From: Daucus carota subsp. sativus
Taxonomy: Eukaryota > Streptophyta > Magnoliopsida > Apiales > Apiaceae
DNA: 64,000 nucleotides
Assembly (NCBI RefSeq): GCF_001625215.2
Contig: NC_030381.2
Coordinates: 35,462,689-35,526,688, forward strand
Reading direction: 5' to 3'
Shown here: positions 1 through 64,000 of the stretch, in pieces
Layout of the letters: every line of letters starts with the position of its first letter
How positions within the stretch are numbered: the stretch's first letter is position 1
Position numbers and translations under genes: made by a program
The notes under the pieces: generated by a model
What the model saw: only the letters and a program-made list of their open reading frames with translations
Databases searched by the model: none
What the model was told of the DNA's origin: nothing

Positions 1-636
1 TTAGCAATGTAAAGAGTTGTATTTCAGAAAGCTTGGTGTGTTCTCCTTGTTTTCTCTCGAAAATGAAAGCACACACAAATTTATATACATCATACCAACG
101 GTCATAATCCAACAAACTTCCCAACGATCTTGGTAACAACCTCACGTTTAAATTTGAATTGAATGATGAACGTTTGGATGACATAATACTGAGTAAAGAT
201 AAAATCCATTTGAAATCATCTCAGTAAAACATTTAAACTAAAACCCGTTTGAAACAAAGTAGGAGTTTGTTAAAGATAAAATCGATTTGAAAAACTCTCC
301 TATTTGTTAGGAAAACGTTTTTGAATGAAACTCTTATAAAACTGAGCTCTAATATTTATATAAGATATATACAAATATTAGAATCCTTACAAAGTCGTTT
401 CCTATTAAATCTCCATGAAAATAGACTTTGATCTTTATCCGATTGTTTCTCTGTTCACGCTGTAAGCCTGCTGATAGCTTGTAAATATCCCTGTAAGCTT
501 GCTGACAGCTATAATCATGCTAACATCCTGAAATACTGTTAGTCCGCATAAACAACCTTTGATAGCATGCTAACACATATCAGTTTCATGTTATTAGCTT
601 GCTGTTAGTGTCATCATCAAAACCTTGAGAGTATCA
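1..636 (-). repeat. 3' LTR of the copia element (partial)
   Basis: Bases 1-636 equal 8823-9458 with no mismatch on visual alignment. The plus-strand right end is GTATCA, giving the expected TG start in the element's sense. About 558 bases of this LTR lie outside the window. Confidence 0.93.
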
Positions 637-650
637 ATCTCCCCCTTTTT
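637..650 (-). other. Polypurine tract of the copia element
   Basis: In element sense AAAAAGGGGGAGAT runs directly into the LTR start TGATACTC. This is the expected site for plus-strand DNA priming. Confidence 0.8.
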
Positions 651-1066
651 GATGATTACACTATATTAGGAAAAGTAATAAACTCCCCCTAAATATAGCA
701 ATCTAATATCACTAAACTTCCACAATTATCATAGAGAATAAAATCTAGCAGATATATCAACTTCACAGATATGCAAAATTTAACACAGAAACAATTAATC
801 AAAGCAAATTGCATAGATATTTCAAATAATCCTAACCAGGATAAACCACCTGGTATCCAAAATATTATCCAAACAACTTAAACAAATTAACTCAGGATAA
901 ACCACCTGAGATCACCAAATTCAAATCCAACCAGCACAAAACAACTTAGTCTTAAAACAAATAAAACTTAGGGCCAATAATGTACTTAAGCAGATAACAC
1001 AAACTTAAGTAAAGTATTATTAATTTCCTAATTTCCTCCCCCTTAATCATTAAAAAGGTGAGAAAA

Positions 1067-2695
1067 TCAAGTTCCAGCCTTGTCCTGTTCATCCTTCTCC
1101 TTGGCAAATTTCTTGGCAAGTTCAGCAGCAATCAGATTTTCAGCCATCAGTGCATTCCCAGCAGCAGCATACTTAGAATCAGTTCCAGCAGCTTCCTTCA
1201 GTGCATCCAAAGCTGTCCTAGGCCTTGGACTTTCTGTGGCATCATCTTCTGAAGTGAAAGTTGCCTTGACATCAGATGAACCACCAGACCCATACATCCT
1301 CTTGCAAAGTTCATAGGCAAAACTCCCAGAACTGCATTTCTCTGAGGCAGTTGAAGTCCTAGCACCAAACATCATGTCCTTCCAGAACCCAAACTGAGAA
1401 TTCAATGCATCCATCTGCTCAGACAACTGCTTCTGGCCATCCATCACCTCCTTGTGATTTGCTCGAAGCTCATCCATATATTCCTGAATCTCTTGTGCAG
1501 AGATTCCCAGATCAACCACATTCACAGACTGTGTCGTGGATGGAGGAGGAGGAACTTCAACAGTAACCAAATGCCCATCCTTATCCAATTTTAAATTGGA
1601 TTGAGCCAAAAACTTAGCATCCAAAAATTCCTTAGCAACAATGACTTCCTCATCAGCAAATGACACACCAAACCACTCGAATACTCGAGTCAACAACAAA
1701 CCATAAGGTAAACCACCAGTTGATTTACCCTCAACAGATTCCAACATATTCTTTAAAATCAAATCACTTAAGTCAAATTTACGACCAGCCACCAACATAG
1801 CAACCACAACAATATCTTGAGAAGATAAATTAGAACGAGTCCCCAATCTTGGACTGACATTCTCTATAGACAACTTAAATATAGCTTGAGCCAGTGGGAG
1901 CAATTGTGTAGTTGACGGAAACGCATTTTCAGAAACAATTTCAGACCCAGTGATTAATTTTAATTGATCTTTGTGAGAAAAACCCTCAATATCCTTAGGT
2001 CCTCTTTTAGTGTGGATAGACATAGTAGATGGTGGAATCTTAAGTATAGCACCCAAAAACATAGAAGACAGACAGATCTTCACATCCGACACATACGATA
2101 CATACTGATCAGACCCAACTAACTGCAAATTCGCATAAAACTCTCGAACTAGAGCAGGATAACAATTTTTAGGCATATCCACTAAAAATGACTGAAATCC
2201 TAAATCCTCAAAGAGCTTCACGATACCACAAGAATAAAAGGTTTTGCCAGAAAGAGGCTTACCCATGATGACTTTCCGACCCGCAAGACCACGAACTGCA
2301 AGAGCCTCTGACTTAACCTTCTTTTGCCCAGATTCAACACCTGCATCGCTTCGATTAACCCCGGATAACTCGTCGCCGCTTTCAATCGTAACCAACTCAT
2401 CGTCTTCTTCGTCAATCAACTTGCGCTTTTGAGATGTCGGAGTAGGCTGCGGAGTGTGAGACTTGACATTTGCCCTAGTCTTCTTCCTCATCGCTAATCG
2501 CAACCCGATTGATGCTATTGTGAAAACGAAGGCTTTTCGGAGAAAGTGGGTGAAAACCCTAGCGTCTCGGGGTGGGTTGTATATGTAGTTGAAGAGGCGT
2601 GGAGTGAGTAGATATTTCAAAACTCTTTTAACAATTATCAGGGGAGTAGTTTTAGGAACAAAATTAAACGAAGTGATATTCCTAAAATAATTCAT
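1067..2695 (-). CDS. Third ORF of the Sirevirus-like element, between pol and 3' LTR
   Basis: An intact 542-codon frame in the same orientation as gag-pol, in the place where Sireviruses may carry an envelope-like ORF. I do not see an envelope: there is no convincing signal peptide. Residues 1-68 are basic and partly hydrophobic; a second start at 2491 (MRKKTRANVK) begins a low-complexity region with an acidic run (DEEDDE near residues 95-100). The middle, around FVDMPKNCYPALVREFYANL, resembles the 'putative plant transposon protein' domain found in many plant genomes (recollection, not searched). Residues about 400-440 look like a coiled coil, and the C-terminus is rich in Ala/Lys/Glu. Pol ends in TAA at 2984 with 288 bases between, so this ORF would need its own mRNA, splicing or reinitiation. 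Function unknown. Confidence 0.7.
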   Translation of the reverse strand: MNYFRNITSFNFVPKTTPLIIVKRVLKYLLTPRLFNYIYNPPRDARVFTHFLRKAFVFTIASIGLRLAMRKKTRANVKSHTPQPTPTSQKRKLIDEEDDELVTIESGDELSGVNRSDAGVESGQKKVKSEALAVRGLAGRKVIMGKPLSGKTFYSCGIVKLFEDLGFQSFLVDMPKNCYPALVREFYANLQLVGSDQYVSYVSDVKICLSSMFLGAILKIPPSTMSIHTKRGPKDIEGFSHKDQLKLITGSEIVSENAFPSTTQLLPLAQAIFKLSIENVSPRLGTRSNLSSQDIVVVAMLVAGRKFDLSDLILKNMLESVEGKSTGGLPYGLLLTRVFEWFGVSFADEEVIVAKEFLDAKFLAQSNLKLDKDGHLVTVEVPPPPSTTQSVNVVDLGISAQEIQEYMDELRANHKEVMDGQKQLSEQMDALNSQFGFWKDMMFGARTSTASEKCSSGSFAYELCKRMYGSGGSSDVKATFTSEDDATESPRPRTALDALKEAAGTDSKYAAAGNALMAENLIAAELAKKFAKEKDEQDKAGT

Positions 2696-2983
2696 GTTAA
2701 TCTATTATAAACCGAATGAGTTAAAAGATGTTAACACTACTTATCTCTTATCACATATATATACACATTGTAACTAATTTGAATTTTAAACTTATCATAA
2801 ATTACACAGATAATCACATAATCACGTATCAAAATTCAACATAAAAATTTATCAGTCTAAGCACATAACGGTAATGTCATTTAAGTTCACATATTTCAAA
2901 TAAACACTTAAACTGACCGGCATGCAAAAATAACAAAAATTATGTAAAATATTAGGAGTAAGCTGATAGTACCCGGACCATGC

Positions 2984-5900
2984 TTAAAAGCCTGCTGACT
3001 GCACATCACACATACCCAATTCCCTTCTCAGCACGACATAACGTTCTTCAGGAAGAGGTTTTGTGAAGATGTCAGCTAGCTGATCTGCTGTAGCCACAAA
3101 AATTAACTTGACAGCACCCTTTGCAACATTATCTCTCAGAAAATGATGTCGAACATCAATATGCTTTGTCCTTGAATGATTGACTGGATTTTCTGAAATA
3201 TTGATTGTACTTGTGTTGTCACAAAAGATAGGAGTTTGCTTGCATTTGATTCCAAAGTCCTTCAATTGTTGTCTCATCCATAGCATTTGAGAGCAACAGC
3301 TACCAGCTGCTAAATACTCCCCCTCAGCCGTAGATAGAGCAACTGAAGTTTGCTTCTTGCTTAACCAAGAAACTAAGCTTTGACCCAAAAATGCACAAAC
3401 ACCACTTGTACTTTTTCTATCAGTTTGACTTCCTGCATAATCTGCATCACTATACCCAACAAGATCAAAAGCATTTGTGATAGGATAGAATAAGCCCAAA
3501 GTAATAGTTCCACTTAAATATTTAAATATTCTTTTAACAGCTTGTAAGTGAGAATCCTTTGGTTTTGCTTGAAATCTAGCACAAACACAAACACTATACA
3601 TAATATCAGGTCTAGAGGCTGTAAGATAAAGTAAACTACCAATCATACCTCTATACATTCGAATATCAACATCTTTACCATTTTCATCTGCTGTCAGCTT
3701 GCTGACAACGCTCATTGGTGTTGATTTCGCCTTGATATTCTCATACCCAAATCTTTTGAGTAGATTCTTGATATACTTGGATTGATGCACATAAATTCCT
3801 TCTGGAGTTTGCTTAATTTGGAGCCCCAAGAAATAATTGAGCTCTCCCATCATGCTCATGTCAAACTCACTATGCATGCACTTTGAAAACCACTTACACA
3901 AAGAATCATTAGTAGATCCAAATATAATATCATCTACATATATTTGAACAACTAATATATCTTGACCTTTAAAGATAGTAAACAAAGTAGGATCAATTTT
4001 ACCTCTAATGAAACCATTTTTGATCAAAAATTCACTTAACCTTTCATACCATGACCGAGGTGCTTGCCTTAATCCATAAAGTGCCTTCTTGAGCTTGTAG
4101 ACACGGTTGGGATACTTTTCATCCTCGAATCCTGGTGGTTGCTTGACATAGACTTCTTCCTTGAGATATCCATTTAAGAATGCACTTTTGACGTCCATTT
4201 GATGTAGCTTGAACTTCTTGTAGCATGCAAATGATAACAGCATCCTAATAGATTCCAATCTTGCAACCGGAGCATACGTTTGATCAAAATCAATCCCTTC
4301 TTGCTGATTGTATCCTTGTGCAACAAGTCTAGCTTTGTTCCGAGTGATAGTACCAAATTCATCAACTTTATTCTTGAATACCCATTTGGTTCCAACAATT
4401 GAAGCATCCTCTGGTGGATCTACAAGTTCCCAAACATCACATCTTTCGAATTGATTGAGTTCTTCTTGCATTGCCATGATCCAATTTTCATCTTGTAAGG
4501 CTTCTTGAACATTCTTTGGTTCCTCTTGAGCTATGAAGGCAGCATAAGCACAAATGTTGGCTTGAGCTTTCCTTGTCTTGATTCCAGCTGATTTATCTCC
4601 AATGATCAACTGAGGAGGATGATTCTTCACTGTTCTAGTTGACTTTGGTAGATTATGTTGAGCTATGACCTCTTCATTCCTTGTAGTCTGCCTAGGAGGA
4701 GTCTGATCAACAACATTTTGGCTTGCTGATGAAGTTTGACCTCTGGATTCATCCAATGTGAGCTTAGACATCTTATCCAAAGTTTCTTCAAGAGATGGAG
4801 TGGATTCAGTAGCTTTATTGCCTTCTGAAGTTGTGGCAGTTGACTTGTCAGCTTGCTGATTTCCAGTTTCCTTCACTGTCAGCTTGCTGCTAGTTCCTGT
4901 ACCTGCACATTCTTCCTCATCCCTTGCAAGATCATCAGTAGACTCTTGAAATGAAACATCAATAGACTCTTCAACAGTATGTTTAGCAAGATTATACACT
5001 CTATAAGCACGACTTGTTAAAGAATAACCCAAAAATATAGCTTCATAAGATTTAGAGTCGAATTTACCATCCCTATCAATGGTTTTGAGTACGAAGCACT
5101 TAGATCCAAAAACCTTGAAATAGCTGATATTAGGCTTCTTTTTCCTTAGCAATTCATAAGGAGTCTTGTTGAGAATTGGCCTGATAAGCACTCTGTTAAG
5201 AACATAGCATGCTGTGTTGACAGCTTCTGCCCAGAAACTTCTTGGCAGCTTGCTCTCCTGCAGCAATGTCCTAGCTGTTTCTTGTAAGGACCTGTTCTTA
5301 CGCTCTACAACTCCATTTTGCTGAGGTGTACGAGGTGCTGAGAACTCATGTGAGATTCCTCTTTCTTCACAATAAGTTATGAAGTCTTTTTGGAATTCCC
5401 CACCATGATCACTTCGAATACCTACAAGTCTTGTATCTAGTTTGTTCTCAAGCAACTTGATTAGTTTCTCAAATTCACTAAAAGCACAATCTTTAGTACG
5501 CAAGAATAATACCCAAGTGAATCTAGAATAATCATCAACAATAACAAAGGCATATTGTTTACCTCCAATACTCTTATAAGCTTCGGGACCAAAGAGATCC
5601 AAGTGAAGAAGCTCTAAAGGTTTAGAAGTAGATACCATTTTCTTTGCCTTATGTGGAGTCCTTGTTTGCTTTCCTAATTGACAAGCAGAACACGTCTCCA
5701 TCTTGACATACTTAAGCTTTGGTAGTCCTCGAACAAGCTTCTTTGCTGACAGCTTGCTGAGATGATCCATATGAGCATGTCCAAGCCTTCTATGCCAAAT
5801 TTCTGGATTATTATCCACAGCTGCTAAACAAACACCTGCCTCCTGTTCTTCAAAGTTCAAAACATATATATTTCCTTCTCGTTTTGCAACTAGAGGAGTT

Positions 5901-6211
5901 TTGTTAGCACCAACAAGTATAGTACATTCATCCTTACCAAAGTTAACAATATGACCATCATCAAATAACTGACTTATACTAAGCAAGTTATAAGTAAGAC
6001 CTTTAACATATTGTACCTTGTTAATAGAAATGATACTATTACCTATAGTTCCTTTGCCAAGAATAGGAAGAGTTTTGCTATCACCAATTGTGACACGACC
6101 ACCCTTCTTCATCTTCAAGCTTAGAAACTGAGATTTGTCTCCACTCATGTGCCTAGTGCATCCACTATCCAATATCCATTGATTTGGCTTTACTTTAGAC
6201 ACGAGACAAAC
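2984..6211 (-). CDS. pol: Copia pol: protease, integrase, reverse transcriptase, RNase H
   Basis: Long open frame. Numbering from the GTG at 6202: aspartic protease DSG at 12-14; integrase zinc-binding HHCC at H137, H141, C171, C174; catalytic integrase D202, D265, E300 (DD35E); RT around 600-830 with YVDD at 755-758; RNase H in the C-terminal 170 residues ([29 protein letters not shown]). All catalytic residues I looked for are present. The frame has no ATG at its start. A TAG at 6212-6214 lies immediately upstream, and the same frame is open again upstream of that stop, overlapping the end of gag. Gag stops (TGA, 6236-6234) before this point in another frame, so continuous gag-pol expression would need both a frame change and passage of the TAG. 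Pol is intact but apparently disconnected. Confidence 0.93.
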
Positions 6212-6233
6212 CTACAAAACAAACACAAACAAC

Positions 6234-8205
6234 TCAACGTTTTGGTACCCAAATTTTGTTGGGTCCAGCAGTGTTAGTTGATAAAACATATAGAACATTA
6301 AGATCAGATTTCTTGATCCACATTTGGACCACTTTAGAACTCTTCTTCCATGTTCTGCTGGTCTTATCAGCATACTGTCCCGGAGCTGTCTTCTGTCTGT
6401 TTCTGTTGTCAGCATACTGCCAGTGAGCTGATTTCCTTCTCCAGCTTGCTGATTGAGTATTCTTCATTGGACAATTATTAGCAAGATGGCCCTTCTTTCC
6501 ACACTTGTGACAAGTCACCCAAGGCATGGCATAATTGTATGGAATGCCATTTTTCCCTTCATATTTCATTGAAGAGGTGGATGTAGAAGCTGCACCAATG
6601 CCTCCTTTATCATGAGAACCTTTAGCTTGTTTCATCATAGATTTGAGACTTTCTTCTCCTTGAACAAACTTTCCCATGGCTTTCTGAAGGTTTTTAACTT
6701 CTTGCTCCAATGACTTGATCTTTTCAGCTTGAATAGAGATTTCGGCTAAGCTTTGGGATTTGCTTAACTCGAATGCCTCCAAGCTTGCATCCTTAGCTTT
6801 AAGATCTGCTCTTAGCGAGCTGAGTTCCTTCATGAGTGTATCATTCCTTCTTTGGATTTGCATGTTGTTCCCTTCAAGTTGTGAGATTTGTTCCTTGAGA
6901 GTAGCAATGATTCCACTGCTTGCCTTGGCACTCTTTTCATTCAAGAAATCACCTATGACTTTCTTCAAATGAACATTTTCTTTCTCGAGCTCGTAGTTCT
7001 CATTCTTTAGATCAATGAGTTCCATAATTGATAGACAACTCTTATCCTGCATGGTTAGTTCACAAGATGTTGTATCAATAGAATGTAATTCAGAATTAAT
7101 AGAATGTACCTCACTATTAGTCTCTGAATCCGAATCGGTTGTCTCTATTGAGCCATCGAGACCAACAAGAGCCAAGTTAACCATCTCATCACTTGAAACA
7201 TCAGAAGCTGATTCATCCTCATCATCACTCCATGTGAGAAGTGCCTTTGATTTCTTTTTGTTCTTGTAATCAGCTTGCTGTTTAGGCTGCTTAGACTTGT
7301 TTTTCAGCTTGTAGCAATCCCTTTTGAAATGTCCTTTCTTGCCACATTCGAAACATGCATCATCTTTTGGATCTTTCTTTGCACCAAAGGCTTTGCCCTT
7401 TTCTCTTTTCATCTTATTCTTCTTTTCGATCATTCTCTTGATTTTTCTGGACATAAGAGCTAGATCCTCATCTGATTCTGTTTCCTCATCTGATTCCAGC
7501 TTGCTGACAGAGGAGTGCAGTGCAAGATTCTTCATTTTCTCTGTTGGCAGCTTGCTGCTTTCTGAGCTGTTAGCTTCAATCTTAGCTTCAAATTGTTCCA
7601 ACTCAGCAAATATAGCCAGGTGATCCATAGTATCAATGTTGAGAGCTGACTCCAATGCTGTGACCTTGGCACCATATTCGAACGGAACTGCATTTAGAAT
7701 ATTCATGTTGATTTCCGATTGAGGAATCTTTTTGCCAAGTCTTTCAAGGCTGTTAAGAGTGACTTGGAATCTAGCTTGGCTTTCACGAATGGATTCTCCC
7801 TTCTTGATAGCGAAGCTTCCAAATTCTTTCATAAGCTTTCCGAGCTTGACTTTCTTTAATGCCTTTGAGCCTTCGTGATATGTCTCCAATGCATCCCAAA
7901 TTTCCTTTGCTGTTTTGAGAGGATGAGACCTTGTCATATTCAGCTTGATTCAACCCATTGATTAATGTACTCCTTGCTTTTCCATTGGCAGCAACCTTTG
8001 ATAGCTCGTCCGCTGTGAGAACATCAACGTCCTTGACTTTGCCATCGCTATCACGATATTCATAAGGACCTCTTTGCACAACTCTTTGCATTAGGGGATC
8101 TCTGGATAGATGAGCCTCCATTTGGCCTTTCCACCAATTGTAGTTGTCAGAACCCGTGAGGAGAGGAGCTCTAAAATCGGACTTTCCCTGAAAGTTATCA
8201 GCCAT
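6234..8205 (-). pseudogene. gag: Copia gag, frameshifted near its N-terminus
   Basis: ATG at 8205 follows the primer-binding site by about 45 bases and opens a UBN2/gag-like N-terminus (LLTGSDNYNWWKGQMEAHL). The gag match leaves that frame near 7915-7925 and continues one base over (KTAKEIWDAL onward) to a TGA at 6234-6236, which looks like a one-base insertion. The long part has two CCHC knuckles, CFECGKKGHFKRDC and CHKCGKKGHLANNC, separated by roughly 270 residues of Glu/Lys-rich predicted coiled coil, a Sirevirus-type layout. Gag should package RNA and build the particle; as read, no full-length Gag can be made without recoding. An assembly base error is an alternative explanation for the shift. 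Confidence 0.85.
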
Positions 8206-8250
8206 ATCGATCGATACTATTCCTGTTACAGAAGTATTAGTACAAACCTC

Positions 8251-8262
8251 GCTCTGATACCA
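8251..8262 (-). other. Primer-binding site (initiator Met-tRNA type)
   Basis: Minus strand reads TGGTATCAGAGC, complementary to the 3' end of plant initiator methionine tRNA, two bases inside the LTR boundary. This is the usual copia minus-strand primer site. Confidence 0.9.
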
Positions 8263-8264
8263 AT

Positions 8265-9458
8265 TGAAATTACACACCTAGAGGGGGGGTGAATAGGTGT
8301 TATGGCTAATATACCCGATTTTTAAAAGTTACCGAATAATTAATCTGTCAATGACAGCCTGCTGTTAATTTTCAGAGTAAACTGTTAGCCTGCTAATAAG
8401 ATAAACGCAATGCAGATAATGTAAAGCAGTATGCTAGCAACACCAAGAATTTTAGCCAGGTTCGACCCCTAACCCTAATGGTCTACGTCCTGGTCCCCTA
8501 CCAACTGGTAAGAGATTATATTATTAATCAATAATGTCAACGATTACAATGATTCAATAATATAACTCCCTTTCTCCCTTGTTCCTGTTATCAGCCTGCT
8601 GAAACCCCTGAACCACGAACCAAAAGCCTACCAAGACCTATACTTCCCAAGTATACTCTTCTAGCTAACTAGTCCCCTTGTTCCCTTGTTTCACAAGCTG
8701 GATACACAGCAACAAAACATTACACCTTGAACAATACAATGAATAAGTGTAATACAACCGAAACTATGAACTCTCAATATAGATATATATGCAAATATAA
8801 GTACTAGAGCTCAACAAAAGATTTAGCAATGTAAAGAGTTGTATTTCAGAAAGCTTGGTGTGTTCTCCTTGTTTTCTCTCGAAAATGAAAGCACACACAA
8901 ATTTATATACATCATACCAACGGTCATAATCCAACAAACTTCCCAACGATCTTGGTAACAACCTCACGTTTAAATTTGAATTGAATGATGAACGTTTGGA
9001 TGACATAATACTGAGTAAAGATAAAATCCATTTGAAATCATCTCAGTAAAACATTTAAACTAAAACCCGTTTGAAACAAAGTAGGAGTTTGTTAAAGATA
9101 AAATCGATTTGAAAAACTCTCCTATTTGTTAGGAAAACGTTTTTGAATGAAACTCTTATAAAACTGAGCTCTAATATTTATATAAGATATATACAAATAT
9201 TAGAATCCTTACAAAGTCGTTTCCTATTAAATCTCCATGAAAATAGACTTTGATCTTTATCCGATTGTTTCTCTGTTCACGCTGTAAGCCTGCTGATAGC
9301 TTGTAAATATCCCTGTAAGCTTGCTGACAGCTATAATCATGCTAACATCCTGAAATACTGTTAGTCCGCATAAACAACCTTTGATAGCATGCTAACACAT
9401 ATCAGTTTCATGTTATTAGCTTGCTGTTAGTGTCATCATCAAAACCTTGAGAGTATCA
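8265..9458 (-). repeat. 5' LTR of the copia element (complete)
   Basis: About 1,194 bp with TG...CA ends. The visible part of the partner LTR is identical. It contains several copies of an imperfect palindrome around AGC-TT/CT-GCT (8353-8368, 8383-8396, 8591-8601, 9287-9300, 9316-9331, 9413-9430). Confidence 0.92.
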
Positions 9459-9614
9459 GTATAGGGAAGTTGAAAGATCTCCTTTGACATTGATAAGTGC
9501 AGCTGCTGAATGCTGTAGAGCTTTTGAGTATTATTTTATACACTTAATTTGTACCTAAATTTTTGTTGTATATTTTATGAATGTTAAATCAGTGATAAAG
9601 CATTTGTCTTGCAG

Positions 9615-11483
9615 GTGTATGTTCATAGTAAGGTCATGATAGTTGATGACTGTATAGTCTTGATTGGATCAGCCAATATTAATGATAGGAGTTTGCTCGG
9701 ATCAAGAGATTCTGAGGTGCACTTTTAATAATTTATACTCGCTTTTGCACTTAAATTCACTGTTATATAATGTCTGGAATAATTGACCATTGGGTTTAAG
9801 CATCAGAGGATTTGTCTCAAAAATAAATAAATAATGCATTGAATATTAAATGCTTAGGAAGTCAATGGAATATCTGTTTTCACTTATGTTAAATTGACTG
9901 GTTGGTACACTTTTGTAAGCAAAGGATTATCATTTAACACTGTCACGACCATTCAAGTCTCTTTTCCTTGAAGATTTTTTTTTTTGAGTTAACTTATGTT
10001 AAATTAACTTGTATTATCAATATTATCAGCTCAGATAGAGGTGGTAAAATTGCTTCTCTTGATTCTAAAAAAGACATACAGTTTTTCAAATTTTAAAGTT
10101 GGCATATAATAGATTATATTGTGGAAATTTGTCAAGTCTCTGACCTGTAGGTTGTTTAGAGAGTTTTTTAGGCATTGTATCTATCGAGGGCCGACCCTGA
10201 GATTCATGTGGCCCTAATTAAAATTTGATTTACATGTACTTATATATGAAACATTTTATTTTTACACATGTTTGTGCAACCTTAACCAACTGACAATGGA
10301 AGGCAAGTCCTTCGTGGCAGTTTATTGTTTCAATTATATCATTGATTACGATTTAGTTGATTTAAATAGTACACCTGACATTATTGCTGTCACTGCGGAC
10401 TTATTGAATTATAAATATTGTGTTGATCGTGTCAGTGCGGCTTATATTTCTTTTTGATATATTTCTTAAATTTACCCCAAAAGTCCAAAATTGTGTGTTC
10501 GCTATATATTTCCACTGATTTCATCAAGGAAATGAATTCTTTACTCAAATTTCCATAACTAACATGACTTTTGCGCTTCTGTAAATGTGCATATGTTGCA
10601 TCAAAAAATGTTTCGCTAGATCGGTGTGCTTATTGAAGATAAAGAATTAGTTGATTCGTTTATGGGCGGGAAGCCATGGAGGGCTGGAAAGTTTGCTTCT
10701 AGTCTTCGTCATTCACTTTGGTCTGAGCACCTGGGTCTTTCAGCAGTGGAGGTTAGCATTATCTGTTAAATATAGTTTATAAGCACCGAAGGACCATAAT
10801 TTAACATGTAACTGACAATATATGTTGCATTTTGGATTGCTAATGTTCTTCTAGATCAACCAAATCATTGATCCGGTAATTGATTCAACGTACAAGGATA
10901 TATGGATGGCAACTGCAAAGGTGAGTATTTGAGGATACCAATTTTGAATTTATGAGCTTTTGGTACTTGTGTCAAGATTGGTATATTGATCATGATATAT
11001 TCTTTGCTAACTAAAGTATCTGGAATGGCTTTTGCTTTTGTGAGTTTGTATCTGTAAATTAACAATATTTTGTGTGTGTATTTCTGACTTGACAGACAAA
11101 TACAATGATCTATCAAGATGTAATTTCATGCATTCCTAATGATCTCATACAATCCAGGTGCATTTTAAACTTAAATCTTTAGTAAGCCTCTTTTCTTTGC
11201 GTGGATTTCCTAAGCTGTAATAATTTTGAGCAGGTCTGCACTAAGACAATGCATGACCCACTGGAAAGAAAAACTCGGACACACAACAATTGATTTAGGA
11301 ATTGCTCCCGTCAAGCTGGAATCGTATCAGGATGGAAATATAAGGGGAACTGATCCCATGGAAAGATTGAAGTCCGTGAAGGGGCATCTGGTTTCTTTTC
11401 CTTTAGATTTTATGTGCAAAGAAGATCTCAGACCTGGATACAAAGAGAGTGAATATTATGCATCACCTCAAGTTTTTCACTAA
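9615..11483 (+). CDS. Phospholipase D zeta-type (PXPH-PLD), last five exons
   Basis: Exons 9615-9716, 10620-10751, 10855-10920, 11096-11157 and 11234-11483, all with GT-AG borders and matching phases, encode the C-terminal 203 residues. The first exon carries the second HKD-type motif ([10 protein letters not shown], then [18 protein letters not shown]), which supplies the catalytic His/Lys/Asp for phosphodiester hydrolysis of membrane phospholipids to phosphatidic acid. The ending [13 protein letters not shown] is what I recall for plant PX/PH-domain PLDs rather than C2-PLDs. Upstream exons (PX, PH, first HKD) are not in the window and should lie beyond the retrotransposon, which occupies the intron before this exon or has separated the gene. 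Whether the gene is still expressed through an intron of more than 9.5 kb cannot be judged here. Confidence 0.9.
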
Positions 11484-12612
11484 GTTCTTTTTGTAATGAA
11501 CGACTACTAGTAAAAGAGGAGAGTTGTAAAGTCTGTACACTTACGTAAAGCACAAAAAATATTTACACATAAAGGGAGCAGTGTAGGTAGAAAATATTTA
11601 TATGTATCTAGAACCACAGTTAGCTGTATATATAACTCATATACACCCTGTTTTAGATGTGGAGTTTTGTCCCCTACTCCATAAAGGGAATATTGGTGCT
11701 AAAGAAGCTACTTCGAGCTGTCTGATATACTGGAATTCTTAGATGCTCCTCTTTTATATTTTTGGGTATGATTGGGCTGTAATACATGAGTACTTGCAGG
11801 ATTTTGACTTGTAATCTTTAAATTAAAATACACTGCGAGTGTTATTTATTAAAAATCTCCGATTAATATTAAAAAAAATATTTTATTGATTTATTAATTA
11901 CACACTCAAAAAAAAAATTCTGATTTATTGGAAAGATCTCCAATAAAAGTGCATTGTGCATCCAGTAGAAATTGAATTTATGAAATTGTCAATTATGAGT
12001 TGGGCGTTTTAACTATTCTTAGCACGAAATCTTTAGTAATGCAATTTAGGAGGAATTAGATAAAAGGATATCAATTCAAATGTATTCAACCCATTAGTGA
12101 TTTACTGATTTATTATTTCTTAGTGATTAATACAGCTTCCCAATTTCTATAACTATGATGAGCTATAGTTTATTATACGTGTACTTAAAAAAAAGGTTAA
12201 TTGTGTTCTAATCAAAATACAATTTTTTTAATAAGGTCTATTATTTAACAAGCACTTTTTGAATATAGATAAGTTATTTAAAAATTATGGTATTTCAATT
12301 TTAATAATATAACAAACACTTCTGATTCAAAATTGTCTAGGAAAATGCCTTTTGTTTTCTAAAGCAAAAACAATAACATAAATCAGATAGAATCATCCTC
12401 CAAAACTGAAAAAGCTCGAGCGAAAACATCTAACCAATACACTTAGTCACTTACTCTTCTCCACTGACATTCAATATATCATATTACCTGCTTTAAATTA
12501 ATGAACACAGCTAAACTGATTAAAGTTAACACTCATCCTAGTTATATCATCGTAGTAAAGCAGTGGTCCAACTCCAACAGCATCTTAGCACATTCCTCAG
12601 AATATTGGATAC
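11484..12612. other. PLD 3' UTR and intergenic sequence
   Basis: AT-rich, without convincing coding potential. The PLD 3' UTR occupies the first few hundred bases; AATTAAAATA near 11820 could serve as a poly(A) signal but is not diagnostic. Confidence 0.5.
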
Positions 12613-12615
12613 TAA

Positions 12616-13233
12616 GAGTATCTCCGATGGACTCCTCAAACATGCTCCTAACTTTAAATTTTAGGAGGATATGAAAAATTAGAGCTCCAATGGGCTCCTA
12701 GTAGCTCTTTAAAAATTTAAGAGCTTTCTCCTTTCTTTTAAAGAGCATCTAAGGTGGTGTTTGGCAAACACTTAAAAGCCCGGCTTCCGGGATTATAAGT
12801 TATGAGCACTTATTCGTACCGTTTGTGTAATAAGTCAAGAAGTACTTATAAAAAGCTAGGAATGCTAGCTTTTGTCTCAGAGCTTCTGCTTATTTCCCAA
12901 ACACTTTAATCACTTATAAGTCTTATTTTGCTTCTAACTTCTACTCCACTTATTTATTTTAAGCAATAAGCACTTATTTTAAGCTCACCCAAACGACCCC
13001 TAAGTGCTCCTAACTTATTTTCATTGAATAAAATAATCACTTACTTTTATTTCTATCCACTTCTCTCTAATTCTCTCTCCAACTTTCTCTCAAATAATAA
13101 TAAAATATGAGTTAAGAGCAAGTATAAAGAGCATGGTTGGAGTTGTCACGATATTCAATATATTAACTTAATAAGAGCCACATATTATATTATTTTTTTA
13201 GAGAAAGACTTAAGAGCACCATTGGAGATGCTC
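12616..13233. mobile_element. PIF/Harbinger-like MITE (GAGCATCTCC family), copy A, with nested insertion
   Basis: Ends GAGTATCTCC and GGAGATGCTC form terminal inverted repeats flanked by TAA on both sides, the 3-bp TWA duplication typical of PIF/Harbinger/Tourist. A second MITE is inserted at 12754-12999. A related uninterrupted copy in the opposite orientation lies at 40258-40626. Further intergenic sequence with another degenerate GGAGTTGCTC end follows to about 13542. Confidence 0.75.
12754..12999. mobile_element. MITE nested inside MITE copy A
   Basis: About 246 bp, bounded by TGTTTGG and CCAAACGACCC ends and flanked on each side by CTAAG. A close relative lies at 54070-54316. The uninterrupted host MITE at 40258-40626 shows the filled site was originally continuous (reverse complement ...GAGCATCTAGGTGCTCC...). 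Superfamily is uncertain; hAT-like is possible. Confidence 0.7.
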
Positions 13234-13550
13234 TAATGACTTAAGATAATAATAGCTATTCTCACCTCCAACAATATTCCTTATATTCATTCCTTATATA
13301 CTATTTTATTATTAAAAGTTACCATTATTACAATAGGTGAAGAGAGATAACATGTTTGTTTTTAAAATTTATTGTAAAATAAGATTTAGGAGGGGAGAGA
13401 GGTTAGTTAAAGATAAGACATGGCTAATTGATCTTAGTGATTTAGGGAATCACTAGGATACGGTTGGAGTGGATTATTTTCCCATATTCCTCATTTTTTG
13501 GTTTAAGACTCCAAATAGCTAAGCTATTGGAGTTGCTCTTAGCCTCTCAT

Positions 13551-14106
13551 CAGTGTTCTAAAAATCGTCGAGTCGACCGAATACTCATTCCGAGTACTAT
13601 TTTTAACCCCTCGTCCGATCCGAGTTCCGAGTAATCGGGTTCAAAACCGATTTATTAAAAAATCGGTCAAAACTCGATTTGACTCCGAGCACTCGAAATC
13701 AAATCCGAGTTTGACTTACCAATTTTTTATTGTTTTATTTGAAAATTATTTCAAAAGAGACTAAACATAAATTTATATATGTTTTGGTCTTTTTTGCAAA
13801 GTATTGACATTAATCAGAATGTATATGTGTTTTATCATTGAAACTTGTGAATGATTATTATGTCAAAACCTATCAAACAAGCAACTTTTATTTGAACTTC
13901 ATTATTTCAAATGTGTTATTAAAATATTAATCTTATTAGATAGTTTTATTATTAATCAGTATATAATTATATATGAGAGAAAAAATTAATGAAAAAATAC
14001 CTGATTAGTTATCCGATAACTCATTCCGAGTACTCTCCAGAGTTCCGAGTACTCATTTTTCCGAAACCAAATCGAGTTGTACCGAGTTTCGATTTTTACA
14101 ATCTTG
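13551..14106. mobile_element. hAT-like MITE built of iterated CCGAGTACTC motifs
   Basis: Flanked by CCTCTCAT (13543-13550) and CCTATCAT (14107-14114), an 8-bp duplication with one mismatch as in hAT elements. The ends match as imperfect inverted repeats finishing in TAAAAATCG. Both subterminal zones are packed with variants of CCGAGTACTCG; the centre is AT-rich filler. Confidence 0.7.
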
Positions 14107-14114
14107 CCTATCAT

Positions 14115-14510
14115 ACTTTAATTGATGTTCCGAACAACATTCAAAGCATCACATTTCAGTATTACCCTGTCAAATTTTAAATAGTCAGCCACCTGCATCA
14201 GTATTTAACTATTTATAACAATAACAGCAGCACCCATCAGCATCCCTAATAACAACACCTAACCCCAAACGAGCATCTGTTTCACTTTGACACACCATCT
14301 TGCACCCCTCGAGTTACTGTAGGTTCTCTTCTCTGGGTTCTCTTTTGTGAGTATCTTTTGTAACTGATATTAAAAATAAATTCTACATACCAACTATTTA
14401 AAGGAGCTGAAAAATTATCTACCACTTGAAAAGTAAAAGAGCCGGAAAATTTATCTGTGCACTATTAAAAACAGTCGGAACCTCCAAACTAATGAAAGAT
14501 TGAAAGTAGG
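14115..14510. other. Intergenic stretch, nothing recognised
   Basis: No coding, RNA or repeat structure that I can support. Confidence 0.4.
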
Positions 14511-14722
14511 TGGAAGTGTTAATAACATGATCATAACATAGATCAAGCTAAATGTCCTTTAATTTTCAAAGAAACATGTTTAAAATATAAATATATTTAG
14601 TAGCATTTTCTACTGCTGAGTTGTAAGGTTAAGAACCTTAGACATGGTCTTTTCTCCTCTGCTGCAACAAATTTAGCTTCATTCACAATAAGAGCTTCAC
14701 CATCTTATATCGTCTAATTAGC
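14511..14722. repeat. Segmental duplication, left copy
   Basis: Starts AGGTGGAAGTGTTAATAAC and runs through TATATCGTCTAATTAG. The same sequence recurs, split by later insertions, at 15621-15738, about 15989-16054 and 16519-16576. A gypsy-like gag/LTR fragment lies between the copies. Confidence 0.75.
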
Positions 14723-15212
14723 TGAGAAATGAGAACCGTGTCCGGAACTTATTTTTCAACATATGCCATGACTCAATGGACCGTGGAGGCAAATTGTTGA
14801 ACCATTGGAGTGCAGTACCCTTCAAACATATACAAAAGAACCGACACTTGACCATATCCGAATGTCCAAAGAAACTCATCCTTCCATCAATCACATTAAT
14901 GAAGTCTAACGGATTAGTCGTTCCATCAAACGGCTCAATCGAGGGTATTTTCAAACGCCTATCAATTTTAGCATTCTCGATATCCTCCGACAACGGACTC
15001 TCATTAGGCACCTCCAATCCGCAGTGTGTCCTCATCAAATCTTTGCACATAGCGAGATCTCTTCGCAACTTTACTAGATCAACCTCACGAATTTTGCTGT
15101 AGCCATCCTCTCTTAAACCCTCCTCATTCGAAACCCTCTTTTTGGATCTCTCCAGCTCGCCTTTCAGCTTGGCGATCTCTCGTTTGTGTTTCAGCTTCAA
15201 TTCCAACAACAT
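14718..15212 (-). pseudogene. Ty3/gypsy-type gag fragment
   Basis: The minus frame encodes a basic coiled-coil stretch (KLKGELERSKKR) followed by a retrotransposon gag domain signature: IEPFDGTTNPLDFI, then GTALQWFNNLPPRSIESW. The domain ends abruptly at 14718, where the sequence becomes the duplicated flank, so the rest of gag and all of pol are missing. The frame continues poorly upstream toward the LTR at 15499. Only a 5' remnant survives, so it is not functional as an autonomous element. A gag-only short-LTR element is an alternative reading. Confidence 0.75.
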
Positions 15213-15498
15213 CCGCTCCTTCTCAAGAGCTTTCAGCTCGTCTCGAGGTTGTTGCGTCCCCTCGATTTTGCCGCCGACCTCTTTGCTTTAGGCTTTTCCA
15301 GATGTAACCTCGCATCACTAGAGAGCACCTTCTTGCCTTGGCGGTAATACTTCCGGCTTCGTCCTCCGACGGGATTCGAGTGCGCCGTGAGGGCTGCCCG
15401 GAGCATCATTTACAAACAAACGCCTAGAATCTAAAGCACGTATCTGAGCTGTTTCCTTCTCTCCGCTCGCCAGCTCTACCCCTCCTTCTGGCGCCAAA

Positions 15499-15620
15499 TG
15501 TTGGCGCTAGAACATTCCCTTTTACATAGCTGCTCCTTCTCAGTATATAGTCCTTTCCTCTGGTGTATGTCACGTGCTTCCCTAATGGGCTTACACTGCC
15601 TTCTGGGCTATGGCCCAACA
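15499..15620 (-). repeat. Short LTR with adjacent primer-binding site
   Basis: A 122-bp block with perfect TGTTGG...CCAACA ends. In minus sense it has a TATATAC box, and directly after its CA end comes TTTGGCGCCAGAAGGAGG, a tRNA-type primer-binding site. This identifies it as the 5' LTR of the gag fragment at 14718-15212. The partner LTR is absent. Confidence 0.65.
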
Positions 15621-16576
15621 GGTGGAAGTGTTGATAACATGATTAGTATAACATAGATCAAGTTACATGTCCTTCGATTTTCAAAAAAACATGTTTAAAA
15701 TATAAATATATATTAAGCTAGCAGTATTTTCTGATGTTGAGTAAGTGTTATTGAAATCGGAATTCATTATTATTATAAAGCTATTATTAACAAATATATA
15801 TTTATTATATTACAAGTTCTTTAATTGTTCATAGTTAAAGTAATATAACATTTTAATTTTAATAAATTACTATATATATATTTCAGTTTAATTTTTTTTA
15901 AGGATTAATTGGACTTTAAAAATTGTCGCGATTGATTAATCCGTTAAATCAGGATTTTAGAACATTGTACAATTGATCAGTATTGAGGTGTAAGTAACGT
16001 TAAGAACTATAGACATGGTCTTTTCTCCTCTGCTAGTCTGCTGTAACACATTTACAGGGGTGTATTGGATTGAGATTTTAAAGCATTTTTTTGCATTCAT
16101 GAAATCCGGAGGTATTCGATTGGGATTGTTTGAAATTCATTAAAATCTTGAGGTATTCAATTGGGATTTCAAATTATGCTACAAAATCTGGTGGTATTCA
16201 ATTGAGATTTTAAATTATACTTTAAAATCCGATGGTATTCAATTGGGATTGTTTAAAATCCCTTAAAATCTGATGGTATTCAAATGCTTATGGATTTTTT
16301 TGCATTTCATAAAATGATGGATTTTGTGGCATTCTTCAGTGTATTTTAAGTTTTTTGAAATCCCATCAAAATCAATGGGATTTTGAAGCATTGTGCTTAA
16401 ATCCTATCAACTCTGCGACATTTTATCAAGAATCCGCACAAAATCAAAATCCGACACAATCCATTAAAATCCATAGACTAAAAACAATCCATTAAAATCC
16501 TAATCGAATACACCCCTCTTAGCTTCATTCCCAATAAGAGCTTGCGGCTTGCCCATCTTATATCGTCTAATGAGTT
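15621..16576. repeat. Segmental duplication, right copy, split by two insertions
   Basis: Homologous to 14511-14722 but interrupted by about 250 bp of AT-rich sequence (15739-15988) and by a Harbinger-like MITE (16055-16518). The left copy shows the unfilled state of both sites. Confidence 0.7.
16055..16518. mobile_element. PIF/Harbinger-like MITE with internal tandem units
   Basis: Ends CAGGGGTGTATTGGATT and AATCGAATACACCCCTC are inverted repeats flanked by TTA on both sides. The left copy of the host duplication has the empty site (ATTTAGCTTC). The interior carries about five tandem units of roughly 40-60 bp, each containing a variant of GGTATTCAATTGGGATT. Confidence 0.85.
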
Positions 16577-17033
16577 GACGCTTGACCATAGAACTCCAGA
16601 GGTACTTGAGTTTTCGGCTAATTTTCCATCGATTGATATTGAATATTTGGATTCTACAATCTATCAGATGATCCCGGATGCTAGTCGGTCCGAGTGTGTG
16701 AATCTAAATCTATAGAGAACAATCGCTACTACTTTAGACTGAAAACAAGGTGAATCGAACTTTGTGAATTCCAGTAAACATGATGATTCATAGAGTATTG
16801 CTTGCAATATGAAGTTTTCGGAATCATCATGTGCATAAATTAAGGGATTTCGGAAAAACAGTGAGGACAACCAGCTTATAAATTGAAAGGAATGGAAAAT
16901 GGCAAACACTGCATAACATTGAATCTCTGATACACAGAACTATCAACTACGTACTAAACCAAATTAAACTAGCACTATCTCTCAACTTAAAACCTACAGA
17001 AAATCAAATAACATAGTGTATCCTGATTATAGA
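16577..17033. other. Sequence downstream of the glycine-rich protein gene
   Basis: Probable 3' UTR of the minus-strand gene plus unique intergenic sequence. No further gene supported. Confidence 0.4.
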
Positions 17034-17636
17034 CTAAGAACAAGTAACGGTAGCATAACCGGTGGTCATGCCAGTGTAATCAATAGTGTACTGGTAATTG
17101 CAATTACCGCAATCATAACTAATCAAATATCCATAAGCAATCTCAGCCATTTGAATATTTCCGCACCTTGGACCATTAGGATTTGGCATTGAATACGAAC
17201 CACCTCCACCTCGGCCACCACTTGCATTACCACCATGTCTAGAACCCCTTCCACCATGACCTTCTCGAGGCCTCTTTCCATGACTACCCGGTGTTCCTCC
17301 AGGATATCCACCTGCACCCCCAGCACCTCCTCCAATTCCCCCGCCATTGCCTCCACGGCCGCCCCAGCCAGGTTGTCCAGGTGTTCCTCCCGGATATCCA
17401 CCACCACCTCCTCCAGCATAGCCAGCACACCCACCCGCACCACCACCAGGACCTCCCCCATTCCCACCACAACCTCCAAACCATCTCGGTTTCGAACTCT
17501 CAACTTCAGCAGCCGTGGCCTTACCATCTTTCTTAGACTCCAACACATCATCATTCACCACTGCATTCGCCAAAACTCCATTGACTAACAAGATTACAAA
17601 GATCACACAACAATGAACAACGCTAAGCCTCTTCAT
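17034..17636 (-). CDS. Secreted glycine-rich protein
   Basis: Intronless 200-residue protein. I chose the ATG at 17636 rather than the in-frame ATG at 17669 because it opens directly into a signal peptide (MKRLSVVHCCVIFVILLVNG, likely cut before residue 25) and lies about 70 bases from a TATA box. A short acidic/lysine stretch is followed by a Gly-rich region (about residues 50-145) with PGGTPG repeats and a few Cys, then a non-repetitive C-terminus (from about residue 150) with five Cys (RCGN, DCGNCNY, TVTCS). Plant glycine-rich proteins of this build are cell-wall or apoplastic structural or stress proteins; the exact role is unknown. The Cys-containing C-terminus suggests a folded, disulfide-bonded tail. 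Confidence 0.85.
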   Translation of the reverse strand: MKRLSVVHCCVIFVILLVNGVLANAVVNDDVLESKKDGKATAAEVESSKPRWFGGCGGNGGGPGGGAGGCAGYAGGGGGGYPGGTPGQPGWGGRGGNGGGIGGGAGGAGGYPGGTPGSHGKRPREGHGGRGSRHGGNASGGRGGGGSYSMPNPNGPRCGNIQMAEIAYGYLISYDCGNCNYQYTIDYTGMTTGYATVTCS

Positions 17637-17702
17637 CTCTCTGCCTAAAAAACAATATCGCAAGAACAATTGTTTTGTGAGGTCTCTTGACCAGGGGTGT
17701 CT

Positions 17703-17714
17703 AAGTATATATAC
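17703..17714 (-). promoter_or_regulatory. TATA box of the glycine-rich protein gene
   Basis: GTATATATAC about 70 bases upstream of the chosen ATG, at a suitable distance for a 30-40 base leader. Confidence 0.55.
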
Positions 17715-18295
17715 TGTCAGGTCACATGAATCTAGTTAATCCTACTTCTACTCATGTTCGTGTTCCTTAACTTTTTGTTTGTGTATTAATTAGCACTATC
17801 TTATTCCCAAGTCCTAGCCATTGTAGAAGACAGAAAGGCTAATTTCAAGAAATCCATTGCAAGAGCTCATTTTTAATTTTTTTTTCTTTAAACAAATTTC
17901 CAAGCAAAAGAATTAATAATACTTCAAAAAATATATATTTGTCTGAGTAAGAATCTCTTTTTTTTTGAATAAAAGGGAATCAATTCAATCGACATCTACA
18001 AATATAATCGAAATTAGACGGACGCTGAATTATATCACTGTTAAATCCTTTGTTATTGTTTATTTTAAATATGATGACTTAAATTATTTAGCAAAACGAA
18101 TATGATTTAAATAATCTATACTTTCAGTAGTGATTGCGACTGACTGGTACAATATAATTTAATTAGAAGAAAACTTATGAGTGAAAATAATAAAATTCCA
18201 CCGATTAAAAACGACTGTAAATAAATCCAACCAATATCGGTTGTTTTTAAGCCTTGGTCGACTAATACCCCAGAATTGACATGAAAAGCGCATGT
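17715..18295. other. Glycine-rich gene upstream region and intergenic sequence
   Basis: AT-rich with T-runs and no coding signal. It ends at the target duplication of the hAT-like MITE. Confidence 0.4.
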
Positions 18296-18303
18296 CTTCC
18301 AAA

Positions 18304-19016
18304 TAGGGGTGTCAAACGGATAAAACGGATACGGATTTGCCCATATCCGTATCCGTATCCGCCTACTCAAAATCGGATCCGGATCCGGATACGGATACGT
18401 AAATTTTAGAATAAAAAGATCCGTATCCGTATCCGGCCGGATATTATCCGGATACGGATAATATCCGTATCCGCTTTTTCAAACATCACCAAAAATCAAA
18501 TATACATTCTGAGATTAATTAAAAAACATATTTTGAACCGTTCAACAGCAAATGTATACCCGGTCAGAAATTAATAACATACTTTAACAGAAGTTTGGGC
18601 ATTCAGGCCAAATATTTCGAACAAAATATTAATTTTACCAACTTAAAATCACAAAACAACATTATCTGCAACAATTTTAAAAAGAAAAAGCTTAATGAAG
18701 ATAGTTCCATTTTCTCCATTTGCAAGATACTTAATATTTCTATTATTTTAAATATTAATTCCTTATGATAAAATAAAAAATATAAGTAAATAATAAATTT
18801 ATATAAGTATTATTATATACATATAATAATAATTTCGGATACGGATATTTTCGGATACGGATACGCCTATATCCATATCCGTATCCGCAAACTCCGGATT
18901 CGAATACGGATAATATCCGTTTTATTCCGGATACGGATTATATCCGCTTTTTCCCGGATACGGTAACGGATTTTTCGGACGAATATCGGATCTTTCGGAT
19001 TTTTTTGACAGCCCTA
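18304..19016. mobile_element. hAT-like MITE built of iterated GGATACGGAT motifs
   Basis: Perfect 8-bp target duplication CTTCCAAA at 18296-18303 and 19017-19024. The ends TAGGGGTGTCAAA and TTTGACAGCCCTA are inverted repeats. Several hundred bases near both ends consist of degenerate ACGGAT/ATCCGT iterations, including AAACGG, a hexamer known as the Ac transposase subterminal binding site. The centre is AT-rich. It ends 175 bp before the ATG of the next gene. Confidence 0.85.
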
Positions 19017-19056
19017 CTTCCAAATGACTGCAGTTCTGACCTTCGCTCCAACACAC

Positions 19057-19084
19057 TATAAACAAATACAATACCACACGTGGC
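19057..19084 (+). promoter_or_regulatory. TATA box and G-box/ABRE-like site of the GGCT-like gene
   Basis: TATAAAC at 19057-19063 and CACACGTGGC at 19075-19084 (ABRE/G-box core ACGTGGC). The TATA position argues that transcription starts after the in-frame ATG at 19024, supporting the start at 19192. Confidence 0.45.
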
Positions 19085-19191
19085 AACGTCCTATTCGCCA
19101 TCTGCCTCCCCGGCTCACTTTCACAACCACTGATCATCGCTTCACCACTCGTTCACTACACATTACAAACAATCGCCGTGAACTCGCCGCC

Positions 19192-22100
19192 ATGTCCTCT
19201 TCCGGCAACTCGCTCCCACTCGGTTCCACAACTCAGTTCGAACTCAGTACCGAAGCCGATTTCAACAAAATCGTTTCTCCCGATGGACTCATCTCCATCT
19301 GCGGCTTCGGCTCTCTCCTCTCCGGTAATACAATCTCGATAAATTAATATATATTTTCTCGATCCGGTGTATTTTTAATCTCGATATATGAATACAATTC
19401 TCAATGTTATTAATTCATTCATGTAATTTGCTTATGCGTGTTGCAGAGAATAGTGCCAGAAGTACATTTCCTCATCTGATCAACTTTCGAGTCGCGAGAT
19501 TGCTAGGTTTTCGCCGTGTGTTTGCTCACGCGGCTCCGATTTTCTTCCAGCGCGGCATTGCCAATCCACAAACTAAGGTTAAGTGTGTGTGAATTGAGTA
19601 TATATCATATATATATATATATATATTTGCTGATTGGGCATAATTCAATTGTTTTGAATGAAACTAATCTGAATTTAGTGACACAACTTTTCGAGAAAAA
19701 TGTGTAATTACTCTTCATAATATGTGTTGTTAAAGTGATTTAGGATTTTTGGTGTGGTTGCATAGATATGTATATTGGAATTAAATTAGTTACGTACTCA
19801 ACTAGAAAAGTTGATTTGGAGGATTCGTCTATAGCCTAGTGAGAATGTGTTAAGGCTTCTCTAACTACCCTTCCCAGTCCACTTATACTTAAAATAATTA
19901 ATGTTTTAAAAGAAGAGGAGGAATAATGAATTATAAGAGTACACTGATATTTATATATCTTTTGTTAATTTTTTAAGTAAAGATATATGCCTATTATGAA
20001 GTTTGAATATATTGTAGAAGTAGAGTAGGAATTTTTTGGGTTGTGGTAGTAGAGTAAAAACAATATTTTTTTTCTATTATTTGATATTACAGTGCGGGAT
20101 CGTTTTTAATTACTTGATATTACAGTGCAGGGTTGATATTTTAAGCTAATATTGTTTATGAGTTGATCTGTCATCATTAGATTCAGTTTGAGGGTTTTCT
20201 TCATTTATTCTTTTATTAATTTCAAGATGTATAGAATTGAAAATTTCTCACTTTTTTAGGGGTGTGAATCTACTCTACTCCACGGTTGGGAAACCCGATG
20301 GCACTTAAGTCACCCTAGTTCTTATCCTTCCTCTAGTCAATATTCTGCGGTCAATTTACCCATGTTTGTGTTTTTACTGTAATTTCCTACTTTTTTTGAA
20401 ATATTGATTTTCTTTAATCCTCGTCTTGGGCCTTAGCAAATATGTGATGTACGTAGAAAACCAAAATATGTGACATAAATGAAAAACCAAAAGTGATCCC
20501 TTTTTAAAATTGATTCAATAGTAAATTAAGTGAATTTGAGTTTGAGGTTGCAAAGCAACAAGATATATGTCTTTGGTTCTCTGAAGAAAGCCCAAGTAGT
20601 AAGCTAATTAGGATTTATCAAATTAAAATTAATCCAAATGGAAGTCCAGGTGTGGGTTTCAGTCTTAATCATGTATGTGTTTGGTGCCGAGAAATTATAA
20701 TTGTAGTCTTTCTTTTTTGAAGATTTGCACATACTTCATGATTATTAAGTTCAGGCTACACACGCACACACATATAACAAACTGTACTGGAGCTTCAAAC
20801 ACTGATAACAACCAGATATTTTTAATTATTCGAGGAACAAGAGATGAACAAAAAAGTAGGGAGAGAAGTGAAGTAAAGAAATGAGTGAAAGATCGTTTAA
20901 AATATGAATAGGGACGGGTGAGAAAATCCTTGGCAATGATGAAAAAAATGGAGGATCTTTAAGTTTTGAGACCACTAAGAGCATTCAAGGGAATCTTAGT
21001 CCCCTCTCAGTATATGATGAAAAAAGTTTGCTCTTTAGTAATTTAGTACATATATAAATGTTTCAATTCGAAAAAAACACTCCTAATACTTGCTCCTTAT
21101 ATATAATTTTTACTGATAAAACTACTACAATTCTATGAGATAATGGGAAGTAAAAGAGGAATGGATGTGAAATATATTATTATATAATGTCTTAGGAGTG
21201 GAGAGGTTGCCTACAATTAGGACTGAAAGAAGGCTCCTAAAATTTGAGGGAGTCACTATGAGTCTTTTGGAGCAATATTTTTAAACAAACCCTTAGTGTT
21301 TAACTTGAGAGGGTAAATAAAGTGGCTCATGAAGATGCTCTAACAGGCTCTCTGAGTTGGATCATCAAGTCATTAGAAATGGATACTTTCTAATTTCTAT
21401 TTAAAAAGGTTTTGATGGTATATGATCTTTATATGTACAGTAACGATTGACTCAGTTAGAACCAGCTTAAGGGATGAGACGTGGTTAGCTGGTTGCAAAA
21501 AGGCCTAACTGCCTTCATAATCATAAGATTGTATTTGACATCCCTCTTATGGTCATAGTACTATTTGTTGTGACTACAACCATTATCTTTTGTTTAAATC
21601 ATGAGCATGGAAGATTTTACATGATAATCGCTTGTATTTCCTCACAAGAAGCATGCAACGATATACCAGAGCAAAGACAAAGCCTTTCTCTTGTCTGCTG
21701 CAAGAAACTTGATCATGTTTATTAGTTATACAGATGGTTCATACACAGTAGAGATGCGTACATTTATTTATAATTTTGGTCACTACAAAGCATTTATCTA
21801 TTGTCACGCCGTAGAGGCCATAGGAAAACATAAGATACACAGTAGTCAAAACACGATAATTTGACAAGTTTTATTGGATACATATATAGAGGAACATCTA
21901 ACTCAAGCATCAGGGTGTGCAAGGAGATAGTCTTCAACAGCTTTGAAAACACAGCTATCCTTACTCTCTCCAGAGGTAATTTCCTCTTCCTTGTTCTCAG
22001 CACCTGGTTTAGTTCGGTAAGTGCTGACCTGTATCCCAGTACTCCCTCCATCAGGCCTGGAACTGATCTTGAATTCATGGGAAATCGATTCAATCCGGCC

Positions 22101-25100
22101 TATCAATGCATCACCTTCAAATACTGTATATGCATATGTCATCTTTTCTTTGTCTAATGCATCAACTCGATGCTTGACATACTTGAAAGGTCTAACTGTG
22201 GACAAAGTAACAATATGAGCAGATAAATATAAAAGTAACTGTACTTAATTATTTATATGTACATATGACAACTTATAGCAGAAACTGACTTGCCTTCTAG
22301 AAAATTGATTAGCTTGATGGTTCCAGGACCTCCATTCCCCTGAATCACGTCAATGTTTTTGATACCACTAGGCACAATCTTTTTCACTATGGTGTCAGGG
22401 TCTAGTGTAATGGCATTAAATATCCTGGAGGCTGAAACTGGGCTGTGAATTTCATTAGTGAAGGTGTAAACTCCCATGGTTGATCTCTGTCTCTCTGATT
22501 GTAAAACGACCCAAGATTGTGATGGGATCTGGTGACTGTCAGTTTTGGTATTTATAGCAACTACAAATGCTTTATGCATCTAAAGCTTATCCGTTATATT
22601 TTTTTGCCTTCATCAATATCACTTTGTTGAGGTGGATTTAGTCATGAATTTGTTCATTTATATAGTATTCGTTACTTCGAAAATCATATCGTTATCCTTA
22701 CGTTAGAAGACTAAATCTACTAGAAAACCTCCGTCTAAATATGTCCTCTTTGATTATATATATAGTATGTAGACAAAATAGCTGGGGAAAAGCAACTAAA
22801 GAAGGGAAAACAAAGAACATAAAGTAGGTGCGTACTGCGTAGATGTTTTTACATGTAGAAAAAGCTAAGTAAAAAAGCGGCAGACAATCAAGTCCATATT
22901 GCCTTCTTCACAACCCATCACCGCCTTATTCTGAAATTTATGCATAACACTTGGTCACATAGTAGAAGCTGTGCGATATATTTAACTGCCTATTCAAAGA
23001 TGCCCATTGATACAATTCGTATGTGTGTGATTTAGTGTATGTTGGTGCTGGTCGTGTTAACATCACTGGTCTTTTTATTGGTTATTAAAGCATATTACCA
23101 TCTCGAACCTAACTCTATATATGTACTTTTACCTTATTTTGTTATAAAATTGACTCCAATCCAAAGTCGCTAACATTATCTTAATATTATCTTCCTTCTA
23201 TAATAATTGTAAATATTTTTCACAGACAAACATATACATTGAAAACAAATTTTTCGACATTGTCTTATCAAAACTGATAGAGCATGCATATGCATAGACG
23301 ATAAAAGAAAATTAAAATATATCCATAACAGCTCTTTATTGTATTTATGTATATTACAGTGTGAAAGAGAATTTGTAAGAGAAAAATTAATTGTACACTT
23401 CAGTCTGCACCGAGGTAATATTAATTAACTTCATTTCCATATTAGATAACTTAATTAGCCATCCATGTCTACCATATGATCAAAAAAATAAATAAATAAT
23501 CATGTAATAGCATGAATTTATAGATAGCAAGTGAACTAAAAGAAATTAAAGTATGTTATTTTTTATAAATATATAACACTAATAAAAACATGCCAATGCG
23601 TAAACAAAACAAATTAAGTGGAAGGAAATAAAATTATACATGAACTAAATGTAACAAACTTTAGTTTACTTTCTGCCTGTTTGACGAGTAAAGCTGGCCG
23701 GATGAAAACTGCTGCTGCATCCAGTAAGTTATGAATTTATTGTTTTCTCTTTAAATATACTAACTAGTGAGTAGTAAGTATATACCTGCCTCTACATCTG
23801 CTCCTAACTAATGAATCAATTGAGCAAATAAAAGAGGAAAGATCTCTATCTATAAGAAAGATAACTAGTGCTTTGGGTTTGTCTTTTTAGCACTGTAATC
23901 AAATTCTTCTCCAACAAAAATAAATATAAATGCCTCCAGCAACGTTCTTTTCTTTTTCTATTTAAGCTCCTTTTTTTTATAATCAGTTCGTTTTACTAAT
24001 ACCTTTTTCACACAAAAACAAACAAAATAGGTAAAAGCTTCAGCATGTATGTGTTCAAGGAAACAAAGCTAGGAATTGAGTTAATTGTTTTCTGCTGTTT
24101 GGTTGTTTTTTGTTATATATTCCAATAAGTGAAATAGTATGCAAGTTTTTATGAGATTGCAGTTTCAATCATGTGTGTGTTTTGTGACAAGAATTCGGAT
24201 TTGTAATTTTTCGTTCTCAAAGATTTACAGATACTTTAAAGATTATAAAGTTTAGGGCTTTAGGCACATATTTAGTTTTACTTGTTTTTTTCTAATCGAG
24301 TGCTACATGCAACTTTCACCTTTATTTTAGTGTCTTCATTTGTTGTTATTTGGGAAACATACTCGATAAATGTTGCTGTAGATAACTTACACACACACAC
24401 ACACACACATATCAAAAAACATCAGTGGAGCTCAAGTCTAGTATTATTGATGTAATAATTGTTTACTGTAGGAAATTTCAAGCTTAAGTGTTGAGCCTTG
24501 TGAAGGTAAAAGCCTTCTAGTAACTGTTTTTGAGATTCATAATTCAGAGGTATGTAAAGCATTCTGTGCTACATTGGTTAAATATATAAATGGGTGATCA
24601 GATTTTTAGCTTCAAAGTTGACCAGCTCATATGTACCTTGGAATTTCAGATTCCTTCATATATTGAGAGGGAGCACGAGTTTCGGTTTTTAGCTGTGAGT
24701 GATGTTGTAGTTATTTTATAAGATTCATACTTGATATTTTCTACTGATAATAGCTCATCACCTTTCTATGGGGAACAAATTAATATATTGTATTTTGATA
24801 GGTAATTCCTGAAGCATTTGACGGAAAGCCATATGCTTGTCCTGCGGTGAGTAATGGTTTTCAAATTTTTGGTCAAGTTGAACTTTATGTACTTATATTG
24901 CTTTTCAAACAACCGGATCCCATATATTTGTTTTAATGTTATAGGTACTTTGTGCGCGTTATAGTGATGAGGAGTATTTTCAAATCAGGTGTAAAGGTAT
25001 CATCCTGATATTTATAAAAGTAGACTTCAGACATCAAATGACTGTCTTGTTTGTTGTCGTTTTGTATAGCCTTTTGTTAATACTTGATACACGTGACAAT

Positions 25101-27112
25101 TTAAATGTTTCCATCTTGCTTTCGTGTATGAAGAACTTTATAATTTAATATGTTTAAAGAAGCCATGTTGGGGTAATATAGGTATTGAGTTTTCAGATTA
25201 ACCTAATTAATTGCAGGTTCTGTGTGTTAATCATGTGCAAAAAATTAACCAAACCTCCCATTACCATGACATATGCTAAAAAGATGCCTCGACAGAAACA
25301 CAACAGAAGAGAGTAAATAAGACAATTGGTTAAGAAGGGTGTATTGAAAAATAGTTCTATTCAGCAAATAGAGATTCATTTGCATTTTGGTGGCCGTATT
25401 TTGCACTGAGTTTTGAATTGGTGGCTGTAATTTAATATTTGCAATCGGTGGTCAAAGTTTCAAAAGAGTGGCTACATTTTAAGAATTACAAATCAGTGTC
25501 CATAGTTCATGCCGGCTTTCAAAAAGGTGGTTGTATATTACTACTATTTAACAAGTAAAAATCCAATAATACTGTGGAAAACAGTAATTTAATAATTTGA
25601 AAAATATTTGATGACACATAATTATTTTTCACAAGTAGAAAGGTTATCGAGTTTGAGTTCACCAATTTAGTTGTAAGGTTATAATTTGAATTGAGCATTT
25701 CAAAATCGATTTAATAAGCCGCGGCTTGAACAATCTTTCTAGGAAAATAATATTTAGATTTGATAACCTGTGTTTTACTTGTGGATGGATATTTATGTGT
25801 TTATGTGTCATCAAAATTATGTTTTAATTTATTAACCTACTATATATCCCTATAATATTTTATTTATTTATCTATTATATTTTTTATGTTATTATATCAC
25901 AACCACTCTTTGAAATCAGATATGAATTGTGACTTATGACCAAAGATTTGTAAATCTTAAAGTGTAGCCACTCTTTTGAAACTCAGCAAAAATTTAAGTC
26001 ACTGATTTACAAATTTCAAACTACAGCCACTATTTTGAAACTCGGTGCAAACTATTGCCACCAAAATGCAACCTACTTGCAAACAGAACATGTGCTGGTG
26101 AGGGGCCAGGGAGGGATAGAGATAGAATAGTGGGATATGGATTATTATTGTGTATTGTGGACTGAAATGTATTTTGGGAGCTTGCTTCTCCTAGAGTGAG
26201 GAACCTTTATCATTTAACCTAGTTTTCCATAGAAATCCGAGTCCTCTTTTTCTGAATTAGTGCTAATAACATTGAATACTTGGCATCAAGCCGGTTTCAT
26301 GCTCTGTTTGCAATATTAGCAACAGATATGCACAAGCATATTGAAAGTTACGACATTAGTGGGTAGAATCTGGACTGAAAAGACGATTGCGACTGGACAT
26401 GCAATATAATATATGAGCGACGTCAAAGCATTTTTGCCAATTAAACCATAACTCTATTGCATTAAGAAGTGACTATTTTATTTGCTAATAAACAAATTAC
26501 TCCATACTTAAATCTAAGTGCTCCCGGCTAAATGTTGTCCCATAAGTTGTTTTGTAGGCAGCCAGGAGATATACTTCCAACGATATGGACAATATAATAT
26601 CCACAAGATTTGGAGGGATGATATTCTACCTTGTCGGGTTTATCTTCGACACTGGTCAGTGCTCTATACCATGTGACTTTTTAGTTTGCAGTCTCCTAAT
26701 CTCTTCAAACTGTGCTTTTAAATGAGTATATATGAGGATTTTCCGTGGTCCTCAAATCCATTATAACTAATCACTGAATCAGAGATATGCTTGAGGTCAC
26801 GATATCCTTGCGTAATCATGAATTTGTTTTCCTTCTAGCCTTTTATCCTATCAAGTTTCTAGCTGTGTATATGTGAATAAGTAAATTAGGTTATCTACAT
26901 TTTATTCGAGGTCCTTTCTAAGTGAATATTTGTAACTTCTCTGCAGTGTGCTGGCTGCAAAAAACCTTGGAGATGCAGTATATAATAACTTTATGGATTA
27001 CACTTTTCTTGGAGACCGTAAAACTACAATTCGGGAGTATTTGAAAACTGCAGGATCAGGCATTATGGAAGAGGAGCCTCCAGAACTTCTGAAGAATCGG
27101 TATGGTGGCTGA
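19192..27112 (+). CDS. Gamma-glutamylcyclotransferase-like fold protein, 8 exons
   Basis: Exons 19192-19324, 19447-19577, 24472-24549, 24650-24694, 24802-24846, 24945-24996, 26558-26654 and 26947-27112; all borders are GT-AG and phases join to a 248-residue protein. The N-terminal ISICGFGSLLS resembles the xYGSL loop that opens the GGCT/AIG2-like fold. Other conserved-looking blocks are FRRVFAHAAPIFF, AVLCARYSDEEYFQIRCKG-like, DDILPCRVYLRHC and YNNFMDYTFLGDRKTTI. I recall close plant homologues annotated only as uncharacterised. Substrate unknown, so cyclotransferase activity is not claimed. An alternative in-frame ATG at 19024 would add 56 residues rich in Thr/Arg/His and lacking acid until its end, but it begins at the MITE target site and upstream of the TATA box. 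Intron 2 (4,894 bp) holds a PR-10 gene on the other strand. Confidence 0.85.
20979..21340. mobile_element. PIF/Harbinger-like MITE copy B, in intron 2 of the GGCT-like gene
   Basis: GAGCATTC...GATGCTC ends flanked by TAA on both sides, same family as 12616-13233. Confidence 0.65.
21903..22477 (-). CDS. PR-10/Bet v 1-like protein, nested in an intron of the opposite-strand gene
   Basis: Exon 1 is 22477-22294 and exon 2 is 22195-21903, giving 158 residues, the usual PR-10 length. The start MGVYTFTNEI, glycine-rich loop GNGGPGT (residues 47-53) and C-terminal helix (VFKAVEDYLLAHPDA) fit the Bet v 1 fold: a hydrophobic cavity binding flavonoids, cytokinins or similar ligands in the cytosol. The intron is at the canonical PR-10 position, but its donor is GC (AAG|GCAAGT), not GT; the nearby GT at 22289-22288 would put a stop in the next codon, so a GC-AG intron is the only reading I find. 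It is more divergent from the four plus-strand PR-10 genes than they are from one another. The whole gene lies inside intron 2 of the GGCT-like gene. Confidence 0.93.
22551..22557 (-). promoter_or_regulatory. TATA box of the nested PR-10 gene
   Basis: Minus strand TATAAAT, 74-80 bases upstream of the ATG. Confidence 0.7.
22560..24471. other. Remainder of intron 2 of the GGCT-like gene
   Basis: AT-rich intronic sequence that is also the upstream region of the nested PR-10 gene. It holds an (AC)n run near 24391-24410. No other gene supported. Confidence 0.5.
25373..26078. mobile_element. Mutator-like non-autonomous element in intron 6 of the GGCT-like gene
   Basis: Long inverted repeats (left contains TTTGCATTTTGGTGGC, right GCCACCAAAATGCAAC) extend some 150 bp with divergence. 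Flanks GCAAATAGA (25364-25372) and GCAAACAGA (26079-26087) form a 9-bp duplication with one mismatch, as in MULEs. No transposase frame inside. Confidence 0.65.
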
Positions 27113-27763
27113 CAGAAGTAATATATCTTTTCCAAAGAAAATTGAGTTGAAAATGATAACTTGTACACCTATGATACATGTGCACTCAATATAATAAGTT
27201 CGGTATAACTTCATTTGTACATGATAATAAATACAGTAGAATAGTAGATAGTGAACAAATTTTTGTAGTTGGTTGGAAAGATTTTTTAATGAGGAAGTGA
27301 CAGTTTTCACTTGAATTGTTTTTGACATCCGAAGGATGAAGGATGCATACTTCACTATTACCGTATTACGTCACTTCAGTAACAAATTACCCTAAATCTG
27401 ATAAGTATCAGACTTCAGTCATTCACAATGTATGCTCTGTTCAGAAAAATTAGTAGTACATTATCTTAATTTTTCTGGTAACATGGACTCAGTCTGCCCC
27501 AGACAACGAAGGCCTCACCATTCACCAACTTAATATATTTGTATCTTTGCATTGTTTTTTGTTCGAGGTATTATATGTTATTAAATTGTTCAATAGTGTC
27601 TTTATTTCTGAGATTGGTAGTTAGGTCTGCATACATTTTACCTTAGAGCAGGCTGACGGATCTTTAAGTTTCCTTTAGTTTGGTTTACTATTAGTATTAG
27701 TTTAAACATCAGTCCTGGAAGAATTTTGTATACTGAACACGTAAGAAATTGACTCAGGCTTGC
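27113..27763. other. 3' UTR of the GGCT-like gene and intergenic sequence
   Basis: No coding signal. Poly(A) site not identifiable with confidence. Confidence 0.4.
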
Positions 27764-27858
27764 TTTTGCCCATCAGTGCATCACTTTCAACCACTGGGTA
27801 TGCATATCATGTTTTCTTTGTCCGTCGACTCGATGCTTCACATACTTAAAAGGACTAC
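27764..27858 (-). pseudogene. PR-10 exon-2 relic
   Basis: About 95 bases align on the minus strand with the start of exon 2 of the nested PR-10 gene, including the acceptor (CACAG at 27863-27859), then the equivalents of PFKYVKHRVD and the following strand. A short deletion breaks the frame where the functional gene has DALDKEK. No exon 1 or C-terminal helix was found nearby. A remnant of another minus-strand PR-10 copy. Confidence 0.8.
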
Positions 27859-27864
27859 CTGTGA

Positions 27865-28410
27865 ACAGAGTGTTAGGGATAAAATACGAGATTTAACTTT
27901 TAATATAAGATACGCATACAAATATATGACGAAAATTTATGTCTCAACTTGTATTAGTAATCAAAATATTTATCAATAATACAATCAAACTTGAATATTC
28001 AAGTCTAATAATACTCAAATGTCCGCTCAATTAGGTGACTTTGTTATCCTTTTCTCTATATCTCTTTATCTCTTTTATCATCCCCAGTCAAAGTCATGTA
28101 TACTGATCAAATAACAATCACAACTCATTCACAATGGAGCCATAAAATGGTAGAGGGCCGCTAGAGAATAAAGAGAGGTATCAAATTTTTATAAGCTCCC
28201 TAGCTTATGTACTCTAGTTTGGTTTTATCCCTCACCAGAAATGAACTCAGAATAGGATAAATTCACATTATGCTCAAATATTTGAGAAATATAAATTTTG
28301 GAAAATTAAAGAAATTAAGCCGAGAGTGAGCACGAGTTCTGAACCCAAGTCGGAATTCTAACAAATGTTATTTAAATATTCACCTTCAATCATATGAAAA
28401 CTTATATTTA

Positions 28411-28458
<48 letters not shown>

Positions 28459-30289
28459 AAAATTTCAGTTAATTTGAACAGTATTAATATAAATGAATGT
28501 TCGTATTTTAACTTTAAATTAAGATAGACAGATTTCATAATTGAAAATGTGTTTATACACAAAAAGAAGTATTAAAACCTAAAAATATTTATAAAAAATA
28601 CAAAAAAAATAAGATAAGATTTTAATCAAAATATAAATATTTATTAATTGAAACGGATACCGCTAATAACTACTAAATGAACCCTTTAACTAGATAAATA
28701 CTGAATATTAAATCATTTAAGTATATACCTAGATATTGTTATTAAAAATCTTAATTTTTTTTGTTTAAAATTATAGTTAATTAAGAAAATTTGCCAAAAA
28801 TACCATTTTTTCAAGCTCTTTTTTTGCGTCTTTTAAAAATATTTACAAAAATATTAACTTCTTAGAAATAAAAATAAAGTTTGCAACTAGATGCAAACGT
28901 ATGCAATCCATTTAATTGGCCCGGAGTTGCAACTATGCTTACATTTGATTGCAAGTATGTTGCATGTGGTTACAACTCGTTGCATAAGTATTTTTGCAAA
29001 TATTTTCAAAATGTTGATATTTTGTAAAATATTTGTAAAAGTTGTAATATTTTTATTTAAAAGAATTGGATTTGGATATTTATTGGAAAACCTTTTAATT
29101 AATTACTGTATTAACAAAACCAGTTAAATTATCTTATATTCATAATATAAAATAACCCAATTATGAGAATTTATAATATGCAACTAACATTAACATTTGA
29201 AGAGTTCTGTGTATTTATAATAAAAACAATTGTTAGGGTTGTTAAACATGATAACTACCTAAATTCATTTTAAATATAGAATTGTTAGCATAAATTTAAA
29301 TCATAACTATTTAATTCCAATATGATATATCGAAAATCAATCTAATTTACTTATATTTTCAATAGATTAAATTCAATTGAGTTTGAATAAATCGATCTAT
29401 GAGCACATTTACAAATAGGAATACAAGCTCCAAATACAAACTACAATCCTTAATAATTAGATGTTGAATATTAACTTTAAAAGTTGTTAATAGTCGCATT
29501 CATCCAGCTGCAAGGTCTTCTATTTTAGACTATAACATGAGCCACCGATAAATACGGGAAGAATTACAAGACCAAATAATTGATCTCATTGACTAATACT
29601 ATGAAATATCTTGTCAAATAGTCAAAAATTTACCATCAAAATACATGTACAAAATTAAACCATGCATAAATATCCAGATATTATTAAATATCTTAGCAAA
29701 TAGTCAAAAAAGATTATTACCAAAATAAGTAGAAAATAAAAACATGCACCAACCTCGGCATGTACGGGAATCCTAGATTTTACTTCACCTCCAACGGGGT
29801 TTTTGCGTGCATGGTTATAAATTTTTTAGCATATTCTCTGGGACATTTTACACTGCAATTATTGGTTGTTATAGTTTCAACTTTTGTTACAAACTTCCCG
29901 GTGGACCGGGCAATTTTTCATACGATACGAAAATACGACATGAAAATTTAATGTTTATATTTGTATTTTGAGTACACGATACGAAAAATACACGTACACG
30001 AATAAAGTGTCGTATCGGTTTTGTGTTTATCCTTTATGTACACGATACAAGATACACGAAATAAATATAATTTTATAATTAAATATTAATATTTAATTAT
30101 AAATATTAATATTTAATTATAAATATGTGTATTTATAATAAATATATGTATAATTTTTTTAAATAATGCATAGTTTATAATATTGTAAGTATAAATGACT
30201 TAAATATATATATTTCATATAATTTTGTAAATTTTTTGCCTAAAAATCGAATACTTATTTTATAAAATAAAACATAGGAATGCGTGTGT
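27865..30289. other. AT-rich intergenic sequence
   Basis: No gene seen. Includes a region around 28880-28985 with repeated GTTGCA/TGCAAC words, similar to one at 31425-31555, and TA-rich satellite-like patches near 30060-30130. Confidence 0.4.
28413..28455. repeat. (AT)n microsatellite
   Basis: Uninterrupted TA dinucleotides, about 43 bp. Confidence 0.95.
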
Positions 30290-30304
30290 ATAATAATAAT
30301 AATA

Positions 30305-30352
<48 letters not shown>

Positions 30353-30353
30353 G
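30290..30353. repeat. Inverted trinucleotide microsatellite (TAA)n-(TTA)n
   Basis: About five TAA units switch to about seventeen ATT units, so the junction can form a short hairpin. Confidence 0.9.
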
Positions 30354-30589
30354 GGAAGTGGTCATGTATACTACTATTGGATCTTATTTATAAATATAAT
30401 ATCCTCTCTCAAATCTTTCGAATATACCATCTTTTGAATTTTATTTACAAAAATACTACATCCACTAATTCATCTTTTCATTTTTTTATTACTTATCTCT
30501 CCTCCTCTCTCTCACCTCACCCCTCTCTTTCTCGCGCACCACCATCGCCCTCCTTCCTTTCCGCCTGTTTTAAACCATAATTACAAACA

Positions 30590-30610
30590 CCCCCCCCCCC
30601 CCCCCCCCCC
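30590..30610. repeat. Poly-C tract (21 bp)
   Basis: Homopolymer of C after CT-rich low-complexity sequence (30495-30565). Confidence 0.9.
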
Positions 30611-30676
30611 GCGTTTTGTTTGCTTTTCTTTTTCGTTCAAAAACGGCAGAACCCTTTTCTTTTATCGTGGTTTTAT

Positions 30677-31315
30677 TTTTCCCTTTATTCATTGATTACT
30701 GATTTGTTTTATGATGCTAGTTACGTAACTGATTTCTGAGTTGTTGGTTTGGCTGTATTTGTATTACTAAGTTACTGAGTTGTTACCACTGAGTAACAGT
30801 TCGAGTCAGTTTTGTATTTTGTTTGCTCCGATGTCTATCACCGAATAGAGTTTCTGTGAATTGTAGTTGTCAGCTGAGTTCTGTTGCGTCAAGATCTTGC
30901 TTCGCTGAGTTTTGTTTGGTCCGAGTCATCGAATTGCTGTGTATAGATGAAACCAAAATTTAATTATTTTTCATTATTTTTTCGCTAATTTAGTTTTATT
31001 TTCCCCTTTTTTAGTATTACTGATTTGCTTTTTGATGCTAGTTGCGTAACTGATTTTCGAGTTGTTGGTTTGGCGGTGTTTGTATTACTGAGTTACTGAG
31101 TCGTTACCACTGAGTAGCACTCTGAGTTAGTTTTGTGTTTTGTTTGCTCTGATGTCTGTCACTCAATCGAGTTTCAGTGAATTGTAGTTGTCGGCTGAGT
31201 TTTGTTAGAGTCAAGATTTTGCTTCGCTGAGTTTTGTTTAGTCCGAGTCATCACGATGCTGTGTATAGATGAAACCAAAGTTTAATTATTTTTCATTATT
31301 TTTTCGCTAATATAA
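30677..31315. repeat. Direct tandem duplication of about 320 bp
   Basis: 30677-31001 and 31003-31315 align almost throughout, both containing GATGCTAGTT.CGTAACTGA, GAATTGTAGTTGTC and GTATAGATGAAACCAAA, with scattered substitutions. No reading frame survives in both copies. Confidence 0.85.
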
Positions 31316-31905
31316 TTGATTTTGAATTTTGAGTTGCTTTTGAGTTAATTTCAAGTTGATTTCTAGATTGTTGTTTTAGTTGCTTTTTAGGTGGTAATAT
31401 TTGGCCCCGCAGAGGTTATTTTTCTGTCTTGCAACCAGTTGCAACTTATTATGCAAGTAATTAATATAATTTTCAAAAAAAGAAAAAATTAAAAGTTGTA
31501 TTTGTGGTTGCATGTGGTTGCTCGTAGTTACAGATGTGGTTGCATATGCAACCACCGTCTTTTTGGAAATATTTTCAGGAATATAATATTTTTGCAATTT
31601 TTTTTAAAAAGGGATAGTATTTTCGCAATTTTTTTTTTTCAAACTTGGTTATGTATAGAAAAAGGCCAAAATTATATTATTAATATTATTATAATGATAT
31701 AAGATTTTTCGCAAGTCATTTTACGTTCGATGGGTTCTAAAATGAAATAACCGTAAAATTTGAATTATACAACTCAATTATATTTTCTATTTCTCTCAGG
31801 TATAAATGTTCAAAAAACTTAAATTTAATTACAAATATAGAAAAAGTATAATTTATGAAATACTTAAACAAAATATTAAAATTTTAATTTATGTTAATAG
31901 ATATA

Positions 31906-32727
31906 AACCAAACATAGTCAGTATATCCCGTTTAGAATAGGGTCTGAGGAAGGTAAGATGTACGCAGACCATGCTCCTACCCTTAAAGTAGAGAGACTGT
32001 TTCCGTGAAGACTCCCGACTTAGTGCACAATAAATAAAATTGTGTGTGATATAATAATAATATAATAACTTAGCACATGCCTTGTTCACATGGTACTTAC
32101 CTAAAATGTTTTGGTTGTCACGCGACGATCGACGATAGGTGATAATGATCTGAAATGAAGATATCAAACTGAATAAGAACCGCCATTGCACACTTTCTTG
32201 AATTAACCGATTCCTTATTGTGTAATTCTTCCGTGTCGATTCTCCTTTATCCATGCGCAGATGAAGATAAACGAAACCCTGACCTCCAGTATATCCATAT
32301 CTAATTAAATGTTCCCGATAAATCCCGCTTAACATAGAGGAATAGGATGGACAAATATACACGGCCCTTCTGCGTTCTCTTCGACCCCGTAGTCACCGGC
32401 AACTCCATGATTATTATTACTCAATCCTCGTTGTCAGACTCAAATCAAAGTGAATAGAAATATGTGTACGTGTGTAGTTGGTATATAATGTATGCTGGCG
32501 ATTTGAATTGTGGATTTTTGCAAAAATCCAAGAAAATTAAGGGAAAAGAGGAATTTGCAGAAGAAAAAAGTATGGCAGATTAAGAACAAAGTTATTGATA
32601 CTTTAATTCATCTTGAAGATGGAGACGATGCATACCATTCAAACTCGAACAATCGCCAAAATTTCAAAAAGGAAACCGCCAAAGATTGAAGGAAATGCTA
32701 AAGCGTGGAGCCTATTGTTCCCTATTA
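31906..32727 (-). mobile_element. Retroposed insertion of about 820 bp ending in an Au-like SINE
   Basis: Flanked by an exact 21-bp direct repeat at 31885-31905 and 32728-32748, as expected for LINE-type retroposition. On the minus strand the 3' end (about 32010-31906) resembles the 3' half of plant Au-type SINEs: GGAAACAGTCTCTCTAC, then GGTAAGGT-like and TCTGCGTACATCTTACC, then CAGACCC. The remaining 700 bases 5' of that are not SINE; they include ATGGAGTTGCCGGTGACTAC (from 32408), an open frame with no recognised domain, and an unused donor-like AGGTAAGT near 32102. This looks like a host transcript carried along with a SINE tail. Confidence 0.65.
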
Positions 32728-32951
32728 TAATTTATGTTAATAGATATATAAAGATAAAAATAGCAAAAATAATTAAACAGACAGATTAATTATATTAATT
32801 AATTAATATAGATACATTAATTGTGCTTAATTAAGTTTATTATTATGAATTAAGTATTTATATATAGAGTAATTTGTAAAAACAATCACTTTCTTAAACA
32901 AAAACCCAAAAACACGGCCAAAATTCTTCTTCTGCAACCCCAACCTTTCAG

Positions 32952-32960
32952 TATAAATAG
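32952..32960 (+). promoter_or_regulatory. TATA box of the extended PR-10 gene
   Basis: TATAAATAG, 142 bases before the ATG, giving a leader of about 110 bases ending in an A-run. Confidence 0.75.
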
Positions 32961-33101
32961 ATCCTCTCATACTCTCACGTTCAAACACGAAAAATATCTT
33001 CCAAATCTGTTGTGTGTTTTAGATTGAGTACCTGTGAAGTACTCCGTGAACAAATTCTTGTGTCGAATTTTCTTTAATTCAAAAAAAAAAATACTATAGT
33101 G

Positions 33102-34071
33102 ATGTTTTCCTCTGCTAGTTCATTGAACCAAGTGGTCATGCATTCTTCTAAATCTCCTGCTCTTCAGGCTCCAAGTTTCCGAACATACACTACTCCTGCT
33201 TTCATCAAATTCCAGCACAAAAATCTCTTCAAGCCATCTCTTCCGAATCTTCACTTTTGCAAGGCTTCAAGTCCTGTCCAATCAGTAGAAATCAAGAATG
33301 AAATCACCAAAAATGTGGAGGGACATTCTACTGTCACAGCAGCTCAGATGTACAAGGCCATGTTTCTTGACATGGACGTAGTTATTCCTCGAATTTTACC
33401 CCAGCTCATCAAATCCATCCAAGTCCTTGAGGGTGATGGTGGTGTTGGTACCATCAAGTACCTTACTTACGGGGAAGGTAACAATTAACTAGATTTTATC
33501 AATTTCGGGAAAAATCCGTTAAGAAAAACATTTATTTGTGACTCGATCAGATCCTCGGTATCAAATGTCAAATTGTAACTTATAAGGGTGGGTGTTAGAA
33601 CTTAGAATAATATATGATCCTGGTAAGCCCTCCTCTTAACACCACCTTTAGATTTTGGGAGAATTGATCACTTAACAAACAGTCAGTGGAGGTGCTAAAA
33701 AATTATGCCTGATAATATTGTAGTTTTTTTGGGACTTATGAGTAATGTGATATGGATTAATGTTTGGATAAATTTAATTACTTGCAGCGGTGAAGGCCAC
33801 AAGCATGAAGCAGAAGATAATCATAATGGATGAGGAGGCAATGACATACAGTTACATTGTGATCGGAGGTGATATTTTGCCGGAAAAAGTCGAGTCGGTC
33901 ACTAATCATTTCACAGTTGTGCCTACTGATGATGGAGGTTGCGTTGTGAAGTTGAGTGTAGTGTTTACACCAGTTGCTGGTGAGATGGTACCGGAAGAGT
34001 ACATTAAGGAAAGCATTGCCCAGTCGTTTCAGGTATTCAAGGCTACTGAAGCTTACATCCAAGCTGATTAA
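33102..34071 (+). CDS. PR-10/Bet v 1-like protein with a transit-peptide-like N-terminal extension
   Basis: Exons 33102-33477 and 33788-34071 (canonical PR-10 intron position, GT-AG) encode 219 residues, about 60 longer than normal. The Bet v 1 domain begins near residue 68 ([18 protein letters not shown]), has the glycine-rich loop GDGGVGT and ends [11 protein letters not shown], all intact. The extension ([16 protein letters not shown]...) has no Asp or Glu in the first 60 or so residues, is rich in Ser/Lys/Pro/Phe and ends in a plausible cleavage region (HFCKASS), the signature of a chloroplast transit peptide. The extension is in the same exon as the domain, so it is not a splicing artefact, and a TATA box with an ordinary leader precedes this ATG. 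Typical PR-10 proteins are cytosolic. Plastid import is inferred, not shown. Confidence 0.9.
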
Positions 34072-35029
34072 GATGTGTAATAATGGCGTTTTATTGTATC
34101 TGTTCTATGCTGGTGGGAACTCTCACTCATTCAAGGTTTGAATGTCAATGATGAATGAATTATGTTCCTATTTATTGCAATGCAGTTTGCAAGCTGTAAA
34201 AGTTAAATGGGCTGTATTGTGCCCTGAGGGCACATATATCACTTGGTCTGGCGTCTGCCCATTATATATGTCCAATTTGAAAAAATATGCATATCAAAAA
34301 AAATTAAATTGATTAGATATAATTTTATCTCATAGATTCAGTGCAATGAGAAATGAGAATGAAATTAATAAAAAACTAATAAAAAAAGAAAGAGAGGAGG
34401 CTAGGGTTTTTTTGATAAAAATAAAAAATAAATTACTAGTATTTAATATCACTATAGTAAAAGTGATTGTTAATCAAAAACTAATAAAAGAATACTACTT
34501 GAATTATTATTTGCATATTAATTTATAATGAATAAGGTAACAATACTATCTTTCAAAAAAAAGAAAGCAATATGTATAAATAAATTATTACTATACACAT
34601 TTAATTGATATCCACTCCAACTGAAGTTTGAGATGAAATTTTAGGTATAACTCAAATAACTTTAGGAATCAAAGAGAATTGATCAGAATACAAATATTAA
34701 GAAACCCCTTTTTATCATAGAAAATCAATATTATAGAATTGCAATATTAATCGCAGGGTATCCAAGTTCGACATGATCTCAGCGAAAATTTATGGATACT
34801 CCAAGAGTCCAAGTGCCGCAAATAGTCGTTTCTTTATTATTTTTGCACCAACAATACTCAAAGAAAAAAGTACATATCTCGATTTCGATTAAGAAAAAAA
34901 AAATCATGTACTGATTTTCTTATACTTTCGGAAGTTTAATACATGTCATGATATGTCAAAAAAGTTCATGTACTGATTTTTTATGCTTACAGATTTACTG
35001 TAGTTTAATTGACATGTTATGATAATGAG
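34072..35029. other. 3' UTR and intergenic sequence
   Basis: 3' UTR of the extended PR-10 gene, then AT-rich sequence without coding signal. Confidence 0.4.
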
Positions 35030-35198
35030 ACCGTTTGGGCAAGTTTAAAAAAAATATTCATTGATTAAAGTAAAGAAGTGTGTTAGAAGTGAGAAATAAA
35101 TAAGTTAATAAAATGTTTGGAAAAGAAGCACAAGTTCGGAGGGAAAAGCTAAATTTTTCAGCTTCTTAAAAATACTTCTACTTATTTACCCAAACGGT
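35030..35198. mobile_element. Short MITE with CCGTTTGGG ends
   Basis: ACCGTTTGGG at the left and CCCAAACGGT at the right, about 169 bp, no coding capacity. Confidence 0.6.
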
Positions 35199-35344
35199 TA
35201 AAAAAAGTAGAAGCAGTTTGGCCTTCTTCAATACAAACAAGCCCAATGTACTACCCCTTTATATACAAGACGGTTAATATTGTGAAGATTTATGACCGAT
35301 CTTGAAAAGGACGATTGACAAGTTGTACAATACTTAATCACGTA

Positions 35345-35647
35345 CTCCTCCCGTCTTTCCCATTTCTTATTAAATGAATTGAGCACCATTTTTTATCAAA
35401 TAGTTGGACACGGAGATTAGGAAATATATATAAATTAATGAAAACGAGAAAGAAAAGTGGGTGAAGTGGTGAGACCCACTGATTTTTAATGTATAAAAGG
35501 AATATAGCGGAGTAAAAGTAGTGTGAAAAGGAAAGAAAAATGGAAAAGTGGTGAGAATTATTGACTATTTTTGGTAATTTTTGAAATGTAAATAATTGGA
35601 TAGGACACCCAAAAAAAAAAGTGTAAAAAAAATGGTTGGTACGGGAG
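35345..35647. mobile_element. Stowaway-type MITE
   Basis: CTCCTCCCGTC...GTACGGGAG ends inside a TA dinucleotide duplication (Tc1/mariner type). Confidence 0.65.
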
Positions 35648-35689
35648 TATATATCATTAACTTGGTCAGAATTATAGTTGATCCGGTAA

Positions 35690-36089
35690 GAGCAACCCCA
35701 ATGGTGTTACTTATCTTCGACCCCTAAAATATAATAAAATAATGATTACCTAAAATATAAGTAAGCAAAAACTTGTTTTACTCCAATGGTATTCCCTATA
35801 ATTATCCCTATATTTGGAAAAAAAAAATATTTTATTAAAACTTTTACTATGGTGGGGTAGATAAAAAAAGGAGGGAAAATAAAAAATGAAAGAAAATGAG
35901 AGAGAAAGAGATGAGTTGGAAGAAATATGGGCTCACTTTTCTATCCCTAAAAGAAGGGGTTTTGTTTTCTCTCACCTAAAAATTTTAGATAAGGAGAGGA
36001 TGGTTGGAGTGAAGAATTTTTACTTCGACCCCTATTTTTGTCCACGTAGGCTCATTATAGGTAAGGGAGGTGTTCCCTTGGAGTTGCTC
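35690..36089. mobile_element. PIF/Harbinger-like MITE copy C
   Basis: GAGCAACCCCAATGG...GGAGTTGCTC ends with TAA at both sides. The right TAA is also the left TAA of the next element. Confidence 0.7.
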
Positions 36090-36092
36090 TAA

Positions 36093-36456
36093 GAGCATTC
36101 CCATTGGCATCCCCATATAGGGATTTCTTAACTTTTTACCAAAATTGAAGCTCCATCCGAAACCCTAAAATAGGGTTTAGTTTTAGGGACAAAAACTAAA
36201 ACCCCATATTTGGGGACTCACTGTGCATTCCCCATTCCCTTTTCTTTCATTTTTTAGTTTTATTTTTGGGTGTAATTGATTAGATAGTAAATGAAAGTGA
36301 GAGAAAGAAATAATATAAAAAGGAATATAGGGATGGGGTAAGACAGGATGAGGAATGAGATGTAAAAGATTTTTAAATTAATGAAGATAATTTTGGGGAA
36401 TTACTAAATTTAGTAAGAATATAGGGATAGGGATGAGGTACCCAATGTGAATGCTC
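36093..36456. mobile_element. PIF/Harbinger-like MITE copy D
   Basis: GAGCATTCCCATTGG...CCAATGTGAATGCTC ends with TAA at both sides, abutting copy C. Confidence 0.7.
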
Positions 36457-36797
36457 TAAATGAGCATTTTTTTTGTCATAAGATACTTTCTCGTATAACG
36501 AGGAGTACAATAGCCGCAGTCAGGAGTTTTTTTCGTTCAGGAAAGTTTATTATCTAATCCTCGGACATGCAGAGATGACCGAGAACACTAGACAATAAAG
36601 CTTTAATGTTCGACAAGAAAACACTGTAAGAGGTCTCGCTGTCATTATTTCCTCCATTCTCTGAAAAATACAATACAAAAAACATTATAAGGTCATGCCG
36701 ACAATAAAATTAGAAAATTAATTAAAATGACAGATGAAAAGGGTCAAAAACCATAATTAAATTAAAGAAATAAGATAAGAATATAATAGGGTTAATA

Positions 36798-37550
36798 AAC
36801 AAAAAGATCACTCAACTCATGGCCAACTTGCAATTGGATCACTGAACTCAAAAAATTTGCAAACGGATCACAGAACTAGATTTAAATTGCAGTCAACTCA
36901 CTGAACCAATAAAAGGCTGTATTTAGGTCACTATGCCGTTAAGTATGAGTTGACTTTAATGGAATTCGTTAGAAAAATTAAAAAACTTTGAAAAAAGTAT
37001 AAAAATTTGAATTTTATAGAAAAAATTGAGAACTTAAAAAAAATCAGAAACTTTTGAAAAAACTTTCAAAAATATGTAATTTTTTGAAAAATATGAAAAA
37101 ATGTAAAAACTTCAAAAAAAATTGAAAATTTGAAATTTTAAAACTTCGATAAAATTTGGAAATTTGGAAAAAATTCTGAATTTTTTTAATTTAAAAAATT
37201 TAGGTGTATTTTTGAATTTCCAGATTTTTTTTATTTTTTAAAAAAATTCAAAAAATATTTTTGGAAGATTTTACATTTTTTTCATATTTTTTTAAAATTC
37301 CATATTTCAAAGTTTTTTCAAAATTTTCAGATTTTTTTTAAGCTTTCAGAATTTTTAAGAAAATCAATTTTTTTTTAATATTTTTTCTAGAGTTTTTTTT
37401 ATTATTTTTTAACGGATTCCGTTAAAGTCAACCGATACTTAACGACACACTGACCTAAATGCAAGTTTTTATTAGTTCAGTGAGTTGACTGCAAATTAAA
37501 TTTAGTTATGTGACTCGTTTGCAAACTTTTTGAGTTTAACTTTTTGAGTT
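36798..37550. mobile_element. Long-inverted-repeat (MULE-like) element
   Basis: Two arms of about 150 bp align as inverted repeats, both containing TTGCAGTCAACTCACTGAAC and GACTTTAA.GGAAT.CGTTA-type sequence, around a poly(A/T)-rich centre (36970-37420). No transposase. Exact ends and target duplication not determined. Confidence 0.6.
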
Positions 37551-37705
37551 AAACAAATCATAAAAAATCTACACCAAAGAGATAAGAGATCTCTTTGGTT
37601 AGATACATAATAAAATAAATTTCATCTGAAAATAACTGACATATATAATAACAAATATTTAAAATAAGAAAATACAGTTTGGATATGGAAAACATAGTTA
37701 AAATA

Positions 37706-37900
37706 TGGGTTTGTCTAGTGTGTGTCCATGGGCACATGCTAAGCACGGAAACTCATAAATTTGGTGTGTTTTTATTGGTGTGATTGATGTGAATGCAGGG
37801 GGCCATCATTATTAAAGGAGTGTAAGCCAATCAAAACATAGAAAAACTATCAAATTTTGTGCTTATTGTGTGCCCATTGGCACACACTAGAAAAACCGTT
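37706..37900. mobile_element. Palindromic MITE (GTGTGCCC family), copy 1
   Basis: Ends carry GTGTGTCCATGGGCAC and GTGTGCCCATTGGCACAC, each itself a palindrome. The interior is shared with 52688-52880 and 63868-64000 (GGGGGCCAT-type and CCAATCAAAA segments). Confidence 0.7.
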
Positions 37901-37904
37901 AAAA

Positions 37905-39420
37905 TATATCTAGTCAAATATAAAACAAAATCTTGGCAAAACAAATGTATCAAGATTATAGCTAATTATCATTATCAACGCAATACAGGTTTGGTATACA
38001 CCGATCAATCAACCAACCATTAATGACGCAATAATACCTCATTAAGGCACAATAAATTTGGTATACACCAATTAATCCATCAACCATTAATGGCGCAATA
38101 ATACCTCATTAAGGCACAATAAATCCATATACCCCATGAATTATGAAATTCAGGTACAATAATCAGCAATAAAAATATTTAAATTAAGGCATGTAGTGAA
38201 AGTCAAATTCCAAATTTGAGCAAATTTAAAAAGAATCAACTTGTCATTCAAAAAATAAAATTAATATCTACAATTACTATTACTAAAATCAACCTATCCA
38301 AAATTTCAAAACTTAAAACTAAATCATGCAACAAAAATAGTCAATCAGAATAATCAATGGGCACTAATTTAGTCACCCCTACGCTACCTCCGTTATCACC
38401 GTCCATGAATCTCCATTACCACCGTCCAAGAAATTGCAAACATTCATCAAGAACACTAGCGAAAAACTAATACTCAAAAAGAGGATACTGAACAAAGTAT
38501 AACTAATCGAATAAATGTAAGTAGATTACACAAATTCAATCTTCTCAAAATCGGACAAAAAAGATAGAAATGACAATATACCACCGAAAAAATCAAAACC
38601 TACATAATAACATTTAACAGACCACTTCAAAACGCCCAAGAAACATAACATATACTAAAATTATAACTATTTAAATCTTGACATACTGAAAGATTCTTAT
38701 CCGACACGGGCTCATTAATGTTCCATCTTAGTTTTCCCTAAAATGAAGAATCTTTATTTTCATTTGTCGATGTCTTTTTGTGTAATAAAAAAGAAATTAA
38801 TTTAAATTCAAAAAAATTCTGAATTATTTTTTCCGTTGACTTAATTTTATTTTAAAAACAATTTTGATAAAAGATATTCATAAGTCATAAATTACTCATA
38901 AATAATTTTTATTTTTATTAATATATTTTTAATAACTCATAAATTATTAATAAGTCAAAATTATGCAAAAAGACATTTTAACCACCCAGCTTATCATATT
39001 AAGATCGGCTTAATTTAAAATTGTGACTTGTGACCTAAAGTGAACTAAGGTGATATCTTTTGAGTTTATTGTTTGGCTAATTTTTATTTATTAATAACTT
39101 ACATGTTACTAAATTGTAATAATAAAAATAAGAAAAATTTATGGTAAGTTACGATTTATAGCTAGGTGAACTTAATTTATCAAAAATAATTTATGTCATA
39201 AAAAAATATTTCAAATTAACTTCTGATTTTAAGTTGACTTAATTTTGATTTTAAATCAATTTTTAACTTATTACATAAATAGATATTTTTGAGTTTAAAG
39301 CCATAAAATTTTTAAGCACTTTGACATAAATTCCAGACAAACATACTGTAAGTGACATAAAATCTTTTTTTTTGTTTTTTTTTTGATAAAAGTGACATAA
39401 AATCTTGACATACTCTAATG
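37905..39420. other. AT-rich intergenic sequence
   Basis: No gene seen. A small direct repeat (ATACACC.AT.AAT and GCGCAATAATACCTCATTAAGGC, two copies) lies at 37990-38120. The 38800-39350 part has many CATAAGTCATAAAT words like those at 55720-56480, suggesting a shared decayed MITE. Confidence 0.4.
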
Positions 39421-39424
39421 CTCA

Positions 39425-40250
39425 GATGCCTTACAAATTAGGAATAGACGTGATACTCTTATCTTTATTAACAATACACATATTAAGATTAATATTTAAT
39501 GTTGCAAACATACAAATGTTTTTTTCAATAATATGACCTCCCTTTGGATCAAAAAATATATTTTTTGCGTGTTTTATCTCTAATATTCTCACGGTGCGTC
39601 AATTATTTTCTGTTTATTTAATCGGTGAAATTAAACGATTTTCAGGTTCACGTGTGAATCCGTGTAAGGTGATTAGGAGAAAGTCTTTGTTCTTAGGAAT
39701 ATCGATCCTCCACCGGCTAAATTAGTCGGTGCATGCTTATTATCAGGTTTTTTTTATGACAGAAATAATTAAAAATTCTTAAGGACAAAATAATTCTTTT
39801 TAAATTATCACCGCGGCGCTAGGTCAATGCTTCTTGTCGTGTTTATAATCTCCCAAGTGGTGCAATAAGCAAGAGCATCTTCCACGCGCTGTTCAATCAA
39901 ACAATCAGCAGGCAATTTCTATTATTAAAAAATAAGTCCTCGTTTTTTCTAAAATATTTTTCCTACATTTTTTTAATACAAAATTAAAAATGTGTTTTTA
40001 CATTTATTATTTAACAAAAATATAAGAATTCTTTTCGGAAATAGAGATATTTTATATATATTTATTTTTATATTGAAATAAACTCTTATTTCAGAAAGAA
40101 AAAGATTAATTACCAAACAAGCTCATGATGTCTCTTAAAATATTCAAGAGTTTCTAAAAAAACATAAGGTTAAGCAAACACCCTCATGGTGTCTCTTAAA
40201 AAGTTTAAGAGTCCATCTAGATCTGTAATGTTAAATGTGAATTTCGCTAT
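39425..40250 (+). pseudogene. Deleted PR-10 duplicate: promoter and 3' UTR without a gene body
   Basis: 39425-39880 aligns with the upstream regions of the PR-10 pair (from about 41935 and 44640), sharing AATATTTAATGTTGCAAACAT, TTCACGTGTGAATCCGTGTA and GTCAATGCTTCTTGTCGTGT. 40208-40250 aligns with the 3' UTR of the 42.6-kb gene (TAGATCTGTAATG...GTGAATTTCGC.ATCAGCT). The intervening 330 bases contain no PR-10 coding sequence. A former third member of the tandem array that lost its exons. Confidence 0.65.
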
Positions 40251-40257
40251 CAGCTAC

Positions 40258-40626
40258 GAGCATATCCAGTGGTGCTCTTAAATCTAATTTTAAAAAATAA
40301 TATAATATATGACTTCTAATAAGTTAATTTATTGAATATCGTGACAACTCCAACCATTCTCTTTATACTTGCTCTTAACTCATATTTTATTATTATTTGA
40401 GAGAAAAGTCAGAGAGAAAATAGATAAAAGGGAATAGAATTAGAAGGAAGTGATTATTTTATTCAATTACAATAAATTAGGAGCACCTAGATGCTCATTA
40501 AAAGAAAAGAGAGAAGAAGCTCTTAACTATTTAAAGAACTACTAAGAGTCCATTGGAGCTCTAATTTTTCATATCTTCTGAAAATTTAGATTTAAAAGCT
40601 TGTTTGAGGAGTACATTGGAATGCTC
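40258..40626. mobile_element. PIF/Harbinger-like MITE copy E, uninterrupted relative of copy A
   Basis: Reverse-complement relative of 12616-13233 without the nested element. Ends GAGCATATCC and GGAATGCTC, flanks TAC and TAA. Confidence 0.75.
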
Positions 40627-40978
40627 TAAGCTATATATTGTTATTTTGTTTTTTTTTTCTTTTTTGGATTCTACGAACTCAATTAACTTTTTGTTTTTGT
40701 AAGATAACATGTCGTGCTAGAGTCGATCCACAATTAATCTATTTTCTTGATCAAATCACAAATATTGTTTTGAAAACATATACAAAATATGTTTTACTTT
40801 GCTCTCTATTACCAGCAACGCTAGTAATTTTCCATAAAAAACTTATAATTTTAACTTGACATAATTGATAATAAAAAGATTTATTAGAATACGTTACATA
40901 TTAAGAAGACTCGTAGATTAATATGCCGATAAAACTCAATTACTTACCAATAAAATTGTTAATATTTTAATTTTAATA

Positions 40979-41013
<35 letters not shown>

Positions 41014-41739
41014 TGTAGTAGAGTACAATATAAATAGATAGTATAGATCTATAATATTATTTTTAACGTGATAACATGGTGCAATTGAAAATAATAATAA
41101 TATATTTAGTTGAAATATATTATCGGTTATATATTAATAATTATATATAATAATATTATCTTTTTTTTATGTATGTTGCATGTGGTTTTTTTCGAAAATC
41201 GGGTTTTTAGTTAGAAAAATAAAAAAGATAATGTCTTTTAGTTAAAAAGATAGTTGTTATGTTGTTCAATGTTATATTTAGTAAATTGAGTTTATTTAGT
41301 TTAGAAAATATGAGAAAATTAACAATTTTAGTTAAAAAAGATAATTGATTATATAAGTAGGCTCATAATTCTGCACAATTCTGCACAAGTATTGACCGAC
41401 CGACCAAATTTTTAATATTTCGATTTTAATCAGTGTTATTTTGACTTTCTAGCACATGTTAAATGCTTTGATATTATTAAAATATTATTTTTTAAAAAAT
41501 TAAAAGTATTAAATCAATATTTTTATTTATAACATAAATATTTAAAAATAACGTTTCTAGCTATGTGATGAAACTATCCACAAATGTGTGTTAAAAGTTA
41601 AATATATATATATATATATTCGAAATGAAGAGAGTAATAAAATTCAATCAATTTTACCAAATTATGTGATTTTGGACCCGAGACGAGTAATGGAAGTGAA
41701 TGCTCTTGTCCTGTATTATACGCAATTACGCAGCCAGCT
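40627..41739. other. AT-rich intergenic sequence
   Basis: Contains an (ATA)n microsatellite at 40978-41014. No gene supported. Confidence 0.4.
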
Positions 41740-42340
41740 GAGTCACTGCTTATCGGGTTATCATCGTCATCCGTGATGTCAGTGCTTTATTAGGACTGTT
41801 TGGTTATCTAAAAAATTTCCTTTTTTCTGCTAAGCATTGAATTTTAATATGTTGAATTTTTGTTTAACAAGTTATTATAATTCGAACTGATTTATAAATT
41901 ATTTGTAAAAATCAAACAATTTATGAATGGACATGATACTCTGATCTTTATATATAAATAGATATATAAACATATTAAAACTAAACATTAACATTAATAT
42001 TTGATGTTGCAAACAATCATATATTTTTGCCCAAAAAAATGACCTTCCTCCTAATCAAAATATATAGTTTTGTACTTTTTAATCTCTATTTTCAAAGTGA
42101 GTCAATTATATTTTATTGGTTTATCTCTGTTCGGTGAAACTAAACAATTTTAGGTTCACGTATGAATCCGTGTATGGTGATTAGCAGAAAGTCTTTTGTC
42201 TTTTGGGATTATCGATCCTTCGCCTGCAGCTTAGTCAGTGCATGCTTATAATTATCAAGTTTTTCTTTATTTCATAGAATTAATTAAAAAAATTTAAAGG
42301 ACAAAAAATTCTTTTTTTAAATTATAATGGGGGCCGCTCA

Positions 42341-42346
42341 GTCAAT
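42341..42346 (-). promoter_or_regulatory. W-box core conserved in three PR-10 upstream regions
   Basis: GTCAA (reverse TTGAC, WRKY-binding W-box core) in a conserved block also found at 45042-45046 and 39822-39826, 110-410 bp upstream of the TATA boxes. The core is short; the block's conservation is the stronger evidence. Confidence 0.4.
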
Positions 42347-42450
42347 GCTTCTTGTCGTGTTTATGATCTTCCAGGTCGCGCAATAAAATAACACGAGCGG
42401 GCGTCAACGCATGTGCGTGAAATTGGTGCTCTTGAGCCTCCACATCTTAC

Positions 42451-42458
42451 TATAAATA
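42451..42458 (+). promoter_or_regulatory. TATA box, PR-10 pair gene 1
   Basis: TATAAATA, 116 bases before the ATG. Confidence 0.75.
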
Positions 42459-42566
42459 GATGTCCCAAGTGCTCGTAATTTTACACACACAAATCTCTTC
42501 GACTCTCTTTAGTGTTTTACAGTATATAAATACTCTCGAGTAGTAGTATCAAGCTAAGAGTAAACC

Positions 42567-43142
42567 ATGGGTGTAGTAACCAGAACTGCGGAGGCACGTT
42601 CGTCAAAAATGACAGCAGCTCAGCTGTACAAATCCATGTTCATTGACATGGATAAAGTCATGCCTAAAATTTTACCCCAGATCTTCAAGTCCGTTCGACT
42701 CGTTGAAGGTGACGGCGGTGTTGGAACAGTCAAGGAAATCACTTACGGTGAAGGTATATACTCTCTCTATTTTGAGATATAGATAATTTGATTTTTTGAT
42801 ACGTGTTTTCAAGTAAAATCATTCTTTTTACACCTATTATAATAATTATTTGCAGCTGTGAAGGCGACGACTATGATCCAGAAACTAGTTGAAATGGATC
42901 CCGAAGCAATGACATACACAAAAGTGATCATCGGAGGTGACGTGTTGATGGGCACACTGGAATCAGTCGCTTATCATTCGGTAGTTGAGTCGAGTGATTC
43001 GGGAGAGTGTGTTGTCAAGTTGACTGTTGTGTTTACACCGCTGGCTGGTCAAGAGGTATCGGAAGACTACATTAAGGATTCCATTGCTCAGTCGTATCAG
43101 ACATTCTATGCTGTTGAAGCTCACGTTCAAGCCACTTATTAA
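42567..43142 (+). CDS. PR-10/Bet v 1-like protein, tandem pair gene 1
   Basis: Exons 42567-42753 and 42856-43142 (GT-AG, canonical position) encode 157 residues. Starts MGVVTRTAEARSSKMTAAQL; glycine-rich loop GDGGVGT; C-terminal helix DSIAQSYQTFYAVEAHVQ. The fold predicts a small cytosolic ligand-binding protein; PR-10 genes are typically induced by pathogens, wounding or drought, and many are pollen-related food allergens (family knowledge). Nearest relative is the copy 3 kb downstream, differing at about five residues. The N-terminal strand is unusually charged (RTAEARSSK) for the family, shared by both copies. Confidence 0.95.
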
Positions 43143-43330
43143 TCAACTAAATGATCATCTGTACTTTGCTTTAATAACCGGTTTCTAACTGGGAGTGTTT
43201 ACTGCATGCAATGTATGAAGTTATATATGTACCCTGTAATGATTTTTCTTAAAGTACTGCTAGATCTGTAATGTGAATTTCGCATCAGCTGCGTGTTATG
43301 GCATGACAAGTTGGCAACTCATTATTCTAA

Positions 43331-44479
43331 GCTATATTGTCCTCTTATTATTTATTTGTACAATTAATTAATCCATACATATGCGAATGCGATCAACAAA
43401 ACCTAAAACCGTGCATTTTGTCTGGTCTTTAACTATTTTTGACATATACTATAGATATCTCTTTGAAGGAGTTGGAAATGGATATAAAATTAAAAATAAA
43501 CTATAAATCTATCCGTTCAAACTCTTATCATATTAAACATATTTATTCCTATATCAAAATTATAAACTCAAATGTTGACGTCTCCATCAGTGTAAACCAA
43601 TAGAAGCTCCCGGAGCTATTTTAAGAAGTGAAAATATTGAGGTTGATTCGAGAATTTTTGAATTCAAATCTTAATCCTAATTGATTTTAAGTTGATCTTG
43701 CGGCGGCTGTGAGCAGTCAGCTGCCACAGAAATCTCTTTCTACGGTGGAGTCCGAGAATATCAATTTTGTTACTATATATGTGTGTGTTATATATAGATA
43801 TGACACGAGATATGTTCTAACTATCTCTTTCTCACGTAGATTTCCAGATTCCCAATTTTGTTATTATATATCGATATGATAATATATCGAGATGACATAT
43901 TTTAATTGATATTATTTAGATGAGAGAAATATTTTATGATGAAAACAAGAAAATTTTAATTTCTTTATTTATTCCTAGCTATAAGTTATAAAACATAAAA
44001 GAAATTGAACAAAATTTCTTACATACTTGTCCAAAAGTTTCTCTGCAATTTTATGTGCCGGTTTATTAACAAGAAGCCGGAGTTCTTCTAATTTCTGCTT
44101 TTCATGATTCATTTGTATAAAAAGGTAAGAGCACTAAAAATTGAGAATGCTAGTTCTTTTTAGCAATTCTCTCACAGCTTTTCTTTATTTTACAAACATT
44201 TTATTAACTTATTTACTTCTCACTTCTAATTCATTTTTTTAATTTTAAACAAAAAGTTATTTGTTTTAAATTTACCTAAACGCGCCTCTTTACTCTTTTT
44301 TTTTTCCTCACGTAAACACCTGAATGAAATAATTAATTATTAGACAACAACATATGTAAACGATGAGTAGGTAGTATGAATTGGCTTTATTTACTCATAT
44401 CATTATATACTAACGAGTTAAAACATTATACGGTTGAATTTTATAACCATTAATAAATTTATACTCGTCCGCCGGCCAA
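43331..44479. other. Spacer between the PR-10 pair
   Basis: AT-rich, with a degenerate MITE-like stretch around 44120-44290. No gene supported. Confidence 0.4.
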
Positions 44480-45441
44480 GTCACTCTTATCGTCGTCATC
44501 TGTGATGTCAGTGCATTATTAGGTCTGTTTGATTATATTATAAATTACCTTTGCTAAGCATTAAAAATTACCTTTTTTTATTAGAAGTTATAACAATTTG
44601 AACTGATTTATAAATTATTTGTAAAAATCAACAATTTCTCAATAGACATTAGACATGATACTCTGATCTTTATTAATATTGGTACACATATTAAAATTAA
44701 ATATTAAAATAAATATTAATATTTAATGTTGCAAACATTCGAATATATCCGATAATATGACCTTCCTCCTAATCAAAATATATAATTTTGTACTGTTTTA
44801 TCTCTATTTTCACAGTGAGTTGTCTTTTCTTTATCTGTCCGGTGAAATTAAACAATTTTCAGGTTCAAGTATGAATCCGTATATGGTGATTAGCAGAAAG
44901 TCTTTGTCTTTTTGGATTATCGATCTTACGCCAAATAAATTGTCTGCATGCTTATTATCAAGTTTTTCTTTATTCCATATAATTAATTAAACAATCTAAA
45001 CGACAGAAAAGTTTATATTTAAATTATCACCGCGGGGCTCAGTCAATGCATGTTGTCGTGTTTATAATCTCCCATGTGGTGCAGTAAGGTAAGGTAAGAG
45101 CATCTTTCATGCTTTACTCAACCAAACTCTCAATTTTAAATTTAATGAGCATAAATTGATAATATCTTTTAACTCTTCCTTTCAAAATGTATCCAGAAGC
45201 ATTTGTAGTTTATTATTATTATTATTATAAATTCACTTTCCTATCATTTTATTCAATCTTATCTCTAATTATCATTTCAAATAATAACAAAATATAAATA
45301 GGGAGCAAGTATTAAAATAGAACGGAATTTATCACAAATTTAATGTATTACTTATTAGAACTCGTGTATTATAGTAATTGGTCGCTTATTATAAATTTTG
45401 CATGTGCATCAAATTGGTGCTCTTGGGCCTCCACATCTGAG

Positions 45442-45449
45442 TATAAATA
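45442..45449 (+). promoter_or_regulatory. TATA box, PR-10 pair gene 2
   Basis: TATAAATA, 117 bases before the ATG, in the same context as gene 1. Confidence 0.75.
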
Positions 45450-45558
45450 GATGTTCTAGTGCTCGCATTTTTACGCACGCAAATCTCTTCCTAATTTCTT
45501 GTGTTTTACATATATAAATTCTCTCGAGTAGTATCTAGTCTCAAGTTCAGAGTAAATC

Positions 45559-46141
45559 ATGGGAGTAGTAACCAGAACTGCGGAGGCACGTTCGTCAAAA
45601 ATGACAGCAGCTCAGCTGTACAAAAACATGTTCATTGACATGGATAAAGTCATGCCCAAAATTTTACCCCAGATCTTCAAGTCCGTTCGACTCGTCGAAG
45701 GTGACGGCGGTGTTGGAACTGTCAAGGAAATCACTTACGGTGAAGGTATATACTCCCTCTATTTTGAAATATGGGTGATTCGACTTTTTGATACGTGTTT
45801 CTAAGTCGTTAGTAAAATCATAATTTTTACACCTATTATAATAATTACTTGCAGCTGTGAAGGCGACGACTATGATCCAGAAACTAGTTGAAATGGATCC
45901 AGAAGCAATGACATACACCAAAGTGATCATCGGAGGTGACGTGTTGATGGGGACACTCGAATCAGTCGCTTATCATTCGGTAGTTGAGTCGAGTGATTCG
46001 GGAGAGTGTGTTGTCAAGTTGACTGTTGTGTGTACACCGCTTCCTGGTCAAGAGGTATCGGAAGACTACATTAAGGATTCCATTGCTCAGTCGTATCAGA
46101 CATTCTATGCTGTCGAAGAGCACGTTCAAGCCACTTGTTAA
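45559..46141 (+). CDS. PR-10/Bet v 1-like protein, tandem pair gene 2
   Basis: Exons 45559-45745 and 45855-46141 encode 157 residues, almost identical to gene 1: the differences I count are S to N in the first helix (LYKNMF), F to C and A to P around VVCTPLPGQE, A to E and the last residue Y to C in the C-terminal helix. Two changes create cysteines, one in the strand before the last loop and one at the very end. Intron lengths are 109 and 102 bp and highly similar. The frame is intact, so the gene is likely functional and the duplication young. Confidence 0.95.
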
Positions 46142-46149
46142 TCAACTAA

Positions 46150-46379
46150 GGGGGTGTTTGGTTCATGGTTAACGAGGCCGGTTAACGGGAATTGGAACCT
46201 TATACCCATACATGATGTTTGGATTAGCAAAATTTTTGTGTGGAATGGGAACCTCATTCCTTCTTGGTGGGTAACCCACTCCTTCCTCACCCCTTGGGTT
46301 ACCCATTCCCATACCCCCATTCCCATACCCCTCATTCCCATTCCGCATTCCCATTCCCACCAACCATCCAAACACCCCC
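46150..46379. mobile_element. Tourist-like MITE in the 3' UTR of PR-10 pair gene 2
   Basis: Ends GGGGTGTTTGG and CCAAACACCCC, interior of CATTCCCA repeats. Absent at the same place in gene 1, where AATCAACTAA continues directly into ATCATCTGTACTTTG-like sequence. Confidence 0.8.
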
Positions 46380-46624
46380 CAAAATCATTGTCTGTACTTT
46401 GCTTTAATAACCAGTTTCTAACTGGGAGTGTTTGCTGCGTACTATTTATTTGTTTGAGTGTGTTTACTGCATGTAATATTGTAATGTATGAAGTTATGAA
46501 CCCTGTAATGATTTTTCCTTCTCTCAGACTGTTAGATCTGTAATGTGTGAATTTTGCATGATGTGTAATGGTATGGCAAGTTGGCAACTCAATTATTGTC
46601 CTAATATTTGTACAATTAAATTAA

Positions 46625-48117
46625 GAGTGATTGACACTTTGCACCCCTTATATTTAGGCGCTTTTTCGATTTGGCCTCAAACAATTTTTTTTGGCAGTAT
46701 GCACCCCAAAGTTTGAAAAGCGCTTCGCTTTGCACCCCTTTGATCAATCTCCGTTAATTGACCGTTAAAGTTAACAGATTTCAGGTTTTCACTTTGCACC
46801 CCACAATTTTAATTTTTTTTCATGAGTGTTTTAATTTATTTTTTTTTCAATAAAAAATATTTTCCTCAAGACTTGTGAATGACATATTTGAAAACGGAGC
46901 TAGTTTCAACCAGCAAAGACCTAACAATTATGTCGCAAAGCCAAATTACAACCAAGAACAACAATTTGAAGTGGCAGATGCAATTTCCGTGAGGCCATTA
47001 ACAAAAACCTCAGGTGCATTAAGATGCTCCGAAAGATCTGCATGCTAAATAAATGTGAAAGTTCTTAACATGAAAAAACATCTCCTTGGTTATAATGTGT
47101 AATATATGCCTTGCGTTGTAAATTGTAATATATATTGATTCATTGAGCTCTGCAAAATATTCGTTCTAGATCAACAAAGCTCATTTCTACTAATTAACTT
47201 GAACAAAATTACAGTTGTCAAACATATAATTAGTTTTCATCCGTCAATCTTCTTCACTGTCGGAATTTACATATGCTACTAGCAAGCTTTTAACAGGGTT
47301 GTCCATGCTATTTTTGGTTTTATCGCCATCTATTGAAGGTGCCACTTTTCCCCCTGGTTTGCCTCGGGTTTACTGTTAGCTGAGTGTCCACACTGTCCAG
47401 TGATGGTAGATACAGTAACGTTCTTATTATCATGAGGGGTTGCAACTCTTGGTCGCTTTGGTTTGACTTCCACCACTTTCTTAAGAAAATCCTACTGTCT
47501 ACAACACAACAAAAACTTAACTTAAAATTCTGAATATAGATTTCCATTTGAGTGTGTGTGTGTGAGAGAGAGAGAGAGAGGGAGGGAGGGAGGGAGGGAG
47601 GGAGACCTAATCCCACTCTTTGGTTTTGGCTCAACCCGAAGTGGCAGGGGAATTGTTGCTGGTGAAGAATCAGCTATGCTTGCAGCTTTGTTCAAAGCGG
47701 TTACAGAAATTCTAGCAACAATAAATTAAACTGATTTTCTGAGCCTAAAAACCAAACATAAACAGTAAGCATATATATCTTTTTAGTAAATCTTTTACAA
47801 ATATATCTTTTTTTTAAAAATTGCTTTTCAAATCAAGGGATTTAAACAAAACAATGGTTTTGAGTGTCACCGGTTCCCTGCAAATATTTAGGCCCTTTGA
47901 AATATTTCAAGAAAACTCATGAAAAAAATTTAAAACTGTGGGGTGCAAAGTGAAAACCTGAAATCTGTTAACTTTAACGGTCAATTAACGGAGAGTGGTC
48001 AAAAGGGTGCAAATCGAAGCGCTTTTCAAACTTTAGGGTGCATACTGCCAAAAAAAATTGTTTGAGACCAAATCGAAAAAGCGCCTAAAAATAAGGGGTG
48101 CAAAGTGTCAATCACTC
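46625..48117. mobile_element. Mutator-like element, possible Pack-MULE
   Basis: Inverted repeats of about 180 bp (GAGTGATTGACACTTTGCAC at the left; the mirror ends at 48117) share internal words such as AAAGCGC and GTTAACTTTAACGGTCAATTAACGG. Flanks TTAAATTAA and ATTAATTAA agree at 7 of 9 bases, consistent with a worn MULE 9-bp duplication. The interior is not transposase. It holds coding-looking fragments: 46871-47047 plus strand (FNQQRPNNYVAKPNYNQ) and 47235-47490 minus strand (DFLKKVVEVKPKRPRV ... ending VNSDSEED), the latter with a frameshift. A single related inverted-repeat arm lies at 57290-57400. Confidence 0.65.
47551..47605. repeat. (TG)n(AG)n(GGGA)n microsatellite
   Basis: Compound simple repeat inside the MULE-like element. 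Confidence 0.9.
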
Positions 48118-48126
48118 ATTAATTAA

Positions 48127-48925
48127 TTCCATATATAACGAATGCGATCGGCAACATCTATACTGGTCTATACTGGGCGTGCTCAACGCCTGGGGCTGTC
48201 TATTTGAATTGGGTTTTGGACACAAAAGTTGATCTTTATGTTGATCCTGAAATTAACAGACCAACCGGTGCAAGAGCATCTGCGTATATCAGTTATACTA
48301 GCTCGCCTTTTTAATTGTTTTATAAATTTTATTCTTAATATTTAAAGTGATGAAAAAATTATTTATTGATAAATCATAATTTTAAATTAAATAAAAATAA
48401 AATCTGAAATTATATTATTTTTTAACGTAGAACTATTTATGCAACACTACCCTATTATTTGGTCATTTTGGTCACTTCTTAATTTTGACCTTTGTCTACG
48501 GGTTTGTTTAGTAGCATTATTATATTGTTCGCAATATCATTTATTATGATCAAGCTCTTCGTTATTCTTTTATGTATCTTTTGAATCTTGAAATATTTTT
48601 TATGATATTAAAAAAAAATTACAAAATTGAGGGGAGAAATTAATGAGCCTATGTAGAGTGATTTATCTTCAAAATCTTAGAAAGTTTAATATTTGAAATA
48701 TTGATGTTGTCTGGATGTTAAAAATTCTGCTATGTATAATATTTTAGGTTAATTTATATTTGGGAGAATTTTGTATGTAATATCAACTCTTATCATGATA
48801 ATTTCACGTCTTTCTCTTAATTTTTTTTTGATATGTATTTGTATATCAGTGTTCAATATATGTGATGCCAACTTCTATTAGATTATATTATAAATGTATT
48901 TTATATTAGAATTATGATACTTAAT

Positions 48926-48973
<48 letters not shown>

Positions 48974-49615
48974 ATGTATCTAGAGTTAAAAGTGGCAAAC
49001 ATAATTTGTTTTGAATTAAGAAAATGAATCATAAACATGCAAGCAAAAGGTAAAATTTGTTTTGGATTAAGAAAAGGTTTTTGGGTTCATTTTCCTCACA
49101 TAAATTCGACTTATTAATTTTAATATTGTGTATAATATTATTTTTATTTAGTATGTTGTTTAAGAAAATATATTAGATAAAAAATTAATTTGTGACGGTG
49201 TGATTACATGCTTCCACAATTAAAATTAGTAGGAAATATATTTTTATTTTGGATTAAAATAATTACAAACATGTAGAAGGTAGAATTTATTTTGAACTAA
49301 GAAAAGGAATCATAAATATGCAAGTCGGTTGCCTTATAAAATAAAAAATAATTTTATTTTAATCTAACGTGGCTTATTTGTTCTGTATACGATCAAACAA
49401 TGAAATTATGCTTATTATTTTCATCCGATCATTCCATTAATCCTGAATGAGCACATCTACCCATTAATCCCGATTCCCCTTTTTTATGCTCATGATTATT
49501 AATATTTATATATCATTAACAATAATCATCACGGTATATATCATATATATTGGTAATTTGGAGTTTTGATGCTCCAGTTCAGTTAGCCAGTGATCTGTGC
49601 AGATCCGTCTAATCT
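48127..49615. other. AT-rich intergenic sequence
   Basis: No gene seen. It includes two partly similar stretches with AAGAAAA.G.ATCATAAA.ATGCAAG (near 49015 and 49300). Confidence 0.4.
48929..48967. repeat. (AT)n microsatellite
   Basis: About 39 bp of uninterrupted AT dinucleotides. Confidence 0.95.
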
Positions 49616-49977
49616 AATACTACATCCGTCCCTTTTTACTTGTCACTTTGACTTTTTGCACGTAATTTAAGGTGAGTAAAAAACATAATTCCGCTCATTA
49701 TTTTTAAAATTTTCTCTTTATGAATAAAAATATAAACTATAAACTTTAATTCAGAAAAAGAAAATTTTAAAAATAATAAGTAGAAGTATATTTTTTAATA
49801 AAAAAAAATATTAATAATATTAATAATCTATTGATGGTCTTTAATCTCGATGATAATACATCAAAGAGTACTTTGGCGAAACTAAAATTTAACTTATCCA
49901 TAAAATTGAGTTCTACCCAGTAGCATGTGAATCATGATTATAATGGCGAAAACATCTTAATCACCTGATTTATTATA

Positions 49978-50322
49978 CACTCCCTCCGTCCCAATGAATA
50001 ATATACATTGGGATTGGACACGGAGACCAAAAAAAAATGTAATAAATGAGTACATTGGGACTGGACACGGAGACTAAAAAGTAAAATTAGATGAAAAGTG
50101 GGTAAACTGATGGGACCCATTAATTTTTAATAATAGATTTGAGATAGTGGAAGAAAGTAGTGGGTGTAATAGTGTTTCTATAGAATGGAGATAGTGGGAG
50201 AAAGTAATTGGTTTAATAGTGTTTTATATTATTAAAAATTGCTATTTTGAGGATGTATAGAAATGATGGAACATCCCAAAAAGAAAATTGTATACTCCTA
50301 TGATTGACAGGGACGGAAGGAG
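49978..50322. mobile_element. Stowaway-type MITE
   Basis: CACTCCCTCCGTCCC at the left, GGGACGGAAGGAG at the right, TA on both sides. Another left end (CATCCGTCCC) without a clear partner lies at 49621. Confidence 0.8.
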
Positions 50323-50491
50323 TATGCCAGATCTATGCGGATATGCTGCGGACCGATGTATATCCTATATTGACTCCAAAAGAAACCTGTCTAGAAGATG
50401 GGCCTACCATTCACAATTTCACATCTAGATTTTCTTATCTTCGCGTCAAAAACGACGGCTAGTTAAAAAAAATAAATATCAGTAGCTTGTA

Positions 50492-50726
50492 CTCCCTCCG
50501 TCCCATCAGGTTCTTTACGTTACTTTTCGGCACGCATTTTGAGACTCCTATAAAATATAGTTCCATAATGTTTTTTATTTTAAAAAAAATCCTGAAAAAA
50601 AGTTAGACTTTTAAACTTTTATTCAGAAAAAAAATAAACTTAAAAAAGGTTATTGAACTATATTTTATAGGAGCCTCAAAATGCGTGCAAACAGTGAACG
50701 TAAACATCCTGGTAGGACGGAGGGAG
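50492..50726. mobile_element. Stowaway-type MITE
   Basis: CTCCCTCCGTCCC...GGACGGAGGGAG with TA duplications. The arms extend into a long imperfect hairpin. Confidence 0.85.
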
Positions 50727-50747
50727 TACTGTATAACAGGGTGTTTA

Positions 50748-51128
50748 GAGCATCTCCAAGAGATTCTTCATTTATACTCATAACTTGAGATTTGAGGAAG
50801 AAAAGGAAAAATGTTGTTCTAAAAGACTCTTAGTGGCTTTTTAAATCACTAAGAGTTTCTTGTTTCTCTCTCCTCTCTCCTCAAAGTCAAGAGCCACCAC
50901 ATTACTCTTAACTTATTTTTCACAATAAAAAATCCTTCCCTCCAATTCACTTCCATCTTTCCCTCTCTTTTGTTATAGTAGAGCCCAATATATGAATAAA
51001 ATATGAAATAAAGAAGAGATGTAGAGAGTATTGTTGGAGTTTACACTCTTAACTTTATCCTAAATGGCTAAGAGTCACATTTTTTATATTATATTTAGGA
51101 GCCAACAAGAAGGCATTTGGAGATGCTC
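50748..51128. mobile_element. PIF/Harbinger-like MITE copy F
   Basis: GAGCATCTCC...GGAGATGCTC flanked by TTA on both sides. Confidence 0.8.
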
Positions 51129-51131
51129 TTA

Positions 51132-52333
51132 GGTAAACATTTAACTGATTTTATAGTGAGTTTCCGTGAATACAAATTAACAACTACTTTTTAAATAGGT
51201 GAAGATTTTTTTTTGGCTAAATCAATAATAATTATGACCCCTGCATATGCACAAAAATCATGACCAGTAAAAACCCTCCACCTCAATAAAAAGTAGTTGG
51301 CACAAACTAGAAAGACCCAAAATTTAAATTTAATTTTGATTTATATACAATCCAAAACATAGTAGATTAAATACAATATTAAATTTAACAAATCCAATTA
51401 CCTGGCACAAAATAATCATCTCAAAGGAATGTATAATAAAATATAATTATAGACAATGACTTCTATTATTATTCATAGAGAACAACGTATGAAAATGTTA
51501 GATAGGTTAAGTTGAGAGTTGTTAGGACCATAATTCAATGTCTTGTGATCGTTGGAACGGTTGATGATAATGATATTCATTTGCTTTTAGTTGTTAGAAA
51601 GAAATTTGATCTACTATATATTTTTCAGTACACTCTGGATGAGATTAAAAAAAATAACCTCTACCCCTTTTATCACACTTATTCTGAATTTTCATTATTC
51701 AACACATATTTCAATATTTTTATAAAATGTGATTTTATATTTTAAACAAAATTTTAAATTTTATTTTCAAAAAAATAAAATTTTAAATTAAATTATAAAA
51801 TTATATTTTATATGAGTATTAAAATATATATCACATATATCATTGGGCAGAAGGGAGCATAGTTTTCTGCCGAAAGGTTTCCGCAGAAAATGTTAGAATA
51901 GCCAGCCATCAGCCCCTCCTGTCAAAAGAAAAAGAAAAAACCTGATGGCCCCACCATCCACTCATAATAATACTATGCCCTTTTGACGTGTATACATTTT
52001 CCCCACACAGAATGTGTAGTTGTTCAAGATTGATAGGCAACGCGGCAACAGGGGCAATTTAGTTAATTTTAATAAATTAATTTTATTTTAAATATATTTA
52101 AAAATATAAAAAAATTAAATTTTAATGTTTTATCGATAGAAATCAAATCTGAACATCTGCATGACATGAATTTTCTTAGTATTTCTATTAATGGTTCACA
52201 AACTAAGTTTAAAAGTTTAACGAATGAGTAATCAAAATTGAGACGAGAATTACAAAATACAAACTATAATTATGTTGGTTTATATTATTTAATGACTCAC
52301 ATGTAGTTCCAAAAAAGAGAGACTGAAATGTAG
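51132..52333. other. Intergenic and upstream region of the Api g 1-like gene
   Basis: AT-rich, no gene supported. A purine-rich, less AT-rich patch lies at 51850-52040. Confidence 0.4.
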
Positions 52334-52341
52334 TATAAATA
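52334..52341 (+). promoter_or_regulatory. TATA box of the Api g 1-like gene
   Basis: TATAAATA, 102 bases before the ATG. Confidence 0.75.
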
Positions 52342-52435
52342 GCGGCATCACTTCTGCTATTTTTACACACTAAAACCTCACTACACTCTCTCATTGCCTC
52401 ATCAAGTTTTGCAACTTGAATCCTTCTAAAACAAC

Positions 52436-53548
52436 ATGGGTGTCCAAAAGACTGAGGTTGAGGCTCCTTCCACCGTGTCAGCAGAGAAAATGTATCAGGG
52501 ATTTCTCCTTGATATGGACACTGTTTTCCCCAAGGTTCTTCCTCAGCTTATCAAGAGTGTCGAGATTCTTGAGGGCGATGGTGGTGTTGGAACCGTCAGA
52601 CTCGTCCATCTTGGCGAAGGTATATAACCATATATCCGCTCCTCATTTTAACAGTATTGTTTGTAAATTTCATATATATGAAAAAAGGATTTTCTATGGT
52701 GTGCCCAAGGGCACACAATAGTCCCTAATTTCAATAAAAATAGCTCTTTTTGATTGGTGGATGAATAATAGTTGAGAATGGCCCCCTGCATTCACATCAA
52801 CTCCACCAATCAGAATAGACCATTTTTATAGGATTTAGTGATTATTGTGTGCCCTTGGGCACACATTAGAAACACCGTACTAAAAAATATTAAATGTGAT
52901 GTATTATTATTATTATCATCATTAGAATTAATGATAGACAATGTTGGAAATAGTATAAAAGTTAGATTGAACTGATAAGAGAAGAGAGATATTATGAGAC
53001 ATTTTATTTGATAAACAAGACTGTTAAAATGGAAACGAGAGAGCAATTTCTTGTCACTTTTGCTACCTCTACAGAGTAACTGAATTTAATGTGATAGGAC
53101 CAATAGTGCTCTTTTGTACGAATAGTTTGGCTCGTTTACACCCAAGATTACTCATGTCTTTTCGTAATCGTAAGAAGCCTATTTTATGAGATTGCCTGTG
53201 GCATTCAGATTGTCTAGTGTTGTTGTTTTGTATTTAAGCTAATTGACATACGATCGTGAACATGCAGCAACTGAATATACCACAATGAAGCAAAAGGTAG
53301 ACGTAATCGACAAGGCCGGATTAGGCTACACCTACACCACCATCGGAGGTGACATCCTCGTGGAAGGACTCGAATCCGTGGTGAATCAATTCGTTGTTGT
53401 GCCAACAGATGGAGGCTGCATTGTGAAGAACACCACCATTTACAACACCAAAGGCGATGCTGTGCTCCCCGAAGACAAGGTGAAGGAAGCCACCGAAAAG
53501 TCTGCCCTGGCCTTCAAAGCTGTTGAGGCTTACCTCCTAGCAAACTAA
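52436..53548 (+). CDS. PR-10 protein, Api g 1/Dau c 1-type allergen homologue
   Basis: Exons 52436-52619 and 53268-53548 (GT-AG, canonical position) encode 154 residues. From memory the sequence is nearly the same as celery Api g 1 isoform 2: [20 protein letters not shown], loop GDGGVGT, middle [18 protein letters not shown], end [11 protein letters not shown]. Cytosolic ligand-binding PR-10 protein; birch-pollen-related food allergen in this family by homology. The 648-bp intron is much longer than in its neighbours because it contains a palindromic MITE (52688-52880) and extra sequence. Codon use is more GC-rich at third positions in exon 2 than in the other PR-10 genes, compatible with high expression. 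Confidence 0.96.
52688..52880. mobile_element. Palindromic MITE (GTGTGCCC family), copy 2, in a PR-10 intron
   Basis: TTTCTATGGTGTGCCC at the left and GGGCACACATTAGAAA at the right; each end contains the palindrome GTGTGCCCAAGGGCACAC or its variant. Confidence 0.8.
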
Positions 53549-54068
53549 ACCGGCCAAGTTGTCTTGCACTTTCTGTTTCATAGTATCACCAGGGCGTACT
53601 GTGCTATTATGAATCGAGTTTGCTTGTTTGTTTACGAGTATGTATGAGTTGAACTGAGTGTAAACTGCTGGGATATGTTATATGTACACCTCGGGTATAT
53701 ATATCTGAATATCATCAATAAAACATCGATCGTGCTCTATGCCCTCTTTGCCCTTTCTGAGAAATTGAATTTCACGCTGATCATCATACTTTTGTCGGAG
53801 ACTTACTGTTTCGAGCACATACAATCATACATCACAATTCACAACTCACGAGGAGCATGTAACACGTTTGCCTGGCCTCAAAGGTTGGGACCATTTCCAG
53901 AGTTTAAACTAAAATATATTTGTTTACCTAATAAATCAAATTAGTTTAAAATTAAAAATAAATCGAAAAATCGACTTAAAACGAGAAATTAGTTTGAGCT
54001 TTTTTTTCTAATAAAATTAATTTTTTAAAGAAATTTAAGCCATAAAACTTATCCATGAGACATATATA
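53549..54068. other. 3' UTR of the Api g 1-like gene and spacer
   Basis: Includes AATAAAA near 53717 as a plausible poly(A) signal. No further gene. Confidence 0.5.
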
Positions 54069-54069
54069 G

Positions 54070-54316
54070 TGGGTGTTTGGCCCCCCTTTTAAGCCGGGCT
54101 TCTTGACTTATAAGTTAGAAGCACTTATTTCGTACCGTTTGTGTAAGAAGTCAAGAAGCACTTAAAAAAAGTTAGGAATGCTAGCTTTTGTTTCAGGGTT
54201 TCTACTTATTTCCCAAACACTTTAATCACTTATAAGTCTTATTTTACTTCTAACTTCTACTCCACTTATTTATTTTAAGCAATAAGCATTTATTTTAAGC
54301 TCACCCAAACGGCCCC
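54070..54316. mobile_element. MITE, same family as 12754-12999
   Basis: High similarity along the whole length (GTACCGTTTGTGTAA, GGAATGCTAGCTTTTGT, TTTCCCAAACACTTTAATCA). Ends GGGTGTTTGG and CCAAACGGCCCC. Confidence 0.8.
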
Positions 54317-54365
54317 ATAAGTTAACCGTAATACATAGGTTACCTATTAATCACTTTTACTTATA

Positions 54366-55149
54366 CTAGCCTTTAACCCGTGCGAAGCACGGTCGAATAT
54401 AGAATTCGTAATTTATTAATTATAATTTAAATTTTAACATCATCTTATTAGTATTTTAGTATTAATGAATTAGATTTTAACCAGATTATATTTACCAACT
54501 GATTACATTTTTTGGACGACTATGAATTATACCAATATCGGTTTATTATAATATAGTATATAAATAATATATACATTATATTTAAAAGAATAATTGTGGA
54601 GTTTTTTTTATCTTGTATTACATCACAAGTGTTTGTAATTTGAACGGTATAAAACTCTTTAATATTATAAGAGTAAGAGAAGTCTACATGTCACCCACTT
54701 GTAGTTATAAAAAAGAGGACCGAACCAAAATTTGTACGACTACAAATTAAACCTATGTTGCCTTATTATATTATAGTTCGCACGGTCGAATATAGAATTC
54801 GTAATTTATTAATTATAATTTAAATTTTAACATCATCTTATTAGTATTTTAGTATTAATGAATTAGATTTTAACCAGATTATATTTACCAACTGATTACA
54901 TTTTTTGGACGACTATGAATTATACCAATATCGGTTTATTATAATATAGTATATAAATAATATATACATTATATTTAAAAGAATAATTGTGGAGTTTTTT
55001 TTATCTTGTATTACATCACAAGTGTTTGTAATTTGAACGGTATAAAACTCTTTAATATTATAAGAGTAAGAGAAGTCTACATGTCACCCACTTGTAGTTA
55101 TAAAAAAGAGGACCGAAACCTATGTTGCCTTATTATATTATAGTATAGA
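54366..55149 (-). mobile_element. Non-autonomous Helitron with internal tandem duplication
   Basis: On the minus strand it begins TCTATACTATAATATAATAA after an A and ends with a hairpin (CCGTGCTTCGCACGG) followed by GTTAAAGGCTAG and a T: the TC start, 3' hairpin, CTRR end and A/T insertion point of Helitrons. Units 54389-54777 and about 54780-55143 are nearly identical direct copies. No Rep/helicase. Confidence 0.75.
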
Positions 55150-55155
55150 TTATTA

Positions 55156-55692
55156 CTAATTTTTAACCCGTGGGAAGCATGGGCGGGTGTATAATTCGTA
55201 ATTTATTATTTAAATTATAACATTATTTTATTAATAATTTAGTACTAATGACTTGAATTTTAATTAAATTAGAGTATTAACCAACAGATTAACTATTTTT
55301 ATGTTATTAATATGTAATGATTATTATTCAATTAATTTTTTTAATATTTCGTATATGTTTATATGTATGAAAAAGAATATGTATCATGTAACGGATTAGA
55401 GTCAGAAAAGATTACGTAATAATTAGTGTTTGTATTGAAATAGAACACGTTACAGTTTAAAAAAATTATGAAGATTTTGTTAAAAGAAATATATTCAAAA
55501 TTAGATATTTAATTTTATTTTTAAATCATTATAATTTTTTATAAGATATTATATGATAATGTATTGTTGAGTGTTTGTAATATTTAAAACTATTTAACAA
55601 TGTAAGAGGGAGAGTACCAAAACAAAAAATATAACTAAAAGTTTGGACTACAAAATTTGTACCCATGTTGACTTATTATAATATAGTATAGA
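55156..55692 (-). mobile_element. Second Helitron-like element, same family
   Basis: Starts TCTATACTATATTATAATAAG on the minus strand and ends with a degenerate hairpin (GCCCATGCTTCCCACGGG) and TTAG. Divergent relative of the adjacent 54366-55149 element, in the same orientation. Confidence 0.6.
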
Positions 55693-56042
55693 TATTTAAT
55701 ATAACTCATAATTAAATCATTAATAAGTTGAAAATATCCAAACGGACATTTTAAACTCTAAGCATATCATATTAAGTCATAAGTCAAGTTAAATCATAAA
55801 TCACCTTAAGTCATAAATCATCTGGATAAAAAAACATTTTTTGCTATCAAAATTAAAATCAGAAGTACCCAAGTACAAGGGCAAAACGTTAAATGTTGTT
55901 ACACCAATTCTATCCCGTTGTTCATACTAGAGACCGTTTGGCTAAACTTATGACTTATAATTTAACGTGACTTATCTGATAAACTGGGAGTTCAAAATAT
56001 TTGTTTGGGTAATTTTAATTTATTAATGACTTATGAGTTGTA
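55693..56042. other. Decayed repeat sequence, left part
   Basis: Rich in CATAAGTCATAAAT-type words. The sequence resumes after the SINE (56275-56480) and begins near ACCGTTTGGCTAAAC (55933), suggesting one older MITE interrupted by the SINE. Confidence 0.45.
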
Positions 56043-56274
56043 ATTTTTTTTAACGTAGGAACCCGCAGCCGCTATCCTTTGGGTGCGTCCTGGATAAACC
56101 CACGAGCTCACGTAATAGCTTGCAAACCACGTGAATCAAGGTAAACTGCACTTAATCGACAGGCTCTCTGGCCCATGAGGCATAATCACGAATTCTCCTC
56201 CCATCGGGAGTCGAACCTATGACTAAGAGGATACAAGTTCCATCTTTTAATCAGCTGAACCAACCTCTGCGGGC
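56043..56274 (-). mobile_element. tRNA-derived SINE
   Basis: On the minus strand: box A-like TTGGTTCAGCTGATTAAAAG, box B GGTTCGACTCC, and a 3' A-run next to TACGTT. Flanked by GACTTATGAGTT (56028-56039) and GACTTATGAATT (56275-56286), a near-perfect target duplication. The two RNA polymerase III boxes are about 40 bases apart, as expected. Confidence 0.85.
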
Positions 56275-56482
56275 GACTTATGAATTATTAAAAATATAAT
56301 AATAATAATAATAATAAAATTGTTTTATGAGTAACTTATGACCTATAGTAATTTTCATTAATAAAAAGTTCAAAAAAATTAAGTTACTGTGGAAAATACC
56401 TCAAACTAATTTCTGACTTTAAGTCAACTTCTCACTTAATTCTAACTGTAAGTCGACTTCTTACTCATTACACAAACATATA

Positions 56483-56793
56483 CTCCCTCCGTCCCGAAAA
56501 GATTGAACTGCTTTGACTTTCACGGAGATTAAGAAAAAGGTAGTAAAAGAAATTATATTAGTTGAAAAGTTGGTAAAGTGGTGGGACCCATCAAAATTTT
56601 AATAATAGATTTGAGATAGTGGAGTAAAGTAGTGGGTGTAATAGTGTTTATATTATTATAGAATAGAGATAGTGGAAGAAAGTAGTGGGTGTAATAGTGA
56701 AAAGTAGTGTTCAAAAATAGTAAGTTTAATAGGTTCATTTTTTTGGGACGTCCCAAAAAGAAATAAGTGTCAATTAAAATGGGACGGAGGGAG
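56483..56793. mobile_element. Stowaway-type MITE
   Basis: CTCCCTCCGTCCC...GGGACGGAGGGAG with TA on both sides. Confidence 0.85.
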
Positions 56794-56871
56794 TATTTTT
56801 CAAGCTTCAGTTTAAAGCTGCCACAAACAGGCTCCTAATATATGTTATACTAGTTGAGTTGACAGTAAATA

Positions 56872-57127
56872 GCACTCCATCCGTCCCAAGTATTCTTTAC
56901 ATCATAAAACTTAATCTCGACACGTATCTTAAGACTCTCGTTAAACATACTTACATAATTTATTGCTAAAATATTTTTTTCTAAATTAAAATTTAAATAT
57001 TGAAATTTATTTTGAAAAAGAAAATTTTAAAAATAAATTATGCGAACTATATGCAACGGAAGTCTTAAAATGTGTGTCGAGCCCACCGTCCGCAGCTTAA
57101 CGACCCCGGTGGGACGCAGGCAGGGAG
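56872..57127. mobile_element. Stowaway-type MITE, diverged
   Basis: CACTCCATCCGTCCC at the left and GGGACGCAGGCAGGGAG at the right, TA-flanked. Confidence 0.7.
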
Positions 57128-57752
57128 TAATGTTTTTTTTTTTTGAGACGTTTCAAAAAAAATGAACCTATTATACTTACTATCTTTTAACACTATTTTT
57201 CGCGATTACACCAACTATTTCTCTAATTTATACCTTTTTATTAAACAAAGAGTAATTTATACTTGTGACAAAAAAAAAGAGTAATTTAAACTTTGTACCT
57301 ATAAGTTTAAGCGCTTTTTCGATTTGGTCTCAAACAATTTTTTTTTGTCAATACGCACCCTAGTGTTTAAAAAGCTCTTCAAGATGCACCACTTTCAAGA
57401 TGCACCACTTTGACCATATTCTTTCTGTTGTGCAAAACATTTTAAATGAAAATATATTTAAGAAAAATATTTTCCATAAAATTATTTTTGCAGAAATCAA
57501 TTCTAATAAAAATAATTTCAAAAATATATTTCTCAAAATCATATTATTTTATGAAATACTTAATATTTTGAAATATAATAAAAGTATATTATTATGTAAT
57601 AGAGGTGCACGCAGTAGTTTCGCCATCTTCCTGTTTTAACTAAAATTTTACCGTTCGTTTTAGTCTTTCGTAAACCCTAAAAGAACCCCTAATTCTCCAT
57701 CAAACCTTCTGCACCTATACACACAAACTCAATCCCTGTACAATTCTCTCAT
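57128..57752. other. Upstream region of the DUF789 gene
   Basis: Contains a single inverted-repeat arm (57290-57400) related to the MULE-like element at 46625-48117, then AT-rich sequence. The last 100 bases (57655-57752) are C/T-rich and probably the 5' leader. Confidence 0.5.
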
Positions 57753-60643
57753 ATGTCTACTCCACTCGGCGGTAATCGCAGTCGTGGCGGCCAAGACCGC
57801 TTTTACCGGCCGCCGGCGATGCGAAGAAAACAATCGGAATCCGAAAAGTCGACGGAAAAAGTCGTTGCTACTTCCGACGAGTCAACGACAGCGACGGCGA
57901 TGAGTACAAGTTTGTTACAGACAGAAAATGCGTGTAATTTAAGTAATTTGGATCAGTTTATAGAGAATACTACGCCAGTTGTTCAAGCTCAGCGCTTTTC
58001 TAAGGTATATATCTTGATTTTGTATGGATAGGTTTATAAAGTTGTGATCTTGATGTGTATTTGATTTTTCCAATGATTTGTTGAGGAAAGTTTTGTATAT
58101 TATACGTTATTATGATAAAAAGTTGTTATTTATTATGTGTTTGGTTTTGTAGATTGTGTGTAATTAATAAATGAGTGAAAAGGTTTGAACTCGATTGTAT
58201 TTGGTTCATATTGGTTAGCTTTTTGATATATTGTTAATATAAGTCATAAGATAATATATTTCTTAACAAATTTTGAGCAATGTCAACTAATAGTGTAATT
58301 GTAAAAAGAAAAAGGGAGGCTTTTCTTAGTAGATGTCATTTAGTTTACTGGTTGCTTCGAGCATAAGAGAAGTGCACGTTTAAGCTCCAGATAAGATCTG
58401 AATTTGAGATTTTCTTTGACAATGCACGACCATTGATGGTTGCCAATACTTGAGAAAAAGGGGATTGACCTTGACCTTGACTAGATATGGCTTTTTTTTA
58501 AGATTTGTGGCGCGAATTTGATTAACAAAAATCAGACACCAAGTAAGTTTTTCTAGAAAATGATGGTTGAAGACTGAACGCCACTTAGTTTCTGTTTCTT
58601 TTATTATATTGAAAACAAGTCATGTATTGTTGACTACACACTACAAGAACTTGGTTGTTTTGTACAATGTTAATTTTTTCTTGTCGTCCTTTATATTTGT
58701 AATTTTATCGATGCATATATATGTTGATTTTTTTTTTCTTGATGCATATATATGTTGGATTTTTTTATATAACATGCTTCCCTTTGAGCTCTGTGATTAA
58801 GCTTTGGAGGCCTCTCGCAGTTTGCACTTTTCACTTATTGATGAGGAATAGGAGAGTAATCCTAGAGGGTTTTCTGTTTTTGTAGTTGATTTAGATAGCT
58901 TTTTGAATTGACCAGACTATATCTGGTTTATGTTGTCTGACTATGTTACAACACTATATTCTGTAAGAAAAATCTCAAAATCTTGGAGACTGCTTGAGAT
59001 TAAAAAATTCTTGGCGGTGTTCTTTTTTTCCTGATTACAGTGCCAGTGCAACAAGGATTATTGAGGCTTTTTTTAATGCTTATTATATTCTGATCTTGTT
59101 TATATTGCTTTCTTATGTCAATTTGGAAGGTAAGTTTCTTGTGTCACTTTATATGTCTCAATTTAGACGAATGAAAGAGAGAAAAAATAGTATACTCTAA
59201 ATAATAATGCTTTTATTTTTTCAGGGACAGTATTCGAAAAAAAGTTTAGGAACAGTTATTGTGTTAGCATAGATTCTAGAGGGAATCAATTTTGAGCCTG
59301 TAAACTATAGGATTACGATACATCCCTATTTTATTTTGTTGTTTTCTGGTTCTCTATGATGCATTATTGCTTTAAAAACTGACAAGTATTGGACTTTCCT
59401 AAGGAGTTGTAATTGAGCTCTAGATGTATGTTTGTAATCTGCTTCTTTTTGGAGATTGTAGACAAACATGAAAGAATTGAGAACTCATGGTGATGATTTC
59501 CTTCCATACTTCGTCCTAGATGATCTGTGGGAATCTCTGAAGGAATGGAGTGCATATGGAGCAGGAGTTCCCCTTGTGTTGAGCGGTGGTGACTCTGTTG
59601 TCCAGTACTATGTACCATACTTGTCTGCGATTCAGCTGTATATAGACCCATCAATGCCCTCAATGAGACTGAGGTGAGACCTTAAGTGATTGAGGATTCT
59701 CTCTCTTCCCCTTCTACTTTCTTTTGATCCAGAAATGTTTCTTCTGGTAATTCCTGAACCAATATTTCATTTTAAGAAGGAAATTATGTTTCTAGTAAGA
59801 ATTTTGAGGTCTGAATTTGATGGACTTAATACCCACATTCTGCTTGTTTGAGCACACCTTGAAGAACCTATCACAGTTCCATGCGGAAATACAACTTTCC
59901 TTCTAAATAGCTCAAGGGCTAATTGTTAAATTTGTGAAGGGTAAACTGTCAAAGTTAGCCTTTTGTTTTATGATTTGGTCTTGGAAGATTTTGAACTTGT
60001 AATTGACAACCAAATAATTACATTGATGTGCTGTTTTACACTGTGGTAATATGTATGTTGTTTTCCCCTTTCCTAAATTTAGGTTACTTGCATCTTAATT
60101 GAGCCAAAAGTTTCTGGTAAAAGTTGGGGTGCAATGTAGAATGAAAAAAAATCCCATGTCATTTTGCATAGGTCTTAGATAAGTTAACAAGAACTCAAGA
60201 AGTATTTCTGGATGGAGGTATGGAGTTGGATTGGATAACTTGGATCCTATACAATTTTGAGTAGTTGGTATTATTTATGTCATGAGAGGTGAAATGAGAG
60301 GCTATGGCATTTGCTTATGATCAGTAATTTATTCTACTTTTTTTGCTATATTGTGTTTGTTAGTGTCTGCTTTTATTTTTATTGAAACTTATGAATCTGA
60401 GGGTGAGTTCTGTACGGATGGACCATTATTAGCACCCCATAGTGACATAGTGTACACACACCCAGTAACTTATGATACGCGTGCTTTGCAAAGTGGTAAC
60501 TCCGGCTTTAAAAAGTGAGTTGGCAAACTGGCTTGTTCTGAGTTCACACTTCCAGTCTCCTATCAAATTGCAGATATGCAGTCGTTATTGTTTTTTGAGG
60601 TTAATATAACAAGATTCCAAATATCTCCACCCCCCTCACCTGA

Positions 60644-60686
<43 letters not shown>

Positions 60687-62567
60687 CCCAAATTGGTTGC
60701 CAAATCTCGCCTTTTGGAAACGATAATGAAAAGAAAGCGGGGCGGGGGGGGGGGGGGGGGGGGGGGGGCACCCCAAATTGGTTGCCAAATCTCGCCTTTT
60801 GGAAACGATAATGAAAAGAAAGCGAGACATGGAGAGGGTCTCATTATCCCTTCTCTTTACATATCTATTTTACTTTTATATCTGTTTTCATGTTGGAAAG
60901 ACCGGAAGTGTTTTTTTATTTGGCCTAGTCTCATTTGACCATATATTGGTGATTGTATTAAGAGGCACATGTATCTGTTCTACAGGAGAGTCGCTGAATT
61001 TGTATATGTTAGATTATATCTGTAATTACCTCTGTTTACTAGAAGTAGATAGATATTGGAATTTGGAAATATTAAACAAATTTGCTAATTAATTTACCTG
61101 ATCAGCTTGTTTATGTATTGGAAGTAAGTTTAATTGTCTAATTTATATCAACGAATATTCTCAGAACTTTTAGACATAAATAAGGGACATTATATCAAAT
61201 TTGGAGCAAGAATCTTAGAATTATTTTTATGTAAATTGTATTTTTGTTTATGAAGTACTCTTTAGTTTTAGAATACTCTGGGTTAAAATATAGATGTTTC
61301 TTTGAAAAAAGTGAAAATTTCATTGATTCTTCTTTGAGTATTTTTATATTGCTTGTATTATCTCTTCTCTTGTGATGAATTATGTTTGCATATCTTTCTT
61401 CACTTTTCCTACATCAATAAAGGCTGTCTATCCAGTTCGTGGCTTGCTTGTCAAGTTGTTATCTTCTAAAGTATAGCAATAGCTTTTTTTTTTTTTAATA
61501 TTACAGTGAATACCTACCACTCATCAAATATAATCTGACAGAAAGCTTGGTGAAGAGAGGGATGGGGTGTCTTCATCTCATGGCAGTAGCGACCATTGTG
61601 GCAGATGTAGGTTAGAGAATGGTATCAACTATGTTCAGGTAGATAGGAACTTGCAGAATCAAGAGAATGCTGCCAAAGAATGCTCAAGTAGGTTATCGTT
61701 GAGAAACAATCTTGTAACAGGATCAGCAGTTAATGAAAGTGAGATTAGTAATCCTCCTGGTCTTCTTCTGTTTGAGTATTTCGCACATGATCTGCCATAT
61801 GCTCGTGAACCTTTGGCTGACAAGGTACATTATGTACTTATATAGGATTAATGTTTGAAGCATCTATTAATTGGAAGTAAGATCCATCTTTTTCTCCACT
61901 TCTTCACAGATTTTAAAGCTTGCATCTCAATTTCCGGAACTGAGGACATGCAGGAGCTGTGATTTAACACCTTCAAGCTGGATTTCTGTTGCCTGGTATT
62001 CAATAATCTTAACTTTCTTTAATTTTGATGCATATTAATTTTGAAACTAAGGTCGTGTACATGCCCTTCTGAAGGTATCCAATATATAGGATACCTGTAG
62101 GTACAACTCTGAACAATATAGATGCCTGCTTTTTGACTTTTCATTCATTGTCAACGCTATATGGGAGTACGTATCTCTGTCTCAGCCTTACTTGGATATA
62201 TTAATGCCTTCCTATATGACATATATAAAATGACTCCATGTTAACAGATACTGGTACTAATTTGCCGCAAAACCAAAGTTCAACAGCTAAGCAATTTGGT
62301 AATGGTGGCATGTCCTTGCAGTTGTCCCTACCAATATTTGGGCTTGCTCCATACAAGTTTAAAGTCTCTGATTGGAGTCCAGAAGGGGAATATGATTGCC
62401 ATAAGATAAACTCTTTATTCCAAGCAGCTGATAATTGGCTGCGGCTTTTGCAAGTTGATCACCCAGATTATAGGTTCTTTAAGGAAAGGGGAAAAGGGAC
62501 GTACTCCCTTGTGCCGATCGAAGAGGGTAAGATGGGCGCGGCCTTACATCTACCCAAGAGAGAGTAG
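57753..62567 (+). CDS. DUF789-family protein, 6 exons, C-terminus altered by a SINE
   Basis: Exons 57753-58004, 59462-59673, 61542-61824, 61910-61995, 62075-62166 and 62248-62567, with GT-AG borders and consistent phases, give 414 residues. Conserved plant DUF789 blocks (recollection): [17 protein letters not shown], then [70 protein letters not shown] and [20 protein letters not shown]. Function unknown for the family. The N-terminal 60 residues are Arg/Ser/Thr-rich and likely disordered. After HPDYRFF the frame enters a reverse-oriented SINE (62481-62636), which supplies about 28 new residues and the stop. Intron 2 (59674-61541) holds two poly-G tracts in an 85-bp tandem duplication. Confidence 0.88.
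60647..60826. repeat. Tandem duplication of a unit headed by a poly-G tract
   Basis: G-run of 37 bases (60647-60683), then CACCCCAAATTGGTTGCC and about 40 more bases; a second G-run of 25 bases (60744-60768) is followed by an almost identical copy (60769-60826). In intron 2 of the DUF789 gene. Confidence 0.9.
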
Positions 62568-62636
62568 AGAGTCCGTTTCCAGAAAAATGACCCCTCCGGC
62601 ATGCTGGAGAAGAGAGTCTAACCCATGACCACAATT
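62481..62636 (-). mobile_element. Au-like SINE in the last coding exon of the DUF789 gene
   Basis: Perfect 16-bp target duplication AGATTATAGGTTCTTT at 62465-62480 and 62637-62652. The minus strand has box B-like GGGTTAGACTC, then TTTCTGGAAACGGACTCTCT, GGTAGATGTAAGG and CATCTTACCC, matching the 3' half of Au-type SINEs, and a T-rich 3' end. 156 bp. Confidence 0.85.
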
Positions 62637-62652
62637 AGATTATAGGTTCTTT

Positions 62653-63317
62653 CTATCCACAATTCGTTATGGAGGTGATGAGAACGTGGATAAACGTGTA
62701 AAGTCTGAATTGGCAAAGAACATAACAACATGTTCCGGGTCCATCTGCAGTCTCTATCCTTGTGTATTTTTTAGGTCCCTGCAATACTAACATCTCCTCA
62801 ATTGTCCTGGGAAGGAATCAGAATTCAACTGTCGTAAGAAAGAAAGTTTGAAGAGGACGAGGAACAACATGGCGACTAGCAAAGATTCTAGTACAGTAGT
62901 ATGGTAATACAGAGTTCCATGTTTTCTTTACATGCTAAAATTTGGAACTCAGAAAGGAGTTTCTACTTTTGAAATCTAGGTGGGAATTGCTACTATGATG
63001 ACGACGAAAATATTAGATCATATTTGTAAATCTGTTTTAGTTGCTAAAATGTATAAGCAATTGTTTTTAGTTTGTACAAGTACAAGGATTTTGTTTAACT
63101 GTGTATTAGTTATTTTATCAGGGTATAACTTGTTGATAAGTAGAGAGCACCTGTAACATTGACCTTTGTGAATTTCTCCACTAACCCCTTGCCATTTTTA
63201 GAATGAAAAAATTGTCTCTGGATTCTCTATTTTCAAGATAAACTATCAAAGAACTTCAACCACTGCCTTTTTACTAATATTAATATAAAAGATAAAATCT
63301 AAAATATAAATCAAGAG
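62653..63317 (+). other. Former coding tail and 3' UTR of the DUF789 gene
   Basis: Beyond the SINE the original frame stays open (from TTCTTT onward) for about 45 codons to a TAA at 62789, consistent with a displaced ancestral C-terminus now read as 3' UTR. The rest is AT-rich and without genes. Confidence 0.5.
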
Positions 63318-63325
63318 ACAACAAA

Positions 63326-63783
63326 GTTTGTTGTTTTGAAAAGCGCATTAAGCGGCCGATTAAGCGGCCGCCTAAACGGAATCGGCCTTAAAACGCCTCG
63401 ATTTTGTATTAAGCGGGTTCTTAAGCGTTTTTGAAAATTAAGCGGACTATTAAGCGGATTAAGCGGTCGTTAAGCGGATTAAGCGGTACTTAAGCGGTCA
63501 AAATGATTTTGACTTGCTAATTTTTCAGTTTTAAAATATTTTTTATATAATATAACTATAATTATATTAAAAAATTAAAAAATATATATTATTAAAATTT
63601 TAAATTCTTACCACAATATAACATTATTTTTGAATATATAAATATTAAAACTAAATATTTAATTATATTTTATTAATCTGCTTATTGCCCCGCTTAAGAT
63701 TCCGCTTAAGCGTCCGCTTTACCGCTTAAGCGCTAGAAGGTGCTTTCACCGCCTAGAGCCGATTTGCGCTTTTCATAACACTG
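63326..63783. mobile_element. hAT-like MITE built of iterated TTAAGCGG motifs
   Basis: Flanks CAACAAAG (63318-63325) and CAACAAAC (63784-63791) agree at 7 of 8 bases. The ends contain GAAAAGCGC and GCGCTTTTC, the right end finishing in the hAT-like AACACTG. Both subterminal zones consist of degenerate AAGCGG iterations around an AT-rich centre. Confidence 0.7.
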
Positions 63784-63867
63784 CAACAAACACAGTTAGA
63801 ATATATGTTTTTATACATATATTCACATAAATTTTCATTATAATTTATATAACATAATTATACTAAC

Positions 63868-64000
63868 GGTTTTTCTATGGTGTGCCCAAGGGCACACACT
63901 AAGCACTAAATTTTATGAGTTTGGTGCATTCTTATTGGTCATGTAATCATAAATATGGATGGCCCCCCTGCATTTACACCAAACTCCACCAATCAAAATC
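63868..64000. mobile_element. Palindromic MITE (GTGTGCCC family), copy 3, cut by the window end
   Basis: GGTTTTTCTATGGTGTGCCC with the GTGTGCCCAAGGGCACAC palindrome, and the same interior as 52688-52880 up to the window edge. Confidence 0.75.

Follow-up and report, generated by a model that had tools for sequence, protein, structure and literature searches.

A carrot PR-10 gene with a conserved N-terminal extension, a putative plastid transit peptide that resembles translated PR-10 promoter DNA

Introduction

Why does a carrot PR-10 gene encode some 60 residues ahead of its Bet v 1 domain, and from which DNA did these residues come? PR-10 proteins are abundant food and pollen allergens, and their role in the plant is still debated. 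Most of them are described as proteins of 155-163 residues found in the nucleus and cytoplasm (PMC10169677). A preliminary description of the gene, made from its sequence, read the additional residues as a chloroplast transit peptide. We analyzed the gene, hereafter gene A, within 64 kb of Daucus carota subsp. sativus C1 (35462689-35526688); this whole stretch is called the window, and positions below are counted within it. The reading that best explains the results as a whole, to which we give a probability of just under 60%, is that gene A encodes a plastid-addressed PR-10 precursor whose extension derives from a doubled promoter. The promoter origin is the unexpected part, and was absent from the earlier reading.

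Results

Gene A joins an acid-free extension to a Bet v 1 domain

The features of gene A are as follows.

32952..32959, plus strand: TATA box (TATAAATA) of the present (distal) promoter, 150 nt upstream of the ATG; the motif also occurs in paralogues B, C and D
33102..33477, plus strand: exon 1, 376 nt, start of the 219-residue protein
33102..33266, plus strand: putative transit peptide, residues 1-55, with a predicted cut after Ala55 (between HFCKA and SSP) placed by eye; homologous extensions in P0002, P0003 and P0006
33478..33787, plus strand: intron, GT...AG, 310 nt, after base 1 of the Ala126 codon
33788..34071, plus strand: exon 2, ending in TAA, with the remainder of the Bet v 1 domain

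Spliced translation gives the 219 residues that the preliminary description had announced. It had also reported one exon joining about 60 acid-free residues, ending in HFCKASS, to a complete Bet v 1 domain with its intron, and a TATA box before the ATG; all of this holds, Asp and Glu being absent from residues 1-62. Pfam Bet_v_1 (PF00407) matches residues 73-216 with 67.8 bits against a curated cut-off of 22.4. The glycine-rich loop GxGGxG reads GDGGVG at carrot residues 111-116 and GEGGVG in celery, and the predicted structure of the Heracleum homologue has the Bet v 1 fold with its long C-terminal helix. Gene A is a PR-10 / Bet v 1 gene by its domain, while its 219 residues, outside the 155-163 taken as the length criterion of PR-10, and the conserved extension make it a variant. 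We treat it as a new targeting variant among PR-10 proteins, the plastid targeting being putative. Upstream, a stop nine codons before the ATG closes the frame, and no ATG was reported within 200 nt of the start at 33102. An Rfam scan of the 64-kb window at gathering thresholds found nothing.

The composition of the extension is by itself uncommon, not unique. In the window, 136 frames begin with ATG and stay open for 62 codons or more. Four of them are acid-free over those 62: one is gene A, and the other three are nested in a single Ser/Thr-rich frame at 17235. When the ATG requirement was dropped and 18063 stretches of 62 codons were sampled, 13 of them combined an open frame with a basic, Ser/Thr-rich sequence free of acidic residues. 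Ahead of the start codon of other carrot PR-10 genes, the frame stays open for 1-44 codons in 26 upstream regions (one gene counted twice) and for 0-44 in eight more, again with one gene twice. The long Ser/Thr-rich frame (17235-17588, plus strand, beginning MSRTPSTMTFSRP), acid-free over its first 62 codons, may be the antisense strand of a coding sequence or of repetitive DNA.

The extension is conserved in three further database records

Among eight database matches, the extension is carried by P0002 from Heracleum sosnowskyi (76% identity to gene A over 100%), by P0003 from celery, Apium graveolens (73% over 100%), and by the contig protein P0006, whose frame appears to continue into the intron. 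Judged by coverage, by an alignment of 37 rows and by inspection of 14 sequences, no other match covering the extension occurred among 45 matches or among 120 listed of 263, and no carrot protein with the extension was among the matches listed in three database searches. Identity to carrot is 50-55% over the extension and 82-87% over the remainder of exon 1. Met1, Met13, the motif L42-F43-K44 and the C-x-A-S-S end are invariant in all four extensions. Loss of the extension in orthologues had been named beforehand as evidence against a transit peptide; the three homologues that cover the region all retain it, and they support the earlier description of a conserved, transit-peptide-like extension on a PR-10 protein. 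An assembly artefact was dropped as an explanation, homologous extended proteins being present in other species. Heracleum and celery belong to the apioid superclade and carrot to Scandiceae, so a single origin of the extension would predate the split between these groups.

P0047 is a 94-residue frame on a 928-base contig whose first residue is the old PR-10 Met. The extension may be absent from it, the record may be truncated, or the gene caller may have chosen this start. Two PR-10 records, P0082 and P0103 (the latter from Eucalyptus globulus), have other upstream frames before an intact MG start, probably from read-through of the leader. An annotated extension by itself hence proves little.

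Translated PR-10 promoter DNA resembles the extension

The window also holds unextended PR-10 paralogues, and the sites of gene A that correspond to their promoters and start codons can be placed by comparison.

32882..33101, plus strand: distal promoter and 5' leader of gene A, resembling the promoter and leader of B and C; its translation NTAKILLLQPQPFSINRSSHTLTFKH resembles the orthologue extension HTCKSHALQPKQFSKNRTPAIINLKH
33182..33190, plus strand: counterpart in gene A of the TATA position of other PR-10 genes, lying 112 nt ahead of the former start codon, within codons 27-30 (RTYT)
33294..33296, plus strand: former start codon column of gene A, AAG (Lys65) where other PR-10 proteins have Met, by alignment
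42567..43139, plus strand: paralogue B, unextended PR-10 (MGVVTRT), TATA at 42451 (-116); end approximate
45559..46135, plus strand: paralogue C, unextended PR-10, TATA at 45442 (-117); end approximate
52436..53545, plus strand: paralogue D, unextended Pet c 1-like PR-10, TATA at 52334; end approximate
22477, minus strand: paralogue E, unextended PR-10

For a comparison at the peptide level, 220 nt of upstream DNA were translated in three frames and scored against the extensions of P0002, P0003 and P0006. The highest scores came from C (48.3), the distal promoter of gene A (44.3) and B (42.0), followed by D (35.0), and 581 random 220-mers of the window, taken outside the surroundings of A, B and C, scored at most 34. 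B and C are near copies of each other and hence not independent witnesses. None of 22 other carrot PR-10 upstream regions was significant in this test (best 11 of 200 shuffles), and neither was any of eight further ones (best 22 of 200). For the distal promoter of A, 0 of 1000 unconstrained shuffles did as well. With the TATA box fixed and its flanks shuffled the counts were 0 for C, 0 for B, 1 for A distal and 6 for D, each of 1000; with the TATA box masked the test was weaker, at 7, 25, 9 and 9 of 1000 in the same order. One frame upstream of C reads ILHVHQIGALGPPHLSINRCSSARIFTHANLFLISCVLHI and then a stop, and resembles the extension; against the Heracleum extension the upstream DNA of C aligns in a single frame over 47 columns with one stop, with a score of 52 where shuffles average 24.9 (0 of 400). 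Matches to carrot's own extension peptide are weak (B 29 of 400, C 11 of 400), so the strong scores come from the orthologue peptides. At the peptide level the resemblance is specific: it singles out B, C and the promoter of gene A, and D follows. A likeness of the extension to the translated promoters of these three PR-10 genes is thereby supported (STATISTICALLY).

The tests at the DNA level are mixed and not specific (counts are again out of the shuffles made). When sequences were anchored on the TATA box and the box itself left out, the extension gave 0 of 1000 against B and 12 of 1000 against C, while the distal promoter of A gave 0 of 1000 against C and 8 of 1000 against B. The distal promoter and the extension of gene A, compared with each other, are marginally alike (32 of 1000 anchored, 80 of 300 local). 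Local comparison of the extension gave 2 of 300 for B and 29 of 300 for C in one test, and 4, 3, 17 and 186 of 500 for B, C, D and E in a second. The leader of A after the distal TATA box gave 0 of 200 against C and 2 of 200 against B. Similar values were obtained with other PR-10 genes: upstream regions of L032, L033 and L035_3082 gave 0, 1 and 0 of 200 against C, and one other gene, sampled twice, gave 1 and 3 of 200 against A distal. In comparisons of leaders with the coding extension, the counts of 200 were 0 for L019_7073, 1 for L026_9512, 4 for B, 6 for L019_4659, 13 for D and 63 for C. The leader of L019_7073, an Api g 1-like gene on C8, thus comes ahead of B and C against the extension, which points to a wider kinship of promoters or to a limit of the test. 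Similarity in these DNA tests may partly reflect a shared leader composition or such wider kinship. What carries the promoter-origin reading is therefore the peptide test, together with the TATA spacing and the old start codon now inside the frame. D was not counted as a witness of promoter homology; its peptide counts are 6-9 of 1000, but its anchored DNA comparisons with the others gave 742-953 of 1000 (local D comparisons: 0 of 500 against C, 162 of 500 against B).

A TATA-like box lies at -79 to -119 in 21 of 26 listed carrot PR-10 upstream regions (one gene counted twice); in eight further ones, also with one gene twice, it lies at 96-119 nt in three and at 130 in one. The residues of the extended proteins at the position matching this TATA box are RTYT in carrot, SKNR in Heracleum, NTSR in celery and SINK in P0006. 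The old start column holds Met in celery P0003 and in P0006, and Lys in carrot and Heracleum.

The phylogeny favors a gain of the extension

A tree was built from 33 hand-picked rows, 30 of them without the extension, with P0006 left out and the root placed at the midpoint. The three full-length extended proteins lie on one side of a branch (99/92); B and C form their sister group (100/100), and the PR2 pair comes next (99/93). PR2, the nearest outgroup, has its TATA box at -119 and 0 open codons before its start. Together with this position of the TATA box, the placement in the tree makes a gain of the extension from promoter DNA simpler than its loss in B and C. The old start Met retained in celery and P0006 points the same way.

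The converse polarity, with an extension ancestral to A, B and C that was lost in B and C while a TATA box re-formed in the former coding exon and translation returned to the old start, would account for the single-frame alignment of the upstream DNA of C with the Heracleum extension, interrupted by one stop over its 47 columns. We consider it unlikely: it needs an extra step on the tree, and the TATA boxes of B and C stand at -116 and -117, where most listed carrot PR-10 genes and PR2 (-119) have theirs, a position at which re-formation would be improbable.

Composition fits a possible plastid address

The four extensions have a net charge of +4 to +7, 18-22% Ser plus Thr, 0-1 acidic residues and 0-3 Arg, and residues 1-60 of the predicted Heracleum model have a pLDDT below 50. 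In composition the extension is more like a plastid transit peptide than like an ER or a mitochondrial signal, and its putative destination is the plastid. An ER signal peptide was rejected for want of a hydrophobic core, the best 15-residue Kyte-Doolittle mean being 0.43 in carrot and 0.37-0.87 across the extensions, as judged by the usual threshold for such a core.

A mitochondrial presequence, or one serving plastids and mitochondria alike, is another improbable reading. The extension is basic and acid-poor, as such a presequence would be, and carrot residues 1-18 show some amphipathic moment (1.09 on the Kyte-Doolittle scale), but this moment is smaller in the orthologues (0.57-0.81), and Arg is scarce (0-3), with Lys and Ser predominating. 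An end of the form C-x-A-SS, cut after the Ala, is typical of plastid cleavage sites, and we count it against a mitochondrial presequence.

Did the address come from another gene? Donation of a transit peptide by the gene of another plastid protein, through exon shuffling, is known, as is de novo origin (both are described in PMC10375062, which cites Liu 2009 and Wu 2017 for the former). Such a donor, or unrelated upstream DNA, would leave the likeness to promoters a matter of composition, as the unspecific DNA-level tests would allow. Against this, the extension and the domain share one exon with no intron separating them, and the peptide test is specific to B, C and A's promoter and then to D. 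Either origin seems quite unlikely to us.

The open frame is probably kept by selection

Whether an open frame could have survived by drift was gauged by neutral simulation on an assumed tree matched to the observed identities of the extensions. With 0, 0.03 or 0.08 indels per substitution, all four frames stayed open, started and in frame in 3.0%, 0.55% and 0.08% of runs; these values rose to 7.8%, 2.75% and 0.53% when the divergence was set to 0.7 of the matched one. On a star tree, they were 0-0.2% with indels and 0.6-5.8% with substitutions only. Conservation of the frame favors selection, not overwhelmingly. Depletion of acidic residues was set aside as proof of selection: totals as low were reached in 26-46% of the open neutral cases on the assumed tree and in 18-58% of cases in the star-tree set, so that neither result is significant.

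These figures bear on a decidedly unlikely reading, in which the upstream ATG is unused, transcription begins inside exon 1 or the frame is due to chance, and the product is a cytosolic PR-10 of the ordinary kind. In its favor, the matches listed include no extended carrot protein, P0047 starts at the old Met, and the mildest simulation keeps the frames by chance in up to 8% of runs. Against it, the old Met is gone in carrot and Heracleum, leaving an extension-free form to start at Met83 or later, inside the domain; a start at Met13 would retain most of the extension. Moreover, Met1, the frame and C-x-A-SS are kept in the three Apiaceae proteins and in P0006.

Discussion

A plastid-addressed PR-10 precursor, with an extension from a doubled promoter, could have arisen and could work as follows. 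Translation would begin at 33102 and yield a PR-10 precursor whose probable fate is import into plastids. Its first 55 residues or so would form an unstructured, basic, Ser-rich transit peptide that passes the TOC/TIC machinery, and a cut near C-x-A-S, between Ala and Ser, would leave a stromal PR-10 of about 164 residues. By analogy with the ligand binding of PR-10 proteins in general, some small hydrophobic compound made in the plastid would be bound or carried in its cavity, itself hydrophobic. Such a location may also imply the role that the preliminary description put forward, at precursors of isoprenoids or phenylpropanoids.

The extension would have arisen in an ancestor shared by carrot, Heracleum and celery, out of non-coding sequence belonging to the same gene family. 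We propose that a PR-10 core promoter and leader were doubled, leaving two copies about 230 bp apart, either by a local duplication or by a deletion that fused two neighboring genes. The distal copy would now supply the present TATA box (32952) and leader, and with them the transcript start. The proximal copy would have lost its promoter function and gained an ATG, to be read as codons through the old start codon. Promoters of the B and C type would then be relatives of both promoter copies of gene A. Taken further, the locus may exemplify a plastid transit peptide made from a duplicated core promoter, with the old TATA position, leader and start still recognizable: celery-type copies, in which the old start Met survives, may yield both plastid and cytosolic PR-10, carrot and Heracleum only the plastid form, and tandem arrays may in this way re-address a ligand carrier. 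This wider proposal is tentative, and we hold it at somewhat less than even odds.

Norcoclaurine synthases carry an N-terminal signal peptide with a hydrophobic core that leads to the ER. They share with gene A a Bet v 1 domain and a targeting extension, which is a putative one in gene A, but the latter has no hydrophobic core, and the match between them is weak (E about 2e-6 over 91 residues). The known PR-10 proteins of Apiaceae (Api g 1, Dau c 1, Pet c 1 and PR-2-like) begin at MG and have about 154-160 residues, whereas the conserved extension of gene A adds about 64 residues, and the carrot and Heracleum proteins no longer have Met at the former start.

Members of the superfamily have been linked to plastids before. 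Major latex proteins (KIROLA) are reported from the tomato stromal proteome by mass spectrometry (PMC10493611); they belong to the Bet v 1 superfamily but to its MLP subfamily, and that report's account of them describes no cleavable transit peptide. For durum wheat PR10, WoLF PSORT predictions are given as mainly cytoplasmic, with the chloroplast among several compartments, and no transit peptide figures in that account (PMC11597350). Organelle addresses made from a gene's own upstream DNA are known as a class (PMC10375062, PMC7237471); no ancestral promoter is named as the source in these sources' accounts of de novo transit peptides, whereas in gene A a second core-promoter copy, complete with its TATA position, seems to have been the source. 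The authors of the preliminary description were not aware of any plastid PR-10 of this type. Among the titles and abstract openings listed from the open-licence PMC literature, we likewise found neither a plastid PR-10 with a transit peptide nor a transit peptide made from a promoter.

If this reading is true, the plastid address of one PR-10 copy would narrow the candidate ligands to a defined set, in a family whose function is debated. It would also provide a targeting peptide traceable to identifiable regulatory DNA, and the intermediates found across living Apiaceae, with the old Met kept or lost, would make the order of the steps testable.

Remarks on individual records

Three further observations concern annotation. 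DCAR_0102594 (P0005), which matches gene B, is without the residues GE at the exon junction when compared with its near copy P0004, suggesting a misannotated splice site. A PR-10 copy on C4 (L022, about 6619 to 6800) has two stops just past its start (after MGVTS) and is probably a pseudogene. P0091 and P0104, two Bet v 1 proteins encoded on contigs of 550 and 656 bases, are recorded under Klebsiella pneumoniae and probably represent plant contamination.
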